Shown: positions 1 through 64,000 of the stretch, one piece after another
Layout of the letters: every line of letters starts with the position of its first letter
How positions within the stretch are numbered: position 1 is the first letter of the stretch
Assembly (NCBI GenBank): GCA_017450125.1
Contig: JAFSWZ010000013.1
Span: 1 to 64,000 of the forward strand
Source of the DNA: Synergistaceae bacterium
GTDB taxonomy: Bacteria; Synergistota; Synergistia; Synergistales; Aminobacteriaceae
Direction: 5' to 3'
Length of the DNA stretch: 64,000 nt
Notes under the pieces: model-generated
The model's input: only the letters and a program-made list of their open reading frames with translations
Database searches by the model: none
Told to the model about the DNA's origin: nothing
Position numbers and translations under genes: made by a program

Positions 1-756
1 GGTCGTGTCGCTGATTGCTACGATCTTCACGCCTGCATCGTTCATTATCTTGGCCGCGTAGCTTCCGACGTTGCCGAAGCCCTGAACCACTGCGCGCATC
101 TTCGTCGGGTCAATTCCCTTGATCTTCATCAGCTCGAACGCACACGCCGCAAGTCCTCTTCCTGTTGCCTCAGTCCTGCCCATTGCTCCCCAGTAGTCGA
201 TGGGCTTGCCGGTGAGCATTGCGGGCTCAAAGTGTCCGAGCATCTTGCAGATCGTGTCCATGATCCAGACCATTTCCTGGCCGCCGGTGTACATGTCGGG
301 CGCGGGAACGTCGCTCCACCTTCCGATGATGGGTGCGATACGTGCACCGAACGTACGGGACATACGCTCCTTCTCCTTGCGCGACATATGAGTCGGGTCG
401 CAGCAGATTCCGCCCTTGCCGCCGCCGTAAGGTATTCCCGCAAGAGAGCACTTCCACGTCATCAGCATCGCGAGGCCTTCGCACTCTTGGCCTGTAACGT
501 CAAGCGCGTAACGTATACCGCCCTTCGACGGCCCTAACGCTGTCGAGTGCTGCACCCTGAACCCCTGAAACACTTTCACCGTGCCGTCGTCCATCTCCAC
601 AGGCACAGAAACGTCTACTCTCCTCTCAGGGTAGCTCAGAATCTGGATGAGTCCTTCGCTGAGATGCATCTCGTCCGCCGCGCTGTAGAAATCACGGAGC
701 GCAGTGTCAAGGATGAGGTTGTTGGATCTTCTTCTTCCCGTTGCTTCATCAATCAT
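1..756 (-). CDS. gdhA: Glu/Leu/Phe/Val dehydrogenase family protein, probably NAD(P)-dependent glutamate dehydrogenase; 3' end beyond the window
   Basis: Reading leftwards from an ATG at 756 there are 252 open codons with no stop, so the C-terminus lies outside the window. The N-terminal dimerisation/substrate domain shows the family substrate-loop motifs KGGIR and YGGGKGGI, whose lysines bind the carboxylate and carry out catalysis. The MYTGG segment follows, and near the window edge comes the start of the NAD-binding Rossmann domain (VVQGFGNVGS, about residues 215-225). The reaction would be reversible oxidative deamination of glutamate (or a branched-chain amino acid) in the cytosol. Glutamate is the likeliest substrate, but the missing C-terminal half prevents a firm choice. 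It is divergent from the thioesterase gene at 890. Confidence 0.9.
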   Translation of the reverse strand, partial: MIDEATGRRRSNNLILDTALRDFYSAADEMHLSEGLIQILSYPERRVDVSVPVEMDDGTVKVFQGFRVQHSTALGPSKGGIRYALDVTGQECEGLAMLMTWKCSLAGIPYGGGKGGICCDPTHMSRKEKERMSRTFGARIAPIIGRWSDVPAPDMYTGGQEMVWIMDTICKMLGHFEPAMLTGKPIDYWGAMGRTEATGRGLAACAFELMKIKGIDPTKMRAVVQGFGNVGSYAAKIMNDAGVKIVAISDTT

Positions 757-850
757 GCTAACACCTTCAACTTCAAATTGTCTGTCAATTCGCAATATTT
801 GTAACGGGGGGAAATTTTACAGGCACATTCCCGATTTGTCAAATTATGCG

Positions 851-881
851 TATAATTCACGTGTACAAAATTTCACGGAGG
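851..881 (+). promoter_or_regulatory. -10 box and ribosome binding site of the thioesterase gene
   Basis: A perfect TATAAT lies at 851-856 and a GGAGGT-type Shine-Dalgarno at 876-881, 8 bases before the ATG at 890. No convincing -35 hexamer is seen at the standard spacing. Confidence 0.5.
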
Positions 882-889
882 TATCAGCA

Positions 890-1297
890 ATGAGTACGGA
901 TATTCAGGACAAGAGCAAGGCATTATCTGTTCTGCGCAATGACATCGAGAGCAAGACCGGTTTCAGCTTCGTGAAGGTAGAGGACGGAGTGGCAGTGAGC
1001 GAGCTCGACCTTCAGGAGTTCCACTTCAACCCGTACGGGATTCCTTACGGCGGAGTCCTGTTCACGATGGCGGACGATACTGCGGCGATTGCGTTCCTGA
1101 GTGCGGGAGGCAACGGAGTAACGGTCAACGCACACGTAGACTACCTGAGGGGTTCAAGAGATGCCCAGAAGTTGATATGTACGGCGAAAGTACGCAAAGC
1201 GGGGCGGAGGATATTCTACATCGACGCAGGAATAACTAACGAGAAAGACGAAGACCTCTGCCGATTCAAATTTGTGTTCCTGAATATCTATGATTGA
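890..1297 (+). CDS. PaaI-like hot-dog fold thioesterase
   Basis: A 135-residue protein with the single hot-dog domain of the PaaI/YbgC-type acyl-CoA thioesterases. The helix signature reads NPYGIPYGGVLFTMADDTAA (about residues 43-62), matching the family pattern NxxGxxHGGxxxxLAD except that the usual histidine is a tyrosine. It is followed by a typical beta strand (NAHVDYLRG) and a C-terminal antiparallel sheet. It would hydrolyse a CoA thioester, possibly an aryl-acetyl-CoA or other short acyl-CoA, in the cytosol. The ATG at 890 is preferred because of the GGAGGT ribosome binding site directly upstream; a longer reading from 704 lacks one. Substrate is unknown. Confidence 0.75.
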   Translation: MSTDIQDKSKALSVLRNDIESKTGFSFVKVEDGVAVSELDLQEFHFNPYGIPYGGVLFTMADDTAAIAFLSAGGNGVTVNAHVDYLRGSRDAQKLICTAKVRKAGRRIFYIDAGITNEKDEDLCRFKFVFLNIYD

Positions 1298-1307
1298 GAA
1301 CTTGTTG

Positions 1308-1338
1308 TATAATACGGGAAATTTTTTTCGACAGGAGG
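1308..1338 (+). promoter_or_regulatory. -10 box and ribosome binding site of the YbjN-like gene
   Basis: A perfect TATAAT at 1308-1313, just after the stop of the thioesterase gene, is followed by AGGAGG at 1333-1338, 11 bases before the ATG at 1350. The -35 region is weak. Confidence 0.5.
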
Positions 1339-1349
1339 ATCTTCATAGA

Positions 1350-1886
1350 ATGACCGCATTGATTCTTTGCAGTGTGCTGGTGTTGCTGGTGATGGCCGGG
1401 ACGGCTAGGGCGGATGAGAATTATTCTCAGGACATAGTGGACGAAATACGCGGTTTCCTGATTGATGACGACTGGAAATTTGACTTCGACGACGAGAAGG
1501 GTATCTTCCGTTTCGGAGTGAACATCGGCGGAAAGATGAAGCACGTAAACTACTTCTTGCCTGTGCGTGATGACTCGTACACGGTATACGCGATCTCGCC
1601 GATAAACGGTGATTCTGATGACCCGCGCGTGATGAACGGCCTTGCTGAGTTCGTGTGCCGCGCAAACTACGGGCTGAGGAACGGGAACTTCGAGCTCGAC
1701 ATGAGGGACGGGGAAGTCCGCTACAAGATCTTCGTGGACTGCGACGGACAGCTTCCTTCGAGGGAGATCGTGAGGGGAAGCATCGTGATTCCGGCGATGA
1801 TGTTCGAGAGGTACGCGCCCGGCATCCTTGATGTAATCTTCAAGGGGATGTCAGCGGAGGACGCAATCGCTCCGTGCGAGCGGTAA
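1350..1886 (+). CDS. exported YbjN-like domain protein
   Basis: A 178-residue protein. Residues 1-22 form a signal peptide (hydrophobic LILCSVLVLLVMAG then TARA, a plausible signal peptidase I site). The mature part resembles the YbjN/type III chaperone-like fold: an N-terminal strand pair, then a helix with the asparagine/glycine signature NYGLRNGNFELDMRDGEVRY around residues 108-127, and a C-terminal helix where YbjN proteins carry an Ala-rich end. YbjN proteins are normally cytosolic and of unclear function, so an exported form is unusual. The start at 1350 has AGGAGG upstream; an earlier ATG at 1290 has none and would spoil the signal peptide. It is followed at once by a terminator. Confidence 0.6.
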   Translation: MTALILCSVLVLLVMAGTARADENYSQDIVDEIRGFLIDDDWKFDFDDEKGIFRFGVNIGGKMKHVNYFLPVRDDSYTVYAISPINGDSDDPRVMNGLAEFVCRANYGLRNGNFELDMRDGEVRYKIFVDCDGQLPSREIVRGSIVIPAMMFERYAPGILDVIFKGMSAEDAIAPCER

Positions 1887-1902
1887 GACACAACAGAGAG
1901 CA

Positions 1903-1934
1903 AGGGCTTCCCTCAAGCGGGGAAGTCCTTTTTT
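1903..1934 (+). terminator. Rho-independent terminator after the YbjN-like gene
   Basis: The stem GGGCTTCCC/GGGGAAGTCC around a short loop is followed by six T residues (about 1929-1934). Confidence 0.75.
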
Positions 1935-1936
1935 GT

Positions 1937-2203
1937 GCGCTATAATTTCGCTCTGACTCCTTCGGGACGTTAATCATCACGTACTTGGCCGGAAGCGTCA
2001 TCGCGTACGTGCAGGTTGTAGGGGCGGTTGTGTGCATGGTCGGGCTGTGGCTTATGGCCTGAAGAGTTGTCCCGGATAGAACAGGTACTCGAGCCAGCTG
2101 AGGGGCTTGACGTTCTTGTAGAGCTGGACGGTCAGGAACGGCAGCAGCTATTATAATATACTGAGTTATCACAGTAATCTTTTCAGGAGGAATCCAAGTT
2201 ATC
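1937..2203. other. non-coding stretch with two possible gene remnants and a promoter
   Basis: No intact gene fits here. On the plus strand about 35 codons ending at a TGA near 2061 read as a hydrophobic segment (TLIITYLAGSVIAYVQVVGA and on), like the last membrane helix of a transporter, without a start. On the minus strand about 30 codons between two stops (about 2061-2150) read like the C-terminus of a membrane protein (WLEYLFYPGQLF). Both look like decayed leftovers rather than working genes. A TATAAT at 2152-2157 and AGGAGGA at about 2187-2193 serve the gene that starts at 2204. Confidence 0.35.
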
Positions 2204-2824
2204 ATGAAGAAGTTTTTAGCTGCAATGCTGGCGGTGCTGGTGATGTCAGGGTGTGCTTTCGCCGACGACGAAGCAGTCAGCCCCGACATCAAGCGCGACT
2301 CTCTGGGCAACATCGTCGACATGAAGACCGCCGACGGACTGAGAATAATTTACGTGGGGACGTTCAGGACGAACCCTGAGGCCAAGCCTGCCTCTCAGGA
2401 CGAAGCCGCAGAGCCTGACGAGGGAATATTCTCCGTGTTCATGGTGAAGTCCGACAAGGACACGCCCCTTCAGCTCGACGTACGGGACGGGTTCGACACA
2501 AGAACTAACAAGTTCAGCTGGCGCAACAGCAAGCCGTGGGGCTACATCGCGGACATCGAGACCAACGGCACCCCGCGCGACATCCTCGAGACGTTCTGGA
2601 TTCGCGTAACGTTCTGGCATGACCTGCCCTTCAAGTACGGAGCACGGCCGGTGATTGCGCGCATAGGCTTCGTGATTAACGGGCAGGAACTGAGCTTCAA
2701 GAGGATACGCCCGAAGGCATGGGAGGACTGGAAGAAGGTAGAGCCCAAGATTCTCGAGCTTGAGGAGAACGAAAAAGAGGGAGACTTCCAGCTCTCGGAG
2801 CTTGATGAAGCAGCAGGAAAGTAG
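2204..2824 (+). CDS. exported protein of unknown function
   Basis: A 206-residue protein not assigned to a family. Residues 1-21 are a signal peptide (MKK, a hydrophobic core, then SGCAFA); the Cys at position 17 in LVMSGC could be a lipobox, or AFA/DD could be a signal peptidase I site. The mature part is rich in Asp/Glu/Lys and predicted mostly beta, with a FWIRVTFWHDLPF segment near residues 127-139, then a charged C-terminal helix. The signal sequence resembles that of the rhamnose-binding protein at 33717, so this is the genome's normal export signal. It has its own -10 box and an AGGAGGA ribosome binding site; it converges on coaD. Confidence 0.6.
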   Translation: MKKFLAAMLAVLVMSGCAFADDEAVSPDIKRDSLGNIVDMKTADGLRIIYVGTFRTNPEAKPASQDEAAEPDEGIFSVFMVKSDKDTPLQLDVRDGFDTRTNKFSWRNSKPWGYIADIETNGTPRDILETFWIRVTFWHDLPFKYGARPVIARIGFVINGQELSFKRIRPKAWEDWKKVEPKILELEENEKEGDFQLSELDEAAGK

Positions 2825-2838
2825 GAATCAGCGGAAAG

Positions 2839-3345
2839 TTACTGCCCTGCTTTCAGGCCTTCTGCGGCAGGGTAACGCTTCCTCAGCTTCTCGTACACCA
2901 CACGCGGGACAACATCCTTCACCGTCCCGCCAAAGTGGAAGATCTCCCTGATGCTCGAGCTCGACACGTAGGAGTATTTCGGGTCAGTAACGATGAAGAA
3001 CGTCTCAATCTCCGGCGCAAGCTGCCTGTTCATCAGTGCCATCTGGAACTCGTACTCGAAGTCGCTCATCGCACGAAGCCCCCTGATTATCACCCCAGCT
3101 TCCTTCTGCCTCACGTAGTCCACAAGAAGCCCGTTGAAGCTGTCTACCGTGATGTTCTTCACGTGAGAGAGTGCCTCCCGTGCCATCCCGCACCTCTCCT
3201 CAATGCTGAATGCACCTGTCTTGCGCTCATTAACCAGTACGCTCACTATCACTTCGTCGAACACTGCCGCCGCACGTTCCGCAATGCAGATGTGCCCGTT
3301 CGTTATCGGGTCAAACGAGCCCGGGTATACCGCTATGCTCTTCAC
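2839..3345 (-). CDS. coaD: phosphopantetheine adenylyltransferase
   Basis: A 168-residue protein, normal length for CoaD. The nucleotidyltransferase motif GSFDPITNGH (residues 9-18) carries the T/HxGH signature that binds ATP, and the C-terminal SSSSIRE motif (about residues 127-133) matches the second ATP-binding signature of the family. It transfers AMP from ATP to 4'-phosphopantetheine in the penultimate step of coenzyme A synthesis. Its ATG overlaps the stop of the upstream MATE gene by ATGA, so the two are translationally coupled. This is the last gene of the minus-strand run that starts with pmm. Confidence 0.96.
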   Translation of the reverse strand: MKSIAVYPGSFDPITNGHICIAERAAAVFDEVIVSVLVNERKTGAFSIEERCGMAREALSHVKNITVDSFNGLLVDYVRQKEAGVIIRGLRAMSDFEYEFQMALMNRQLAPEIETFFIVTDPKYSYVSSSSIREIFHFGGTVKDVVPRVVYEKLRKRYPAAEGLKAGQ

Positions 3346-4676
3346 GGCCTCTCCTCCTTCACGAAATGTTTGGGGTTGAAGATTATCTTTCCATACACAG
3401 TTACTGTCTGCAGCAACGACAGCATCTCAGCGATAGGCAGTGCCCACACAAGCCCGTACACTCCAGCCCAGCGGTTCATCAGGAACAGCAGCGGCATGTA
3501 CAGCACTCCCTGACGGCAGACGCTCAGAATCAGAGAGGCCTTACCCGCTCCCATCGCCTGCAGTGCGTTGATGAGGATGATGAACAGCGCGAAGAATATG
3601 CTGCTCGACAGCTTTATCCGCAGGAACTTCACCGCGTACCCGAAGGCCTCAGGCTCTCTCAGGAAGACCGCAACTATATTCGTCGTGAAGACGTAGCACA
3701 GGGCAATCATCGCCAAACTCAGCGACAGGGCAAACTTCAGCGCGAACTTCAGGAACGCCTTGTACCTGTCCCAGTCCTCAGCTCCGACGCAGAAACCGAG
3801 AAGAGGCTGTATTCCCTGCCCTGTGCCCATCGCGAAAAGACCTGTAATCTGGTCAATCCTCATCATTACTCCTGCGGCGGCGACTGACATATCACCGTAA
3901 GCCGACATCAGCGAGTTCATGAGAATCTGCGCAATGCTCATCAGCCACAGGTCAAGGCATGACGGAATACCTATCGCCAGAACTCCCCACGCTATACCCT
4001 CCCTCACCTTGAAGTGCCTGATGTGTATGCTGATTGATGACTTGCCGAGCAGGAAATATCCGGCGTAATACATCGCGCCGATGATTATGCTCACGGTCGT
4101 AGCTATGGCCGCGCCGGTTATGCCCCAGCCGAACCACAGAATCATTATCGGGTCGAGGACGACGTTGAGCATGTTGCCGAAAATCTGCCCGAACATTGCT
4201 CCTGCGGCGTGCCTCTCTGCCCGCATAATTCCTCCGCACGCCATCGAGAACAGCACGAACGGAGCGGCGGCTATCACGATGGACAAATAACTGTGCGCCA
4301 TCCTGAAGGTCTCGGGACTTGCTCCGATTGCGCGTAGTATCTTCTCGATGAAGAACATGAACACCACAGCCATCACCGTACCGAACGCTAGGCTTCCCCA
4401 CACGCAGAAGGAAGCGATGCTGTTCGCGCGGTCTTCCTGCCCTGCTCCGAGAGAACGCGAGATGAAGGACATTGCTCCGGCCATGAAGATTATTCCCATC
4501 GCGATAAGGACGAGGAACACTGGCGCGGCAATTGAGACTGCGGCGAGCTGCAAGGGGTCATTGGTGCGGGCAATGAAGAACGCGTCGGCGAGGTTGTAGA
4601 TCAGCATCATGATTTCCACGACTATTGCGGGAATTATGTTGCTGATTGCCTGCCTTGCTACGGATTGGGGCTGCAA
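3342..4676 (-). CDS. MATE family multidrug/metabolite efflux protein
   Basis: A 444-residue membrane protein with about 12 predicted helices in two homologous halves, as in MatE proteins (NorM/DinF superfamily). The N-terminal helix reads IVVEIMMLIYNLADAFFIA, a typical first MATE helix, and the second half repeats the pattern around residues 235-290. It would export cationic drugs or metabolites by Na+ or H+ antiport across the inner membrane. The start is a TTG at 4676 with an AAAGGA ribosome binding site. It sits between rsmD and coaD in one minus-strand unit. Substrate cannot be told from sequence. Confidence 0.88.
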   Translation of the reverse strand: MQPQSVARQAISNIIPAIVVEIMMLIYNLADAFFIARTNDPLQLAAVSIAAPVFLVLIAMGIIFMAGAMSFISRSLGAGQEDRANSIASFCVWGSLAFGTVMAVVFMFFIEKILRAIGASPETFRMAHSYLSIVIAAAPFVLFSMACGGIMRAERHAAGAMFGQIFGNMLNVVLDPIMILWFGWGITGAAIATTVSIIIGAMYYAGYFLLGKSSISIHIRHFKVREGIAWGVLAIGIPSCLDLWLMSIAQILMNSLMSAYGDMSVAAAGVMMRIDQITGLFAMGTGQGIQPLLGFCVGAEDWDRYKAFLKFALKFALSLSLAMIALCYVFTTNIVAVFLREPEAFGYAVKFLRIKLSSSIFFALFIILINALQAMGAGKASLILSVCRQGVLYMPLLFLMNRWAGVYGLVWALPIAEMLSLLQTVTVYGKIIFNPKHFVKEERP

Positions 4677-4710
4677 ATTATCACGTATCCTTTCAAGGTT
4701 GTAGGTGGGA

Positions 4711-5193
4711 TTATATCAGTCTGCGCAGGAAAGTTAAGCATGTTTCGCCGTATTCCCGCGCGGAAAAAATCTCGAAGCCCGGAGCTTTGTCCATCTTCTC
4801 ACGCACGGAGTGTTCAACAACGAACACCGCATCTTCAGCGAGCAGAGCCGCAATGCCCGGGACAGCAGGGAGAGCCTCGCACCATCCCGAACAGTACGGC
4901 GGGTCAGCAAACACCAAGCTGAACGTCATCTCACGTTTCACGAGCCACGAGACCGCACGCCTGACCTCGAGAGAGAGCACGAGGCTATCACCTGCCTTCT
5001 TCCTGAGCTCATCAGCACGTGCCCTCACACTCTCGATGAACACGCACGAATCTGCTCCCCTGCTCAGTGCCTCGAGGCCAACCCTGCCCGTCCCCGCGAA
5101 CATGTCCAGAAACCTCGCTCCGCTAACTCTCTCTCCGAGTATGCTGAACAGCGCAGAGAGCACACGTCCGCTCGTCGGCCTAACGTCCTTCAT
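4711..5193 (-). CDS. rsmD: 16S rRNA (guanine966-N2)-methyltransferase RsmD
   Basis: A 160-residue class I methyltransferase. Seen: RPTSGRVLSALFSIL near the N-terminus (the RsmD signature RPTxxRVRxxLFxIL), the SAM-binding loop FLDMFAGTGRVGLEA (about residues 30-44) and the catalytic DPPY motif in FADPPY (about residue 100). The protein methylates G966 of 16S rRNA. RsmD next to coaD is a common bacterial arrangement; here a MATE gene stands between them. The ATG at 5193 fits the family start better than a codon 8 residues upstream; either way it overlaps the end of trmB. Confidence 0.92.
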   Translation of the reverse strand: MKDVRPTSGRVLSALFSILGERVSGARFLDMFAGTGRVGLEALSRGADSCVFIESVRARADELRKKAGDSLVLSLEVRRAVSWLVKREMTFSLVFADPPYCSGWCEALPAVPGIAALLAEDAVFVVEHSVREKMDKAPGFEIFSAREYGETCLTFLRRLI

Positions 5194-6103
5194 TGAGCCT
5201 TTCCGCCGCGTCAGCAAGAGCGTAACGCACCGCAGGAGTCAGGAACGCATCCGCAGTCTTGTCGAGACGGATTAATGAGCCTTCGTCGCGGGGCGCAGCG
5301 TGGATGTAGAACTTCTGCCCGAACTCGTCATCGCTGGTCAGTGTCTCCAGCAAGTACGATTCTCCGTCAGTGAATGACCGCCCGAACTTCCAGAAGGCTT
5401 TGTCGCGTTTGCCCTCAGCGTTGCGCAGTGAAGCCATGCTTTGCGGTGTTACTCTTCCTGCAATCTTGATGTGCATCTCGTCTGTTACCCGCCTCTCAAC
5501 CGTAAATTTCTCCGTCTTCGTGAACAAAAGCCGGTAGATGTCCTTGCCCTCATCAAGCCACTTGCGCTCGTACTTAGTCGTGATTGTGCGTGAAGGGTTC
5601 ACCTCGTACGATGTCAGGCCAAGTGCCCGGTGCTGCCCCAGAACTTCCCTGACCTCTAGGGAGTAAGGCTCGTCGTCCGTGAGCATCTCGAACTGCCCGC
5701 CGACCTTAAGCACAGCCGCGAGCCCGTCGGAGAAGTCCTTAGCTGTTACGCGCCTGTGAGCCTGACCGTTGCTGCTCCACGGGCACGGAAACTGCATGAT
5801 TATGTGCTCGAGCGACTCATCACGGAAAAGTTCACGGAGCATGTAGCGCGCATCCGTGTTGAGGATGCGGAGGTTGGAGAGCCCCGCCGCCCGACGAGCG
5901 CACTTCAGGACGCAGGCCTGCGAGATCTCCACGCCGTAGAACATCACATCAGGGTGTGCCTCCGCGTACTGCACCGTGTATTCTCCGTTCCCAAAGCCTA
6001 TCTCTAACTGCGTGTGTTCCGCCGTCTCGAGAGGAAGTGCAGGAGACGTGAGAATAACTCCGTACTGGGGCTTTGCGTTGGTTGTCGCAGCTAGAATGTC
6101 CAT
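5180..6103 (-). CDS. trmB: tRNA (guanine46-N7)-methyltransferase with a C-terminal extension
   Basis: A 307-residue protein, about 90 residues longer than E. coli-type TrmB. The SAM-binding motif LEIGFGNGEY (about residues 32-41) and YGVEISQACVLKC follow the TrmB pattern. The motif usually written PDPWPKxRHxKRR is here FPCPWSSNGQAHRR (about 105-118), so the first Asp is a Cys while the Arg-Arg end is kept. The C-terminal 90-100 residues form a separate basic/beta region; long TrmB forms with extra C-terminal parts are known from Aquificales and Thermotogales. It makes m7G46 in tRNA. It overlaps both neighbours. Confidence 0.85.
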   Translation of the reverse strand: MDILAATTNAKPQYGVILTSPALPLETAEHTQLEIGFGNGEYTVQYAEAHPDVMFYGVEISQACVLKCARRAAGLSNLRILNTDARYMLRELFRDESLEHIIMQFPCPWSSNGQAHRRVTAKDFSDGLAAVLKVGGQFEMLTDDEPYSLEVREVLGQHRALGLTSYEVNPSRTITTKYERKWLDEGKDIYRLLFTKTEKFTVERRVTDEMHIKIAGRVTPQSMASLRNAEGKRDKAFWKFGRSFTDGESYLLETLTSDDEFGQKFYIHAAPRDEGSLIRLDKTADAFLTPAVRYALADAAERLNEGR

Positions 6104-7476
6104 GTGAAGTCGGGCAGTCCTTCGGCGAGCACACGGGCTTTAACGTCCTGCATTATGCGTTCAAGGGCTTCCTGATTCCTGCCTTCGCACCTCACAACAA
6201 CAACCGGCTGTGTGTTCGACGCGCGGATTAACCCCCAGCCGTCAGGGTAGAGTATCCTCACGCCGTCAATGTCGCTGGCTTCGTGTTCTGCCTTTGCCTT
6301 CGCCGCAATCTTCTCCACAATCTGGAACTTCGTCTCGTCCGGGCAGGCAACGCGGATTTCTTCCGTAGACGGGTAGAGCGGTATCGACATCATCAGCCGT
6401 GAAAGCGAAGTGTTTTCATCAGAGAGAATGCGCAGCAACCTTCCTGAGGCATAGAACGCATCATCGTGCCCGAAGAACTCATCAGCAAAGAACATGTGCC
6501 CCGAGTATTCGCCCGCAAAGAGTGAGCCCATCTCGCGCATCTTTGCTTTGATTACGGAGTGGCCGGACTTCCAGAAGAATGGTTTTCCTCCGAACTTTTC
6601 GGCTGTCTCGGGAAGAACCATGCTGCATTTCGGCTCGACGAGAACATCAGCTTTCGGGTGTTCACGGAGAATCTCGCGCCAGTACAACGCCATTAACCTG
6701 TCCCCGAAAATCACTTCTCCTTTGTCGTCAACAACTCCGATTCTGTCAGCGTCGCCGTCATACGCGAAGCCCACATCTGCTTTCTCTGCGCGCACTCTCT
6801 CTATTACGGCCTGGAGGTTTTCGCGCTTCTGCGGGTCAGGGTGATGGTTCGGGAAATGTCCGTCCGGCTCGTCGAACAGCGAAATCACTTCACAGCCCAG
6901 CATCTCGAAGTATCTTCGCGCCGTCGGGCCTGCCGCACCGTTGCCGGAGTCCACAACTACCTTGAACTTCCTGCTGAACGGAAGGATAAAGTGGGACACT
7001 AACATTTTCAGGTACTCATCATCAATGTGTGCCTGAGAGGTTTTGCCCTGCCCGTGCTCGAAGTTCCCGGACTCTGCTATCTGGCGGATCAGCTGGACTT
7101 CCTCGCCCCACAGCGTGCCGTGCCCGTAACACAGCTTCACTCCGTTCATGTCGCTCGGGTTGTGAGAGCCGGTAATCATTACGCCGCCGTCGAGCCCGAA
7201 GCGTATCAAGCTCCAGTATAGCATTGGTGTGGTAAGCAGTCCCACATCAATAACGTTGAGGCCTGTTGACGTTATGCCGTCGGTCATTGCGGCCTTGATG
7301 CGCGGGGTTGAGAGCCGGGCATCTCCTCCGATGGAGACGCTTCCTGTTACTCCGTTCCGAATCAGCCACGTACCGTATGCCTGGCCGATTGCCTTCACTG
7401 TTTCGTCCGCGAGGTCGGTATCGGCCGTGCCTCGTATGTCGTATTCACGGAAAATATATCTTGGTATGTTAGTCAT
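6091..7476 (-). CDS. phosphomannomutase/phosphoglucomutase
   Basis: A 461-residue alpha-D-phosphohexomutase. Seen in order: YIFREYDIRG at the N-terminus, the phosphoserine loop ITGSHNPSDMNGVK (about 96-109), the metal loop YDGDADRIG (about 237-245), a sugar-binding GEYSGHMFF (about 320-328) and a C-terminal phosphate loop region (RASNTQPVVVVRCE). It interconverts mannose or glucose 6- and 1-phosphates, supplying nucleotide sugars for the envelope. The start is uncertain: an AAGGAGGT Shine-Dalgarno abuts an in-frame ATG at 7512, and a hairpin lies between it and the ATG at 7476 that matches family starts (see findings). Confidence 0.92.
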   Translation of the reverse strand: MTNIPRYIFREYDIRGTADTDLADETVKAIGQAYGTWLIRNGVTGSVSIGGDARLSTPRIKAAMTDGITSTGLNVIDVGLLTTPMLYWSLIRFGLDGGVMITGSHNPSDMNGVKLCYGHGTLWGEEVQLIRQIAESGNFEHGQGKTSQAHIDDEYLKMLVSHFILPFSRKFKVVVDSGNGAAGPTARRYFEMLGCEVISLFDEPDGHFPNHHPDPQKRENLQAVIERVRAEKADVGFAYDGDADRIGVVDDKGEVIFGDRLMALYWREILREHPKADVLVEPKCSMVLPETAEKFGGKPFFWKSGHSVIKAKMREMGSLFAGEYSGHMFFADEFFGHDDAFYASGRLLRILSDENTSLSRLMMSIPLYPSTEEIRVACPDETKFQIVEKIAAKAKAEHEASDIDGVRILYPDGWGLIRASNTQPVVVVRCEGRNQEALERIMQDVKARVLAEGLPDFTWTF

Positions 7477-7482
7477 AACAGC

Positions 7483-7510
7483 AAAAGAGGGAGCGTGTTT
7501 CAGCCCCCTC
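7483..7510 (-). terminator. terminator-like hairpin between the GntP permease gene and pmm
   Basis: On the minus strand GAGGGGGC, loop TGAAACAC, GCTCCCTC is followed by TTTT. It should limit read-through from the permease gene into pmm, or act as an attenuator, because a Shine-Dalgarno lies just before it. Confidence 0.6.
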
Positions 7511-7529
7511 ATACCTCCTTCAAAGATTG

Positions 7530-8894
7530 TTAAAGCATGTAGAGTGAAATTCCGTAGATTGCCAGAACCGCAACGATACCCTGAATCAGTGTTGCCATCG
7601 TCTGAGCCTTATACGCAGTGTTCAGATCCATATCACTGAACTGCGTAACAACCCAGAAGTACGAGTCGTTAGCGTGGGACACGACCATTGCGCCCGAACC
7701 TATAGCCAGCGTAGCGAGCACAGCACCCATCGGAGCACCGAGCCCCAGAGAACCGAGCATCGGAGCAATAATCTGCGCTGTGGTTACGATTGCGACAGTC
7801 GATGAGCCCTGCGCAGTCTTGAGTGCCGCCGCAATGATGAACGGCAGGAAGATTCCGAAGTTGTAGCTGGATAACGCCTCGCCGATGTAGTTTCCGACAC
7901 CAGATGCCGCGATAACTGCACCGAGACCGCCGCCAGCCGCCGTAATCATTATGATGTTCGCGCCGTCTTTTACGCCTTCGCCTATCCAGCCGTTGGTTAC
8001 TTCCTCAGTGAACGGAGCAAGGAAGAAGCACAGCACAACTCCGATTGACAGAGCAATAACAGGATTGCCCAAGAAGTTGCTGACGATGAAGAGGGTTGAC
8101 TCTTTGCCGCCGATTTTCGCTAAGGTTGACGGGTAGCTGATGAACGAGCTGAACGCAATCAGGATTAACGGTATCAGGATGGGAGCAAACGACTTGAACG
8201 CTGAAGGAAGAGTCCCGTACTTGGCCTTCAGTTCCTCGTAGGACTCGCCGACTCCGTCCTGCTCGTCGAACGGCACGGGGAGCTTCGGCCCGGCGATTAA
8301 CGCATAAACGTAGCCCGCAATCACCGACACGATGGAGACCACGATACCCCACATGATGACCATTCCCAGATCTGCATGAAGCTCATTCGCGGCGGCAATC
8401 GGGCCGGGTGTCGGAGGAACAAGAGTGTGTGTCGCGTAAAGTCCCGTCGACAGAGCAATAGCCATCACAGACAGCCTTACGTGCGAACGACGGGCTAATG
8501 ACTTGTTGAGGGACGACAGGATTACGAAGCCGGAGTCGCAGAACACAGGGATTGAGACCACCCAGCCGATTAAGCTCATCGCGAGGGCAGGACGCTTTTC
8601 ACCGACGACCTTGAGCACCGAGTCAGCCATCGTGAAAGCCGCGCCGGACTTCTCGAGCATTGCGCCGATGATAGTGCCGAGCAGGATTACGATGCCGATG
8701 CCCCTGCACGTCCCGCCGAAACCGTTAAGGATTGTGTCGAGGACTTTTGCGGGAGCCATCCCTACAGCAAGCCCCATAGCCAGAGCTACGGCGAACAGAG
8801 CAACGAACGGATGGAACTTCATCTTTGAGATGAGGAGCACCATCAGCACTATTGCAACGACAAGAATAACTACTAGCATAGAACCTTGTACCAT
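7530..8894 (-). CDS. GntP family gluconate/sugar-acid permease
   Basis: A 454-residue membrane protein with about 12-14 predicted helices. GntP-family hallmarks are visible: FGGTCRGIGIVILLGTIIG (about 59-77), IPVFCDSGFVIL (about 114-125), THTLVPPTPGPIAAA (about 155-169) and SHANDSYFWVV (about 413-423). The family takes up gluconate, glycerate and related hydroxy-acids by proton symport. It stands alone, without a kinase or dehydrogenase beside it, unlike the second GntP gene at 28455. A TATAAT at 8950-8955 (minus strand) and AAAGGAG before the ATG suggest it is transcribed from the intergenic region shared with the acetyltransferase gene. Confidence 0.88.
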   Translation of the reverse strand: MVQGSMLVVILVVAIVLMVLLISKMKFHPFVALFAVALAMGLAVGMAPAKVLDTILNGFGGTCRGIGIVILLGTIIGAMLEKSGAAFTMADSVLKVVGEKRPALAMSLIGWVVSIPVFCDSGFVILSSLNKSLARRSHVRLSVMAIALSTGLYATHTLVPPTPGPIAAANELHADLGMVIMWGIVVSIVSVIAGYVYALIAGPKLPVPFDEQDGVGESYEELKAKYGTLPSAFKSFAPILIPLILIAFSSFISYPSTLAKIGGKESTLFIVSNFLGNPVIALSIGVVLCFFLAPFTEEVTNGWIGEGVKDGANIIMITAAGGGLGAVIAASGVGNYIGEALSSYNFGIFLPFIIAAALKTAQGSSTVAIVTTAQIIAPMLGSLGLGAPMGAVLATLAIGSGAMVVSHANDSYFWVVTQFSDMDLNTAYKAQTMATLIQGIVAVLAIYGISLYML

Positions 8895-8989
8895 TGCTAT
8901 AAATTCTCCTTTCGGGAGTGAGATAGATTGTGAATGGATAAATGCTAGAATTATACCCTAATACTTATGCAAAGGCGTGTGAAGAATTA

Positions 8990-9580
8990 ATGACTGAACG
9001 CGAGAAGATGATTCTCGGCGAACTGTACAACCCTGCTGATGATGAGCTGTACACCCTCAGGACGAAGGCACACCGTCTGTGCGCGGACTATAACCGACTG
9101 CACGACACTGACGAGGCGGCACGGTACTCCCTACTTCGCGAGCTCCTGCCAAACTGCACGTTCGACGACTACTTCTACCTTCAAGGGCCGATATACTTCG
9201 ACTACGGAGTCAATACCTACATCGGCAAAGGCTTCTACGCAAACTTCAACTTCACGGTACTTGACGTGTGCCCGGTGAAGATAGGAGATAACGTCCTGAT
9301 TGGCACGAATGTTTCCCTGCTCACGCCAACTCACCCGATGCGCTGGCAAGAGAGGAATCCGAGAATCATGGAGGACGGTTCGGCAGTGATGCTCGAGGCG
9401 GCCAAGCCCATAACGATCGGGAACAACTGCTGGATTGCGGGGAGCGTTACGGTAACCGGCGGTGTAACCATCGGGGACGGGTGCGTAATCGGTGCAGGAA
9501 GCGTAGTAACAAGGGATATTCCGGCGAACAGTTTTGCGGCAGGTGTACCATGCAGAGTGATCAGACAGATAGAGCAATAG
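8990..9580 (+). CDS. maa: maltose/galactoside O-acetyltransferase family protein
   Basis: A 196-residue left-handed beta-helix (LbH) acetyltransferase. The N-terminus MTEREKMILGELYNPADDEL (residues 1-20) is the Maa/LacA cap domain, followed by hexapeptide repeats and the active-site stretch containing THP in LLTPTHPM (about 108-115), where His is the catalytic residue of the family. The C-terminal ANSFAAGVPCRVIR is typical. It transfers acetyl from acetyl-CoA to a sugar hydroxyl; the true sugar is unknown. The ATG at 8990 is preferred over 8942 because it matches the conserved start. It overlaps the start of mcrB. Confidence 0.9.
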   Translation: MTEREKMILGELYNPADDELYTLRTKAHRLCADYNRLHDTDEAARYSLLRELLPNCTFDDYFYLQGPIYFDYGVNTYIGKGFYANFNFTVLDVCPVKIGDNVLIGTNVSLLTPTHPMRWQERNPRIMEDGSAVMLEAAKPITIGNNCWIAGSVTVTGGVTIGDGCVIGAGSVVTRDIPANSFAAGVPCRVIRQIEQ

Positions 9581-10983
9581 ACGGCGGAAACGCTCTCGGT
9601 GATGCGGATGTTCAGACGGTGCATTACTGGCTGTGCGCAGCCGGGCAGGGAGCGCATATGTGGGAGGATTTCCACGATCGCGGCGTGATAGGCATAGGCT
9701 GGCCGCAGCTCGGAGACCTCCGCAGCTACTCAAACAGGGAAGAGATGCGCGCAAAGCTCCGTGAAGTCTTCCCCGACAGCCCTTCTTCATTCAGGGATGT
9801 TTCGCTTTGTCTGTGGCAGTTCGTGCATGAACTGAAGCCGGGTGATGTTATCTTCGCAAAACGCGGACACTATGGAATTGTCGGCAGAGGAATCGTCAGA
9901 GGGGATTACGAGTTTGACAACAGCAAGAACGACGGCTATCCGAATATCCGCAAAGTGGAATGGACTCACACATGCGACAAGGAGACCGACGAGGGAAACC
10001 CGACGAAAACTCTGACCGACATCACCAACTACACTGGCAAGGTCAGAAATATAGCTTCACTTTTCGGCACGGATGACGGCGATGACGATGATGAAGACAC
10101 CCCCGAGATAGACTATCCCGCGTACACGGAGGACGACTTCCTGCAGCAGGTGTACATCAGCAGAGAGGCTTACGGCACGCTGACAGGTTTACTGCACACC
10201 AAGAAGAACATCATCCTTCAGGGTGCTCCGGGCGTGGGCAAAACCTACCTCGCAAAACGTCTCGCGTATTCGATGATGGGCGTGAAGGACATTTCGCGCG
10301 TCATGATGATTCAGTTCCATCAGAGCTATTCCTACGAAGATTTCATTATGGGCTTCCGGCCGTCAGAGAAAGGCTTTGAGCTCAAGAAGGGAGTCTTCTA
10401 CAACTTCTGCAAGAGGGCAGAGGATGACGGCGACAACGATTACTTCTTCATCATCGACGAGATAAACAGGGGAAACCTGAGCAAGATTTTCGGCGAACTG
10501 TTCATGCTCCTCGAGAGCGATAAGCGCGGCGAATACAACAAACTTCAGCTGCTCTACTCCGACGAGCTGTTCTTTGTGCCGGAGAACGTCTACATCATCG
10601 GCATGATGAACACTGCAGACCGAAGCCTCGCGTTGCTGGATTACGCGCTGAGGAGGCGTTTTGCGTTCTTCGACCTCAGGCCGGGCTTCTCGTCAGAGGG
10701 CTTCACCAAGTACAGGACATCGCTGAACAGCCCGAAGTTCGACGCACTGATACGCTGCGTTGAGGAGCTCAATGGGGCGATTGCGGAGGACGAATCGCTG
10801 GGCGAAGGCTTCTGCGTAGGGCACAGCTATTTCTGCGGCATAACTCCCGGAGAGCTTAGCGACGAAAGACTGTCAGGGATAGTTGAGTACGAGATTATTC
10901 CTCTGCTGCGTGAATACTGGTTCGACGATCCGCGCAAGGTTGAGGAGTGGAGCGGCAGGCTGAGGGATGCTCTGAAGTGGTAA
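9550..10983 (+). CDS. mcrB: McrB-type GTPase subunit of a methylation-dependent restriction system, with N-terminal EVE/PUA-like domain
   Basis: A 477-residue protein. Residues about 22-150 look like an EVE/PUA-fold module (HYWLCAAGQGAHMW, WQFVHELKPGDVIFAKRG, GIVGRGIV), the fold used to read modified bases. An acidic linker (about 170-190) leads to an AAA+ domain with Walker A GAPGVGKTYL (about 223-232), Walker B FFIIDEINRGN (about 297-307) and the McrB signature MMNTADRS (about 350-357) that replaces the NKxD motif of other GTPases. It would bind modified DNA and drive McrC by GTP hydrolysis. The ATG at 9550 overlaps the end of maa; longer upstream readings lie wholly inside maa. Confidence 0.9.
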   Translation: MQSDQTDRAIDGGNALGDADVQTVHYWLCAAGQGAHMWEDFHDRGVIGIGWPQLGDLRSYSNREEMRAKLREVFPDSPSSFRDVSLCLWQFVHELKPGDVIFAKRGHYGIVGRGIVRGDYEFDNSKNDGYPNIRKVEWTHTCDKETDEGNPTKTLTDITNYTGKVRNIASLFGTDDGDDDDEDTPEIDYPAYTEDDFLQQVYISREAYGTLTGLLHTKKNIILQGAPGVGKTYLAKRLAYSMMGVKDISRVMMIQFHQSYSYEDFIMGFRPSEKGFELKKGVFYNFCKRAEDDGDNDYFFIIDEINRGNLSKIFGELFMLLESDKRGEYNKLQLLYSDELFFVPENVYIIGMMNTADRSLALLDYALRRRFAFFDLRPGFSSEGFTKYRTSLNSPKFDALIRCVEELNGAIAEDESLGEGFCVGHSYFCGITPGELSDERLSGIVEYEIIPLLREYWFDDPRKVEEWSGRLRDALKW

Positions 10984-12002
10984 AGGTACAGAACATCTAC
11001 TACATGCTGGCTTATGCCTTCAGCGTCCTTAACGAGCAGGGCTTCAAGAATCTTGGTGCTGAGGAGTTCGGGAACACGGCGGAACTTTTTGCGGCCATTC
11101 TTGCGCGTGGAATAAGCTCGCAGATAAAGCGGGGTCTTGGCCGGGAGTACCTTCCTGACACGGAAGCGTTGTCGACGCTGCGCGGGAAGATTGACGTGTC
11201 GGCCTCAGTGAAGACGCGTTCGGTTCTGCGGCGGCAAATGGTCTGCACGTACGATGATTTCTCCGTGAACTCCTGCATGAACAGAGTCATCAAGTCCGTT
11301 GCGGTTATGCTGATGAAGGCGGACATTTCGCGCTCGAGGAAGAAGGAACTTCGCGGGCTTCTGCAGTTCTTCAGCGGAGTGGAGCTCGTGAATCTGCGGA
11401 CGGTGGACTGGAACTTCCGCTACAACAGGAACAACCAGACCTACAGGATGATGCTTGCGGTGTGCTACCTGACGGTCAATGGGCTTCTGCAGACACAGTC
11501 GGACGGGACGATGAGGATGATGGATTTTCTCGATGAACGCAATCTGCCGGGTCTCTACGAGAAGTTTATTCTGGAGTATTTCCGCAAAGAGTTTCCGCAG
11601 CTTCGGCCAAGTTCTCCGCACGTAGAGTGGCAGGTTGACGATGATTTCAGGGACATGCTCCCGATTATGCGGACGGACGTAACGCTGACACACGGGGACA
11701 AGATGCTCATCATCGACGCTAAATGCTATTCACACGCGACTGCGATGAACTTCGGGACACGCAAGTTCCATTCCGGCAACCTTTACCAGATATTCACCTA
11801 CGTCAAGAACGCCGCACTGTCCGCTGCTTCTCACGAAGTCTCGGGAATGCTCCTGTACGCCAAGACCGACGAGGAAGGTATTTCTCCGCACGAATACAGC
11901 ATGAGCGGCAGCAGAATCAGCGTGCGTACTCTGGATTTGAGCGGGGACTTCGAGATGATTCGCGAGCAGCTCAACGACATAGCAGAAAAGTTACTGTGCT
12001 AA
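10977..12002 (+). CDS. mcrC: McrC-type endonuclease subunit
   Basis: A 341-residue protein matching the McrC/5-methylcytosine restriction family. The N-terminal half carries the McrB-interaction region (IYYMLAYAFSVL, typical of McrC; CTYDDFSVNSCMNRVIK about 85-101). The C-terminal half has a PD-(D/E)xK nuclease core with DVTL followed by IIDAKCY (about 235-252). Together with McrB it would cut DNA carrying modified bases, defending against phage. The GTG at 10977 overlaps the mcrB stop, indicating coupled translation; there is no separate ribosome binding site. No cognate methyltransferase is present, as expected for a type IV system. Confidence 0.9.
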   Translation: MVKVQNIYYMLAYAFSVLNEQGFKNLGAEEFGNTAELFAAILARGISSQIKRGLGREYLPDTEALSTLRGKIDVSASVKTRSVLRRQMVCTYDDFSVNSCMNRVIKSVAVMLMKADISRSRKKELRGLLQFFSGVELVNLRTVDWNFRYNRNNQTYRMMLAVCYLTVNGLLQTQSDGTMRMMDFLDERNLPGLYEKFILEYFRKEFPQLRPSSPHVEWQVDDDFRDMLPIMRTDVTLTHGDKMLIIDAKCYSHATAMNFGTRKFHSGNLYQIFTYVKNAALSAASHEVSGMLLYAKTDEEGISPHEYSMSGSRISVRTLDLSGDFEMIREQLNDIAEKLLC

Positions 12003-12031
12003 AAAACGACCTCCCCCGTTAGCGAGGGAGG
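12001..12031 (-). terminator. Rho-independent terminator of the rseP-ispG unit
   Basis: On the minus strand CCTCCC, a loop, GGGAGG (12010-12031) is followed by TCG and TTTTTT (12001-12006). The hairpin also sits directly after mcrC but lacks a T run in that direction. Confidence 0.75.
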
Positions 12032-12038
12032 CTACGCT

Positions 12039-13079
12039 TCACACTTTCAGGAACTCCGGCAAGACTGTTTCAAGCTCGCTGAACGAGTATTCTCCTGCCG
12101 GTTTCCCTTCCCTGAACAGCACAGCTCCTCCCGGCGTACCGGCAATCCCGAACTGTGCATGTCTCGCTTCCTTAGGGCCGTTGACCTCGCACCCCATAAC
12201 CGCAACCGAAGTCCCGTCAGGAAGATTCGCCAATAACGGTTCAACGATTTTCACGAGCCTCATGACATCAGCGCGCCGTCTTCCGCACGTCGGGCAGGAA
12301 ATGAGGTTCACGCCCCTTGTCCGAAGCTCTAAGGCCTTCAGAATCTCGTAGCCCACGCGCACCTCACGTTCAGGTTCGTCGGTGAGGGAGACTCTCAGAG
12401 TGTCGCCGATGCCCTTCATCAGCAGAGCAGAGATACACGCACTGCCCTTGACGATTCCGCCGTCGCCCGGCCCTGCCTCAGTAAGGCCGATGTGCATGGG
12501 AAATTCAGGATACTTCTCCGCGATGAGCTCGTTTGCTCGGACGCACTCGGGAACGCTCGACGACTTGGCCGAAAGAATCATGTCAGTGAAGCCCGAACGC
12601 AGCAGAAGCTCCGCCTGTTCGCACACAGCAAGGAACAGCGCGCGCGGTCTGTCTCCTCCGGCTTGGGCTAACTGCATTCCCGAGATGCTGCCTCCGTTCG
12701 CGCCGATCCTGATTACTACACCGAGATTCTTTGCGGTCGTGATTACGTCGTTGAGGCGGTCAAGCGGCATGTTGCCGGGATTAATGCGGATTGCTCGGCA
12801 TCCGGCCTCCATCGCCAGAATCGCCAGCGCGGGGTCAAAGTGTATGTCCGCCATTATTGTAAGCTTCGTGTGTTCGACGAGATGCTTCAAGTCATCCGCA
12901 AACTTCTTGTCCGGCAAGGCAGCTCTAGCCATCTCGCACCCGCAGGCAAGAAGCCTCTCGCACTGCGCCGTGCATTCATCGCGCTTATCCAGAGAAACCT
13001 TCAACATGCTCTCTACTCTCACGGGAGCATCGCCGCCTATTGTCAGGCCGTTAATCGTAACTTGTCGTTTGCTGTTCAT
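12039..13079 (-). CDS. ispG: 4-hydroxy-3-methylbut-2-enyl diphosphate synthase
   Basis: A 346-residue IspG. Seen: GGDAPVRVESM at the N-terminus, MADIHFDPALA (about 79-89) in the TIM-barrel part, RINPGN, and the C-terminal [4Fe-4S] cluster region with CPTCGRRRAD (about 262-271) and the third cysteine in MGCEVNGP (about 298-305). It converts MEcPP to HMBPP with a flavodoxin or ferredoxin as electron donor in the MEP isoprenoid pathway. It follows rseP after 4 bases. In many bacteria uppS, cdsA, dxr, rseP and ispG lie together; here the first three are 42 kb away. Confidence 0.95.
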   Translation of the reverse strand: MNSKRQVTINGLTIGGDAPVRVESMLKVSLDKRDECTAQCERLLACGCEMARAALPDKKFADDLKHLVEHTKLTIMADIHFDPALAILAMEAGCRAIRINPGNMPLDRLNDVITTAKNLGVVIRIGANGGSISGMQLAQAGGDRPRALFLAVCEQAELLLRSGFTDMILSAKSSSVPECVRANELIAEKYPEFPMHIGLTEAGPGDGGIVKGSACISALLMKGIGDTLRVSLTDEPEREVRVGYEILKALELRTRGVNLISCPTCGRRRADVMRLVKIVEPLLANLPDGTSVAVMGCEVNGPKEARHAQFGIAGTPGGAVLFREGKPAGEYSFSELETVLPEFLKV

Positions 13080-13083
13080 GGCG

Positions 13084-14127
13084 TTAGTGTGTCAGGAAAA
13101 TGTTGTAGACATCTTTGCAGGTGATGAGAATCATGAGTGAGATTAACACCACAAAACCCGCCGTGTGAATCCATTCCTCTATCTTCTCGGGAAGCCTTCT
13201 GCGCGTGATGATTTCTAGGAGCGTGAAGAGAATCCTTCCGCCGTCGAGGGCAGGTATCGGGAAGAGGTTAAGTATTCCGAGATTGAGGGCGATGATGGCT
13301 ATGAACGTCAGGAAGTCCCAGAAGCCGGAGCGCATGGCTTTGCCGGACATCGAGGCGATTCCCACAGGCCCGGTAACTTCAGCTTCCTGCCGGCCAAGAA
13401 CGAACTCGGCGATTCCCTGAAGCATCATCCTGCTCATCCTGTAGGTGTAAGAGAGCGAAGACCTGCAGGCCTGAAGGAACGTGTATCGCGTCAACGACGG
13501 CGAAACTCCCAGCATAGGACGGCCGTACTCCTCGTTGTTGGGGACGTTGACGGTGAGTGTGATAGTTTCTTCTCCGCGACGGACTGTCAAGGTGAGTTCG
13601 GGGGACTTCGCGCCTTCCGTGCGGATGAGCTCGGACATCTCGCGCCACTTGGCCGCGTTGTGGCCGTTGACCGCGAGGACTTCGTCTCCGACCTTGAGGC
13701 CTGCCTGTTCGCTGGGGAAGCCGGGCATGATTTCACCGATGCGCGTGCTGTTCATGTCAAGGATGCCGTTTCCCCAGAGGAATAACGCCATCAGCACCAC
13801 AGCAAGCAGAATGTTGAATGCCGAACCGTTGAGGAGAATCAGAAACCTCTTCCACGCGGGCTGTTCGTTGAAGCCCATTCCGGGAATGACGTTCTCGCCG
13901 TCTTCTTCCTCGTTCATTCCCGCGAGACGGCAGAAACCTCCGACGGGGAAAATTCTCAGCGACCACAGCATGTTCTTACGGTCTTTGCGCTGAAGAATTG
14001 CCGGCCCCATCCCGAATGCGAACTCGTGAACCTGAACGCCGAGAAGACGGGCGGTGATGTAGTGGCCGTACTCATGAACTACGACGCAGACGGCTATGAC
14101 TATGACGAATGCTATTAACGATAACAT
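13084..14127 (-). CDS. rseP: site-2 intramembrane zinc metalloprotease RseP
   Basis: A 347-residue membrane protease. The zinc-binding HEYGHY motif (HExxH, about residues 18-23) lies in the first transmembrane segment, a single PDZ domain is visible around residues 120-190 (PSEQAGLKVGDEVLAVNG), and the second catalytic motif NLFPIPALDGGR is near residue 290, giving the third zinc ligand. It cleaves membrane-anchored anti-sigma factors and signal peptides within the membrane. The single PDZ domain is like RasP/RseP homologues outside the gamma-proteobacteria. It is adjacent to ispG, a common partner. Confidence 0.95.
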   Translation of the reverse strand: MLSLIAFVIVIAVCVVVHEYGHYITARLLGVQVHEFAFGMGPAILQRKDRKNMLWSLRIFPVGGFCRLAGMNEEEDGENVIPGMGFNEQPAWKRFLILLNGSAFNILLAVVLMALFLWGNGILDMNSTRIGEIMPGFPSEQAGLKVGDEVLAVNGHNAAKWREMSELIRTEGAKSPELTLTVRRGEETITLTVNVPNNEEYGRPMLGVSPSLTRYTFLQACRSSLSYTYRMSRMMLQGIAEFVLGRQEAEVTGPVGIASMSGKAMRSGFWDFLTFIAIIALNLGILNLFPIPALDGGRILFTLLEIITRRRLPEKIEEWIHTAGFVVLISLMILITCKDVYNIFLTH

Positions 14128-14141
14128 GTACTTTCCTCCTG

Positions 14142-15329
14142 CTAAATATGTTTCCTGTATGCTCCCTTGAACCTCTCTAGTGCCTCATGAATATATCTTG
14201 TCGGACAAGCAATGTTCCACCTCTCGAACCCCTCGCCAGCCTTCCCGAACACATACCCTTCGTCGAAGAACAGGCGCGCTTCCTCGTGGTTAATCCTCTC
14301 AACCTCCCGGAAGTCCAGCCCGAAGCCGTTGAGGTTCAGCCACAGAAGATACGTCCCCTCAAGCTCGCACACCTTCACCTGCGGAAACTCACGCGCCATG
14401 AACTCAGCGATGATTCCTCTGTTCGCGTCGATGACCTTCAGGCACTCGTCGAGCCATTCACCGCACTCCCTGTACGCTGCCTCAGCAGCACGGTAACCCA
14501 GAATGTTGCACTTCGGGTTAGGGTTGTGGAGCTTCAGAGCCGCAAAGTACCTCGCGCGTAGTTCTGCGTTTGGGATGAAGACGCTTGATGTCTGGAGGCC
14601 AGCAATGTTGAAGGTCTTGCTCGGAGCTGTGCACACAATGCAGTTGTTCGCGGCTTCTTCGCTGATTGACGCAAAGACCGTGTGGACTTGGCCGGGCATC
14701 AGCAAATCACAGTGTATCTCGTCGGAGAGAACAAGCACGCCGTGTTTCAGGCATATTTCCGCGATGCGCTCGAGTTCCTTGCGCGTCCAGACTCTGCCGA
14801 CGGGGTTATGAGGACTGCACAGAAGAAACATCTTTGTGTTCGGGTCAGAAGCCTTGCGCTCGAAGTCCTCAAAGTCTATCTCGTAGCGCGTTCCCGTGTA
14901 AATCATCGGCGACTCGACGAGCGTCCGCCTGTTATCCCTCACCGCCATGTACATCGGGTGATAAACTGGAGTCGTCAGCATCACGCCGTCGCCTTCCTTC
15001 GTGTACACTCTCACGGCCTCAAAGAACGCGTCTACTATCCCGTGAGTGCTCAGCATCCATTCAGGACGTGCCTCCCAGTTGTGGCGTGAAGATAACCACC
15101 CGCACACTGCCTCAAGGTATCCGTCCGTAGGGTTGGCGTAACCCATTATCGAGGTGTCCAGCTCGCGCTTGAGGGCTTCGACAATCTCCGGCGCGGTAAC
15201 GAACTCCATATCTGCTACGGAGAACGGTATTATGTCCTCTGACTCCTTTACGCCGTACTTCGTGAGCGTGTCCCATTTGCCCGAGCCGGTGTGAAAACGT
15301 TTATGTGTTGTCGTGAAATCGTAAGCCAT
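14142..15329 (-). CDS. MalY/PatB family PLP-dependent cystathionine beta-lyase/aminotransferase
   Basis: A 395-residue fold type I PLP enzyme. Family hallmarks are the start with KWD (residues 18-20), MGYANPTDGY (about 62-71), SPHNPVGRVW (about 170-179), SDEIHCDL (about 202-209) and the Schiff-base lysine in APSKTFNIAGLQ (about 235-246). MalY/PatB proteins release pyruvate, ammonia and a thiol (homocysteine, or H2S from cysteine) and thus serve methionine synthesis or cysteine breakdown. It lies 14 bases before rseP and 21 bases after the metal ATPase gene. The exact substrate is not visible. Confidence 0.9.
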   Translation of the reverse strand: MAYDFTTTHKRFHTGSGKWDTLTKYGVKESEDIIPFSVADMEFVTAPEIVEALKRELDTSIMGYANPTDGYLEAVCGWLSSRHNWEARPEWMLSTHGIVDAFFEAVRVYTKEGDGVMLTTPVYHPMYMAVRDNRRTLVESPMIYTGTRYEIDFEDFERKASDPNTKMFLLCSPHNPVGRVWTRKELERIAEICLKHGVLVLSDEIHCDLLMPGQVHTVFASISEEAANNCIVCTAPSKTFNIAGLQTSSVFIPNAELRARYFAALKLHNPNPKCNILGYRAAEAAYRECGEWLDECLKVIDANRGIIAEFMAREFPQVKVCELEGTYLLWLNLNGFGLDFREVERINHEEARLFFDEGYVFGKAGEGFERWNIACPTRYIHEALERFKGAYRKHI

Positions 15330-15350
15330 TGATGATATTCCTCCTTGATG

Positions 15351-17168
15351 TCAAGATTGTAGCATAGCCCGCAGGGCATTCATCACCGCAAGCACCATCA
15401 CTCCGACATCCGCGAAGACTGCCGCCCACATTCCGGCCATTCCGAGAGCTCCGAGCACCATGCACAGAACCTTCACGCCGACCGTGAACGCTATGTTCTC
15501 TCTGACGATGCGCATACATTTCCGCGAAATCCTGACCGCCTCCGCAACCTTCAGCGGGTCATCGTTCATGAGCACGACATCAGCCGCCTCAATCGCCGCA
15601 TCACTCCCCAGAGCTCCCATCGCAACACCGACACCAGCCCGCGCAAGAACAGGAGCATCATTAATCCCGTCGCCGACAAACACGACATCGTTCCCCATAG
15701 CTTCGACGTGTGCTACTTTGTCCGCAGGAAGCAGCTCCGCATAAACCTCGTCAATCCCTACAGCCGAACCTGCTGCCTCAGCACTCGCCTTCGTGTCGCC
15801 GGTCAGCATTGCGATTCGCGTGATGCCCTCTGCCCTGAGTGCGTTCACAGCTTCGCGCGAGGAATCTTTCACAACGTCGGAGATTACCACGTGCCCGGCG
15901 TAGACCCCGTCAATCGCGACATGAATTACAGTCCCTGAAGACCTCGAGCACGGATGCCACTCTGCACCGGCTTTCTCCATCAGCTTCGAGTTCCCGACGC
16001 AGACAGTCTCGCCGTTCACGCGCGCACGTACTCCTAAGCCCGCAAGCTCTTCTGCCTCCTCAACGACGCACGAGTCCGACTCGTTCGGGTAAGCACGTCT
16101 CAGAGCATCCGCCGCAGGGTGAACCGAGTACCTCTCCACGTGTGCCGCCAAGTGCAGGAGTTCTTCTTCGCTCCTGATGTCCGGGTGGACAGCAACAACC
16201 TCGAACACCCCGCGCGTCAGCGTCCCCGTCTTGTCGAACACTACGCATGAAGTCTTAGCCAGCCCCTCGAGGAAGTTTGAGCCCTTCACGAGAATCCCCG
16301 CTCTTCCTGCTCCGCCGAGTGCCGCGAAGAACGTCAGAGGAATCCCTATCACCAGAGCACACGGGCACGAAATCACGAGGAACGTCAATGCCCTGTACAG
16401 CCACAGCGTGAAGTCCTTAGGGCTGAAGAGTGAGGGCACGATTACGAGCAGCAGGGCAGACGCGCACACAGCAGGAGTGTAGACTTTGGCGAAACGCGTG
16501 ATGAAGTTCTCGGCCTTAGCTTTGCGGGACTCTGCGTTCTCCACGAGGTCAAGTATCTTCGAGACAGCGGAGTCCTGAAAGTCTCTCGTTGTCCGTACCC
16601 TTAGAACGCCGGTCATGTTCACACAGCCGCTCAAGACTTCGTCGCCCTCTGCTTTGTCGACAGGGACGCTCTCTCCCGTTAATGCCCGCGCGTCAACCGC
16701 AGAATGTCCCTCAACTATCACACCGTCAATCGGAATCTTCTCGCCAGGCTTCACCAGAATTACGCTTCCCGCCGGAACATCTTTAGGCTCAGCGCGTTCA
16801 ACGCGGCCTTCATGCTCGACGTTCGCGTAGTCGGGGCGTATGTCCATCAGTGCGGTGATGCTCTTCCTGCTCCTGTCAGAAGCGTAGTCCTGGAAGAGTT
16901 CGCCGGTCTGGTAGAGTATCATTACTGCGCAGGCTTCAAGGTATTCGCCGAGCACAAGCGCGCCTATCGTAGCGATCGCCATCAGGAAGCATTCGTCGAA
17001 GATTTCGCGCTTGCGTATGCCCTCCAGAGCCTCGAGCAGAACGTCATACCCCGCGATAACGTACGCACTCAGGAACAGGTACAGCTTCCACTGCGGAAAA
17101 AGCAAGCCGCAGGCCAAGACCACGCACGCCGCAATGATTCTGAGCAGCTTGCTCGCATGTTCATTCAT
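15351..17168 (-). CDS. P1B-type heavy-metal ATPase, zinc/cadmium/lead type, without an HMA domain
   Basis: A 605-residue P-type ATPase. Seen: TGES actuator motif (about 170), ion-binding CPC in VISCPCALV (about 267), phosphorylation site DKTGT (about 317), the P1B-specific HP in SVHPAAD (about 348), and GDGINDAP (about 500). The last helix pair contains FADVGVMVLAVMNALR with the Asp typical of Zn/Cd/Pb pumps (P1B-2). No N-terminal metal-binding CxxC domain is present; the protein begins straight with the membrane part. It should expel Zn2+ or Cd2+ from the cytosol. It leads the minus-strand genes that follow down to ispG. Confidence 0.9.
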   Translation of the reverse strand: MNEHASKLLRIIAACVVLACGLLFPQWKLYLFLSAYVIAGYDVLLEALEGIRKREIFDECFLMAIATIGALVLGEYLEACAVMILYQTGELFQDYASDRSRKSITALMDIRPDYANVEHEGRVERAEPKDVPAGSVILVKPGEKIPIDGVIVEGHSAVDARALTGESVPVDKAEGDEVLSGCVNMTGVLRVRTTRDFQDSAVSKILDLVENAESRKAKAENFITRFAKVYTPAVCASALLLVIVPSLFSPKDFTLWLYRALTFLVISCPCALVIGIPLTFFAALGGAGRAGILVKGSNFLEGLAKTSCVVFDKTGTLTRGVFEVVAVHPDIRSEEELLHLAAHVERYSVHPAADALRRAYPNESDSCVVEEAEELAGLGVRARVNGETVCVGNSKLMEKAGAEWHPCSRSSGTVIHVAIDGVYAGHVVISDVVKDSSREAVNALRAEGITRIAMLTGDTKASAEAAGSAVGIDEVYAELLPADKVAHVEAMGNDVVFVGDGINDAPVLARAGVGVAMGALGSDAAIEAADVVLMNDDPLKVAEAVRISRKCMRIVRENIAFTVGVKVLCMVLGALGMAGMWAAVFADVGVMVLAVMNALRAMLQS

Positions 17169-17184
17169 GAATATTCCCTCCCTA

Positions 17185-17220
17185 AAACAAGAGAAGCCCC
17201 CTGAACTTCAGAGAGCTTCC
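17185..17220 (-). terminator. strong Rho-independent terminator after the Cthe_2159-like gene
   Basis: On the minus strand GAAGCTCTCTGAA pairs along its full length (with G-U pairs) with TTCAGGGGGCTTC, followed by TCTTGTTTT. It separates the lipoprotein gene from the ATPase gene. Confidence 0.8.
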
Positions 17221-17236
17221 CGCAAAATACGACTTG

Positions 17237-19402
17237 TTACTTGACACCAGAAAAGTCGTTGACCCTGTGCTGGAGGATGAACACATCTCCCGTGCTCGGA
17301 ATTGTGCGTGCGCCTTCGGTATCGACATCCTTGCTGACACCTGAAAAGACTATCGACATCAAGGTATTTCCGTCGCTGTCCTGGATGACTATCGGAGACC
17401 TTACGCCGTAGGAATCTGTGGTATCGTCTGTGGTGGTGTTGCTGTCCTCTTGCTCTTCGTCGCCGTCTTCATCGGGGTCTTGTCCGACACCGTCGCCGCC
17501 TGCACCGCCGTTCTGCGTGCCGGCCTGGCTCCAGTTGTACGTCGCGCTGTCGGAGATGTACGTTCCGTTCTCCGCGTCGATTCCTGCCTCGCCCGCTGAG
17601 TTCTCCTTCTGGCTGCCCGCAGAGATGTTCAGTGTTCCGCCGTTTATTGCAACCCAGCCGTTGGAGTCGATGCCGTCGCCGCCTGTCGAGCTCACCGTCA
17701 GAGTTCCGCTGTCCATCGTGAACACAGACACGTAATCTTCATTCACGTTGATGCCGTCATCAGGTGCTGTAACGCTGATAACTCCGCCGTCAATCAGCAG
17801 GTGCATCTCCGAGTCGAGCCCCTCGCAGGTTGTTGACGTGATTGTGAGCTTGCCCGTGCCTGCCGTGCCTCCGCCGATGACCATAGTCCTGCGCGAGTGG
17901 AATGCTCCGTCGAGCTTGTACATCTTCTCCTGGGCCGAGATGTTGCTCCCGATCTGGCTTGCATCGTACTTCGGAAGATCTGTGTCATCGTCGAGTTTCG
18001 GGCAAAGCTCAAGCAGCCTGTAGGTGTTCGCGCCGGTGAAGGTATTGGTTGTTCCGTCAGCGATGCTCACGATTGCACCGACATCGTAATACCCGTCTGT
18101 GCTGAGCATCTTTGCGCTGAGATTCTTCCAGAGGTCATTGGCCGCGAGCGTCGTCTGGTCGTCATAGCCGTTGTCTTCCGCCCACTTGTAGACCTTGTAG
18201 AACACGAGCGCAGGCCCGGCCGTGCAGGTTACGTCCACGCTGTCGAGGATAAGCGCGACCTGATGCTGGGACTTCGCGCCGACCTCGATCCATATCTGGC
18301 CGTTCCACGTACCTTTGAGCTTGTACGTTCCGGCTTCGGTGATGTGAAGAACGGGGTTGTTGTAGGCCTCTTCCGCTGAGTGAGTCATAGTCGAGAACGA
18401 AGCAATGTCCGACGCGGCCGCATTTCTGGCCGGGCCGCCCTGACCGCCGGGACCTCCCTGACCTCCCTGACCTTCCTGGCCGCCGGGAGCTCCCTGCATT
18501 CCGTTCTGCATCGGCAGGGTCGCGAAAATGTATTTGTCCGTGCTGTAGGCCTCGCCGTAATCATCGCCGAGCGCGGCTATCGCTTCTCTCACGGCTTCCG
18601 ACGAAGCATCGTAGTACACAACATATTCGGTGTCCTCGTCCTTCGTGGCAGTCTGCGAGGTGCTGAACTCGAGAGTGTTCGACGTGTAGCGTATGTCGTG
18701 CGCAATGTACACGCCGCTGAGGTCGTCAATCTCGTTCTCATAATCACTCTCATCAAGCTCTTCTGTGCCGTCGATGCCTTCCGTCCAGTATTCTGCCGGG
18801 TGCTGTGGGTCTGCGTGCCACACAAGGTTGAATGAAGGGACAGCCTCGTCGTCGATTGTCGCGGAAGTTCCGTTGAGCACGATGGTTACCGCGTCCGTGT
18901 CGTCAACATCCACCGACGTGGCGACAACAGTAAGCCCGTTGTAGCTGAGCTGCTGTGTCTTTCCGCCGTACCTCTGTACGTTCCCGAAGTCAGTGCTGAG
19001 ATCCTGAGTACCATCACCATTGGGATTCCAGAAGAACACTGCCACTTCGTCGCCGTTATCGTTGCTGGTGGTGATCAAGAACGGCTGGTCGTCCCCGCTT
19101 ATCGACTCAGCAAACTCGAGATTGACGACTACGTTTTCGCCGCCCTCAATCGGAGCAACGTAGTATGTGGGATTATAATCACTGTTCCCGCTGGTGTCCC
19201 AGTTGCGCACACCGACACTGTTGCCTCTGTAGAGGTTATAGCTTTCTCCCTTTTTGAGGACGGGCGAGCTTATGAGCATAACCTTCCCCGATGGCACAAC
19301 GCTCTGCTGTGTGTTGTCGTCGTCATCGTCGTTGCATCCGCCAGACGAGAGCACCAGCATAGCCGCCAGCATTACGCACAACCAAACCGAATACTTCTTC
19401 AT
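17237..19402 (-). CDS. large surface lipoprotein with Cthe_2159-like carbohydrate-binding domain
   Basis: A 721-residue protein. A lipoprotein signal (MKKYSVWL core, then LSSGGC with the lipidated Cys near residue 23) is followed by an Asp-rich spacer. The centre holds a Gly/Gln-rich low-complexity stretch (about 290-320). The C-terminal 370 residues show the repeats DDGINVNEDYVSVF, GDGIDSNGWVAINGG, GEAGIDAENGTYISDSAT of the Cthe_2159 family, a parallel beta-helix that binds polysaccharide and calcium. It would be anchored on the cell surface or in the outer membrane and bind a glycan. The ATG at 19402 is 9 bases from the AGGAGGT ribosome binding site; the ATG at 19411 touches that site and is unlikely. 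Confidence 0.75.
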   Translation of the reverse strand: MKKYSVWLCVMLAAMLVLSSGGCNDDDDDNTQQSVVPSGKVMLISSPVLKKGESYNLYRGNSVGVRNWDTSGNSDYNPTYYVAPIEGGENVVVNLEFAESISGDDQPFLITTSNDNGDEVAVFFWNPNGDGTQDLSTDFGNVQRYGGKTQQLSYNGLTVVATSVDVDDTDAVTIVLNGTSATIDDEAVPSFNLVWHADPQHPAEYWTEGIDGTEELDESDYENEIDDLSGVYIAHDIRYTSNTLEFSTSQTATKDEDTEYVVYYDASSEAVREAIAALGDDYGEAYSTDKYIFATLPMQNGMQGAPGGQEGQGGQGGPGGQGGPARNAAASDIASFSTMTHSAEEAYNNPVLHITEAGTYKLKGTWNGQIWIEVGAKSQHQVALILDSVDVTCTAGPALVFYKVYKWAEDNGYDDQTTLAANDLWKNLSAKMLSTDGYYDVGAIVSIADGTTNTFTGANTYRLLELCPKLDDDTDLPKYDASQIGSNISAQEKMYKLDGAFHSRRTMVIGGGTAGTGKLTITSTTCEGLDSEMHLLIDGGVISVTAPDDGINVNEDYVSVFTMDSGTLTVSSTGGDGIDSNGWVAINGGTLNISAGSQKENSAGEAGIDAENGTYISDSATYNWSQAGTQNGGAGGDGVGQDPDEDGDEEQEDSNTTTDDTTDSYGVRSPIVIQDSDGNTLMSIVFSGVSKDVDTEGARTIPSTGDVFILQHRVNDFSGVK

Positions 19403-19489
19403 ACTGAACATACCTCCTGTGAAAATTTGCGATTGCTAAATTCTAACACAATAACATTATCGGTATCGCTGTATAATGTATTATCACAT

Positions 19490-19617
19490 TTCGGGGGAGC
19501 TTTTTTGCTGAGAGGGTGTGAAATTCTGCACCGACCCTTTGAACCTGATACGGGTAATGCCGCCGCAGGGAGCACATAATTTCCTCCGAACGTGTAAATT
19601 CTTGCATTTGGAGGAAC
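19490..19617 (+). promoter_or_regulatory. TPP riboswitch (THI box) with anti-Shine-Dalgarno
   Basis: The conserved THI-box elements are all visible: GGGGGAGC (19493-19500), GCTGAGAGGG (19507-19516), ACCCTTTGAACCTGAT (about 19534-19549), GGGTAATGCC (about 19552-19561) and CGCAGGGA (about 19564-19571). Downstream TTCCTCC (19581-19587) is exactly complementary to GGAGGAA (19610-19616), which contains the Shine-Dalgarno of thiT. Thiamine diphosphate binding would therefore most likely block translation of thiT. A TATAAT at 19472-19477 supplies the -10 box. Confidence 0.95.
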
Positions 19618-19627
19618 ATTTCTCATC

Positions 19628-20149
19628 ATGCCTACAAGCGTCAGACACAAAAGCATTGCTGTAATGATCGAGGGAGCTTTGTGCATAGCTCTCTGCATCG
19701 TCCTCGAGAAAATAAACATTTTCTCGATGCCTCAGGGCGGTTCCGTTGACTTCGAACTCATTCCCCTTCTGCTCTTCACGTACAGGCGCGGGCTGAAGTG
19801 GGGGCTGCAGATAGGCTTCCTCACCGGCCTCATAAAAATTGTGCTCGGCGGTTACTTCCTCAACGTTATGCAGGTCGCGCTGGATTACCCTCTGGCGTAT
19901 ATGTGCGTCGGACTTGCGGCGTTCCACCCCAGAGTGCTGAGCATTCTTCTGGCGGCGTTGGGACAGATAACGTGCAGCGTAATTTCCGGCGCGATATTCT
20001 TTGCGCAGTACGCACCTGAGGGGCAGAACCCGTGGGTCTACTCCATCCTGTACAACGCACCGATACTCGGAGCAAAGTATATTCTCTCGGGAATTGTCGC
20101 AATGTTCATGTGGAAAGTCCTTGAGCGCGATCTTCCTGTTGTCGATTGA
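19628..20149 (+). CDS. thiT: ThiT-like thiamine-specific S component of an ECF transporter
   Basis: A 173-residue membrane protein with about six predicted helices, matching ThiT (YuaJ). The conserved acidic/polar features around SVDFELIPLLLFTYRRG (about 39-55), then GLKWGLQIGFLTGLIKIVLGG, and LDYPLAYMCVGLAAF (about 83-97) belong to the thiamine-binding pocket of the family. It works with a shared ECF energy module encoded elsewhere. The gene is directly behind a TPP riboswitch, which supports thiamine as the substrate. Its stop overlaps the TTG start of cobB. Confidence 0.93.
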   Translation: MPTSVRHKSIAVMIEGALCIALCIVLEKINIFSMPQGGSVDFELIPLLLFTYRRGLKWGLQIGFLTGLIKIVLGGYFLNVMQVALDYPLAYMCVGLAAFHPRVLSILLAALGQITCSVISGAIFFAQYAPEGQNPWVYSILYNAPILGAKYILSGIVAMFMWKVLERDLPVVD

Positions 20150-21480
20150 GCAGGATAATTGTTGCCGGAACGTCCAGCCACTGCGGGAAAACCACGATAG
20201 CCTGCGGACTGCTCGCTTCACTCAGAAAACGCGGCCTCAAGGTCTGCGCGTACAAGACCGGCCCGGACTACATTGACCCGCAGTATCTGCGTTCTGCCGG
20301 AGGCTGTGAGGCGTACAACCTCGACAACTGGCTGATGAGCAGTGAGAATGTGAGGGAGCTTTTCGCTAAGACTTCACGCGGTCATGACATCGCGGTGATT
20401 GAAGGAGCAATGGGTCTCTACGACGGGGGCACGAACAGCACTGCGGAAATCGCGAAACTGCTTGGAGCTCCCGTTGTGCTTGTTGTGGACGCGAAGTCTG
20501 CGGGGGAATCTGTAGCTGCTGCTGCTCTGGGCTTCAGGGAGTATGACAGGGAGATAGATTTTGCGGGAGTGATTCTGAACAACATAGGTTCGGACTATCA
20601 CGGACGGATTATCGCTGATGCACTGAGGGAGAAGGGCATCAAGTGCTTCGGTGCGTTGAGGAGGAACGACGGGCTTGCTGTCCCTAAGCGTCATCTTGGC
20701 CTCGCGCTCGAACACAGAGGGGAGAACCTCGAGAGACTGAGAGCTGCTGTCGACGAAGGGATTGACGTTGACGCACTGCTGAGTATCGCCGCAAGCACAC
20801 CTCCCCTGACAGGGCGGGACTTTCCCCCTCGCCTGTCTAAGGATAGGGGGCAGGGAGTAAGGTTACCTCTAATCGGAATCGCGATGGACGAGGCGTTCTC
20901 GTTTACGTACCCCGAGAGCCTCGCAGTCCTCGAGGAGCTGGGGGCAGAGCTCGTGTACTTCTCGCCGCTGAATGACGACGCGCTCCCCGATGCTGACGGC
21001 TATATCTTCTGCGGAGGTTACCCCGAGATGTTCGCCGAGACATTGTCGTGCAATGCCCCGATGCTCGCCAGCGTCAGGCGCAACACACGTCCCGTTCTCG
21101 CTGAGTGCGGAGGGATGATGTACCTCTGCCGCGAACTCACTGACACAGACGGCAGGTCTTGGCCGATGGCGGGGGTTATTCCGTTAAGGGCAGAGATGAC
21201 GGGGCGGGCAGTTCTCGGGTACATGGAGGCGCGGGCACTGCGTGATAACATTCTGTGCGTGGAAGGCACGGTGATTCGGGGGCATGAGTTCCACTACTCG
21301 CGCGTTGAGTTTCCCCCAGAGACCTGCGCGTTCAGCCTCACGCGGCGTAACACGAACACTTCACACGCCGGAGGGTACGCTAAGGATAACATTCTCGCCT
21401 CGTACCTTCACGTCAACTTCTTCGGGAATGCGGGACTTGCTGAAAGATTCCTCGACTCGTTGACTTTAAGCAGTGTTTAA
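20146..21480 (+). CDS. cobB: cobyrinate a,c-diamide synthase
   Basis: A 444-residue protein of the CobB/CbiA family. The N-terminal dethiobiotin-synthetase-like domain has the P-loop GTSSHCGKTT (residues 8-17) and TGPDYIDP (about 39-46). The C-terminal class I glutamine amidotransferase domain has FCGGYPEMFAE (about 286-296), the nucleophile in AECGGMMYL (about 321-329) and a closing histidine region HEFHYSR. It amidates the a and c side chains of (hydrogeno)cobyrinate in cobalamin synthesis. The TTG start overlaps the thiT stop, so it is coupled to a gene under TPP control; no other cobalamin gene is nearby. Confidence 0.92.
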   Translation: MSRIIVAGTSSHCGKTTIACGLLASLRKRGLKVCAYKTGPDYIDPQYLRSAGGCEAYNLDNWLMSSENVRELFAKTSRGHDIAVIEGAMGLYDGGTNSTAEIAKLLGAPVVLVVDAKSAGESVAAAALGFREYDREIDFAGVILNNIGSDYHGRIIADALREKGIKCFGALRRNDGLAVPKRHLGLALEHRGENLERLRAAVDEGIDVDALLSIAASTPPLTGRDFPPRLSKDRGQGVRLPLIGIAMDEAFSFTYPESLAVLEELGAELVYFSPLNDDALPDADGYIFCGGYPEMFAETLSCNAPMLASVRRNTRPVLAECGGMMYLCRELTDTDGRSWPMAGVIPLRAEMTGRAVLGYMEARALRDNILCVEGTVIRGHEFHYSRVEFPPETCAFSLTRRNTNTSHAGGYAKDNILASYLHVNFFGNAGLAERFLDSLTLSSV

Positions 21481-21523
21481 TCAGGTATACTAACGCATAT
21501 CCAGAGAAAGGAGAACGCAATTC

Positions 21524-22024
21524 ATGTCAGCAGTAATCGTATACTTTTCCCGCGAGGGCAACAACTACGTCAACGGCTCAATAGTGAACCTCGCGAAAGG
21601 CAACACCGAGATAGCCGCAGAGTTCATCAGTGAGCTCACAGGAGCAGAGATGTTCCGGCTTGAGCCCGCGAAACCCTACGCACTGGACTACAACGAGTGC
21701 ATCAAGGAAGCTCAGGCTGAGCAGAGAGCGAAAGCACGTCCCGCCGTGAAATCACTTCCCGACATTTCAGGCTATGACGTGGTGTACTTGGGCTATCCCA
21801 ACTGGTGGGGAACATGCCCGATGTGCGTTTTCACGTTCATCGAGAGCCAGAACTGGGCGGGCAAGACGGTCAAACCCTTCTGCACGCACGAAGGCAGCGG
21901 AATGGGGCACAGCGAGTCAGACCTCAAGAAGGCGTGTGCCGGAGCTGACGTGAAGAAGGGGCTGGCGATTCACGGTGCGGATGCGTCGAAGTCGAAGCCT
22001 GCGATTCAGGGCTGGGTAGAGTAA
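21524..22024 (+). CDS. flavodoxin family protein, cytosolic
   Basis: A 166-residue flavodoxin-like protein. The FMN-phosphate loop starts at residue 6 (YFSREGNNYVNG) and, as in this subfamily, has an insertion before the helix (KGNTEIAAEFI). The second FMN loop YPNWWGTCPMC is near residues 88-98, and FCTHEGSGMGHSESDLK near 122-138. It is likely an FMN-binding reductase or electron carrier rather than a classical small flavodoxin. TATACT lies at 21486-21491 and AAAGGAG precedes the ATG. The next gene, 12 bases downstream, is an exported paralogue. Confidence 0.85.
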   Translation: MSAVIVYFSREGNNYVNGSIVNLAKGNTEIAAEFISELTGAEMFRLEPAKPYALDYNECIKEAQAEQRAKARPAVKSLPDISGYDVVYLGYPNWWGTCPMCVFTFIESQNWAGKTVKPFCTHEGSGMGHSESDLKKACAGADVKKGLAIHGADASKSKPAIQGWVE

Positions 22025-22036
22025 GGAGGAGTAATC

Positions 22037-22618
22037 ATGCGCAAAATATTTCTGGGAATGTTAATAGTTGTGGCGGTAATCAGTGCGTCGTTTGCCGCCG
22101 AAGCAAAGTCTCTCGTCATCATCTTTTCGCGCGCTGACGAGAACTACAGCGTGGGCTATATCACCGTCGGCAACACAATGAAGCTCGCGCAGATGATAGC
22201 GGAGAAGACGGGCTCTGAGACGTTCGAGGTAGCTCCGGCGAAGAAGTACCCTGCGGACTACGAGACGTGCATTGACGTGGCCAAGAAGGAGCAGAACGCC
22301 AACGCACGCCCTGCAATTCTCGCGGACAAAGACATCAGCGAGTACGACACGATATTTTTCGGGTATCCTGTGTGGTGGGGAGATATTCCGATGTGCATGT
22401 ACACATTCATCGAGGCTCACGACTGGGCAGGGAAGAAGGTTTACCCGTTCTGCACTCACGAAGGCAGTGCGGCGGGAAGGACGGAAAGCACGCTGAAGCG
22501 CACGATGAAGGGTGCGACGATAGCGAAGCCTCTTGCGGTCAGGGGAGCGACGGCGCAGAGCGGCGGTGCTGGTGTTGAACGCACAGTAGACGGCTGGCTC
22601 AAGGGCTTAGGCTTCTAG
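22037..22618 (+). CDS. exported flavodoxin family protein
   Basis: A 193-residue paralogue of the preceding protein with an added signal peptide: MRKIFLGMLIVVAVISASFAAEA (residues 1-23). The mature part keeps IIFSRADENYSVGY, GNTMKLAQMI, YPVWWGDIPMCMY and FCTHEGSAAGRTE, so the FMN-binding loops look intact. It should act outside the cytoplasmic membrane, perhaps as a secreted flavin oxidoreductase. The partner is unknown. It is co-transcribed with the cytosolic paralogue and followed by a terminator. Confidence 0.82.
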   Translation: MRKIFLGMLIVVAVISASFAAEAKSLVIIFSRADENYSVGYITVGNTMKLAQMIAEKTGSETFEVAPAKKYPADYETCIDVAKKEQNANARPAILADKDISEYDTIFFGYPVWWGDIPMCMYTFIEAHDWAGKKVYPFCTHEGSAAGRTESTLKRTMKGATIAKPLAVRGATAQSGGAGVERTVDGWLKGLGF

Positions 22619-22634
22619 GACAGGGGAAACGACT

Positions 22635-22671
22635 GCCCTGCTCTCACCAAAAAGGGAGCGGGGCTTTTTTT
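22635..22671 (+). terminator. Rho-independent terminator after the flavodoxin pair
   Basis: The stem GCCCTGCTCTC / GGGAGCGGGGC with an A-rich loop is followed by seven T residues. Confidence 0.85.
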
Positions 22672-22676
22672 GCGCG

Positions 22677-22711
22677 TATAATATTCTGACAATCAACAGA
22701 CACAGGAGGAA
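22677..22711 (+). promoter_or_regulatory. -10 box and ribosome binding site of the murD-ftsW-murG unit
   Basis: TATAAT at 22677-22682 lies just after the previous terminator, and AGGAGGA at about 22705-22711 precedes the murD ATG at 22718. The -35 region overlaps the terminator stem and is not clear. Confidence 0.5.
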
Positions 22712-22717
22712 GTATTT

Positions 22718-24040
22718 ATGCTCGCAGTCATAGGAGCAGGAGTAAGCGGGCAGGGTCTGGCTCTGCTTGCACGCAGTCTCGGGGAAGAAGTGCTGGTCTC
22801 CGAGCAGAAAGCAATACCCGAAACGGTTAAAGCCCTCTTCACGCAGAACAATATAGCTTACGAGGAAGGGCACAGCGATAAAGTTTTCGAGACGGACGGA
22901 ATACTAATCAGCTCAGGCATTCCCCCGCAGTCAGAGATTCTCCGCGAGGCAGAACGCAGGAACTTTCCGATGACGGGAGAACTTGATTACGTGCTTCCAC
23001 ACATCCGCACGAGCAACCTTGTGTGCGTTACAGGGAGCAACGGCAAGAGCACAGTAACTTCACTCATCGGCCACATCCTGAACCGCGCAGGCCTCAAGGC
23101 AGGAACAGGCGGCAATCTCGGGACGGCTTCGGCCAAGTTCACGCAGGAAGATTTTGACGCGGTAGTCCTCGAACTCTCCAGCTTCCAGCTCGCCCGCGCA
23201 ACACGTAATCTCCGCTCGAAGGTCTCAATCATCACTAACCTTGCCCCCGACCACATCGATTGGCACGGAAGCTATGAAGCATACGTTGAGGCCAAGAACA
23301 ACGTCTTAAAGCTCCGTGAAGGCTGGGGGATAATTCAGGACAGGGATTTTGACGCGCTTAAGCCTTCGGGGAAAATCATAGTGTTAAGCTGGACGCAAGA
23401 GCCCGAACACAAAACCGGCGGACACATCTTCATGAAGGATGATGAAGCAGTCTTAACCCTCAACGATGAGACATTCCCGCTCTTCAAGTACACGGACACG
23501 ACATTAATCGGCTCACACAACCTCGAGAACGTCGCAATGTCCCTCTGTGCAGTTCACCTTCTCGGCGTTAAGGGAGACCCGAAATATCTGCTTGAAGGTT
23601 TCCGCCCCCTTCCGCACAGGTGCGAGGACGCAGGAACGATTGACGGAGTGCAGTACATTGACGACAGCAAGGGCACGAACGTAGCGGCAACAGTTACGGC
23701 GATGAAGAGCATCAAGGGCCGCAAGGTGATAATTCTCGGAGGTCAGGGCAAGGGCGAGGACTACGCTCCTCTTGCTGAGGCAGTGAAGGCAGAATGTGAT
23801 GCGGCTGTGCTTATCGGCACGGAAGCAGGGAAGATTCAGAGTGCACTTGAGGCTTCGGGCTTCACGAATTTCCGACGTGTCCAGACGATGGAAGATGCCG
23901 TCAACGTCTCGCAGTCCCTCGCAAGTCCGGGAATGGTTGTGCTGCTGTCTCCTGCGTGTACCAGCTGGGACATGTACCCGAGCTACAAGGCAAGAGGCGA
24001 GCACTTCTGCCGGATAGTCCGCGAAAAATGGAAATCGTAG
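22718..24040 (+). CDS. murD: UDP-N-acetylmuramoylalanine--D-glutamate ligase
   Basis: A 440-residue Mur ligase. Seen: N-terminal Rossmann-like loop (VIGAGVSGQGLALLA), ATP P-loop VTGSNGKSTVTSLIG (about 103-117), LAPDHIDWHGS (about 180-190), and the third domain with DDSKGTN (about 313-319) and GGQGKGEDY (about 340-348), the MurD-type signature. It adds D-Glu to UDP-MurNAc-L-Ala in peptidoglycan precursor synthesis in the cytosol. It overlaps ftsW by 13 bases. The cluster here is reduced to murD-ftsW-murG; mraY, murE and murF are elsewhere. Confidence 0.95.
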   Translation: MLAVIGAGVSGQGLALLARSLGEEVLVSEQKAIPETVKALFTQNNIAYEEGHSDKVFETDGILISSGIPPQSEILREAERRNFPMTGELDYVLPHIRTSNLVCVTGSNGKSTVTSLIGHILNRAGLKAGTGGNLGTASAKFTQEDFDAVVLELSSFQLARATRNLRSKVSIITNLAPDHIDWHGSYEAYVEAKNNVLKLREGWGIIQDRDFDALKPSGKIIVLSWTQEPEHKTGGHIFMKDDEAVLTLNDETFPLFKYTDTTLIGSHNLENVAMSLCAVHLLGVKGDPKYLLEGFRPLPHRCEDAGTIDGVQYIDDSKGTNVAATVTAMKSIKGRKVIILGGQGKGEDYAPLAEAVKAECDAAVLIGTEAGKIQSALEASGFTNFRRVQTMEDAVNVSQSLASPGMVVLLSPACTSWDMYPSYKARGEHFCRIVREKWKS

Positions 24041-25146
24041 CCGCACTAATCTCCCTCGAGGTAATTATCCCCCTCATCCTGAGCGGGTGCGGGCTCGTGA
24101 TGATTTCGTCCCTCTCGCTGAGGAACAGTTTCGCTGGGGGAAATCCCTACATGGGGCCGCTGAAACAGTTTCAGTTCATCAGCTTGGGCTTCACGGTGAT
24201 GGTGATGATGCTGCGTCTCCCGACATCGACGCTCAGAAAGCACAGCTTCAAGATTTTCGTTGTGGCGATTATTCTGCTGATACTCACAATAATTCCCGGC
24301 ATCGGAATAGAGGTCAACGGCGCAAGAAGATGGATTGCGCTTCCCGGCTTCAGGTTTCAGCCCGTAGAACTGATGCTGTTTGCCGTCCCCGTTCTGATGG
24401 CAAAGAGGCTCACTGACGACGACGTGGTGAACGAGCGCAAGGACTTTCACGCGTTCATTACCCCGACGCTGATGATTTCCCTCATCAACGCCGGGCTTCT
24501 ATTAATGCAGCCGAACTTGGGCAGTACAATAATCATTGCCGCAATATGTTTCGTCATGCACATTGAGCGCAGAGGCTGGAAGTATCCGGCTATGGGCATA
24601 ATGATGGGAGCTGTCGCAGTCGTCTTCCTGATACTGATTGCGCCGTACAGAATGAGGAGGTTTACTGCCTTCTGGGATCCGTGGTCTGACCCGAGCAATG
24701 CAGGTTTCCAGATAATACAGGGTCTAGTAGCTTTCGCGAACGGCAGCGTTACCGGCGTGGGAATCGGCAAAGGACTTCAGGAGAACCGTTATCTGCCCGA
24801 GTCTGACACTGACTACATTTTCCCGGCAATCGGCGAGGAGTTCGGGCTTGTCGGGACAATGTTCCTTGTTTCGCTGTATGCTGTGTGGACGTGGCGGGCA
24901 TACTACATCTACAGGGACGCGAAGACTCCTTTCACGAAGTGCCTTGCGCTGGGACTTGCGGCTTCGGTAGTGTTTCCTATGTTCGTGAACGTTGCGGGTG
25001 TAACGAAGCTGATGCCGCTGACGGGAATACCGATGCCGTTCATCAGTTCGGGAGGGAGTGCGATGCTGTTTATGTGGGCAAAAGTCGGAGTGCTGCTGCG
25101 GATAAAGGCGGAGAGCAGGACAGCCGGAAAGGGGAAAACGAGTTGA
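24028..25146 (+). CDS. ftsW: FtsW/RodA/SpoVE (SEDS) family glycosyltransferase, probably FtsW
   Basis: A 372-residue SEDS-family protein with about ten predicted helices. Family motifs: NGARRWI (about 98-104), the FQPVE loop that follows it, and the C-terminal PLTGIPMPFISSGGSAML (about 329-346). SEDS proteins polymerise lipid II into glycan strands. The position between murD and murG identifies it as FtsW, the septal enzyme. The ATG at 24028 overlaps the end of murD; a longer reading would be buried in murD. Its TGA overlaps the TTG start of murG. Confidence 0.92.
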   Translation: MEIVAALISLEVIIPLILSGCGLVMISSLSLRNSFAGGNPYMGPLKQFQFISLGFTVMVMMLRLPTSTLRKHSFKIFVVAIILLILTIIPGIGIEVNGARRWIALPGFRFQPVELMLFAVPVLMAKRLTDDDVVNERKDFHAFITPTLMISLINAGLLLMQPNLGSTIIIAAICFVMHIERRGWKYPAMGIMMGAVAVVFLILIAPYRMRRFTAFWDPWSDPSNAGFQIIQGLVAFANGSVTGVGIGKGLQENRYLPESDTDYIFPAIGEEFGLVGTMFLVSLYAVWTWRAYYIYRDAKTPFTKCLALGLAASVVFPMFVNVAGVTKLMPLTGIPMPFISSGGSAMLFMWAKVGVLLRIKAESRTAGKGKTS

Positions 25147-26084
25147 GCAGGAAGGTACTTATAGCGGCAGGAGGAACAGGCGGGCATATTTTCCCGGCAA
25201 TAGTTTTCGGGAAAAGTCTTCAGGCAGAGGGCGACTCTGTGGAATGGATGTGCGGTTCGCGCGAGCTAGAGAGAACGATTTACGGCGCGGAAGGCATCTC
25301 TCCGATGTGCCTGCCTCTGGCGGGGTCTCCTCTGGGCACGAAGTCTCCGCTGAAGATTCTTGGCCGGATTGCTGATGTCGTGAAGTCGATCGTGATTGCG
25401 TTCCGACACGTAAAGACGTTCGATGCTGTGTACCTGTTCGGAGGATATATCTCGTTCGCGCCGCTGATTGCCGCAAAGCTCAGGGGGATTCCCGTAACTC
25501 TCCACGAACAGAACACCGTAGCGGGGAAGGTTACACGTCTTGCTTCGAGGATGGGAGCAGAGATTCACACGGGCTGGCCTGTCTGCGAGGGGATAAAGAA
25601 TTTCCGTTACGTCGGAATACCTGTGCGCGAACCCGTGAGGCTTCCGCGTGAAGAAGCGTTGAGGAGACTCGGGCTCGACCTTCCTGCGGGGAGCAAGGTT
25701 GTCGGAATTGCTGGCGGATCTTTGGGGAGCGGGCCTCTCAGCGAGAAGCTCAAGGAGACAGCTGCACTCTGCGGGGGGTACGAGTTTGTGTTCTTGTCGT
25801 CGAAGGAGAGGAAGGACGACGGCAACGCACACTACATCCCCTCACAGTGGGACATGAACCCGTTTTACTCGGCGTGTGATGTCCTCGTGTGCAGGGCGGG
25901 AGGTTCGACGCTCGCTGAAGCCCTGAAGTGGGAGCTACCGACAATCTCAATCCCCTGGCCCGGTGCGATGGACAACCACCAGCAGAAGAACGCCCTCGAG
26001 TTCGTGAAGCTCGCGAAGAATGCGCGCACGTTCAGCGAGGCCGACAACCCCGAAAAACTAGCAGGAATAATAGCAGACATGTGA
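25143..26084 (+). CDS. murG: MurG, undecaprenyl-PP-MurNAc-pentapeptide-UDP-GlcNAc GlcNAc transferase (short form)
   Basis: A 313-residue protein, about 40 residues shorter than typical MurG. The N-terminal glycine-rich loop AAGGTGGHIFPA (about 7-18) binds the undecaprenyl diphosphate; LHEQNTVAGK (about 121-130) and the UDP-GlcNAc site CRAGGSTLAEAL (about 248-259) are intact, followed by PWPGAMDNHQQKNA. It transfers GlcNAc to lipid I, giving lipid II, at the inner face of the membrane. The TTG start overlaps the ftsW stop. The shortfall seems to come from trimmed ends, mainly the C-terminal helix; key motifs are present. Confidence 0.93.
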   Translation: MSRKVLIAAGGTGGHIFPAIVFGKSLQAEGDSVEWMCGSRELERTIYGAEGISPMCLPLAGSPLGTKSPLKILGRIADVVKSIVIAFRHVKTFDAVYLFGGYISFAPLIAAKLRGIPVTLHEQNTVAGKVTRLASRMGAEIHTGWPVCEGIKNFRYVGIPVREPVRLPREEALRRLGLDLPAGSKVVGIAGGSLGSGPLSEKLKETAALCGGYEFVFLSSKERKDDGNAHYIPSQWDMNPFYSACDVLVCRAGGSTLAEALKWELPTISIPWPGAMDNHQQKNALEFVKLAKNARTFSEADNPEKLAGIIADM

Positions 26085-26114
26085 TATTCTATTGCCATCC
26101 CATAAATAAATGAG

Positions 26115-27422
26115 GTGGTAAAGATTCCACAGTGCTTAGTTATAGCCGACGACCTCACAGGCGGCAACGCTACGGGCGTACTCTTGGCCAAGACCGGCTA
26201 CAAGGCTCATTCAGTTCTGAGCTACGAACATTCCCGCGAGAACCCCGCCTTCATGGAGTGCGACTGCTTAATCATCACGACAGACAGCAGGGCACTAACG
26301 CAGAAGGAAGCGTATTCGCGGATAAAGCACGCCGCCCGTGTCTTCAGCAGTGATGATGTGAAGCTCTACTCGAAGCGCATTGACTCCACCCTTCGCGGCA
26401 ACTTAGGCGCGGAGACAGATGCAATGCTTGACTCGCTGGGTGATGACTATATCGCAGTGTGCGCACCGTGTTTCCCGTCGTCAGGGAGAACGCTTGTCGG
26501 GGGGTATCTGCTCGTTGACGGTCTGCCACTGCACAAGACCAACATAGCCATTGACCCCAAAACACCAGTGAAGGTCTCGGACATTGCGGAGATTTTCCAG
26601 TCTCAGAGCAAGTACAAGGTTGCCTCACTCTTCATTGATGACCTGATGAACGGCAAACATGCCCTCGCAGAGAAGATTAACGCACTCGCCAACGCAGGGA
26701 ACAGAATCATAATCATCGACTGCGTAACCAATGAAGATTTGAACCTGATAGCTGACGCAGTAATCACCAGCAAGAGAAAGATTCTCGCCGTAGACCCGGG
26801 AGCGTTCACGGCAACCCTCGCACGTAAAATCATTACTCCGCAGAACAAGACGGAACGTCTTAAGATTCTCGCAGTCGTCGGGAGCGTCAACCCCAACACG
26901 CGCGAACAGATGGAGAAGCTGTGGCTCGCCCAGCGTCCAATCGCCAACGTGTTCGTTGAGACGCGCAAACTTCTTGAGGGCGACGAACACAGGGAGCAGG
27001 AGATAGACCGTGTGAGTACTGAGATACTGAAACTCTCGAAGACCAACACAGTTCTGACTGTTACGGGCGACGGGATTTACCCGGAGAAACGCATAGACTT
27101 CAAGCAGTATTCCGGGCACATCGAGATTCTCACCGGCAGAATCAACACTGCGATGGCAGAAATTGCACTGCGCATCCTGCTGGCTGAGCCGTCGTTCAGG
27201 GGGCTTTATGCGAGCGGCGGTGATGTAACTCAGGCGGTGTGCGAGAAGTTCGGTGCGTCGGGGCTTGTGCTTATGGACGAGGTTCTTCCTCTTGCGGCTT
27301 ACGGGGTGTTTTCGGGCGGAGAGTTTGACGGGCTTCACGTGGTAACTAAGGGAGGCAGTCAGGGAAATTCTGACGCAATAAATCTCTGTGTGAACTACCT
27401 GAAGTCTAAGCTGTACATATAA
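26115..27422 (+). CDS. dtnK: four-carbon acid sugar kinase (DUF1537 family), D-threonate/erythronate kinase type
   Basis: About 435 residues. The N-terminal DUF1537 domain has VIADDLTGGNATGVLLA (about 9-25) and KRIDSTLRGN (about 86-95), the substrate site; the C-terminal nucleotide-binding domain carries GSVNPNTREQ (about 256-265) and LYASGGDVTQAV (about 363-374). It phosphorylates the 4-OH of D-threonate or erythronate. PdxA2 and a GntP permease follow, giving uptake, phosphorylation, then oxidation/decarboxylation to DHAP. The start is odd: the GTG at 26115 lies inside the best Shine-Dalgarno (GAGGTGG), whereas an in-frame ATT at 26124 is properly spaced from it. Confidence 0.85.
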   Translation: MVKIPQCLVIADDLTGGNATGVLLAKTGYKAHSVLSYEHSRENPAFMECDCLIITTDSRALTQKEAYSRIKHAARVFSSDDVKLYSKRIDSTLRGNLGAETDAMLDSLGDDYIAVCAPCFPSSGRTLVGGYLLVDGLPLHKTNIAIDPKTPVKVSDIAEIFQSQSKYKVASLFIDDLMNGKHALAEKINALANAGNRIIIIDCVTNEDLNLIADAVITSKRKILAVDPGAFTATLARKIITPQNKTERLKILAVVGSVNPNTREQMEKLWLAQRPIANVFVETRKLLEGDEHREQEIDRVSTEILKLSKTNTVLTVTGDGIYPEKRIDFKQYSGHIEILTGRINTAMAEIALRILLAEPSFRGLYASGGDVTQAVCEKFGASGLVLMDEVLPLAAYGVFSGGEFDGLHVVTKGGSQGNSDAINLCVNYLKSKLYI

Positions 27423-27434
27423 GGAGGTACATTA

Positions 27435-28436
27435 ATGGCAAAACCAATCGTAGCAGTACCAATCGGAGACCCTGCGGGCGTAGGGCCTGAAATCGTCGTG
27501 AAGTCTCTTGCGTCCGACGTGGTGAAGCAGTGTGCGGACTGCATCATAATCGGCGACAAGGGCATTATCGACAAGGCAATAGCTCTCACAGGTTCAACCC
27601 TCAAGGTTCACACGTGCAAGGACGTATCAGATGCGGATTTCTCTGACGGAGTTCTCAACCTGATTGACCTTCACAACATTAATCTTGACGGCTTCAAGTA
27701 CGGGGTTGTTCAGGCGATGTGCGGACAGGCGGCGTTCGACTACATTAAGTGCAGCATCGAGCTCGCAATGTCGGGCAAGGCTGACGCGGTCGCAACTACC
27801 CCCATCAACAAGGAGGCACTTCACGCGGCGAACGTTCCCTTCATCGGACACACGGAGATTTTCGGTGCGCTGACTAACACCGCAGACCCTCTAACGATGT
27901 TCGAGACAAACGGGCTGAGGGTGTTCTTCCTGACGCGCCATCTCTCGCTTATGCAGGCAATAGTCAGCATCAACAAGGCAAAAATCATCTCGTGCGTCAA
28001 GGAATGCATGGCCGCTCTTAAGCGTCTCGGCGTTACGGAAGGCACGATGGCGATTGCGGGTCTTAACCCCCACAGCGGAGAACACGGACTTTTCGGCTGG
28101 GAGGAAGTCAACGAGATTACTCCGGCGGTCGAGGAGCTTAAGGCTCAGGGCTACAATGTTGCAGGGCCTATCGGAGCAGATTCTGTGTTCCATCAGGCGG
28201 CAATAGGCAGATACAACAGCGTTCTTTCCCTGTACCACGATCAGGGGCACATCGCGACGAAAACTCTCGATTTTGAGCGCACAATCTCCATCACAAACGG
28301 AATGCCCATTCTCCGCACGAGCGTGGATCACGGTACGGCGTTCGACATTGCGGGCAAAAACATAGTGAGTGAGGTAAGCATGGTCGAAGCAATACGTCTT
28401 GCGGCCAAGTACGCACCATTCTTCAAGAAAAACTAG
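27435..28436 (+). CDS. pdxA2: PdxA2-type 4-phospho-D-threonate 3-dehydrogenase
   Basis: A 333-residue PdxA-family dehydrogenase: [11 protein letters not shown] at residues 10-20, zinc ligand region with GHTE (about 137-140), [17 protein letters not shown] (His ligand, about 208-215), and DQGHI with HGTAFDIAG near the C-terminus. PdxA2 forms oxidise 4-phospho-D-threonate or -erythronate, which then loses CO2 to yield DHAP. The DUF1537 kinase next door is the usual partner of PdxA2 and points away from a vitamin B6 role. It starts 12 bases after the kinase stop behind AAGGAGGT. Confidence 0.9.
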
Positions 28437-28454
28437 GAAGGAGCAATTATTCTC

Positions 28455-29870
28455 ATGGAACACATCGTTAGCGGAAACCAGATGCTTATCGGCCTTCTGG
28501 TCGGAATAGTAATCCTTATCGGCCTCGTGCTGTTCACGAAGGTTCAGGCGTTCCTTGCGCTTATCCTCGCGACGGTTATTGTCGGCGTAATCGGCGGAAT
28601 GCCCCTGCTGAACGTCTCCTACATTGGTGCTGACGGACTGTCTCACAGCGGAAGCATAATCTCGTCAATCTCTAACGGTTTCGGCGGAACGCTCGGGAGC
28701 ATCGGAATCATCATCGGTTTCGGCGTAATGATGGGACAGCTCTTCGAGGCCACCGGCGCGGCCAAGAGAATGGCTCACACGTTCCTGAAGATGTTCGGGC
28801 GCGGACGTGAAGAGGAAGCGTTAGCATTCACGGGCTTCCTTGTCTCGATACCTATCTTCTGCGACTCAGGGTTCGTAGTTCTTGCTCCTATCGCTAAAGC
28901 ACTCTCCAAAGTTACGAAGAAATCACTTATTGCGCTGGGTGTATCTCTTGCGGCAGGACTCGTAATTACACACTCGCTTGTTCCTCCGACTCCCGGCCCT
29001 CTGGGTGTGTGCGGAATTTTCGGCGTTGATGTGGGGCTGTACATTCTGGCGAGCATTGTTCTGGCTCTGCCGATGGCTATCGGATGCATAATGTACGCGC
29101 GTATGTCCCTCGCGAAGAAGTATTACTGGCTGCAGAACGACAAGGACGAGATCGTCAAAGCCGAGTACCAGAAGCCGGACTATGATGCGGCGTTCAACAT
29201 GGACATGACGGGAGTACCCGGCACAATGGAATCATTCATGCCCCTTATTCTCCCGATAATCCTTATCCTCATCAACACCGTAGCAACAGCCCTGAAGTTT
29301 ACGAGCGGATTCATGCAGGTAGTTATCTTCTTCGGACAGCCGATAATCGCGGTCGGTCTCGGCCTTCTTGTTGCGATTTTCACGCTCGCACGTACGCTCA
29401 CCCGTGATGAAGCACTCGCCGAGATGGAAAAGGGTATGGCTTCCGCAGGAATAATCCTTCTTGTTACAGGCGGCGGCGGAGCACTCGGAAGGATAATCCA
29501 GGACTCGGGGCTTGGCACGTACATGGCGAAGTACCTGCTTGATACCTCAATTCCTCTAGTGATTCTACCTCTGGTTATCTCGACGGCAATGCGCTTCGTT
29601 CAGGGCTCGGGCACTGTTGCGATGGTTACTGCGGCGAGCATCACTGCCCCCATCCTCAACAATGCGGGAGTGAATCCCCTTCTGGGAGTTATCGCCTGCT
29701 GTGTGGGTTCGCTGTTCTTCGGGTACTTCAACGACTCGTATTTCTGGGTTGTGAACAGGACGCTCGGCGTGAGCGAGGCCAAAGACCAGATTCGTATTTG
29801 GTCGTTCACCTCAACGATTGCGTGGGCGGTCGGTGTTGTTGAAGTTTTTGTGCTGAGCTATATCCTGTAA
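28455..29870 (+). CDS. GntP family sugar-acid permease
   Basis: A 471-residue membrane protein with about 12-14 predicted helices and the same family landmarks as the permease at 7530: FGGTLGSIGIIIGFGVMMG (about 76-94), IPIFCDSGFVVLAP, THSLVPPTPGP (about 176-186), and GYFNDSYFWVVNRT (about 424-437). The operon partners, a DUF1537 kinase and PdxA2, suggest it imports D-threonate or a related four-carbon sugar acid. It is the last gene of the unit and is followed by a terminator. Confidence 0.9.
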   Translation: MEHIVSGNQMLIGLLVGIVILIGLVLFTKVQAFLALILATVIVGVIGGMPLLNVSYIGADGLSHSGSIISSISNGFGGTLGSIGIIIGFGVMMGQLFEATGAAKRMAHTFLKMFGRGREEEALAFTGFLVSIPIFCDSGFVVLAPIAKALSKVTKKSLIALGVSLAAGLVITHSLVPPTPGPLGVCGIFGVDVGLYILASIVLALPMAIGCIMYARMSLAKKYYWLQNDKDEIVKAEYQKPDYDAAFNMDMTGVPGTMESFMPLILPIILILINTVATALKFTSGFMQVVIFFGQPIIAVGLGLLVAIFTLARTLTRDEALAEMEKGMASAGIILLVTGGGGALGRIIQDSGLGTYMAKYLLDTSIPLVILPLVISTAMRFVQGSGTVAMVTAASITAPILNNAGVNPLLGVIACCVGSLFFGYFNDSYFWVVNRTLGVSEAKDQIRIWSFTSTIAWAVGVVEVFVLSYIL

Positions 29871-29890
29871 TACGGTCTGAAAGACATTGC

Positions 29891-29925
29891 GGCAGGTCTC
29901 AGAAAACGAGGCCTGCTGATTTTTT
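29891..29925 (+). terminator. Rho-independent terminator of the sugar-acid operon
   Basis: GCAGGTCTC, a loop of seven, GAGGCCTGC, then TGATTTTTT. Confidence 0.8.
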
Positions 29926-29939
29926 CGGAGGGTGAAGCA

Positions 29940-30719
29940 ATGAGACAATACATAGTTGACGCGTTCACGGACAAAGTATTTTCGGGCAATCAGGCGGCAG
30001 TGTGCGTGATAGACACTTGGCCGGACGAAAAGCTGATGATGAACATTGCGCGCGAGAACAATTTTTCGGAGACAGCCTTCACGGTGAAAGAGGGAGACCG
30101 TTACCGCCTGCGCTGGTTTACGCCCGGAGGAGAGATAGACCTCTGCGGACATGCTACTCTTGCGACAGCGTACGTAGTGCTGAGGTTCTACGAGGAGGCT
30201 GACACAGTAACCTTCACGACGCTTAGCGGAGAACTCACCGTGAGGGAACATGACGGCCTTCTGTCGATGGATTTTCCGGCGTATGAGCTTGTGCCTGTCC
30301 CCGTAACGGAAGCAGTGTGCGAGGCTCTCGGCTGTGTTCCTGAATGCGCGTACATGGGCAGGGATTTGCTGTGCGTCCTAAAAACTGAGGACGAAGTCAG
30401 GGCGTGCACCCCCGACATGGCGAAGTTGAAGGAGCTTGACGGCCTGCTTCTGCACATCACTGCGCGCGGGCACGGCGGGGCTGACTGCGTATCACGGAGC
30501 TTTGCGCCGAAGCTGGGGATTGTTGAAGACCCTGTGTGCGGCTCGGGACACTGCCACATTGTGCCGTACTGGTCCGGCGTTCTCGGCAGGAAGGACATAA
30601 CGGCGTATCAGGCATCCGAACGCGGAGGCTGGCTGTACTGCCATCACGAAGGCGAACGCATAACGATTTCCGGGAAGGCCGCACTGTACTCACGCTCTGA
30701 AATTTTGGAGGAGGCTTGA
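29940..30719 (+). CDS. PhzF family isomerase/epimerase-like protein
   Basis: A 259-residue protein with the two-lobed PhzF fold. The N-terminus (YIVDAFTDKVFSGNQAAVCV, residues 4-23) and NNFSETAFT (about 38-46, with the general acid Glu of the family), LRWFTPGGEIDLCGHATLA (about 57-75) and the C-terminal EDPVCGSGHCHIVPYW (about 196-211) are clear. Members isomerise or epimerise small metabolites; the substrate of this one is not known. It has GGAGGGTGA before the ATG. Its last codons overlap the -35 box of the tRNA operon. Confidence 0.88.
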   Translation: MRQYIVDAFTDKVFSGNQAAVCVIDTWPDEKLMMNIARENNFSETAFTVKEGDRYRLRWFTPGGEIDLCGHATLATAYVVLRFYEEADTVTFTTLSGELTVREHDGLLSMDFPAYELVPVPVTEAVCEALGCVPECAYMGRDLLCVLKTEDEVRACTPDMAKLKELDGLLLHITARGHGGADCVSRSFAPKLGIVEDPVCGSGHCHIVPYWSGVLGRKDITAYQASERGGWLYCHHEGERITISGKAALYSRSEILEEA

Positions 30720-30743
30720 CAAAATCAGCGCAAGGGCTATAAT
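30716..30743 (+). promoter_or_regulatory. sigma-70 promoter of the tRNA cluster
   Basis: A perfect TTGACA (30716-30721), 16-base spacer and a perfect TATAAT (30738-30743), 22 bases before the first tRNA. This is the clearest promoter in the window. Confidence 0.9.
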
Positions 30744-30765
30744 ACCCAACTGTTGAACGCAACAG

Positions 30766-30843
30766 CGGGGCGTAGCGCAGTCTGGTTAGCGCACCTGCTT
30801 TGGGAGCAGGGGGTCGGAAGTTCGAATCTTCTCGCCCCGACCA
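30766..30843 (+). tRNA. tRNA-Pro (anticodon TGG)
   Basis: Acceptor CGGGGCG pairs with CGCCCCG; anticodon stem CCTGC/GCAGG around loop TTTGGGA; T-loop TTCGAAT; encoded CCA. Confidence 0.95.
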
Positions 30844-30871
30844 GAGTGAAGCTACGAAGAGTGAAGAACAT

Positions 30872-30948
30872 GCGGGAATAGCTCAGTTGGCTAGAGCGAT
30901 GGCCTTCCAAGCCGTAGGTCGCGGGTTCGAATCCCGTTTCCCGCTCCA
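30872..30948 (+). tRNA. tRNA-Gly (anticodon TCC)
   Basis: Acceptor GCGGGAA pairs with TTCCCGC; anticodon loop CTTCCAA; T-stem CGGGTTCGAATCCCG; encoded CCA. Confidence 0.95.
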
Positions 30949-30960
30949 AGCGTAAGATAC

Positions 30961-31037
30961 GCGCTCTTAGCTCAGCTGGATAGAGCAACGGCCTTCTAAG
31001 CCGTAGGCCGCGGGTTCGAATCCTGCAGGGCGCGCCA
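30961..31037 (+). tRNA. tRNA-Arg (anticodon TCT)
   Basis: Acceptor GCGCTCT pairs with AGGGCGC (one G-U); anticodon stem ACGGC/GCCGT with loop CTTCTAA; encoded CCA after the discriminator G. Confidence 0.95.
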
Positions 31038-31052
31038 GTAAGTTGACAACAT

Positions 31053-31130
31053 GGTGAGTGTAGCGCAATTGGTTAGAGCTTCGGATTGTGGTTCCGGCGG
31101 TTGAGGGTTCAAGTCCCTTCACTCACCCCA
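31053..31130 (+). tRNA. tRNA-His (anticodon GTG)
   Basis: Acceptor GTGAGTG pairs with CACTCAC, plus the extra 5' G (31053) opposite discriminator C that marks tRNA-His; anticodon loop TTGTGGT; encoded CCA. Confidence 0.95.
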
Positions 31131-31144
31131 TCAGCAAGAAAGAT

Positions 31145-31218
31145 GCGCTCTTAGCTCATTGGGATAGAGCGGCAGACTTCGGATCTGCAGGCGGCGGGTT
31201 CGAATCCTGCAGGGCGCG
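31145..31218 (+). tRNA. tRNA-Arg (anticodon TCG), CCA not encoded
   Basis: Acceptor GCGCTCT pairs with AGGGCGC; anticodon stem GCAGA/TCTGC with loop CTTCGGA. Downstream of the discriminator G the sequence is CAA, not CCA, so the 3' end must be added by nucleotidyltransferase, unlike its five neighbours. The acceptor and T-arm are identical to those of tRNA-Arg(TCT). Confidence 0.93.
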
Positions 31219-31231
31219 CAACGAGAATAAT

Positions 31232-31307
<76 letters not shown>

Positions 31308-31348
31308 GATAATCACCCGATAACGCATCGGCACTCATAGAGACAATG

Positions 31349-31384
31349 AAGCCCCGTTTGAACAATCAGGCGGGGCTTGTTGTT
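31349..31384 (+). terminator. terminator of the tRNA cluster
   Basis: AAGCCCCG pairs with CGGGGCTT across a 14-base loop, followed by a T-rich tract (GTTGTT). Confidence 0.6.
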
Positions 31385-31405
31385 ATGCAGAAAAACACGA
31401 GATTT

Positions 31406-31448
31406 TGCTATAATTACAGGCATTCAGAAAACTTTTTCATTCAGGAGG
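31406..31448 (+). promoter_or_regulatory. extended -10 promoter and Shine-Dalgarno of the PIN-kinase gene
   Basis: TGC-TATAAT (31406-31414) is an extended -10 element. AGGAGG at 31443-31448 lies 17 bases before the first usable ATG at 31466, longer than normal spacing; no better in-frame start is seen closer. Confidence 0.5.
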
Positions 31449-31465
31449 TTATTCACCGCTCAATA

Positions 31466-33355
31466 ATGCAGAACAACATCTTTAGCACGCGCGACACACT
31501 CACCTTCATCGACACCTGCTCACTGCTCGAAGTCCCTGCCTCTGAGCTTTACCTCAAGAGCCTGAAGTCCTCAGGGGACAAGGTCATCGTCATCAGAGCC
31601 GTAACCAACGAGCTCCGCAAGAAGATACGCGAGCACGACAAAGACCCAGAACTCAGCGACAGGGCTCAGGCAGTCTTCAACCTCGTGTTCGACTACGAAG
31701 CAAAGGGTCTCGTGAAGATCGACTTTGACGACGACAGAGACACCAGAAACATTGCGGACAATGTCTTTCTAGGGATAGCATTCAGGTACGGCCTCAACAA
31801 CAACATAGTGATAATCACTCAGGACAAAGGGCTCACAGATGCCCTCCTGAACGCCAGGAACAACGGAGCTGTGAACGGCCTCAGCGTCGCGGTAAAGAGG
31901 CTGGAGAGCGACGGAACGCTTACGGAAATCACAGCACAGTATGCGAAACAAGATTCACACATGGAACGGAGTAAGACTTCAATGAACATGAACGCTTTAG
32001 AGATACCGCCCTCCCAGCTGGTTCAGCAGTTCAGGAACAACACAGAAGCCAGCAGCAAGGTCTACAAGAACCAGTGCCTGATGTTTTCCGGCAGGGTAGT
32101 GCGCACGTACGAGGACGGCAGGGACTTCATCACCGAGCTGCTTGCCGACGATTTCAACGGCAGGATAATATGCCGCTTCACGGGCAAGCCTATGGAGGCT
32201 GACGGCATGGAGCGCGGGCAGTCCGTAACGGTGTCCGGGCTTCTGGCGAACGTCGACGTTGATTTCGGCGAAATCGAGATGCAAGAGTGCTCTCTCGGCA
32301 GTGCCGCAAGCGCGTCTATTCCGCTTCAGGTTACGTCAGTTGCGGACGACCCTGTCCCCATCACGCAGATTCCCGAAGCGGGCTGCAAGGTCAAGGGGCT
32401 CGACGGCAAAGAGTACACTCTCTCTGCAATCATCGCCAGAGGCAGCAAGAGCGTGGTCTATGACATTGAGGGCAATCCCAAGATGGCGGCCAAGATCTAC
32501 AATCCCGAGTTCTGCACGGCACGCAGGCTCGAGAAGCTGAGGCTCATCATCAGCATGGGACTTCAGCATGACGGGATATGCTTCCCGACTGACGTTCTCC
32601 TCAACGAACGCGCGCAGTTCTGCGGATGCCTAATGCCCAGAGCAGAGGGCGGCAGCATCGAGGAACTCTTCTGCACAGCACCGGCCTTCGCGGAGAGGTT
32701 CAAGAAGTGGACTAAGACCGACATGGTCATGATGACCAAGCGCATCCTCGAATACATCAAATACATTCACGACAACGGCGTAATAATCGGCAACGTTGTG
32801 CCCGAGAACATAATCTACAACTCGACAGAAGAGATATACTTCATTGACGCGGACAGCTGGCAGTACAAGGAGTTTCCGTGCCCTGACGGAGACCCGTACT
32901 CGACACCGCCGGAGCTTCAGGGCAAGGACTTCAGCACGTTCCTGCGGACGATGGGCAATGAGAATTTCGGTGTTGCGACGCTGGTGTTCAGGATGATGAT
33001 GCAGGGTTACCCGCCTTACGCCAGCTTTGAGCGCGAGCTTCCCGAAGAGGAGATACGCGCGGGAAAGTTCCCGTACACTGTCGGGGAGTTCCGTGCGATA
33101 AAGGGCTACAAAGCTCCGTCAATGGAGGCACGGAAGATCTGGAGCCACCTTGTGCGGCAGATAAAGGACTCGTTCATCCAGGCGTTTCACGAGAACGGAG
33201 AGCACTCGCAGGAGGGGACGCGTTTCCCTGTTGAGCAGTGGATAAAGGATGTGGGGTACTACTACAGCTGCCTTCCGAAGATGATACGGACAGACCCTGT
33301 GAGCGAGGAAGTTTTCCCGAAGGAAGTACGGCGGGCACTCGACAAGAGGCAGTAA
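31466..33355 (+). CDS. PIN domain - OB fold - protein kinase-like fusion protein
   Basis: A 629-residue multidomain protein. Residues about 8-150 form a PIN-type nuclease domain: TFIDTCSLLEV with the first Asp, Glu in VTNELRKK, and NNIVIITQDKGLTDAL with the late acidic pair. Residues about 175-275 look like an OB fold (tRNA_anti-like: SGRVVRTYEDGRD, GRIICRFTGK, VTVSGLL). Residues about 290-600 are a divergent kinase domain related to the YegI/TerY-P-associated kinases: nucleotide loop and lysine in ARGSKSVVYD and MAAKIY, catalytic region IIGNVVPENIIYN, metal site IDADSW. The catalytic Asp of the HRD/GD motif is Asn here, so kinase activity is doubtful. The combination suggests a signal-controlled RNA-cleaving enzyme; that is inference. 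Confidence 0.75.
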   Translation: MQNNIFSTRDTLTFIDTCSLLEVPASELYLKSLKSSGDKVIVIRAVTNELRKKIREHDKDPELSDRAQAVFNLVFDYEAKGLVKIDFDDDRDTRNIADNVFLGIAFRYGLNNNIVIITQDKGLTDALLNARNNGAVNGLSVAVKRLESDGTLTEITAQYAKQDSHMERSKTSMNMNALEIPPSQLVQQFRNNTEASSKVYKNQCLMFSGRVVRTYEDGRDFITELLADDFNGRIICRFTGKPMEADGMERGQSVTVSGLLANVDVDFGEIEMQECSLGSAASASIPLQVTSVADDPVPITQIPEAGCKVKGLDGKEYTLSAIIARGSKSVVYDIEGNPKMAAKIYNPEFCTARRLEKLRLIISMGLQHDGICFPTDVLLNERAQFCGCLMPRAEGGSIEELFCTAPAFAERFKKWTKTDMVMMTKRILEYIKYIHDNGVIIGNVVPENIIYNSTEEIYFIDADSWQYKEFPCPDGDPYSTPPELQGKDFSTFLRTMGNENFGVATLVFRMMMQGYPPYASFERELPEEEIRAGKFPYTVGEFRAIKGYKAPSMEARKIWSHLVRQIKDSFIQAFHENGEHSQEGTRFPVEQWIKDVGYYYSCLPKMIRTDPVSEEVFPKEVRRALDKRQ

Positions 33356-33360
33356 AGACA

Positions 33361-33392
33361 ATCCCCCCACAGCACGCGGGGGGATAATTTTT
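33361..33392. terminator. terminator between the PIN-kinase gene and the rhamnose operon
   Basis: ATCCCCCC and GGGGGGAT form a stem around CACAGCACGC, followed on the plus strand by AATTTTT. The hairpin could also end the convergent rha transcript. Confidence 0.85.
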
Positions 33393-33395
33393 GTG

Positions 33396-33713
33396 TTACT
33401 CCAAGAAGAACACTTGAGTTAGTTTCGGCTGAGCTCCTGTTTCGGGGTCAAGCTCCATAGTCATTACGTCCTTCATGTACTCGTTCCAGCGGTCAACTAC
33501 CGCGCTTTCCGCCTGAGTACGAGCCGCAAACTCAACGCCTTTCTCGCACTCGTAGTACCCGAACAGCTCCGAACCCGTGTTCCAGATTGTGTAGTTGCGG
33601 ATTCCTGCGGACTTCAGGAGCTCGACAAGCTCAGGCCAGATCTCGTCGTGGCGTTTCCTGTACTCCGCGAGCATTCCGGGCTTGACGGTTGCTTTCCACG
33701 CGTAACGTTCCAT
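33396..33713 (-). CDS. rhaM: L-rhamnose mutarotase
   Basis: A 105-residue protein of the RhaM family: MERYAWKATVKPGMLAEYRKRHDEIW, with the active-site His and Tyr region, YTIWNTGSELFGYYEC (about 42-57) and a C-terminal MDVMTMELDP-like end. It interconverts alpha and beta anomers of L-rhamnose. It is the last gene of the rhamnose unit, 3 bases after the binding-protein gene. Confidence 0.92.
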   Translation of the reverse strand: MERYAWKATVKPGMLAEYRKRHDEIWPELVELLKSAGIRNYTIWNTGSELFGYYECEKGVEFAARTQAESAVVDRWNEYMKDVMTMELDPETGAQPKLTQVFFLE

Positions 33714-33716
33714 GAC

Positions 33717-34730
33717 CTACAGAATGTTGATCCACTCGTCAACAGTGTCGTTGTTGAACGTGTTGAGCTTGTTCAGGAAGCTGATCGTTCCGCCGTCCGC
33801 CGCCTTCTCGATGGTCAGCGTTCCTACCTCGCCTGCATCGAAGGTCTCGCCCTCTTTGCCGGTTATCTGCCCCTTCACGAAAGCTACCGCCGCATAAGAT
33901 GCCGCGTAACCGAGCTGTGTGGGATTCCACAGGAAGGTTTCGTCGGCTATACCCTTGTTGATGAACTCCTTCATGTCTGACGCGAGCGTGAGGCCGGTAA
34001 CCTTGACGTTGCGCTTTGCGTCCATGATGCACTTGCTGACTGCCGGAGCACCGACCGTCGTCGGGACGATGATTCCCTTGAGGTTGGGATACTGCTCGAG
34101 GAGTGCCTGCGTCTCGTTGAAGGACTTTGTGTACTCGTCATCACCGTAAACTACTCCGACGAACTCTATATCCTTGTACTTGTCGTCGCCGCTCTTGAGT
34201 GCGTCGAGCATGAAGGAGATCCACAGGTTCTGGTTGGGAGCTGTGGCCATTGCGGAGAGGATTGCGATCTGTCCTTTTCCGCCGACAGACTTCACCATCG
34301 AGTCCAGCTGTGTGAGTGCGATGACCTTCGCGCTTGCGGGTTCGACATCGAGGTCTCTGCCTTCGGGGTCTACGGGAGCGTCCCACGTTACGACTTTGAT
34401 TCCGGCCTCGCGGGCTTCGTTGCACACGTCGACAAGTGATGCGGGGTCGTTTGCGGAGATGCAGAGAACGTCAACGCCCTGTGCAATGTAGTTCTCGATG
34501 ATGCGTATCTGTCCGTCAGAGCTTCCGTCGTCGGGGCCGTCGTGCATGAACGTGAAGCCGAGCTCGTCAGCGGCCTTCTGGAAGCCTGCGACTCCTGCCT
34601 GGAAGTAGGGGTTGCCGGACTGCTTGTAGACTACGCCGATCGTGATTCCTGCTCCGGGCTTGTCCTCAGCGAACGCACACCCTGCGAACACGAACGACAG
34701 CACTAACACTAACGCTAACAACTTCTTCAT
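33717..34730 (-). CDS. rhaS: rhamnose ABC transporter substrate-binding protein
   Basis: A 337-residue periplasmic binding protein of the sugar-binding (LacI-like) cluster. Signal peptide residues 1-22 (MKKLLALVLVLSFVFAGCAFA; a lipobox at AGC is possible). The mature start ITIGVVYKQSGNPYFQAGVAGFQ is typical of RhaS; VDVLCISANDP and TWDAPVDPEGRD line the sugar site. It captures L-rhamnose and hands it to the two permeases encoded just upstream. It is placed after both permease genes and the ATPase gene, in the same unit. Confidence 0.9.
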   Translation of the reverse strand: MKKLLALVLVLSFVFAGCAFAEDKPGAGITIGVVYKQSGNPYFQAGVAGFQKAADELGFTFMHDGPDDGSSDGQIRIIENYIAQGVDVLCISANDPASLVDVCNEAREAGIKVVTWDAPVDPEGRDLDVEPASAKVIALTQLDSMVKSVGGKGQIAILSAMATAPNQNLWISFMLDALKSGDDKYKDIEFVGVVYGDDEYTKSFNETQALLEQYPNLKGIIVPTTVGAPAVSKCIMDAKRNVKVTGLTLASDMKEFINKGIADETFLWNPTQLGYAASYAAVAFVKGQITGKEGETFDAGEVGTLTIEKAADGGTISFLNKLNTFNNDTVDEWINIL

Positions 34731-34749
34731 GAATATAACCTCCTTAAGA

Positions 34750-35829
34750 TTATGAATGCACAGCCGCTGCTGTCTCGGCTCTGCGTCTCGCTACTCTCCT
34801 TGCGTTCTGCCAGTCCTCGATGAGGTTCGGCACTAACACGCTCAGTATCAGGATTACTCCTACAGACAAGTTTACCGCACTGTCCGCAAATCCGAACAGC
34901 GTACCCAGACCGAACTTCACCACGCCGAATATCACCAGCGATATGGCCGCACCGATTACGCTTCCTTTTCCGCCGTCAGTCGAGAAGCCTCCGAGAACTG
35001 CCGCCGCAATCGCGTACATGTGGTAGCCGTCCATTATGTCGGCCTTCACGCTCGATGACGAGTTGCCGACAAAGAATATACCTGTTACTGCACTCATCAG
35101 ACCCGCGATAACGAAGCACCAGAATTTTATACGATCCGTCTGAATACCTGAATAGTACGTCGCGCTCCTGTTCGTGCCTATCGCGAAAATCTTTCTGCCG
35201 TTGCCGGTCATGTGAAGCCACACGAAGAAGATTATCGCGAACACTAAGAACACCGGCAATGACACAGGAACTTTCACGCCCCCGACATCAAGCAGCTTGT
35301 TCAACGCAGACAGAGAACGGAACGTAGGATCTTTGAACGTCAGAGTTTCTCCGCCGATTATGAGGTAGCTGAACCCGCGAAAGAATAACTGCGTCGCGAG
35401 GGTGATTATCATCGAGAACAATTCCTTGAAGCGCGTGCACAGAAAACCGTTCAGCGCACCGCACACTGCTCCGACGAGAAGGCAGGCCAAGAGCGACAGC
35501 GTCAGTGCCACAGGCCCGGACATTCCGCCGAGAACAGCAAGGTTGTTGTACGTTACGCCTAAAGTTACGACGCTCAATGTTCCGATAGCTCCGACGGAAA
35601 TATCAATGTCTCCCATCGCAAGTATCAGCATCATTCCGAGAGTCATGAAGCTGTACAGGAAATACGGCCGCATACTCCTCACGACGTTAGCGAAGTAGAA
35701 GACGGGACGGCGCGAAATTCCTGCGGCAACACGTGCGGCATCAACGTACCAGAACACCACGCACACGACAGCAAGAAGGATGACGAGGAAAAATTCCCAG
35801 CTCGTGAAAAATCTCTTGATGCTCTTCAT
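34750..35829 (-). CDS. rhaP: rhamnose ABC transporter permease
   Basis: A 359-residue RbsC-like permease with 8-10 predicted helices. YRPYFLYSFMTLGMMLILAMGDIDISVGAIG-type sequence (about 50-80) is the signature of this family, as is VLGGFSTDGGKGSVIGAAI (about 278-296). One of two permeases in the operon; both together should form the heterodimeric channel. The name rhaP versus rhaQ is assigned by order only. It begins 2 bases after the other permease's stop, so they are coupled. Confidence 0.85.
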   Translation of the reverse strand: MKSIKRFFTSWEFFLVILLAVVCVVFWYVDAARVAAGISRRPVFYFANVVRSMRPYFLYSFMTLGMMLILAMGDIDISVGAIGTLSVVTLGVTYNNLAVLGGMSGPVALTLSLLACLLVGAVCGALNGFLCTRFKELFSMIITLATQLFFRGFSYLIIGGETLTFKDPTFRSLSALNKLLDVGGVKVPVSLPVFLVFAIIFFVWLHMTGNGRKIFAIGTNRSATYYSGIQTDRIKFWCFVIAGLMSAVTGIFFVGNSSSSVKADIMDGYHMYAIAAAVLGGFSTDGGKGSVIGAAISLVIFGVVKFGLGTLFGFADSAVNLSVGVILILSVLVPNLIEDWQNARRVARRRAETAAAVHS

Positions 35830-35831
35830 GG

Positions 35832-36836
35832 TTATATGTTCCTCCTTGCTAAGTCCTGCTTGGCCGAAATCCTCTGAAGTATCACGTTCAGCAGGATAGC
35901 GAATAATAACAGTATTCCCTTGATGAACTCCGTAATCATTGAGTTGCCTATCTGCATCTGCGGTATCGCACTGTCGATGAACGCTACCATCACTGCACCT
36001 ATCACAACCCCTGTGATTTTTCCGTAGCCGCCGGTAACGCTCACTCCTCCGAGAACACAGGCCGCTATCGTGAACATCTCATCACCCGTAGCACTGCCCT
36101 TCTCGATTGCCGCATAGAACGCAAGCCACATTATACCCGCGAGTCCTGCAGACGCTCCGCAGATTGTGTGTGCGAGAACGCGTATCTTGTTCAGGTGAAC
36201 GCCGCGCATCTGTGCTGCCTCAGCGTTTGAGCCGACAGCGTAAAGATTCCTGCCTGTGCGCGTGTAGTTCAGGAACACCGCAGTAGCAATCACCACTAGA
36301 ACCGCCAGCCACACCAAGAAAGGCAGGCCAAGAAACTCGTGATTAATCAGGCTGTCCTTGAAGGCTTGTGTCAGCTGTGTGGGGTTGACCTTGTTCATCC
36401 CTAACAGCCAGTTCATGGGGATTAGTGCCCTGACTATGTAGCTCGTGCCCAGCGTAACGATTAACGCGATGACTCGCCCGTAGCTCATCAAGATGCCGTT
36501 AATCGCACCGATAGCCGCGCCGATTGCGATACCCAGCACGAACATCAACAACGTGTTCTGAATCACTCCGAGCCCCATCAGCTTACCGGCAACAGCTCCC
36601 GCGAACGCAAGGACTGCCGTAGTGGAAATGTCTATTGAGCCGACGAGCAGGACGCAGAGCATTCCGCAGCACATGACCATGTTGATAGAGCCGTTCTTCA
36701 GGACGTTAAGCCACGAGTTAGCGAGGTAGCCCGGAACTCTGACGTTCACGACAGCCAGCAAAAGCACCAGCACCGCCAGAAGGGGAAGCTCCCTGTGTTC
36801 GATAAGGAACGAATAGAATGATTTGCCCTTGTTCAT
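35832..36836 (-). CDS. rhaQ: rhamnose ABC transporter permease
   Basis: A 334-residue RbsC-like permease. Landmarks: INMVMCCGMLCVLLVGSIDIS (about 51-71), GRNLYAVGSNAEAAQMRG (about 196-213) and VLGGVSVTGGYGKITGVVIG (about 257-276), the loop that contacts the ATPase. Second half of the channel pair with the gene at 34750. The name is by order only. Confidence 0.85.
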   Translation of the reverse strand: MNKGKSFYSFLIEHRELPLLAVLVLLLAVVNVRVPGYLANSWLNVLKNGSINMVMCCGMLCVLLVGSIDISTTAVLAFAGAVAGKLMGLGVIQNTLLMFVLGIAIGAAIGAINGILMSYGRVIALIVTLGTSYIVRALIPMNWLLGMNKVNPTQLTQAFKDSLINHEFLGLPFLVWLAVLVVIATAVFLNYTRTGRNLYAVGSNAEAAQMRGVHLNKIRVLAHTICGASAGLAGIMWLAFYAAIEKGSATGDEMFTIAACVLGGVSVTGGYGKITGVVIGAVMVAFIDSAIPQMQIGNSMITEFIKGILLLFAILLNVILQRISAKQDLARRNI

Positions 36837-36851
36837 TGTGCTTCCTCCTTT

Positions 36852-38357
36852 CTAGGATGCTGCTTTGCTCTGGGGCATTGCGGCATTAAGGATTATCTCC
36901 TGAGTCAGGCTCTTCGTGTCCGTGAACTCCGCCGTAACTTTCCCTTCACTCATGACGTAAATTCTGTCGCTCATGTTGATGACTTCGGGGAGCTCAGAAC
37001 TTATCATGAGTATTCCCAAGCCCTGCGAGGCAAGGTCAGACATAATCTCGTAGATTGCCGCCTTGCTCCCAACGTCAACGCCCTTAGTGGGTTCGTCGAG
37101 GATAATCAGCTTCGGGTTTGCCGCTAACTGTTTCGCCACGACTACCTTCTGTTGATTTCCGCCCGAGAGCGCGCCGGTCAGCGTGTCGGTGTTGGGGGCT
37201 TTAATCGCGAGGACTGCCTGCATTCCGTCGGATAGCTCGTACTCCTTTTTGCGGTTGATGAAGATTCCGTCCTGGCACTCTTTAGCCATTACGGGAAGGG
37301 AGATGTTGTGATTGATTGACCACTGCAGCAACAGCCCATCCTTCTGCCTGTCCTCAGGAAGATAGCCGAGACCTTTCTCCATCATTTGTGTCGGAGTGTG
37401 GTAGCCTATCTCTTCTCCCCTGAAGATAATCTTTCCGCTGTCGGGCTGGTGAACTCCAAAAACTGACTCCATTACCTCAGTCCTGCCCGCGCCGACAAGT
37501 CCCGTCAAGCCCACAATCTCTCCGGCCTTAACTGTGATGTTCACGTCGCGGAAGAAACCCGTTCTGCTGAGTCCTTCAAGCCTCAACAGTTCTTCGCCTA
37601 TTTCCGGCTCTTTCTTCGGATAGAGCTGGTTGATGTCTCTCCCTACCATCTGATGAATCAGGAATGACTGTTCAACCTCGTGAAGATTCCACGTGCCGAT
37701 ATATTGTGCATCACGGAAGACCGTAACTCTTTCAGCAAGGCCGTACATGTCCTCGAACCTGTGAGAGATGAGGATAATTCCCGTGCCCTGATCCCTTAAC
37801 CTCAATGCTATTTTGTAGAGGGCTTCGGCTTCGCGCTGAGAGAGTGCGGCTGTAGGTTCGTCCATGATGAGAATCTTTGCGTTCATGGAGAGTGCCTTTG
37901 CGATTTCGACGAGCTGCTGCTGAGCAACAGACAACGAGCCCACTGATGCCGTCGGGCTGAAGTCCGCATCGACAGCCTCTAATAACTTCTTGGCCTCGCG
38001 GTTCATTTTTCCCCAGTCGATGAACGGCCCAATCTTGAACTCGTGCCCCGCAAAAATGTTCTCTGCCACGCTCAAATCAGGGTAGCTCGCGGCGTGCTGG
38101 TAGATTGCGGCAATGCCCCGCTCCTGAGCCACGACAGGGTCAGACATTACGACACGTTCACCGTTGAGGATGATTTCTCCGCCGTCGGGCTGGTGCGCGC
38201 CTGTGATGACCTTGATGAAGGTAGATTTCCCTGCACCGTTCTCACCTGCGAGGGCGTGAATCTCTCCGGCCTTAAGGTTGAAGTGAACATTGTCGAGAGC
38301 CTTAACGCCCGGAAAGATTTTTGTTATGCCGTTAAGCTCTAGTATGTATTCCGACAA
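36852..38357 (-). CDS. rhaT: sugar ABC transporter ATPase with two ATP-binding domains
   Basis: A 501-residue RbsA-like protein with duplicated ATPase modules. First: Walker A GENGAGKST (about 38-46), signature LSVAQQQLVEIAKAL, Walker B LIMDEPTAAL. Second: degenerate Walker A GLVGAGRTEV (about 288-297), signature LSGGNQQKVVVAKQL, Walker B LILDEPTKGVDVG. It energises uptake through the two permeases downstream. RbsA-type duplication is the rule for this transporter class. It is separated from fucO by a stable hairpin. Confidence 0.92.
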   Translation of the reverse strand: MSEYILELNGITKIFPGVKALDNVHFNLKAGEIHALAGENGAGKSTFIKVITGAHQPDGGEIILNGERVVMSDPVVAQERGIAAIYQHAASYPDLSVAENIFAGHEFKIGPFIDWGKMNREAKKLLEAVDADFSPTASVGSLSVAQQQLVEIAKALSMNAKILIMDEPTAALSQREAEALYKIALRLRDQGTGIILISHRFEDMYGLAERVTVFRDAQYIGTWNLHEVEQSFLIHQMVGRDINQLYPKKEPEIGEELLRLEGLSRTGFFRDVNITVKAGEIVGLTGLVGAGRTEVMESVFGVHQPDSGKIIFRGEEIGYHTPTQMMEKGLGYLPEDRQKDGLLLQWSINHNISLPVMAKECQDGIFINRKKEYELSDGMQAVLAIKAPNTDTLTGALSGGNQQKVVVAKQLAANPKLIILDEPTKGVDVGSKAAIYEIMSDLASQGLGILMISSELPEVINMSDRIYVMSEGKVTAEFTDTKSLTQEIILNAAMPQSKAAS

Positions 38358-38383
38358 AGTTTGTGCCTCCTTTCGTTGTGAAT

Positions 38384-38407
38384 GAGGGAAGGCCTGAACC
38401 TCCCCTC
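38384..38407 (-). other. intercistronic hairpin between fucO and the rhamnose transporter genes
   Basis: On the minus strand GAGGGGAGG pairs with CCTTCCCTC (nine pairs, one G-U) over a six-base loop. No T run follows, so it may protect or process the transcript, or dampen expression of the transporter, rather than end transcription. Confidence 0.5.
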
Positions 38408-38417
38408 TTTATCTTCG

Positions 38418-39565
38418 CTACATCATGCTCCTGTAGAGTGCCTTTATCTCCTCTACGTTCGTATCTCTCGGGTTGCCCGGGCAGCAAGCATCCGCAAATG
38501 CACTGTCGCTCAAGAACTGCACGTCCTCTTCCTTCAGGATGCCCTTAAGGTCAGCAGGAATGCCCACGTCCGCAGAGAGCTTCTTCACCGCCGCAATCGT
38601 CGCCGCACAAGCCTCATCGTCCGTCATCGCGCCGATGCCCTCAACTCCCATTGCCGCACCTATCGCACGGTACCTCTTGCCCGCCGCAGGTGCGTTGTAC
38701 TCGAGGCCGTAGGGCAGAATGATTGCGCAGGCCACACCGTGCGGAGTGTCGTACAGCGCAGAAAGTCCGTGTGCCATGCTGTGGACGATTCCGAGCCCGA
38801 CGTTCGAGAAGCCCATTCCCGCGATGTACTGGCCGAGTGCCATTCCCTCGCGCCCGCAGTCCTTTCCGGCTACCGCGTCCCTCAGGCTGTGGCTGATGAG
38901 CTCTATTGCCTTCAGGTGGAACATGTCGCTTATCTCGCAGTGTCCCTTAGTGATGTAGCCCTCGATTGCGTGAGTCAGTGCGTCCATTCCCGTAGAGGCT
39001 GTGAGTCCTTTGGGCATTGAGGCCATCATGTCGGGGTCAACTACCGCGATTTCAGGGATGTCGTTTGTGTCGACACACACGAACTTGCGCTTCTTCTCCA
39101 CGTCAGTGATTACGTAGTTGATGGTAACCTCCGCCGCTGTCCCTGCCGTCGTCGGTACGGCAATCGTGAACACTGCATGTGCCTTCGTCGGCGCAACTCC
39201 CTCGAGCGAGCGGACATCCGCAAACTCCGGGTTGTTGATGATGATTCCGACTGCCTTTGCCGTGTCCATTGCAGAACCGCCGCCGATAGCCACGATGGAG
39301 TCTGCCTGTGCCGCCTTGAACGCTGCTACTCCTTCTGTACGTTCTCGATGGTCGGGTTGGGCTTGATGTCGCTGTAGACTTCGTACGCGATTCCGGCCTT
39401 GTCCAGAAGGTCAGTTACCTTCTTGCTCACTCCGAACTTCACGAGGCTTGCGTCCGTGCACACAAAAACCTTCTTCTTTCCGCGTGCTTTGAGGTCGGCA
39501 GGAATGTTCTCGATTGCTCCCTTGCCGTGATACGAAATGTTGTTCAGTACGATACGACTTGCCAT
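38418..39565 (-). pseudogene. fucO: lactaldehyde reductase gene broken by a one-base frameshift
   Basis: Two reading frames together cover a complete FucO-type iron-dependent alcohol dehydrogenase. The first (39565-39326, 79 residues) runs from MASRIVLNNISYHGKGA to NPTIENVQKE and stops; the second (from 39325 down to 38418) resumes with FKAAQADSIVAIGGGSAMDT and carries the iron-site region HAIEGYI, GLGIVHSMAHG, DTPHGVACA. Adding one G in the GG at 39331-39332 restores a reading frame with the length and spacing of intact FucO. The second frame also has its own ATG at 39293, which would lack the nucleotide-binding start. This is either a real inactivation or a sequencing error. Intact FucO reduces L-lactaldehyde to propanediol. 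Confidence 0.9.
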
Positions 39566-39583
39566 AGTGATTAATATTCCTCC

Positions 39584-40396
39584 TTACGATAAATAGCCTT
39601 CGCGAGCCTTTACTCCGAACCTGCCCTCTAAGAGGTGCATCTGTTCATCAGTTATTGTGTTGACCAGCGGAAGATGAGCTATCTTCATGTAGATTTCCGC
39701 CGCCTTCTCCGCTGTCTCGATCAGCCCGAACGCTTCATCAAGGTCAACCCCTGCACCGTACAGCCCGTGCTGTGCCCACACAACAAGACGCGCTGTCTTC
39801 ATCTTCTCCGCTGTTGCCTCGCCGATCTCGTTCGTACCGCAGAGCATCCACGGAAGGACATTAACGCCGTCGGGGAAAACCACGATGCATTCAGTGCACA
39901 TCTGCCATAGGGTGCGCGTAAACGCCTTCTCGTCCAGCGTGTGGACATAGGTCATTGCGAGCAGGTTAGTGGGGTGGCAGTGCATCACGACTCTGTTTGC
40001 GGGGTTGACGGAGATTCTCACGGCATGGCTCATCATATGCGCGGGAAATTCGCTCGTGAACTTTCCGCCGTCGCTGAATCCCCACAGAAGCTGTGCGTTC
40101 TTTCCGCCGTCAATGATTTTCACGAGGCCAAGATTCACGTCAGGTGCGTACTGCACATTCTTGAAGTATTTTCCTGTTCCCGTAACGAGGAAGTACTTGC
40201 CATCGAGAGCAGGAGCTTCAAACCCCGTCGGGATTGTGCGTAACACCCTGTTAATGTCGCCGTACTCCTTCACGTCATCTTCTTCAAGCATCAGCGAGAT
40301 GTTTCCGCCGTTGCGTTCGTCCCAGCCGTGAGCGTACATGTTCGTGCACGTACGAATCATCTCGACCATGAAGGGAGCTGTCATTATGTCCTTCAT
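39584..40396 (-). CDS. rhaD: rhamnulose-1-phosphate aldolase
   Basis: A 270-residue class II aldolase of the RhaD type. Zinc ligands are visible in HCHPTNLLA (about 139-147) and AQHGLYGAG (about 208-216); GNISLML and TGTGKYF line the phosphate site. It cleaves L-rhamnulose 1-phosphate to DHAP and L-lactaldehyde. It follows rhaA after 3 bases and precedes fucO, whose product would take the lactaldehyde. Confidence 0.94.
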   Translation of the reverse strand: MKDIMTAPFMVEMIRTCTNMYAHGWDERNGGNISLMLEEDDVKEYGDINRVLRTIPTGFEAPALDGKYFLVTGTGKYFKNVQYAPDVNLGLVKIIDGGKNAQLLWGFSDGGKFTSEFPAHMMSHAVRISVNPANRVVMHCHPTNLLAMTYVHTLDEKAFTRTLWQMCTECIVVFPDGVNVLPWMLCGTNEIGEATAEKMKTARLVVWAQHGLYGAGVDLDEAFGLIETAEKAAEIYMKIAHLPLVNTITDEQMHLLEGRFGVKAREGYLS

Positions 40397-40399
40397 CGC

Positions 40400-41650
40400 T
40401 TAACTCCTCTTGCTGAGAACTTCAGCTTCATACTTCTCGACTTGGCCGAACCATTCACGGTCTAACGGCTTCCCGCAAGTCCTGCAGTACTCATCCCACA
40501 CGTCGCCGAACGGTAACGTCTTCAGCTCGTCCTGCACCACAAACAGCTTCGAGAACTCGCCCTTATCCTGCATGGCCTTCAGCTCTTCAACTGGCTGCAG
40601 CATTGCGAACAGTAACGCCTTCTGGAAGTTCCTGTAGCCCATAGTCCACGCGGCTATACGGTTGATTGATGCGTCGAAGTAATCAAGCGCAATGTTCACC
40701 CTGCCGATGCCGCACCTGACTATCTCGCGGGCAATCTCCCTAGTCTCGTCGTCGAACAGCACAACGTGATCCGAATCCCAGCGTATCGGCCTCGTTACGT
40801 GAAGCGCAATCTCGTCAAAGAACGTCAGCAGTGCAGGTATCTTGTCGCTCACAACCTCTGTGGGGTGATAGTGTCCGTTGTCCATGAGGGGAATGCACTT
40901 CTCTCTGTTGTACGCGGCGTAGCTCAGGGCAAATTCCGCGCTCCCGACAGTATAAGCCTCAACGCCGATGCCGAACACCTTGCTTTCAATGCAGGGCTTT
41001 ACCTTCTTGAAGTCGTAAGGCTCAGAAAGTATCTCGTCAATCGCTTCACGGTATCTCATTCTCGGCCCGAGTCTGTCGCCGGGTACGTCCTTGAAGCCGT
41101 CGCCGGTCCAGATGTTCATCACGCAGGGAACTCCGAGCTCCTCCGCAAGATACGTGCTGATTCTGATGCAGGCCTTGCCGTGCTCGATCCAGAACTTCCG
41201 CGTGTCCTCGTTCGGTGAAGCAAGAGTCAGCGGGTCGCACTTCGGGTGTGAAAAGAATGTGGGGTTGAAGTCGCACCCGAGTCCTCTGTCCTTGCAGAAC
41301 TTTACCCACTTCGCAAAGTGCTTCGGTTCGAGCTTGTCCCTGTCTACCCAGTCCGTGCCGTCAAAGATTGCGTAGCTCGCGTGAAGGTTCATCTTCGGCG
41401 TTCCGGGTATCAGGCTCATGACTTCGTCGAGGTCTGCCATAAGCTCCTCAGGAGTCCTTGCGCGTCCGGGATAATTGCCCGTAGTCTGGATTCCGCCGGT
41501 CAAGGGCTTGCTGGGGTCTGTGTCGAAACCTCTCACGTCGTCGCCCTGCCAGCAGTGCAGTGATACAGGTACACCCTTCAGCTTCGAGATTGCCGCGTCG
41601 GTGTCAATCCCCAGTGCTGAATACTTCTTCTTTGCGTCTGAATAACTCAT
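40400..41650 (-). CDS. rhaA: L-rhamnose isomerase
   Basis: A 416-residue RhaA. The N-terminus SYSDAKKKYSALGIDTDAAI and VSLHCWQGDDVRGFD, then the metal-binding DNGHYHPTE (about 262-270) and RWDSDHVV (about 296-303) are characteristic. It converts L-rhamnose to L-rhamnulose with a divalent metal. The ATG at 41650 matches the family start; it lies 4 bases after the rhaB stop, so a longer reading inside rhaB is not needed. Confidence 0.95.
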   Translation of the reverse strand: MSYSDAKKKYSALGIDTDAAISKLKGVPVSLHCWQGDDVRGFDTDPSKPLTGGIQTTGNYPGRARTPEELMADLDEVMSLIPGTPKMNLHASYAIFDGTDWVDRDKLEPKHFAKWVKFCKDRGLGCDFNPTFFSHPKCDPLTLASPNEDTRKFWIEHGKACIRISTYLAEELGVPCVMNIWTGDGFKDVPGDRLGPRMRYREAIDEILSEPYDFKKVKPCIESKVFGIGVEAYTVGSAEFALSYAAYNREKCIPLMDNGHYHPTEVVSDKIPALLTFFDEIALHVTRPIRWDSDHVVLFDDETREIAREIVRCGIGRVNIALDYFDASINRIAAWTMGYRNFQKALLFAMLQPVEELKAMQDKGEFSKLFVVQDELKTLPFGDVWDEYCRTCGKPLDREWFGQVEKYEAEVLSKRS

Positions 41651-41654
41651 TGCG

Positions 41655-42926
41655 TCAAATCGCCTCCATCTGTATTTTGAGATTGCCCAGTGCCGTTGCT
41701 TCGATTGGCAGGGCAATAACTTTCTTCCCTGTAGCTTCTTCCGTCAAGCGGTTGAGGAACTTATTTTTTGCTCCTCCTCCGACTATGTAAATGCTCGTGT
41801 ACGTTCTGCCGCTGATGTTCTCCATCTCCGTTACTGCCTTCTTGTAGCTCTGCGCAAGAGACCTGTACGCGCACCTGAAGTACCCCGCGCTGTCTTCGGG
41901 CTTGGCCGCGAGCTTCGAGTCAAACGCTGCCTTCATGCTCTCGGGTGCGAGGAATGCTTCATCATCGGCGTTGACCGTCTCATTGAACGTGCTGGCTTCT
42001 GCCTCGCTGACAATTTCCCCGAAGTCTTTGCCCTTGCAGAGTTCATCACGCAGACGGTTAATCAGCCACATTCCCATTATATTCTTGAGGTAACGCGTGT
42101 AACCTACTCCGCCTTCATTCGTGTAGTTCGCCTTCATGCTCTCGGGTGTGGTTATGGGTGAGGGTATCTTTGCGCCGAGAAGACTCCATGTCCCTGACGA
42201 GATGAATATTTCGTCGCCGTCCATCGGGATGCCTTCAACCGCGCTGGCTGTGTCGTGGGTTGCGCACAGAACGCACTGAATCCCCTTGTACGTCCCGAGC
42301 TTCGTGCCGGGCTGTGAGAGAGGGCAGAACAATTCGGGCGGCAGGCCAAGTGCAGAGATGATTTCCGCGTCAAACTGCCCTGTTTTTGCGCTGACCATTC
42401 CGCCGGTTGTCGCGTTGGTGTACTCGTGGGACTTCACTCCGCAGAGCTTGTACAGCAGATATTCCGGCATCATCAGGAAGTCCGTAACTCCCTCTAACCT
42501 TCCCGCCATCTTGTCGGCGTAAAGCTGATAGATTGTGTTGAAGGGCTGGAACTGTATACCCGTCCGCCTGTAGAGCTCCTCGAATGGCATAATCCCGTGA
42601 ACTTCAGGGATGCTCTTCTGCGTCCGCGTGTCCCTGTAGGCATAGCACGGCAGAACCTCAGCGTCTCCCTTCATCAGGACGTAATCAACTCCCCACGTGT
42701 CTACGGAGAGGCTGGCGATGTCCGGGCATTCGTTGAGGGCGAGGTCTATTCCGTGTTTCACATGAGACAGCAGAGCTTCAATGTCCCACGTCAGATGTCC
42801 TTCACACTCAGTTACTCCGTTGGGGAAGCGATAAAGCTCCCGTACAGAAATTTTGCCGTCCTCAAGCCACCCCAGAATATGGCGACCCGAAGACGCTCCG
42901 ATGTCAACAGCAAGGTAATACTTCAT
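41655..42926 (-). CDS. rhaB: rhamnulokinase
   Basis: A 423-residue FGGY-family sugar kinase, somewhat shorter than E. coli RhaB. AVDIGASSGRHILG (about 5-18) is the first phosphate loop, SVDTWGVDY the substrate motif (about 74-82), YAYRDTRTQ, ISSGTWSLLG (about 240-249) and GGGAKNKFLNRL (about 375-386) the nucleotide site. It phosphorylates L-rhamnulose at C1. First structural gene of the rhamnose unit, with a ribosome binding site AGAGGAG just upstream. Confidence 0.94.
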   Translation of the reverse strand: MKYYLAVDIGASSGRHILGWLEDGKISVRELYRFPNGVTECEGHLTWDIEALLSHVKHGIDLALNECPDIASLSVDTWGVDYVLMKGDAEVLPCYAYRDTRTQKSIPEVHGIMPFEELYRRTGIQFQPFNTIYQLYADKMAGRLEGVTDFLMMPEYLLYKLCGVKSHEYTNATTGGMVSAKTGQFDAEIISALGLPPELFCPLSQPGTKLGTYKGIQCVLCATHDTASAVEGIPMDGDEIFISSGTWSLLGAKIPSPITTPESMKANYTNEGGVGYTRYLKNIMGMWLINRLRDELCKGKDFGEIVSEAEASTFNETVNADDEAFLAPESMKAAFDSKLAAKPEDSAGYFRCAYRSLAQSYKKAVTEMENISGRTYTSIYIVGGGAKNKFLNRLTEEATGKKVIALPIEATALGNLKIQMEAI

Positions 42927-42942
42927 GCATATACACTCCTCT

Positions 42943-42962
42943 GTTGCAGAACGAGTTGCAGA
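42943..42962. repeat. direct repeat in the rhaB leader
   Basis: GTTGCAGA occurs twice (42943-42950 and 42955-42962), 12 bases apart. Half-sites of AraC-type regulators are often direct repeats, but here they lie downstream of the predicted -10 box. Confidence 0.3.
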
Positions 42963-42996
42963 TATTCAGTTGTCGTTAAAATTTGTGAGTGTAGTA

Positions 42997-43025
42997 ATTA
43001 TGAAGGGAAGGGCTGTGATTTGCAA
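42997..43025 (-). promoter_or_regulatory. promoter of the rhamnose operon
   Basis: On the minus strand TTGCAA (43025-43020), a 17-base spacer and CATAAT (43002-42997) form a plausible sigma-70 promoter 71 bases before the rhaB start and just after the regulator gene. Confidence 0.55.
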
Positions 43026-43051
43026 ACGTAATGTTACGGCTAAAAGTATCT

Positions 43052-44002
43052 TCATGTGCAGTCCCTGTAGTGCTTCGGGGTCTTGCCGTAATACTCGTGG
43101 AACAGCTTGTGGAAGTGCGTCATGTTCTCATAGCCGACCATGCAAGCAATGTCGTCGACTCTCTCGTCCGTGTTGAGGAGAAACCACGCCGCCTGCGCTA
43201 TCCTCTTGTCCCGCAAAAGCTGCGTGAAGTTCCGGCCTGTCTCCTTGCTGATGAGCCGTGAAAGCCCGGTGTGTTCGTAGTGCAGGATGCCGGAAATCTC
43301 GCTCAGGCTTCCGTTCCTGTAATTCTCCTCGATGTAGCGCAGTACCTTCATGATTATGCTCTGGTCCTTCTGCGAAAACTCCATCTTGTCGGTGCACTCG
43401 AGCAACTCAACGAACAGCAGCCCCATCGTGAGCTGGTAAATTCCTCTGACGTTTGAAGTCTGGGTGATGAGAAGCCACAGAAGATTCTCTACGAGGTTCT
43501 GAACCGGCAGGACATCCGAGACCTTGAAGTACATGTAGCCCATCTCATTTTCGCCCGTAATGCATCTCAGCAGAAAACGCCGGAGCGGAGTTTCTTCATT
43601 GCCGAGAAAAGACAGCACTCCGTTAAAGAAGTCGGGCTTCACGATGAAGTTCACTGCTATATCATCCTTGCCTGCGGGGTAAATCTCCTGCCGTGCGTGC
43701 TGGCCAAGCATCAGAAGTTCTCCCTCCCGCAAAGTTATCGGCGTACCGTTGATGGTGTGCTCCGTGCTTCCTGTGCACATATACACAAACTCAACGTAAT
43801 CGTGAGTGTGTTCGGGAAAATGTATGAATCTCGTGTGAGGCCTTATCATTATGTACCTGCCGTGCGGAAGGAACTTGTCCCCGCTGATTATGTCCCTCTC
43901 TCCTGACATGTAGATACTGCGGTCAATCTCCGTACGGCCCGACAAGATATGCTTCTCTTCCTCTGTAATGATGCTGAGACGGTCGATAATCTTCTGGTTC
44001 AT
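43052..44002 (-). CDS. AraC family transcriptional regulator, probable rhamnose regulator
   Basis: A 316-residue protein with an N-terminal cupin sensor (FPEHTHDYVEFVYMCTG, GEL LMLGQ, about 65-110) and a C-terminal AraC double helix-turn-helix (about 215-315: HYEHTGLSRLISKETG, then RIAQAAWFLLNTDERVDDIACMVGYENMTHFHKLFHEYYGKTP). It lies directly upstream of and in line with rhaB, so activation by rhamnose is likely. Only about 7 bases separate a TATTAT box from its ATG and no Shine-Dalgarno is visible, which hints at a leaderless transcript. Confidence 0.88.
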   Translation of the reverse strand: MNQKIIDRLSIITEEEKHILSGRTEIDRSIYMSGERDIISGDKFLPHGRYIMIRPHTRFIHFPEHTHDYVEFVYMCTGSTEHTINGTPITLREGELLMLGQHARQEIYPAGKDDIAVNFIVKPDFFNGVLSFLGNEETPLRRFLLRCITGENEMGYMYFKVSDVLPVQNLVENLLWLLITQTSNVRGIYQLTMGLLFVELLECTDKMEFSQKDQSIIMKVLRYIEENYRNGSLSEISGILHYEHTGLSRLISKETGRNFTQLLRDKRIAQAAWFLLNTDERVDDIACMVGYENMTHFHKLFHEYYGKTPKHYRDCT

Positions 44003-44008
44003 GTGGTA

Positions 44009-44041
44009 TATAATACTACAATCACAGACAGGGAGTGAGAA
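44009..44041 (+). promoter_or_regulatory. -10 box and ribosome binding site of flgBC
   Basis: TATAAT at 44009-44014 and a GGGAGTGAG ribosome binding site at about 44031-44039 precede the flgB ATG (44048). The box overlaps the start region of the divergent regulator gene. Confidence 0.45.
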
Positions 44042-44047
44042 AGAATC

Positions 44048-44449
44048 ATGCTAGGCGATTATACGTGGGACGTAATCGACAAGGAGTCGGAGTGTCTCGC
44101 ACAGCGTTTTTCGGCAGTAACCAAGAACGTAGCCAACGCCAACACGCCGGGTTATGCGCGCCACAACGTATCATTTGAGGATCAGCTCCGCGAGGTCATG
44201 GAGCAGGGTACGCACCTTCACATGACGGTAACGGATGCGGGGCACATACCTTCACACCCCTTGAGGATAAGGGACGTTCACGCCGCCGACACAAAGATAA
44301 TGGATGAACAGTACCGCCTCGACCTCAACAACGTAGACCCTGAGCGCGAGATGGCAGTCTTGGCCGAAACACGCATGATGTACACCGGCTTCATGAGGAT
44401 AGCTTCAAGCAAGCTGGCAATGCTGAGAAGCGTAATAGCCGGAAGATAG
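44048..44449 (+). CDS. flgB: flagellar basal-body rod protein FlgB
   Basis: A 133-residue proximal rod protein. The conserved N-terminal helix with VTKNVANANTPGYARHNVSFEDQL (about 26-49) is the flagellar rod/hook signature, and the C-terminal helix (EREMAVLAETRMMYTGFMRIASSKLAMLRSVI) completes the coiled rod core. It is exported through the flagellar type III apparatus and assembles the proximal rod with FlgC, FlgF and FliE. It lies 14 bases upstream of flgC. Confidence 0.94.
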   Translation: MLGDYTWDVIDKESECLAQRFSAVTKNVANANTPGYARHNVSFEDQLREVMEQGTHLHMTVTDAGHIPSHPLRIRDVHAADTKIMDEQYRLDLNNVDPEREMAVLAETRMMYTGFMRIASSKLAMLRSVIAGR

Positions 44450-44463
44450 AGGAGTGATTAACC

Positions 44464-44883
44464 ATGAAGATATTTGACAGCCTAGAAGTTGCGGGAAGTT
44501 CTTTGACGGCTCACAGGTTATGGCTCGACACGATTTCGTCGAACTTGGCCAACATCAACACTACGCGCACCAAAGCCGGAGGCCCCTACAAACGCAGAGT
44601 GCCTCTGTTCTCCGAGATGCTGGACAACACGATAGGCGGCTATCACGACATCGGAGGAGTCAGAGTGCTCGAGATCACAGAGGACAATTCAGCTCCGCGA
44701 ATGGTCTACCAGCCCGACCACCCGGACGCTAACGCAGAAGGCTACGTCGCTTATCCTAACGTCAATCTTGTGCGCGAGATGACGGACATGCTCGTAGCAA
44801 GCCGTGCCTACGAGGCGAACTTGTCTGTAGTAACGACAGGACGGGACATGTGGAACGGTGCTCTTGACGTAATGAGAGGGTAA
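44464..44883 (+). CDS. flgC: flagellar basal-body rod protein FlgC
   Basis: A 139-residue proximal rod protein. Seen: SLTAHRLWLDTISSNLANINTTRT (about 13-36), GPYKRRVPLFSEML, DNSAPRMVYQPDHPDANAEGYVAYPNVNLVREMTDM (about 71-106, FlgC hallmark) and the C-terminal helix. It normally sits with fliE, fliF and others; here a terminator follows directly, so flgBC form a two-gene unit. Confidence 0.95.
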   Translation: MKIFDSLEVAGSSLTAHRLWLDTISSNLANINTTRTKAGGPYKRRVPLFSEMLDNTIGGYHDIGGVRVLEITEDNSAPRMVYQPDHPDANAEGYVAYPNVNLVREMTDMLVASRAYEANLSVVTTGRDMWNGALDVMRG

Positions 44884-44901
44884 ACGAGAAAGAGAAGAAT
44901 T

Positions 44902-44940
44902 TTCCCGGAGGCCGGACGAACCAGCTTCCGGGAATTTTTT
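44902..44940. terminator. terminator between flgC and the ankyrin operon
   Basis: TTCCCGGAGGC pairs with GCTTCCGGGAA, followed by TTTTTT on the plus strand. It also lies just beyond the stop of the convergent ankyrin gene and may serve both. Confidence 0.85.
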
Positions 44941-44945
44941 GTGCT

Positions 44946-47660
44946 TTATGAGAACAGCTTTGACCACCAAGACTCATCACTGCCGCCGCCGGAACGAAGA
45001 AGAGAGATTATTTCGGTGTGTCCCTTCTGCTTGGCGATGTCCGCCGCAGTGTTGCCTCTGGTTGTGGTTGCGCTGGTGTCCGCTCCATTCCTGAGGAGGG
45101 CACGGACTGTGTCAGCGTGGCCGTTCTGCGCCGCCATGTGCAGAGGAGTCCAGTCGTCCTCTTCTGTGGCATTGACGCGTGCTCCGGCGTTGATGAGGAC
45201 GAGCACGGTTTCAGTGAAGCCGTCAATCGCTGACGTGTGGAGAGGTGTCCAGCCTTTGTTGTTCGGGGCATTTACGTCAGCACCGCGATTGGCGAGAATC
45301 CTGACAATCTCCGTGTGCCCCTTCGAGGCCGCCGCGTAGATAGGAGTCCAGCCGTCTTCTTCCTTGACGTTGAGGCTTGCCCCGTTGTCCAGCAGAACCA
45401 TCAGCGTCTCCTTGTTGTCGTTGTAGGCGGCGAGGTGAAGAGGAGTCCAGCCGTCAGCCTTTGGTGCGTTGACGCTTGCTCCGTGCCTCAGCAGAACCTT
45501 CACGATTTCAGTGTCCCCGTCCCGTGCCGCAACCTGAAGAACCGTCCATCCTTTGTCGTTCTTGGCATTGACGTTGGCACCGTCCCTCAGAGCCTGCTCG
45601 ACTTTCGAGGCGTTGCTGTTTCCGGCAAAGCAAAGCTCAACGAAATCCTCGTCGCTCATCGCACCGCTGCTCCTGCTGCTGCTTCCGCCGCTTCTGCCGG
45701 TGCTGCTGCCTCCGCTCCTGCTTCCTCCGCCTCCGATCGCACGTTTCAGCGCGTTCACGATCTCGGTGTTTCCCTTGTGCTGTGCAATGTCTACCGGAGT
45801 GTTGCCCTTCGTGGTCTTGGCCTGCGGGTCTCCGCCGTTGTCGAGAAGAACCCGTATCGCCTCAAGGTGTCCGTTCTGCGCGGCCAAGTGCATGGGTGTC
45901 CAGTTGTCCTTCTCCTTCGCGTCAACTTTCGCGCCTGCCCGAAGAAGTGCCCGCATCGTATCAGCATGACCGTTCTGCGCGGCGAGGTGAAGAGGAGTCC
46001 ACCTGTCTTCCTCGCGTGCGTCGAGGTTCGCACCGTTGCTGATGAGCAGCTCCACAGTGTCGGTGTGCCCGTCGCAGGATGCCGTGTGAAGCGGAGTCCA
46101 GCTCCTGTTGTTGCGGGAGTTGATGTTAGCTCCGTGCTCGAGGAGGGTTTTCACTATTGAGGTGTGTCCCTTCAGCGCGGCAACGTAGAGCGGAGTACTG
46201 CCCTTGTCGTCCCTGACATCGATTTCTGCTCCCTTGTCGAGGAGTGCCCCGAGAATTTCAGGGTTGTCGTTGTAGGCGGCGAGGTGAAGAGGAGTCCAGC
46301 CGTCCTCTTTCTGTGCGTTGACATCAGCACCGAACCTTATGAGCAGCTTGGCGATCTCGTTGTCTCCGTCCCTCGCGGCAACATGAAGGACAGGCCAGCC
46401 CTTGTCGTTCTTTGCGTTGGGGTTCGCGCCCTGCCTCAAGGCCTCTTCGACCTCATCAGCGTTGCTGTCGCCGATAAAGCACAGTTCCACGAAGTCGTCA
46501 TCCTTAGATGAACTGCTGCTGCTCGGATGCATCACCAACCCCTTGAGGAGGTCTACTACATCGTGATGACCGTTCTGCTTGGCGATGTCTATTGCTGTGT
46601 TGCCCTTAGACGTGCGAATGTTGAGGTCTGCCCCCGCATCAATGAGAGCCTGAACCGTGTCTATGTGCCCGTTCTGTGCCGCAAGAATAATCGCTGACCA
46701 GTGCTTGTCCTCTACGGCATCAACGTTTGCCCCGTTGTCGAGGAGAATCTGTACCGTCTCCGTGTAGCCGTCGCACGCAGAAGTGTGAAGAGGTGTCCAC
46801 TGGCGGTCGTTGCCAACGTTGACGTTTGCTCCGTGCTCGACGAGAATCCTCACGCTCTCAGTGTTGCCCTTCGAGGCAGCGGCGTATAACGGTGTCCACT
46901 CGTCCTCTTCTTTAGCCTCGATGTTTGCGCCGTGATCCAGAAGCATCTCCAGAATCTCCGTGTGGTCGTTGAACGCGGCCAAGTGCAGCGGTGTCCACCC
47001 GTCCTCTTTCTGGACGTTGACGTTCGCACCGTAGCGGAGGAGAAGCTCGACGACTTCTGTTGCGCCGGTCTTGCAGGCGAAGTGGAGGGGTGTCCAGCCT
47101 TCTTTGTCGGCAGCGTTGACGTTTGCTCCGGCGTTGATGGCATCCTCTATGTCCTCAGCATCACCCAGCTTGCACAGCTCTATGAACTTGTTGTCGCTCA
47201 TTGCTCCGGCTCGTCGCGCGGGAGTGCTCCTGCTTCCGCCGGACTGCACGGGAGGTTTCGGTGGGGTCGGCCTTGCAGGCGGTGTAGGCTTCGCTGACGG
47301 CTGAGTAACGTTGAGCCCGATGACGTTAGCTATCATGTACACGTACTTTTCCGCCATCTCGCGGCTGATGAAGTTGTCGGTGAGAGTTTGTATGCTCATG
47401 TTGATGCTCCTCATGCACTCGCTCTCCGGGCTTCCGGCCTGCTTGAGGGACACGAGGTTGCGCAGGATTCCTTCACGCTCCATCATTCGGAGTAGGTTAT
47501 ACTCTCCTTTGTGCGATGACTGGCTGAAGAAGTCAGGCAGAAGGTTCATGATGTCTTCTTTGCCGCCGTTAGTTCCTTGTCCCGCGAATATCTCTACACC
47601 GTATTCACCCACAAGATAACGCAATACACTTTCCAGATTATCCTTATCGTAATTAAGCAT
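44946..47660 (-). CDS. large ankyrin-repeat protein with three ankyrin blocks and a shared N-terminal helical domain
   Basis: A 904-residue protein without signal peptide. Residues 1-116 are a helical domain shared with the two other ankyrin proteins of the operon (LESVLRYLVGEYGVEI, IMNLLPDFF). A Pro/Lys linker (about 118-150) follows. Then three blocks of about 220-260 residues, each opening with an FIELC/FVELC-type helix and holding 6-7 ankyrin repeats of the WTPLHLAAxNGH type: about 154-376, 385-640 and 672-895, parted by a Ser-rich (about 377-384) and a Gly/Ser-rich linker (about 645-670). It probably binds client or partner proteins of the phosphorylation triad. The close likeness of the blocks points to recent internal duplication. 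Confidence 0.85.
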   Translation of the reverse strand: MLNYDKDNLESVLRYLVGEYGVEIFAGQGTNGGKEDIMNLLPDFFSQSSHKGEYNLLRMMEREGILRNLVSLKQAGSPESECMRSINMSIQTLTDNFISREMAEKYVYMIANVIGLNVTQPSAKPTPPARPTPPKPPVQSGGSRSTPARRAGAMSDNKFIELCKLGDAEDIEDAINAGANVNAADKEGWTPLHFACKTGATEVVELLLRYGANVNVQKEDGWTPLHLAAFNDHTEILEMLLDHGANIEAKEEDEWTPLYAAASKGNTESVRILVEHGANVNVGNDRQWTPLHTSACDGYTETVQILLDNGANVDAVEDKHWSAIILAAQNGHIDTVQALIDAGADLNIRTSKGNTAIDIAKQNGHHDVVDLLKGLVMHPSSSSSSKDDDFVELCFIGDSNADEVEEALRQGANPNAKNDKGWPVLHVAARDGDNEIAKLLIRFGADVNAQKEDGWTPLHLAAYNDNPEILGALLDKGAEIDVRDDKGSTPLYVAALKGHTSIVKTLLEHGANINSRNNRSWTPLHTASCDGHTDTVELLISNGANLDAREEDRWTPLHLAAQNGHADTMRALLRAGAKVDAKEKDNWTPMHLAAQNGHLEAIRVLLDNGGDPQAKTTKGNTPVDIAQHKGNTEIVNALKRAIGGGGSRSGGSSTGRSGGSSSRSSGAMSDEDFVELCFAGNSNASKVEQALRDGANVNAKNDKGWTVLQVAARDGDTEIVKVLLRHGASVNAPKADGWTPLHLAAYNDNKETLMVLLDNGASLNVKEEDGWTPIYAAASKGHTEIVRILANRGADVNAPNNKGWTPLHTSAIDGFTETVLVLINAGARVNATEEDDWTPLHMAAQNGHADTVRALLRNGADTSATTTRGNTAADIAKQKGHTEIISLLRSGGGSDESWWSKLFS

Positions 47661-47670
47661 GTAATGCCTC

Positions 47671-48462
47671 CTAAATCAATTTCGCTCCGCTGGTTCGGAG
47701 CAGTTCTGCAACTTCTCTGCTTCCACGTTCTGCCGCAAGACGCAGTGCCGTCCTGCCGTAATCATTCGTCGCGTTGGTATCAGCCCCGTACCGCAGGAGA
47801 ACTCTTGCCGTGCTGGCATGGTCGCTTCTCGCCGCCTCGTGCAGTGCTGTAGAGCCGTTCACGTTGCGTGCGTTGACATCAGCTCCGTAACGCAGGAGAA
47901 GTTCCGCCGTGTCAGACAGTCCCCTGTAGGCCGCCCAGTGCAGGGCAGTCCAGCCGTATTTGTCTTTCGCGTTAAGGTTTGCGCCGCGCCGTATAGCTCC
48001 CTCTATCTCCGCAGAACTCCCGCTCCAGCAGACCGACAGCAAGTCTGCTCCTCTTCTGGCCTGAGGCTTCGGGGCTGGGGCTGTCCGCACCTGTCGCGTT
48101 CCGCCGGAAGCACCGAGCCCGATAACTCGCGCAACCATCTGCACGTACTTCAACGATACGTCCTCAGGCAGGAAGATATCCGTCAGCTTGCGGATCTCTA
48201 CCTTCACCCTCCTGCGCAGCTCCTCGCCTGAACTCCCCGAGAGTTTCAGCGCAACAAGTCCCTTCAAGACACCTTCACGGTACATTGCGCCGAACATCGC
48301 CGAATCTCCCTTGTGGTTCACCGCGTTAAAGAAGTCAGGCAAGAGCCTCATGATGTCGGTCTTGCCCGCAATTCTGCCCTGTCCGGCGAGAATCTCTATC
48401 CCGTATTCGCCGACAAGATAACGCAGCACGCTCTCTAGGTTTTCCCTGTCAAAGCTGCTCAT
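47671..48462 (-). CDS. ankyrin-repeat protein, short form, with shared N-terminal helical domain
   Basis: A 263-residue protein. Residues 1-115 are the shared helical domain (LESVLRYLVGEYGIEI, IMRLLPDFF, YREGVLKGLVALK, LKYVQMVARVIGL). After a linker, about four ankyrin repeats (about 140-263: GANLNAKDKYGWTALHWAAYRG, GADVNARNVNGSTALHEAAR and on). It overlaps the PP2C gene by 14 bases, so the two are translated together. Cytosolic; a partner-binding role is inferred from the repeats. Confidence 0.85.
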   Translation of the reverse strand: MSSFDRENLESVLRYLVGEYGIEILAGQGRIAGKTDIMRLLPDFFNAVNHKGDSAMFGAMYREGVLKGLVALKLSGSSGEELRRRVKVEIRKLTDIFLPEDVSLKYVQMVARVIGLGASGGTRQVRTAPAPKPQARRGADLLSVCWSGSSAEIEGAIRRGANLNAKDKYGWTALHWAAYRGLSDTAELLLRYGADVNARNVNGSTALHEAARSDHASTARVLLRYGADTNATNDYGRTALRLAAERGSREVAELLRTSGAKLI

Positions 48463-49828
48463 TCACCGCATCCGCCGGAGCCTTAAGAGCCTCAATCTCC
48501 GCACGCGTCTTCTTCATCTCGCGGACTATTTCCTGATACGCCGCATCATACTTCTTGAACTCATACTCAGCTAAGAGTTTCTCACGTATTGCCTTCCTCC
48601 AGCTCTCTACGGAATGCCTGTACCCGGCTATCTCAACGTCCAGCGCACGTATCTCACCATCGAGCTTTCGCAGTTCATCGAGCACCTTCTTGTGGTTAGG
48701 ATGGCCGCGTAACTCCTCCTCAATCCCCCTGAGGTGCACAGCAAGTTTCTTGGCTTTGCGCTTCCGCATTACCGCGTCAATACATGCCATGTAGGCGGAG
48801 ATGAACTGATCGCATTTCGCCTCAGCTTCCTTCAGCTGTGCAGAAAGTGCCTCATGTTTCCTCTGCTTACTGGAGAGCGCAATCTCCAGCGTTATCAGCC
48901 TCTCCTCGAGGGAGTAGATCTCCGTCTCGCGCCCAAAAGCCGCAGTGAGCTCCTTCGCCGCCTCAAGGTCAACGATGCCCGCGACAGACACATCATCCCC
49001 GCTTCCGCCCGGCGAGTACAGACCCTTTGCGCTGAACTCCGAGAGGAATCGCTCCAGACCTTCAGTGCCTTGTTCGACGAGACGGCACGTCAGGTACTTG
49101 CTGAACGTGTGAACGCCCCCCATCAGGCTGTGTTCGCCGTCAATCGCCTCGTACGTGTCGCGGTAAGCATCTTCCACGCCGTCCGTGAACATGTAGCAGG
49201 CAGTAACGCTTCTGCTCCTCAGGTCAAGTGCGCAAGTCCTGAAGCTCTCGGCAGCGTCAACGTCGCACATTGAGGTCGTGATGTTGGCCTCGCAGCGTTC
49301 GTCCCAAGGGACTGGCTGGTCTGTGCTACCGTCGCTGTAGATGACTTCGCACCTGCCGTCGCCCTGATGAATCATCACGAGGCATGAAGGCAGCCTCAGT
49401 GCCGCAATAAGCGTCGTTCCGTAGGCGTGAAGCTTCTGTGATTCAGCGGCATATTCGGGAGGAAGCGGGTTCTTCTGGCAGTCCTTGAGGACGTTGTCGG
49501 CCCACAAAGCAGTTATCCTGTCCGTGAGTTGCCGCAGAACCGTCTTCTGTTCACGGAGAGCGGAAAATATGTCGTCGTAGAACTTCTGTTCCTTCTCCTC
49601 GCTCTCAAGGACGGCTTCCGCGAACTTCTGCAGGCACTCCAGAGCAGACGACACAGCCAGCTTTGAGCCCGTGCTGCTCCTGAAGCATGACTCCGCACCG
49701 TGCCCGTCAGCTACAGCGGCAATGAAGTACTTTCCGTCCGTGCTGGCGAAGTGGTCAGAGGCATCCTCGCACACGATCTTGCGTTTCTCGTGAAGGCTGC
49801 CTCTCACTGTTTCGCTGAATGTGAACAC
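48449..49828 (-). CDS. PP2C-type Ser/Thr phosphatase with C-terminal coiled coil (TerY-P triad)
   Basis: A 459-residue protein. The PP2C domain (about 1-275) shows metal-site motifs KRKIVCEDA, AAVADGHGAES, HAYGTTLIAAL, FTDGVED and SGDDVSVAGI. Residues about 290-450 are a charged heptad-like coiled coil (EERLITLEIALSSKQRKHEALSAQ and on) not found in plain PP2C enzymes. It should reverse phosphorylation by the kinase encoded at 50656. It starts 8 bases after the vWA gene and overlaps the short ankyrin gene. Confidence 0.9.
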   Translation of the reverse strand: MFTFSETVRGSLHEKRKIVCEDASDHFASTDGKYFIAAVADGHGAESCFRSSTGSKLAVSSALECLQKFAEAVLESEEKEQKFYDDIFSALREQKTVLRQLTDRITALWADNVLKDCQKNPLPPEYAAESQKLHAYGTTLIAALRLPSCLVMIHQGDGRCEVIYSDGSTDQPVPWDERCEANITTSMCDVDAAESFRTCALDLRSRSVTACYMFTDGVEDAYRDTYEAIDGEHSLMGGVHTFSKYLTCRLVEQGTEGLERFLSEFSAKGLYSPGGSGDDVSVAGIVDLEAAKELTAAFGRETEIYSLEERLITLEIALSSKQRKHEALSAQLKEAEAKCDQFISAYMACIDAVMRKRKAKKLAVHLRGIEEELRGHPNHKKVLDELRKLDGEIRALDVEIAGYRHSVESWRKAIREKLLAEYEFKKYDAAYQEIVREMKKTRAEIEALKAPADAVNEQL

Positions 49829-49836
49829 TTTTGCAC

Positions 49837-50631
49837 CTACCAGTCCTCAGGGTCTTCCCACTGTGCTCCGCCGCCGGTGTCCTGAGGTTCAGGATCGTAC
49901 GCGACCCCTGACGGCACTACGTCGGCCGGGATACCTTCGGCACTCTTTATCACGTCCGCGCCGGTTACTGTATTGTGAGTTGTCGCAGTCTGCGAGGCGA
50001 GCATTGAAGCCGTTACGGAGACGAACTTTATCAGCCGCGCAAACATGTCGAGGTCGCTGGTCTCGATAACGGACTCGATGTTGCCCACAACGGAAGCAAG
50101 CATACTCACTCCGGCTTCGCGCGTCGCAACGTCGTCGTCGTCGTTGTAGAGCTTGAAGCCTATCTTGGTGGCGCGCTTGAACCACTTGTTCTCGCGGATG
50201 TCGTGAAGTGCCTTAGTGTATTCATCGGTAGCGATTCCGTCGGTCATGAAGATTATCACGGGTATGAATGAGCCTGCCGCAGACTTCATGAACTTCTTGA
50301 CGGAGAGCTTGTCGTCAAGTTCACGCAGTGCCGCGCCTACTTCCGTGAGGCCGTAAGGGTGCTCGATGGGCGTGTAGTGGAAGTCCTCTTCGACGTACTC
50401 CGGGCCGTTGGAGGTCATCCAGCTCACGTCGCTGTCGAACCTCATCACTGCGACCTTCAGCTTCGCGTCGCTGTTGCTCTTGGCCACGTCTTTGAGGGCT
50501 TCGATGGTCTCTCCCATCGCCATATTAAGCTTGGCGATCTTTGCGCCCTCCATGCTCCCGGAGGAGTCGAGAATGTAGAAAATAGTTAAATCTCTGCGCG
50601 GAGCTTCTTCAAGAAATGACGTGCTGGGCAT
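49837..50631 (-). CDS. TerY-like von Willebrand factor A domain protein
   Basis: A 264-residue protein with a complete MIDAS: ILDSSGSMEG (DxSxS, about 20-29), Thr in GLTEVGAAL, and FMTDGIATDEY (about 126-136). This is the compact TerY form. The C-terminal 40 residues are acidic and Pro-rich, ending in EDPEDW. Together with the adjoining kinase and PP2C it makes the TerY-P triad known from comparative genomics of tellurite-resistance-linked phospho-signalling. It presumably is a metal-dependent adaptor for the kinase or its target. Located in the cytosol. Confidence 0.9.
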   Translation of the reverse strand: MPSTSFLEEAPRRDLTIFYILDSSGSMEGAKIAKLNMAMGETIEALKDVAKSNSDAKLKVAVMRFDSDVSWMTSNGPEYVEEDFHYTPIEHPYGLTEVGAALRELDDKLSVKKFMKSAAGSFIPVIIFMTDGIATDEYTKALHDIRENKWFKRATKIGFKLYNDDDDVATREAGVSMLASVVGNIESVIETSDLDMFARLIKFVSVTASMLASQTATTHNTVTGADVIKSAEGIPADVVPSGVAYDPEPQDTGGGAQWEDPEDW

Positions 50632-50655
50632 AAAAACTTTCTCCTTTCGAATTTG

Positions 50656-51957
50656 TCAGTTAGCCTTTATCGCTATCGGTGCTTTAAAGGCGGTGAATGT
50701 TATTCCGTCCTTCAGCGGGATAACGCCGTCGGGCTGGACTTCTTTTGCCGCACCCTTAGAGGTTACTGCGTCCCAAGATTTGCTGGTCATGTTCCTGAGA
50801 CCCAGAGCGGAAGGATTGTCTTTCCTCGCTATTATAGCGGTAATTGGCGATAATGCTTCCTGTTCATGACAGACCCCGAGCTGACATCTGTAGACCCTCG
50901 TGCCCCTCACTGCCGGAATGCTGTACCCCGAGAGCTCGAGCCTGAAGGGTATATCCGCCATCTTTCTGCACGAATCGCACTCGCACGGCCTGCCCTGCTG
51001 CGTGAAAATCTCGTTTCCGCACGAGCACAGGACTATGTCGCTCCTGAAGCGCGTTAATGCTTTGAGCCACTCTATCTCTTTCGGTCTTGCGGCCGGATCG
51101 CGGAATGCTTCCTCAGAGAACGCGGCGGTGAAGATTTCCTTCATGTAGTCCGGGAGGCACGGCCATACTGCGAGGGAGTTGCGGTTAAGCCTGCGGTGAG
51201 GCGCGTTGCTGGTGTTCTCAGAGTTCCACATGAAGAGAGGGTCTGAGCCGTAGAACTTCTCCTGAATCTCCGGCGTGAGGCAGGGGACGGAAAAATGCCG
51301 CTTGCCTTCGAGCGGGTGGTCAAGGCAGAACAGTATGTAGAGTATCAGGGACATCGAGAACCTGTCGCTCAAGTTGTTGGGCTTGCGTTCGCGCAGGACT
51401 ATTTCTGGTGCGATGTAGCGGGGCTTGCCCATTATGCCGGTCTCTTTGCCGTCGGGAGCTATGTTGTCGCAGTCGCAGATGAGTACGTCGCCGGTGTCGG
51501 GGTTGATGAAGAAGTTGCCGTCGTTGAGGTCCTGATAGCTGTAGCCTGCGTTGTGCAGAATCCTGAATGCCGAGACGATGTGAAGCGCGGCATCCACGAC
51601 TCTCTTGTAGGACTTGAAACGCTGCTTGCAGAGCATGAAGTCAGTAATTTCGTAGTAGTTCGCGGGTTTTAGGGGCATGATGTAGCCGAATGTTCCGTCG
51701 TGCCACTCTGTGATGTCGACCGGCCACAGAAATTCGTCGCTCGGTGCACCCTTCTTGACGTTGTGAAGGATGTTGTCGTAGAAGGCTGTGGGGTTGTCGC
51801 CCAAGCGTCCCTTCTTGTACCACTTGAGGGCTTTCTTCTCGCCGTTGAAGGTTACGAGGTAGACTTCACCTTCGCCGCCTTCAGCTAGGAACTTGTCGAT
51901 TGTTACTGTGCCGCCTAAGTTTGTCTTGATGGAGAAACCTTGATTGAGATTGCTCAT
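50656..51957 (-). CDS. Ser/Thr protein kinase with C-terminal zinc ribbon (TerY-P triad)
   Basis: A 433-residue protein. The kinase domain (about 20-300) has the glycine loop AEGGEGEVYLV, invariant Lys in KKALKWYKK, catalytic YQDLNDGNFF (HRD replaced by QDL but with the Asp kept, and Asn present), metal site CDCDN (for DFG), and APEI. C-terminally there is a zinc ribbon with CSCGN and CECDSC (about 320-340) and a small beta domain. This is the TerY-P-linked kinase layout. The ATG at 51957 is preferred, with AAGGAAGG upstream. It starts 31 bases after the ankyrin gene. Confidence 0.9.
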   Translation of the reverse strand: MSNLNQGFSIKTNLGGTVTIDKFLAEGGEGEVYLVTFNGEKKALKWYKKGRLGDNPTAFYDNILHNVKKGAPSDEFLWPVDITEWHDGTFGYIMPLKPANYYEITDFMLCKQRFKSYKRVVDAALHIVSAFRILHNAGYSYQDLNDGNFFINPDTGDVLICDCDNIAPDGKETGIMGKPRYIAPEIVLRERKPNNLSDRFSMSLILYILFCLDHPLEGKRHFSVPCLTPEIQEKFYGSDPLFMWNSENTSNAPHRRLNRNSLAVWPCLPDYMKEIFTAAFSEEAFRDPAARPKEIEWLKALTRFRSDIVLCSCGNEIFTQQGRPCECDSCRKMADIPFRLELSGYSIPAVRGTRVYRCQLGVCHEQEALSPITAIIARKDNPSALGLRNMTSKSWDAVTSKGAAKEVQPDGVIPLKDGITFTAFKAPIAIKAN

Positions 51958-51988
51958 GTTCTGCTGATGCACCTTCCTTTGTGTGTGA

Positions 51989-52831
51989 TTAACATCTCTG
52001 TTTTGCGTGAGTGTATCTTGCGCCGTAAGCACGGAGGAGTCTTGCTATAGCGGAATATCCTTTGCGTTCCGCATCATATAAAGCTGTCCGGCCGGTCCAA
52101 TCCACAGCGTTGACATCTGCGCCGTGCCTCAGGAGAAATTCTGCTGCGTCTTCGCGCCCGTATTGTGCGGCTTCATGTAAAGCCGTCCGGCCGTACTCGT
52201 TCTTAGCATTTATGTCAGCACCATACTGTAAGAGCACTTCTGCTGCGTCCAAGCGGCCGAGAGCTACCGTATGCATTAAAGCCGTCCAGTCGCCTCGATA
52301 CTTAGCGTTGACGTTAGCACCATTCCTCAGAGCCTCTTCAACCGCTCCAGCATCGCCCCTTCCGCAAAGGGCTATGAACTCCTCGTCATCCATCGCCGGA
52401 CGTGTCGACTTGAACCTCTGCACGGGCTGTCTCACCTGCTGAACAACAGGTGGTGTAGGGGTGCTCTTCACAGGCGCGGGAAGACGAAGCCCAATCACCC
52501 CCGCCACCATGTGCACATACTTCATCGCTACGTCCTCAGGAATGAACAGCTCCGTCAGCTTCGTAACCTCCAAGCGTACCTTCCTCTGACATTCAGACTT
52601 ATCTGCTCCAGACTGCTTCAGTGCAACTAGAGCCTTCATTACGCCCTCATTGGCCATAATCTTGATGACGTGATACTCCTGCTTGTGCGATGCGGTGCTG
52701 TAGAAATCAGGGAGAAGGTTCATTATGTTTTCCTTGCCCCCGATTCTCCCATTGCCGGAGAAAATTTCCGCGCCGTACTCTCCGGCAAGATACCTCAACA
52801 CGCTCTCGAGGTCGTCCCTGTCGTAATTCAT
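51989..52831 (-). CDS. ankyrin-repeat protein coupled to the ABC permease gene, with shared N-terminal helical domain
   Basis: A 280-residue protein. Residues 1-115 are the shared domain (LESVLRYLAGEYGAEI, IMNLLPDFY, NEGVMKALVALK, MKYVHMVAGVIGL); then a Pro-rich linker and about four ankyrin repeats (about 145-280: FIALCGRGDAGAVEEALRNG, GADINAKNEYGRTALHEAAQYG). Its ATG (52831-52829) overlaps the permease stop (52830-52828) as ATGA. This ties the signalling genes to the transporter in one unit. Longer readings lie inside the permease gene. Confidence 0.88.
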   Translation of the reverse strand: MNYDRDDLESVLRYLAGEYGAEIFSGNGRIGGKENIMNLLPDFYSTASHKQEYHVIKIMANEGVMKALVALKQSGADKSECQRKVRLEVTKLTELFIPEDVAMKYVHMVAGVIGLRLPAPVKSTPTPPVVQQVRQPVQRFKSTRPAMDDEEFIALCGRGDAGAVEEALRNGANVNAKYRGDWTALMHTVALGRLDAAEVLLQYGADINAKNEYGRTALHEAAQYGREDAAEFLLRHGADVNAVDWTGRTALYDAERKGYSAIARLLRAYGARYTHAKQRC

Positions 52832-54717
52832 TGTCCGCCTCCTTTGCCGGTCAGCCGTGCCCAACGCTTCCGCCACTTCTTCCGAGCCTCCAGCCTCTCG
52901 CCCAAGTCCCGCGCTCCTACTCCGTACACCAAGTACAGGATAATTCCCGACACAACCATAATGAACACAGTAGACGCACACCGTCTGCCCGAAGCGTTGA
53001 TGTTGTAGCCCTCTCTGCCTTCCTCCATCGTCATGTTCTGGATTATCATCGCGTAGGTCTTGCCGTAAGACGACTGGAACGTCGCCCCCATGTCGTACTC
53101 AGTGAACAGTGCGTTGAAGTTCAGCGCGAAGACAGCAAGAACACTCGGGAGGATTATGGGGAGCTTGACCTTCAGGAAAGTATACACCGGCGAAGCTCCG
53201 AGATTCTTGGCCGCATCCTCGAGCTCGTCGTCGATAGCGTAGAACGCCGCCTTAATCATCCTCAGAGCAAACGGCAGCTTCGTAACCGTGTACGCCATGA
53301 CGATAAGGAAGCGTACATTCTCGCGCCAGTAGAGATTCTGCCCGAACACGTACCACACTTCACGGTTGAAGAATATCCTGAAGGAGTAGCAGATTAGGAT
53401 TGTGGGCAGAAGCCAAGGGAACAGCAGACAGCTTTCAGTAACGAGAGCGCGCATCTTGTTGCGATGACGGAAAATGTACGACACGGCCAAGACCACGATT
53501 ACGCACGCCAACGCCGCCGCGACCGCCGACATCACGAACGACAGCCGGATACCCCCTACAGCGTCTGCGTTCGAGAACACGCCGGAGATTGAGCCGATTC
53601 GTGTGCGGAGCCTTCCGCGCGAGGTCATGTACTCGTAGTTCTGAGTGCCGAAGTAGTTGACCAGCGTCCAGTCCGTGAAGTTGAGCATCTTGCTCCGTAT
53701 TGCGGGGTAATTCTGGAAGGAGAACAGCACAATCATCACAACAGGGGTCATGTAGATGATGAACAGGACGTAAGCGTAGATGTGTGCGATTGCGTTCCAC
53801 AAGGGAGAAGCTATCTTCTGCTTGACGAGCTTTGCCTTCGTCTTCGACACAGAGAGGTAATGACCTTTGCGCTCGTAATGGTTAAGGACGCTGAGAAGAA
53901 TGACCGTGAACATCGCCAGAATCACGCTGAGGAGTGCCGCCCTCGCCTGAGGGAATGCCTCATCAGCCGAGCTTGAACCTGCGAGCCTGACAATTTCAGG
54001 GTTGATTGAGTTGTAGCCTAAGAGCGTAGGTGCGGACATTGCGCACAAGCCGGTGATGAACGTCATAACGGTAAGCGAGAACAGAGTCGGCAGGAGCGTG
54101 GGCATCACGACGCTGAAGAGTACGCGGAAGGGGCTTGCTCCGAGATTGCGGGCTGCCTCGACAGTGTTGTAGTCTATCCCGCGAATGGCATTGCGGAGGA
54201 ACAGCGCATGATTCGACGTGCAGGCAAAAGTCATCGTGAACAGCACGGCGTTGAACCCCGAGAACCACTGACGGTTCATCATCGGGAACATCTGCGCGAG
54301 CCATGTGGTCATCATTCCGTTGCTGTCGTAGAGGAACTGATACCCCGTAACCAGAGCCACGCCAGAGTAGATTAATGTGGTCATGTAGCCCATCCGCAGA
54401 ATACTTGCTCCCTTGATGTCGAAGTACTCGGTGAGGAGCACAATGCTTATCCCGACGACATTAACCGTGAAGACGAGGCACACGGCGAGCTTGAGGGAGT
54501 TCCAGACGAAGAGGGGCATAGTCCCTGCCATGAAGAACTTAATCACGGCGAGAGGGTCAATGTTGCCCTGCGCGTTCTTGGTGGTGAAGATTGATGTTAA
54601 TGTGTTGAGGCAAGGAAGCACCATGAAGCCGAGAAACAGATACAGGAACAGCACCAGCCCGAAGAGCTTAGCGACGAATCCAGCGTCGAAAGAGTTAGTT
54701 TTCTGCATGACTATCAC
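52828..54717 (-). CDS. two-domain ABC transporter permease (FbpB/PotBC type)
   Basis: A 629-residue inner-membrane protein with about 12 predicted helices in two fused permease halves. Each half has the EAA-type cytoplasmic loop that contacts the ATPase: EAARNLGASPFRVLFSV (about 188-204) and DAAKNLGASPVYTFLKV (about 515-531). Fused permeases of this class import iron(III), thiamine, phosphonates or polyamines; the substrate cannot be told. No substrate-binding protein gene is found in the unit. It overlaps the ATPase gene and the ankyrin gene by ATGA on both sides. Confidence 0.9.
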   Translation of the reverse strand: MIVMQKTNSFDAGFVAKLFGLVLFLYLFLGFMVLPCLNTLTSIFTTKNAQGNIDPLAVIKFFMAGTMPLFVWNSLKLAVCLVFTVNVVGISIVLLTEYFDIKGASILRMGYMTTLIYSGVALVTGYQFLYDSNGMMTTWLAQMFPMMNRQWFSGFNAVLFTMTFACTSNHALFLRNAIRGIDYNTVEAARNLGASPFRVLFSVVMPTLLPTLFSLTVMTFITGLCAMSAPTLLGYNSINPEIVRLAGSSSADEAFPQARAALLSVILAMFTVILLSVLNHYERKGHYLSVSKTKAKLVKQKIASPLWNAIAHIYAYVLFIIYMTPVVMIVLFSFQNYPAIRSKMLNFTDWTLVNYFGTQNYEYMTSRGRLRTRIGSISGVFSNADAVGGIRLSFVMSAVAAALACVIVVLAVSYIFRHRNKMRALVTESCLLFPWLLPTILICYSFRIFFNREVWYVFGQNLYWRENVRFLIVMAYTVTKLPFALRMIKAAFYAIDDELEDAAKNLGASPVYTFLKVKLPIILPSVLAVFALNFNALFTEYDMGATFQSSYGKTYAMIIQNMTMEEGREGYNINASGRRCASTVFIMVVSGIILYLVYGVGARDLGERLEARKKWRKRWARLTGKGGGQ

Positions 54718-55703
54718 CTGCCGTAGCTCATGATGTCCTGAGGACGGATAATGACCTTCACGCTTTCGCCGGGAGAGTAGATGTTCACGCCGTCGTTCTT
54801 CTCTATGACCTTGAGGGTCTGCCCCAACACCTTGATGTAGTATTTGATGTAGAGGCCGTAATATTCTTGGCTCTCTATCACTCCGTCGAAGCCCTCAGTG
54901 CCTCCGCGCTCAACGTGAATCCTCTCGAGACGGATGAAGTGATTGCTGTCCTCGTTCAGGCCAAGTGTTGAGGTTATTGCTCCCTCCAGCTTGTTGATGT
55001 CCCCGATGAAGTTCGCGACAAACTCAGTTGCGGAATGGTTGTAGATTTCGTTCGGCGTGCCGGTCTGCTCGATAACTCCCTTGTTGAAGACGGAGATGCA
55101 GTCCGACAGCGTCAACGCTTCTTCTTGGTCGTGGGTAACGTAGATTGTCGTTATGCCAAACTCCTTCTGCATACTCTTAAGCTCGTTGCGGAGCTGTACG
55201 CGCAGTTTCGCGTCGAGGTTGCTGAGCGGCTCGTCCATGCAGATTATTGCCGGGCCGGTAACTAGTGCTCGTGCAATGGCAACTCTCTGCTGCTGTCCGC
55301 CGGAAAGCTGGCTGACTGCTTTTGCGAGCTGTTCGTCGGAGAGGTCAACCTTCGCGGCTATGTCCCTGACTTTGCGGTCAATCTCTGACTTGCTGAGCTT
55401 CTTTATCTTGAGGCCGAAAGCTATATTGTCGTAGACCGTCATTGTCGGGAAGAGAGCGTAACTCTGGAACACGATTCCGATGTTGCGCTTCTCGATTGGT
55501 ACGTGAGTGATGTCCTGCCCGGCCATAAAGACGCTGCCTGATGACGGCTCGATGAAGCCGGTGATGGTGCGAAGGGTGGTAGTTTTGCCGCAGCCGGAGG
55601 GCCCGAGAAATGTGTAGAACTGTCCTTCTTTGACGTGAACGTTAATATCACGGAGAGCCTCGAAGTCTCCGAACTTGACGAAGATACTATGAAGCCTTAT
55701 CAA
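54714..55703 (-). CDS. ABC transporter ATPase (PotA/FbpC type)
   Basis: A 329-residue ATPase: Walker A GPSGCGKTT (about 34-42), Q-loop FQSYALFPTM, signature LSGGQQQRVAIARAL (about 136-150), Walker B ICMDEPLSNLD, switch His in VTHDQEEA; a TOBE-type beta domain follows (about 245-325, ending KVIIRPQDIMS). It powers the permease encoded just downstream. The TTG start at 55703 lies 8 bases after AGGAGGT. It is the first gene of the ABC/ankyrin/triad operon. Confidence 0.92.
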   Translation of the reverse strand: MIRLHSIFVKFGDFEALRDINVHVKEGQFYTFLGPSGCGKTTTLRTITGFIEPSSGSVFMAGQDITHVPIEKRNIGIVFQSYALFPTMTVYDNIAFGLKIKKLSKSEIDRKVRDIAAKVDLSDEQLAKAVSQLSGGQQQRVAIARALVTGPAIICMDEPLSNLDAKLRVQLRNELKSMQKEFGITTIYVTHDQEEALTLSDCISVFNKGVIEQTGTPNEIYNHSATEFVANFIGDINKLEGAITSTLGLNEDSNHFIRLERIHVERGGTEGFDGVIESQEYYGLYIKYYIKVLGQTLKVIEKNDGVNIYSPGESVKVIIRPQDIMSYGR

Positions 55704-55711
55704 GGTAGATT

Positions 55712-55763
55712 ACCTCCTGAGAAAATGAGTGAATGGATTGTGTGAGTATAGCATAAATCCATT
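55712..55763 (-). promoter_or_regulatory. promoter, inverted repeat and ribosome binding site of the ABC/triad operon
   Basis: On the minus strand a -10 box TATACT lies at 55750-55745. It is enclosed by a perfect 8-base inverted repeat AATGGATT (55732-55739) and AATCCATT (55756-55763) with a 16-base gap, a candidate operator. AGGAGGT at about 55712-55718 precedes the TTG start. The -35 region is weak, suiting a regulated promoter. Confidence 0.5.
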
Positions 55764-55801
55764 ACCACAGGAGAAATCCAGACTGAAGCTGTAAGGGAGG
55801 G

Positions 55802-56899
55802 CTAGATTCCTCCCCCAAGCTCCACTGCTTTTACCCTCGCCGTCTTTATGTACCCTATCGCATCGTCAAGGCTGTGCGGTTCACTCACCGTGCACTTACT
55901 CAGCACTTCCTCAACCAGCCCCGCAATCTCCGTGAAGCCTATCCTGCCCTTCAGGAACAAATCCACCGCCGCTTCATCCGCACCGACCAGCAGAGCAGGA
56001 TACGCGCCCCTTTTCCTCATGACCTCGCGCGCAATCCGTATCGCCGGAAACCTCTCTGCATCAGGCTCGTAGAACCTCACCTCGTGCTTCAGGAAGTCAG
56101 GCCTGTGGAAACTCTCCGCCGGAAAGTGTCTCTCAGGCCAGAACAAGCACGAAGCGGCAGGAAGCTTCATGTCTGGTTCAGCCGCAAGCATCTTCACGCT
56201 CCCGTCCTCGAACTCTACCAGCCCGTGAACAAACGAGCCCGGCGACACCAGCGCGTCAACCTGTTCCGCCGCAAGCCCGAAAAGGTACATTGCCTCGATA
56301 AGCTCTATGCCCTTGTTCATGAGAGTTGCGCTGTCGATTGTGATTTTTGCCCCCATGTCCCACACAGGATGCTTCAACGCCATTTCAGGAGTTACGTTCT
56401 GCAGTTCCTCAACAGTGAAATTCCTGAACGGCCCGCCCGATGCTGTAAGGTAGATTTTACGCACGAACGCTTTATCCTCCCCGTGAAGGCACTGCCAGAT
56501 TGCGTTATGTTCGCTGTCCAATGGCCGGAGCTGTTCAGGGTGCTTCACTAGAGGCATAACCCACGAACCGCCGACAACTATGCTTTCTTTGTTGGCGAGC
56601 GATACGGTCTTCCCCGCAGAAAGCGCGGAGCACAGAGCCTTTATCGCACCAGTCCCAGACGACGCAAACACAACGTGTTCGACCTCAGGGAGGTTCACGA
56701 GCTCTTCAAGCCCAGCCTCGCCGGTCTCCTCGAAAGCGTAAACGTGCGGGACACGGAACTTCTCCGCAAGCTCAGCAAGTTTTGGTGAATGGTGATTAGC
56801 AGCAACAGCAGCAACCTTCAGCTTCTCCGGCCAAGCCTCGCACACAGCCATCACCGAACTTCCGACACTGCCGGTTGCTCCGATAACTCCTACGTTCAT
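55802..56899 (-). CDS. dxr: 1-deoxy-D-xylulose 5-phosphate reductoisomerase
   Basis: A 365-residue DXR. NADPH loop GATGSVGSS (residues 7-15), LANKESIVVGG (about 100-110), PLDSEHNAIWQCL (about 124-136), TASGGPF (about 152-158), metal-site SATLMNKGIELIEA (about 189-202). It converts DXP to MEP in isoprenoid synthesis. It ends the envelope operon and overlaps cdsA by ATGA. Its usual downstream neighbour rseP is missing here. Confidence 0.96.
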   Translation of the reverse strand: MNVGVIGATGSVGSSVMAVCEAWPEKLKVAAVAANHHSPKLAELAEKFRVPHVYAFEETGEAGLEELVNLPEVEHVVFASSGTGAIKALCSALSAGKTVSLANKESIVVGGSWVMPLVKHPEQLRPLDSEHNAIWQCLHGEDKAFVRKIYLTASGGPFRNFTVEELQNVTPEMALKHPVWDMGAKITIDSATLMNKGIELIEAMYLFGLAAEQVDALVSPGSFVHGLVEFEDGSVKMLAAEPDMKLPAASCLFWPERHFPAESFHRPDFLKHEVRFYEPDAERFPAIRIAREVMRKRGAYPALLVGADEAAVDLFLKGRIGFTEIAGLVEEVLSKCTVSEPHSLDDAIGYIKTARVKAVELGGGI

Positions 56900-57738
56900 A
56901 GCAGCACCCTCAGCATTAAGTACGTCAGCAGACCGTTGAACAAGATGCTGTCGAAACGGTCAAGCATTCCCCCGTGCCCGGGAATTACGCTCCCTGAATC
57001 CTTGATTTCTGCCTCGCGCTTCAGGAGTGATTCTGCAAGGTCGCCCACCTGCCCGAAGATGCCGCAGATAAAGCCGATGCAAATCATGGGGTTTTCCGGG
57101 AGGCTGAAGATGTACAGGCACAGCGCATTCACCAAGAGGCTCGCGATTACTCCCGCGATGAAGCCCTGTACCGTCTTTCCCGGACTCACGTACGGACAGA
57201 GCTTTACCGTGCCGAAGAGCTTTCCGCCGACGTACGCCCCGACATCACACGCCCACGTGCAGAAGAACAGCGTGCACAGAATCTGCCGTCCGACGTAGTA
57301 ATCATGAAGCATTATCATGCACACCCAAGGGACGGTGATGTACAGCACACCCGAGATTATTGCTCCCGCGCTGGTTATCGCGTAGCTCTCCCCCTTAGTG
57401 AGCTGCCTCCTCACAATCTCAACCACAAACACCGCGCACACGCACAGCGACAGAATCATAGCCAGAACTACCGGCTGAGGTTTGTCCAGCGACGCGGCAA
57501 CCAGAAACACCACCGAGAAGACATAGCCCACTCCTGGAGAGACACGGGCGGCTCTAGTCGCGGCCTTGCGGTTGAGAATCCTGTAGTACTCGCCAAGAGA
57601 GGACAGGGCAATTAGTCCCGCAACGAGCGTCCACGCGTAATGCCCGAGATATATCGACCCGATAATCACCACAACTACGCCTACACTGCTCAGGGCACGA
57701 AGACGAAGCTCCTGCTTCTCAGCTCTTGAGCCCGCCAT
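56896..57738 (-). CDS. cdsA: phosphatidate cytidylyltransferase (CDP-diacylglycerol synthase)
   Basis: A 280-residue membrane protein with about eight predicted helices. SPGKTVQGFIAG and the C-terminal CDP-DAG synthase signature (GDLAESLLKREAEIKDSG then IPGHGGMLDRFDSILF) are present. It forms CDP-diacylglycerol from CTP and phosphatidate. The ATG at 57738 overlaps the end of uppS by 20 bases. Confidence 0.93.
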   Translation of the reverse strand: MAGSRAEKQELRLRALSSVGVVVVIIGSIYLGHYAWTLVAGLIALSSLGEYYRILNRKAATRAARVSPGVGYVFSVVFLVAASLDKPQPVVLAMILSLCVCAVFVVEIVRRQLTKGESYAITSAGAIISGVLYITVPWVCMIMLHDYYVGRQILCTLFFCTWACDVGAYVGGKLFGTVKLCPYVSPGKTVQGFIAGVIASLLVNALCLYIFSLPENPMICIGFICGIFGQVGDLAESLLKREAEIKDSGSVIPGHGGMLDRFDSILFNGLLTYLMLRVLL

Positions 57739-58417
57739 AACGACGCTCCCTTCCTGCGTAATCTGCAAGTGCCTTCTTCAGCTCAGCTTCCCCGAAGTCA
57801 GGCCAGTGTATGTCCGTGAAATAATATTCACTGTACGCGCTCTCCCACAGCCAGAAGTTGCTTAGTCTCAGTTCTCCGCTCGTCCTGATTATCAGGTCTG
57901 GGTCGGGCACGTCGGGAAGGTAGAAGTGTGCCCTGAGGTCAGGCTCTGTTACTTGGCCGGAGTGCCCCGAAGCCATCAAGTCGTTCACTGCGTCGAGAAT
58001 CTCTGCTCTTCCGCCGTAGTTTATGCACAGTATGAAGTCCAGTATCTTCTCGTCCTTCGTGTAGTCCTCCGCCCAAGCCATACGCTCGCGGAGCACGTCG
58101 GGGATTCTGTCCTTGCGCCCGCAGAAACGTATGCGCGCACCTTCCGCCTTGACCTCATCAACCTTCCTCCTAAGGTAGTAGTCGAACAGCCTCATCAGCC
58201 CCGTAACTTCCATCACAGGCCTGTTCCAGTTCTCGGTTGAGAATGCGTACACGGAGAAGTAACGTATCCCCTCGCGCTTCACCAGCCTCACCATGTCCTC
58301 GAGTTTGCGGAGACCGGCTCTGTGCCCCATAAGGCGGGGAAGGTTTCTGCGCTTCGCCCAGCGTCCGTTTCCGTCGAGAATTATCGCTAAGTGCTTCGGT
58401 ATCTTTGTGTCTGACAA
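57719..58417 (-). CDS. uppS: undecaprenyl diphosphate synthase (cis-prenyltransferase)
   Basis: A 232-residue protein. Diphosphate site LDGNGRWAKRRNLPRLMGHRAG (about 14-35), YAFSTENWNRP (about 59-69), and the C-terminal DLIIRTSGELRLSNFWLWESAYSEYYF (about 181-207) are standard UppS. It builds the C55 carrier for peptidoglycan and O-antigen. The start is taken as a TTG at 58417, 9 bases after AAGGAGG; a longer upstream reading has no family support. Confidence 0.94.
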   Translation of the reverse strand: MSDTKIPKHLAIILDGNGRWAKRRNLPRLMGHRAGLRKLEDMVRLVKREGIRYFSVYAFSTENWNRPVMEVTGLMRLFDYYLRRKVDEVKAEGARIRFCGRKDRIPDVLRERMAWAEDYTKDEKILDFILCINYGGRAEILDAVNDLMASGHSGQVTEPDLRAHFYLPDVPDPDLIIRTSGELRLSNFWLWESAYSEYYFTDIHWPDFGEAELKKALADYAGRERRYGGLKS

Positions 58418-58422
58418 AATGC

Positions 58423-59010
58423 TTATCCTCCTTGAAGTAAATCTAGTTTTGCTCTGAGTGCCTTGACATCCTCCCACGTCTCTTTTCGGGGCTGCATTTC
58501 TCCCGGCCTGTGCAGAAGGTAGCTCGGGTGATACATCGGCAGAAGGTCTATCCCACGCCACGTTGTCCACTTTCCGCGAAGTTTCGTGATGCCCGCTGAA
58601 GTCTTCAGGAGCGTCTTCGTCGAAATGTTGCCCATCGTTACCACTACATAGGGATGAAGCAACGCAAGCTGTGCCTCGAGGTAATCACTGCACGAAATTA
58701 TCTCTATGAGTTCAGGGTTTCGGTTGTCCGGCGGACGGCACTTCACGACGTTCATGACGTACACAGAACTTCTTGGGATGCCCGCGCCCTTCTCCAGAAT
58801 GTTCGTCAACAGCTGGCCTGCAGGACCAACAAACGGCCTGCCCTGCTCGTCCTCTTTTTCGCCGGGAGCTTCGCCGACGATTACGCACTTCGCGTTCACC
58901 GGGCCTTCCCCGAAGACGGCGCGATGCCGCTCCGCACAGAGAGGGCATTTCGTGCAAACTTCGACTTTTTCGCGCAGTTCCTCCCACGCTGATGTTATGT
59001 CCGTAATCAT
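58423..59010 (-). CDS. uracil-DNA glycosylase, family 4 (iron-sulfur type)
   Basis: A 195-residue protein. CTKCPLC (two of the four cluster cysteines, about 19-25), GEAPGEKEDEQGRPFVGPAG (about 47-66, active-site motif), MNVVKCRPPDNRNP (third Cys), SCSDYL (fourth Cys), and MYHPSYLL near the C-terminus. It removes uracil from DNA and starts base excision repair. It overlaps the P-loop gene by ATGA. Confidence 0.94.
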   Translation of the reverse strand: MITDITSAWEELREKVEVCTKCPLCAERHRAVFGEGPVNAKCVIVGEAPGEKEDEQGRPFVGPAGQLLTNILEKGAGIPRSSVYVMNVVKCRPPDNRNPELIEIISCSDYLEAQLALLHPYVVVTMGNISTKTLLKTSAGITKLRGKWTTWRGIDLLPMYHPSYLLHRPGEMQPRKETWEDVKALRAKLDLLQGG

Positions 59011-59831
59011 AAGAATATCTCGTTGACGCGGATGTTGACCTTGCGGACTTCCATGCCGGTGAAGTAGCTCAGGCTCGAACGCAGCCTTCTCTGTAACGTC
59101 TTGGCGATTGACAGCGCGCTCATCGTCCCCAAGTTGAGGTCTATCTCTATGTTGAGCTCTATCTTGTCGTCGTCGGTGTCTAGGTCTATCTCGCGTATCT
59201 TTCTGACGTGCCCGCCCTGCTCAAGCAACATCCGGCACATCTCGAGGATTGCTTCTGCCTCTATCGTTACCTTGCCGTTGAAGCTGAACAGCGGGCGAAC
59301 TATCGTGTTCTTAGAGCCGTCGCGCTTGAACAGTCCCTTTATCTGGCTCACCAGCTTGCCCGCAAAGTTCTGCTGTATCTGCGCCTTCGCCACAGGGACT
59401 ACGTGCTGCTTCTTCTCGCGGCGTTCACGGAGGGCGGCCTCTATCTCCTCGCCCGTCGCAATGTCCGTAATCTCGATTATCTTCACGGGATGGTTCAGGC
59501 CTAGACGGGTGATTATCTTGTCTATCATGCCTTCGGACGTGGCTAGAATCATTATCTTTTCGGGCGGATGCTTCGTGAGGTAACGGACTACTTCGTCGCG
59601 GTGGTCGGGGTACTCGAAGATTGCACGCTTTATCGCACGCAGACGGTTAATCTCGGACTTCGCGCTCCGGCCGGCCATTATTCGTCCGCGTGAAATCACC
59701 AGCCCATCGTCTATGATGAAGTCTATCCCGTTCTGCCTGGCTACGTGGGTTGCTCGGTGGCTCTTGCCCGTCCCCGCAGGCCCGACGAACGCATAAACCT
59801 CAATGCTCTCCAACGCGTCAGACAAGCTCAA
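59007..59831 (-). CDS. P-loop protein with C-terminal Asp23/Gls24-like domain
   Basis: A 274-residue protein. Residues 1-130 are a P-loop NTPase fragment (FVGPAGTGKSHRA, Walker A, about 15-27; FIIDDGLVI as a possible Walker B). Residues about 165-270 match the Asp23/Gls24 (DUF322) domain seen in envelope-stress proteins: FSFNGKVTIEAEAILEMC, VRKIREIDLDTDD, LNIEIDLNLGTM. The combination is not the ordinary stand-alone Asp23 protein. Its function is unknown; position between murA and udg is in line with an envelope or cell-cycle role. It overlaps murA by 14 bases. Confidence 0.75.
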   Translation of the reverse strand: MSLSDALESIEVYAFVGPAGTGKSHRATHVARQNGIDFIIDDGLVISRGRIMAGRSAKSEINRLRAIKRAIFEYPDHRDEVVRYLTKHPPEKIMILATSEGMIDKIITRLGLNHPVKIIEITDIATGEEIEAALRERREKKQHVVPVAKAQIQQNFAGKLVSQIKGLFKRDGSKNTIVRPLFSFNGKVTIEAEAILEMCRMLLEQGGHVRKIREIDLDTDDDKIELNIEIDLNLGTMSALSIAKTLQRRLRSSLSYFTGMEVRKVNIRVNEIFL

Positions 59832-61068
59832 CCTCCGCGCCTAATGCCCGTAATTTCTCGTCGATAGCTTCATAGCCGCGCCACACGTGAACCATGTCGT
59901 CAACGGTGGTTTCTCCCTCAGCGGCAAGACCGGCGATGATTAACGCAGCTCCTGCACGCAAATCCGTAGCCTTAACGCCCGCTCCCTGAAGATGATTAAC
60001 GCCCCTGATTATCGCTACATCGCGCGAAATCTGGATGTCTGCCCCCATTCGGTTGAGCTCTTGAGCATAGAGAAACCGTGCCTGAAACACGCTCTCTTCA
60101 ATCGTGCTCACTCCGCGCGAGATTGAGAGTGCGGCGGCCATCTGGGGCTGACTGTCTGTCGGGAAACCGGGGTACGGCATTGTCTTTATCGATACGGGGT
60201 GAAGTTTGCGCTTGGAAGGGAAAATCTCTACTGTGTTTCTCTTGACGGAGAACTTCGCGCCTGCCTCCTCGAGCTTCGCGAGGATTGCGTCAATGTGCGA
60301 CGGTACTACGTCCTCAACGCGTATGTGTCCGTTCGTCATCACTCCCGCCAAAATGTACGTGCACGCCTCTATCCTGTCGGGGATTACGCGTTCACGGCCG
60401 GAGTGTGCCCGGTCGATGCCCTGTATCCTCACGCCGCCCGTGCCCTCGAGCTCTACGGGTACGCCGATACACCGCAGGGTTGCGGCCAAGTTGTCGATTT
60501 CGGGTTCACGCGCAATGTTCTCGATGATTGTTTCGCCCTGCGCTAGAGATGCCGCCATCATAAGATTCTCTGTCGCTCCGACGCTCGGAAAGTCCAAGTA
60601 AATGCGTCTGCCCCTGAGCTTGCCCTTCACGCTGGCATGAACTACACCGTTCTGAATTTCGATGTCCGCTCCCATCTGCTTCAAGCCCTTTAGGTGCAGG
60701 TCAATGGGTCTGCTTCCGATTGAGCACCCGCCCGGCAAAGGCAAAGAGACACGTCCGCAATTGGCGAGGAGAGGGCCGAGAACGATTGAGGAGGCACGCA
60801 TCTTCCGCGCTAACGTCTCGGAGACCTCCCACTTCAGGTCTTCGGGAACGGTGAAAACTGCCTTAGCGTCCTTGAAGGCCACGTCAACACCAAGCGTGCG
60901 GATGAGCTCAATCATCGTGTTGATGTCGTAGAGGTCAGGGACGTTGTCGAGCGTGAGGGTCTGGCCTTTCAGGAGGAGTGCGGCCGCCATTACGGGAAGT
61001 GCGGCGTTCTTTGCTCCCTGCGTCTTTACCGTGCCCTGAAGGGGCTTGCCGCCGGAAATCTTCATCAT
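59818..61068 (-). CDS. murA: UDP-N-acetylglucosamine 1-carboxyvinyltransferase
   Basis: A 416-residue EPSP-synthase-fold enzyme. VKTQGAKNAALPVMAA at the N-terminus (substrate lysine-asparagine pair), the flexible catalytic loop PLPGGCSIGSRPIDLH (about 109-124) with the active-site cysteine, and FPTDSQPQM (about 301-309) are all present. It transfers enolpyruvate to UDP-GlcNAc, the first committed peptidoglycan step. The catalytic cysteine is kept, so the enzyme should be fosfomycin-sensitive in type. It is the fourth gene of the envelope unit. Confidence 0.95.
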   Translation of the reverse strand: MMKISGGKPLQGTVKTQGAKNAALPVMAAALLLKGQTLTLDNVPDLYDINTMIELIRTLGVDVAFKDAKAVFTVPEDLKWEVSETLARKMRASSIVLGPLLANCGRVSLPLPGGCSIGSRPIDLHLKGLKQMGADIEIQNGVVHASVKGKLRGRRIYLDFPSVGATENLMMAASLAQGETIIENIAREPEIDNLAATLRCIGVPVELEGTGGVRIQGIDRAHSGRERVIPDRIEACTYILAGVMTNGHIRVEDVVPSHIDAILAKLEEAGAKFSVKRNTVEIFPSKRKLHPVSIKTMPYPGFPTDSQPQMAAALSISRGVSTIEESVFQARFLYAQELNRMGADIQISRDVAIIRGVNHLQGAGVKATDLRAGAALIIAGLAAEGETTVDDMVHVWRGYEAIDEKLRALGAEVELV

Positions 61069-61086
61069 GTTCTTGTAGTCTATAGG

Positions 61087-62196
61087 TCATTCCCCCTTGA
61101 AGAAGTTTGTGATTGCATCGTGTATCTTCACGCTCGCGTCCCCGTTCCCGAAAGGCCTCGTGTTCTTGGCCAGAAGCTCACTCATGCGTTCCGGGGCGTT
61201 CAGGAGCGCAAGTGCCTCACGCCTTATCGTCTCCCTGTCCGTCCCGACAAGAATGCACGTCCCGTGAGTTATCGCCTCCGGCCTCTCCGAGACTGTCCGC
61301 ATAATCAGTACAGGCTTGTTTATCCCGCTGGCCTCCTCCTGAACTCCTCCGCTGTCCGACAGAATGAACGCGCTCTTGTTCATCACACGCACAAACTCTG
61401 AGTAGCCCAGAGGCTCGGTGAATATCACGTTCTCCGAACAATCCTTCAGGCACTCGCGGATAACGTTGCGTACTGTCGGGTTCTTGTGAAGGGGAATGAC
61501 GAACACAACATCAGGCCGTGCACGTATTATGTCCGTTACGGCGGCGCAAATCTCCACGAGAGGCTGTCCCCACGACTCGCGGCGGTGTGCAGTCATCAGG
61601 ATAACCGGGCGGCCTTCCGGCAACGCAAACGATGTCGGAACGTTCCGGCCAAGTATCCAGTACAGAGCATCTATTACCGTGTTCCCCGTAACGTGTATCT
61701 TCTCATCAGCAATCCCTTCACGGCGGAGGTTCTCTGCATCACCCTCTGTCGGAGCAAAGAACAGAGACGCTATCCTGTCCGTCAGTACCCTGTTAGCCTC
61801 CTCAGGGAACGGAAGCGCGAGGTTGTTGCTCCGAAGCCCGGCCTCCACGTGCCCGACCGGAACATGTCTGTAGAACCCCGCTAGTGCCGCCGCAAACGTC
61901 GTCGAAGTGTCCCCGTGAACAAGCATCATGTCCTGCGGCTCTGCGTCAAGGAAGCTCCCCACTCCCTGCAAGACGCTCGCTGTTATGTGGTCAAGGGTCT
62001 GGCGGTCGCGCATTATGTTCAGGTTCTCGTCAGGAGACAAGCCGAAGTCAGAGAGTGCCTGCGTCAGCATGTCCGTGTGCTGTCCCGTCGCTAGAACGGT
62101 TACGAGAAATTCTGCGTCGTTCCTCAGCTCACGGATTAACGGTGCCATCTTTATCGCCTCTGGCCTTGTCCCTACAATACATACTATCTTCTTCAT
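61087..62196 (-). CDS. wecB: UDP-N-acetylglucosamine 2-epimerase (non-hydrolysing)
   Basis: A 369-residue enzyme. GTRPEAIKMAPLI (about 9-21), HGDTSTTFAAAL (about 93-104), VGHVEAGLRSNN (about 114-125), PFPEEANRVLTD, and DSGGVQEEA (about 281-289) are the WecB signatures. It makes UDP-ManNAc for surface glycans or teichuronic-type polymers. It overlaps the wecA-like gene by ATGA. Confidence 0.95.
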   Translation of the reverse strand: MKKIVCIVGTRPEAIKMAPLIRELRNDAEFLVTVLATGQHTDMLTQALSDFGLSPDENLNIMRDRQTLDHITASVLQGVGSFLDAEPQDMMLVHGDTSTTFAAALAGFYRHVPVGHVEAGLRSNNLALPFPEEANRVLTDRIASLFFAPTEGDAENLRREGIADEKIHVTGNTVIDALYWILGRNVPTSFALPEGRPVILMTAHRRESWGQPLVEICAAVTDIIRARPDVVFVIPLHKNPTVRNVIRECLKDCSENVIFTEPLGYSEFVRVMNKSAFILSDSGGVQEEASGINKPVLIMRTVSERPEAITHGTCILVGTDRETIRREALALLNAPERMSELLAKNTRPFGNGDASVKIHDAITNFFKGE

Positions 62197-63077
62197 GGCA
62201 TCCCAAAATATACCCTCAATCCCGCCGCTAACGAGAACAGGTGAAGGCTCAGCATTATTGTTACGGTTACGACGTTCGAGCCCGTGAACGAAATCAGGAG
62301 GTGGTGAAGGTGCTTCTTGTCAGGGTAGAACGGCGAGTGCCCCGTCAGCATCCTACGCGTGAACGCTACCGCAGTGTCTATCAGCGGCACTCCTCCGAAC
62401 AGCACGAACAACGCAAACAGTTTCCCGATGCCCTGAGTGTTCAGGACAGGGAGAATTATCGTGAGCAGGTGCGAGGCGAAAAGATACCCCAGCAACGTGC
62501 TTCCTCCGTCCCCAAGAAATGTCTGTGCACTCGGAAAGTTCCAGCACAGCACGCCCAACGCCATTGCCCCCGTGTACACTCCGGCGTATGACCGCCCCAG
62601 AAAGAACAGCGCAACCGACGAGGCCATGAACAGCGAGATACACAGGCCGTTCATTCCGTCAATGAGGTTGTACGCGCTCGTTACGCCCGCAATCCACACT
62701 ATCGCCAGAGCACTCACGAGGATGTTGAGGTTCAGGGGAAGGATTACGAGGGATGAAGCAATCAGGTGAAGCCCCAGCCGCAGGAACGGCGACAGCGAGC
62801 ACATGTCATCAAGGTAGCCGCACAGGAAGATTAACGTTGCGCCCGTAGCCGTGAACTTCAGGGCAGGCATTGTGTCGGCCATGAGCACAGACATCAGCAT
62901 GTACCCCAGCCAGATGCCCAGCCCCGCGCCTCTGGGAGTGTTGACCTTGTGGATTTTCCGCGCGTCTGGAATGTCTAGTATCCCGTAAAGTCCCGCGAGC
63001 TTAATCGAGACAGGAGCGGTAAGCCCACCCCAGAAGAAGCCCGCGATTACGAACAGAAACAGCTTAACGTCAAGCAC
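62193..63077 (-). CDS. wecA: WecA/TagO-like UDP-sugar:undecaprenyl-phosphate glycosyl-1-phosphate transferase
   Basis: A 294-residue membrane protein with about 9-10 helices, slightly short for the family. IPDARKIHKVNTPRGAGLGIW (about 35-55), the catalytic DD in CGYLDDMCSL (about 85-94), and NLIDGMNGLC (about 136-145) are family motifs. It starts glycan synthesis by loading GlcNAc-1-P on undecaprenyl phosphate. Paired with WecB it suggests an undecaprenyl-linked surface polymer. It starts 2 bases after the upstream stop. Confidence 0.9.
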   Translation of the reverse strand: MLDVKLFLFVIAGFFWGGLTAPVSIKLAGLYGILDIPDARKIHKVNTPRGAGLGIWLGYMLMSVLMADTMPALKFTATGATLIFLCGYLDDMCSLSPFLRLGLHLIASSLVILPLNLNILVSALAIVWIAGVTSAYNLIDGMNGLCISLFMASSVALFFLGRSYAGVYTGAMALGVLCWNFPSAQTFLGDGGSTLLGYLFASHLLTIILPVLNTQGIGKLFALFVLFGGVPLIDTAVAFTRRMLTGHSPFYPDKKHLHHLLISFTGSNVVTVTIMLSLHLFSLAAGLRVYFGMP

Positions 63078-63079
63078 AG

Positions 63080-64000
63080 CTACTTTGTCCCGAAAAGCCG
63101 GTCTCCGGCATCACCCAAGCCGGGCACGATGTAGCCGTGTTCGTTCAGGTGGCTGTCCAGTGCCGCGCTGAAGATGTTTACGTCGGGATGATCCTTGCGG
63201 ACGCGCTCGATGCCTTCGGGTGCGGCTATCAGGCACACAAGCGAAATCCTCTTTCCGCCGCGCTTCTTGACGAGCTCGATGGCCGCAGAGGAACTCCCGC
63301 CCGTCGCAAGCATCGGGTCAAGCACGAATATATCTCTCTCCTCGATGTCGAAAGGCAGCTTGCAGTAATACTCTACCGGCTTCAAGGTCTTCTCGTCGCG
63401 GTAAAGCCCTATGTGTCCGACCTTGCAGTTAGGCACAATCTGAAGGATGCCGTCAACCATTCCCAGACCAGCGCGGAGAACAGGGATTATCGCCATCTTG
63501 CGGCCCTCTATCGTGTGAACGGTCGTCTTCTGGATGGGGGTAGTTATCTCCTTCGCAGTCAGAGGCAGCGTGCGCGTAATCTCGTACACCATCAGACCCG
63601 TAATCTCGTTGAGGAGCTCGCGGAACTGCTTTACGCTCGTATCTACGCTCCTGATTATTCCGACCTTGTGCTGAATAAGCGGGTGGTTGAAGATTGTTAC
63701 CCGTCCGCCTTCTTGGCCGTGAATGTTCAGGGTAGCCTTCTCGGTCTTGGCGATGTTCTCGAGCCGCAGGAGGTGTCTTCCTCCCTCGAACGGCGTATCA
63801 AGCCACGCAGAAAGTATCGCGGGCACGTCTTCGGGCTTCGTCTCGCGTCCTCCGAGCGCAAGGACGTTGATGCCGTTGTGGGCTTTGGCGATGCGTGCGC
63901 TCTCGGGTGAGAAACACGCTACCGCACGGATACCGGGCACTTTGTTGGCGGCGATTGAGATGCCGTAACCCGTCCCGCACATAAGAACCCCTGCGTCGGC
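63080..64000 (-). CDS. RpiB-Upp fusion: ribose-5-phosphate isomerase B joined to uracil phosphoribosyltransferase; 5' end beyond the window
   Basis: The frame is open from the window edge to the stop at 63080, about 306 residues. The first 85 are the C-terminal part of RpiB ([20 protein letters not shown] with the active-site Cys, [25 protein letters not shown]). Without any stop it runs through a linker of about 15 residues into a full uracil phosphoribosyltransferase: [10 protein letters not shown] (start), [19 protein letters not shown], the PRPP site [12 protein letters not shown], and the C-terminal [15 protein letters not shown]. RpiB makes ribose-5-P; Upp salvages uracil to UMP using PRPP. 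The true start is outside the window. Confidence 0.9.

Follow-up and report, generated by a model that had tools for sequence, protein, structure and literature searches.

The locus raises the question of what a gut bacterium may do with a single protein that joins a PIN-type domain, an OB fold and a kinase-like domain. The gene lies in the window, as we call here the whole 64,000-nucleotide stretch of DNA that was analysed. Our preferred reading, to which we give a probability of roughly 0.55, is that the protein stands alone, derives from a PIN-TerY-P system whose kinase has become a pseudokinase, and works as a conditional growth-arrest or defence RNase.

Gene setting and the tRNA neighbourhood

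Judged from its flanking sequence, the gene looks monocistronic, as one hairpin stands before it and another after it (Table 1). The original prediction placed it after six tRNA genes and under an extended -10 promoter of its own. The tRNA cluster was indeed found at 30766-31307, and the promoter-like element TGCTATAAT is conserved in the three orthologues, that is, the window gene and those of genomes G005 and G061. The distance from TGCTATAAT to the ATG is 51 nt in the window and 63 and 56 nt in the other two, and the spacing between AGGAGG and ATG is 17, 17 and 18 nt.

Table 1. Features of the PIN-pseudokinase locus and of the second triad in the window.
Feature	Position	Strand	Basis or remark
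Six tRNA genes	30766-31307		Upstream of the PIN-OB-pseudokinase ORF
Terminator-like hairpin	31349..31378	+	Hairpin search; closes the tRNA cluster, 5' of the promoter-like element
Extended -10 promoter-like element TGCTATAAT	31406..31414	+	Kept in all three orthologues
AGGAGG, ribosome-binding-like	31443..31448	+	Long spacing to ATG kept among orthologues
PIN-OB-pseudokinase protein, 629 aa	31466..33355	+	ORF call, orthologues, structure model
PIN domain, aa 1-156	31466..31933	+	Homologue PIN_4 matches, model and Foldseek, column conservation
PIN acidic residue D16	31511-31513	+	Column conservation
PIN acidic residue E49	31610-31612	+	Column conservation
PIN acidic residue D98	31757-31759	+	Column conservation
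PIN acidic residue D120	31823-31825	+	Column conservation
OB fold, about aa 177-277, tRNA_anti-like (PF12869)	31994..32296	+	Pfam; beta strands in model
TerY-P-type kinase fold, aa 308-623, predicted inactive	32387..33334	+	Alignment, model, fold matches
K343, retained	32492-32494	+	Kinase alignment
N443, at the HRD-Asp position	32792-32794	+	Kinase alignment
DFG-Asp D461, retained	32846-32848	+	Kinase alignment
Hairpin 3' of the stop codon, then AATTTTTG on the + strand	33361..33385	.	Likely terminator
Second triad: PP2C	48449-49828	-	
Second triad: VWA	49837-50631	-	
Second triad: kinase with catalytic Asp	50656-52032	-	
Ankyrin-repeat proteins flanking the second triad	51989-52981, 47671-48462, 44946-47660	-	

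The tRNA neighbourhood had been suspected to be chance, and this suspicion was well placed. A tRNA-directed enzyme linked to the cluster would be in keeping with the six adjacent tRNA genes and with the name of the OB family, tRNA_anti-like, and PIN toxins such as some VapCs do cut tRNA. However, no tRNA genes are found at the G005 and G061 loci, for which reason the link was rejected, and a terminator-like hairpin separates the cluster from the gene; we regard an enzyme of this kind as very unlikely. Cleavage of tRNA in trans by the protein is possible. A stand-alone VapC-like PIN protein is encoded immediately upstream of the G005 orthologue (L011:4850-5254, minus strand).

What the three loci have in common is a mutarotase gene and a sugar ABC operon, downstream on the opposite strand. 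The PIN-pseudokinase gene is accessory, being present in 3 of 43 genomes of the genus (the window's, G005 and G061), and the sugar-binding protein gene occurs in 18 of the 43. At least seven of the genomes with this gene also have the mutarotase close by, yet lack a PIN-kinase gene within the roughly 0.5-1.2 kb of sequence covered beyond it. The accessory nature of the gene and its setting beside a sugar operon, and not in a defence island, count against the preferred reading.

A candidate nuclease joined to a probable pseudokinase

The predicted union of PIN, OB fold and kinase in one protein was borne out by domain search and structure prediction: Pfam recognises the OB fold, homologues match PIN_4, and AlphaFold2 models recover the PIN and kinase folds. 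The PIN of the window protein itself lies below Pfam detection, and homologous PINs of the same genus match PIN_4 (PF13638) above the cut-off, the best at 1e-6. As a PIN profile gave only insignificant matches against PDB sequences, the domain was tested by its fold instead, and a model built with 44 homologous PINs (pLDDT 90.5) matches the PIN structures AF0591, SMG6, SMG5 and MJ1533. The PIN of SMG6 has RNase activity. Two features on which the original prediction depended were found as expected: the acidic residues D16, E49, D98 and D120 are all present and conserved in relatives, their columns being D, E, D and D in 59, 57, 56 and 59 of 60 PIN-kinase chains, and both full-length orthologues retain the PIN. 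The domain is a candidate nuclease and probably cuts RNA.

The OB fold passes the Pfam gathering cut-off (25.4 vs 23.5 bits). It could bind DNA instead, which is a point against the preferred reading. In another reading, the PIN is a DNA nuclease of the flap or restriction type that serves anti-phage defence. TerY-P systems have been tied to DNA processing and restriction (PMC11090510, PMC4978471) and two related loci adjoin type III CRISPR genes, but the closest structural matches of the PIN include RNA-cutting ones such as SMG6, and we hold a DNA nuclease to be highly improbable. Probable secreted proteins with a tRNA_anti-like OB fold also recur in the genus, for example at L015:6576-7598 in G007, apparently with no link to the kinase.

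The relation of the kinase domain to TerY-P kinases was likewise confirmed, by shared family motifs and fold. Its Pkinase match is significant (1.3e-4) yet under the Pfam cut-off (21.9 vs 31.7 bits), which several TerY-P-type homologues exceed; the full-length model (pLDDT 83.9; pTM 0.56, so its interdomain arrangement is uncertain) finds its fold matches among protein kinases, at 1e-10 to 1e-11. Of the 102 rows in the kinase alignment, 98 have a residue at the HRD-Asp position (both counts include duplicates); this residue is Asp in 86 of them, and the three fused orthologues have Asn. The GGEG glycine loop has become GSKS, GRKS or GRRS in these three, the window sequence reading ARGSKS. The DFG Asp is kept in two of the three and lost in G061. 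K343 is retained in all, and the Asn of the HRD loop is also kept. Replacement of the HRD Asp by Asn usually, though not always, abolishes phosphotransfer. Because the window protein and both orthologues carry this replacement together with a degenerate glycine loop, the kinase domain is, from its residues, probably catalytically dead; nucleotide binding without phosphotransfer is possible, given K343 in all three and the DFG Asp in two. Of the two suggested forms of control over RNA cleavage, control by nucleotide binding is possible, whereas control by the protein's own phosphorylation is unsupported, with the HRD Asn in 3/3, the altered glycine loop and one DFG Asp lost.

The two full-length orthologues share 69% and 59% identity with the window protein. 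Purifying selection acts on every folded domain, with Ka/Ks of about 0.09-0.22 overall (0.10-0.19 for the kinase part, 0.15-0.17 for the PIN and 0.13-0.22 for the OB fold where computable), values that are rough since Ks is near or at saturation. As the kinase domain is still under such selection, it is a maintained pseudokinase and not a product of decay. A functionless remnant of a TerY-P module would agree with the lost partners, the lost catalytic residue and the patchy distribution, but scarcely with these Ka/Ks values, with reading frames intact in three species, or with a conserved promoter-like element and intact PIN residues; we consider it the least probable of all readings, and the idea of a pseudogene was rejected by Ka/Ks.

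The opposite possibility is that N443 does not stop the kinase from phosphorylating itself or a partner, the protein being an ordinary kinase-controlled RNase. The kept K343, DFG Asp (2/3) and HRD-loop Asn and the strong selection speak for it. The HRD replacement in all orthologues, the altered glycine loop, the DFG loss in G061, a genome with no PP2C_2 partner, and the long stem branch of the trio all speak against it, and it appears quite unlikely. In a quick tree, the fused trio forms one clade (100% SH-aLRT) on that long stem branch, the nearest rows by path length being G010 and G004. A second clade of PIN-pseudokinases comprises four Bacillaceae with Ser or Asn at the HRD-Asp position, which adjoin an intact PIN-kinase/VWA/PP2C set; the HRD Asp was therefore probably lost at least twice among PIN-kinases. 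In four Bacillaceae, second PIN-kinase-like genes, with HRD and DFG residues lost and a VWA of their own, are found 3' of the intact module, at L123:11163-12953, L127:11442-13223, L132:11143-12918 and L135:11496-13283.

Related modules and missing partners

A scan of genome contigs with the window protein alone gave no match, and an alignment-based scan was needed. With the kinase alignment and one genome per species, at least 79 loci were recovered. Outside the window's genus, the PIN lies inside the kinase ORF in 48 of 75 listed loci and in a separate gene in 4 more, fractions that are not prevalences, the sample having been picked by kinase motifs. Among the matches listed, 46 of the 48 PIN-kinase ORFs have VWA and PP2C in the locus, usually adjacent (median gaps, 24 nt from kinase to VWA and 22 nt for PP2C), and the hosts of kinase loci include Bacillota, Spirochaetota, Campylobacterota, Pseudomonadota, Planctomycetota and Saccharimonadota. 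One case is on a plasmid, in Paenarthrobacter, where the protein (WP_316963961.1) is annotated as 'PIN domain-containing protein' and accompanied by VWA and PP2C. The search for the same fusion in other genomes, as proposed originally, thus found a PIN-kinase fusion in many phyla; the fusion is no curiosity and belongs to a widespread bacterial module of putative stress or defence function.

Within the window's own genus, four species (genomes G004, G010, G008 and G063) carry the parts as separate genes of one cluster, made up of VWA, an HTH/PIN-like gene, PIN, kinase and PP2C, with the OB fold on the kinase gene in G004 and G010. These clusters are a TerY-P triad (VWA, PP2C, kinase) plus PIN genes. 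In genomes G119 and G121 of family f3, the PIN is directly fused to a kinase with zinc ribbons; VWA and PP2C adjoin this gene, and type III CRISPR genes lie close to it. At L074:1-7361 and L075:832-8000 a PIN-kinase/VWA/PP2C module adjoins type III CRISPR genes of the Cmr type and a small conserved gene of 138-140 aa. Many modules are accompanied by a gene for an HTH and a degenerate PIN-like domain whose acidic residues are mostly lost (L013:9689-10474, L012:9704-10534, L014:4869-5927); its product may be a partner that the PIN has in these modules, itself inactive.

The partners are missing around the window gene. No TerY-like VWA lies beside it, and the sole match to the genus VWA model in its own genome (50218-50592) belongs to another triad; the genus PP2C model has no match in that genome, the nearest PP2C being the one at 48449-49828. 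A paralogue search of the same genome found none, nor a second kinase of the PIN-kinase group. PP2C_2 has no match anywhere in G061 (99% complete), so the PIN-pseudokinase protein can be maintained in a genome that offers it no phosphatase of this kind. The protein might instead be a regulated effector acting in trans for another phospho-module, such as the triad at 48449-52032. This triad is complete, has the catalytic Asp and lies about 15 kb away, and TerY-P modules are commonly associated with effectors (PMC11090510). But it represents another, distant subfamily, and G061 has the same protein with no PP2C_2 match; we find an effector of this type unlikely, and action in trans with the second triad, though possible, is not needed in G061. 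The ankyrin-repeat proteins around the triad (region 44946-52981, minus strand) share a common N-terminal domain.

A possible conditional ribonuclease and its known counterparts

The PIN-pseudokinase protein may have arisen by fusion of the neighbouring PIN nuclease and OB-kinase parts of a TerY-P-type phospho-signalling module, of which the VWA, PP2C and second PIN-like genes would have been dropped. In full modules, kinase and PP2C would set a phosphorylation state by which the PIN nuclease is activated when the cell is stressed or attacked by phage. The window pseudokinase may instead serve as an allosteric or docking module that binds a nucleotide or a partner and gates the PIN, the OB fold would hold or position nucleic acid and so aim it, and the PIN would cut RNA, making the protein a conditional growth-arrest or defence RNase. 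Defence would be its leading role, since experiments have shown that TerY-P modules protect against phages (PMC7699616, PMC10889362; also PMC11090510).

The TerY-P triad of Anantharaman, Iyer and Aravind (2012), as described in PMC11090510, consists of a VWA protein, a PP2C and a kinase. The window kinase is of the same type, with its G-[DN]-x-x-x-x-N loop and D-x-D-S-[YW]-Q motif, and related genes of the genus have VWA and PP2C genes beside them; unlike the triad, the window gene has no VWA or PP2C nearby, its kinase lacks the catalytic Asp and has no C-terminal zinc ribbon, and a PIN is added at the N-terminus. PMC11090510 credits Gao et al. (2020) with a TerY-P-like antiphage module that contains an OB-kinase fusion; the window protein too joins an OB fold to its kinase, but on the N-terminal side, with the PIN added and the partners missing. 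The PIN-kinase/VWA/PP2C modules of Treponema putidum (L095), Bacillus timonensis (L127) and WP_316963961.1 likewise place the PIN N-terminal to a TerY-P-type kinase. They differ in that their catalytic Asp is intact and VWA and PP2C genes still adjoin them, and no OB fold of the window type was detected in such chains. In the literature searched, which left the founding 2012 TerY-P paper outside, no description of a PIN-TerY-P fusion was found.

Membership of a known anti-phage system in PADLOC was rejected; no PADLOC model covers most of the chain, and weak matches to the kinase stretch (best 1.5e-4) are the only ones. Among eukaryotes, Ire1 and RNase L are fusions of a kinase or pseudokinase with an RNase, the pseudokinase being that of RNase L. 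The window nuclease is also coupled to a kinase-like domain, but it is a PIN and theirs is a KEN nuclease, with no homology of nuclease or of architecture order. We tentatively suggest, as a reading that falls short of even odds, that bacteria have here an equivalent of RNase L built on a PIN domain, a pseudokinase-gated ribonuclease derived from a kinase-phosphatase-VWA switch stripped to one protein.

PIN-TerY-P fusions across many phyla suggest what the phospho-switch may target, namely a nuclease fused to the kinase. In the window protein this candidate nuclease is retained although the kinase is probably dead and the partners are gone. The protein thus allows a direct test of whether the kinase fold has a regulatory role, and it offers a prokaryotic comparison for regulation of the Ire1/RNase L type.

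The defence context of PIN-kinase loci is only suggestive, as their neighbours are mixed: some are MADS, CARF-HEPN or restriction genes, others DnaJ/TPR and many housekeeping genes. Kinase relatives were found on 45 viral contigs, mostly weak and distant, with one weak match in a phage. DnaJ (6/102) and TPR proteins recur next to PIN-kinase modules (alignment A11).
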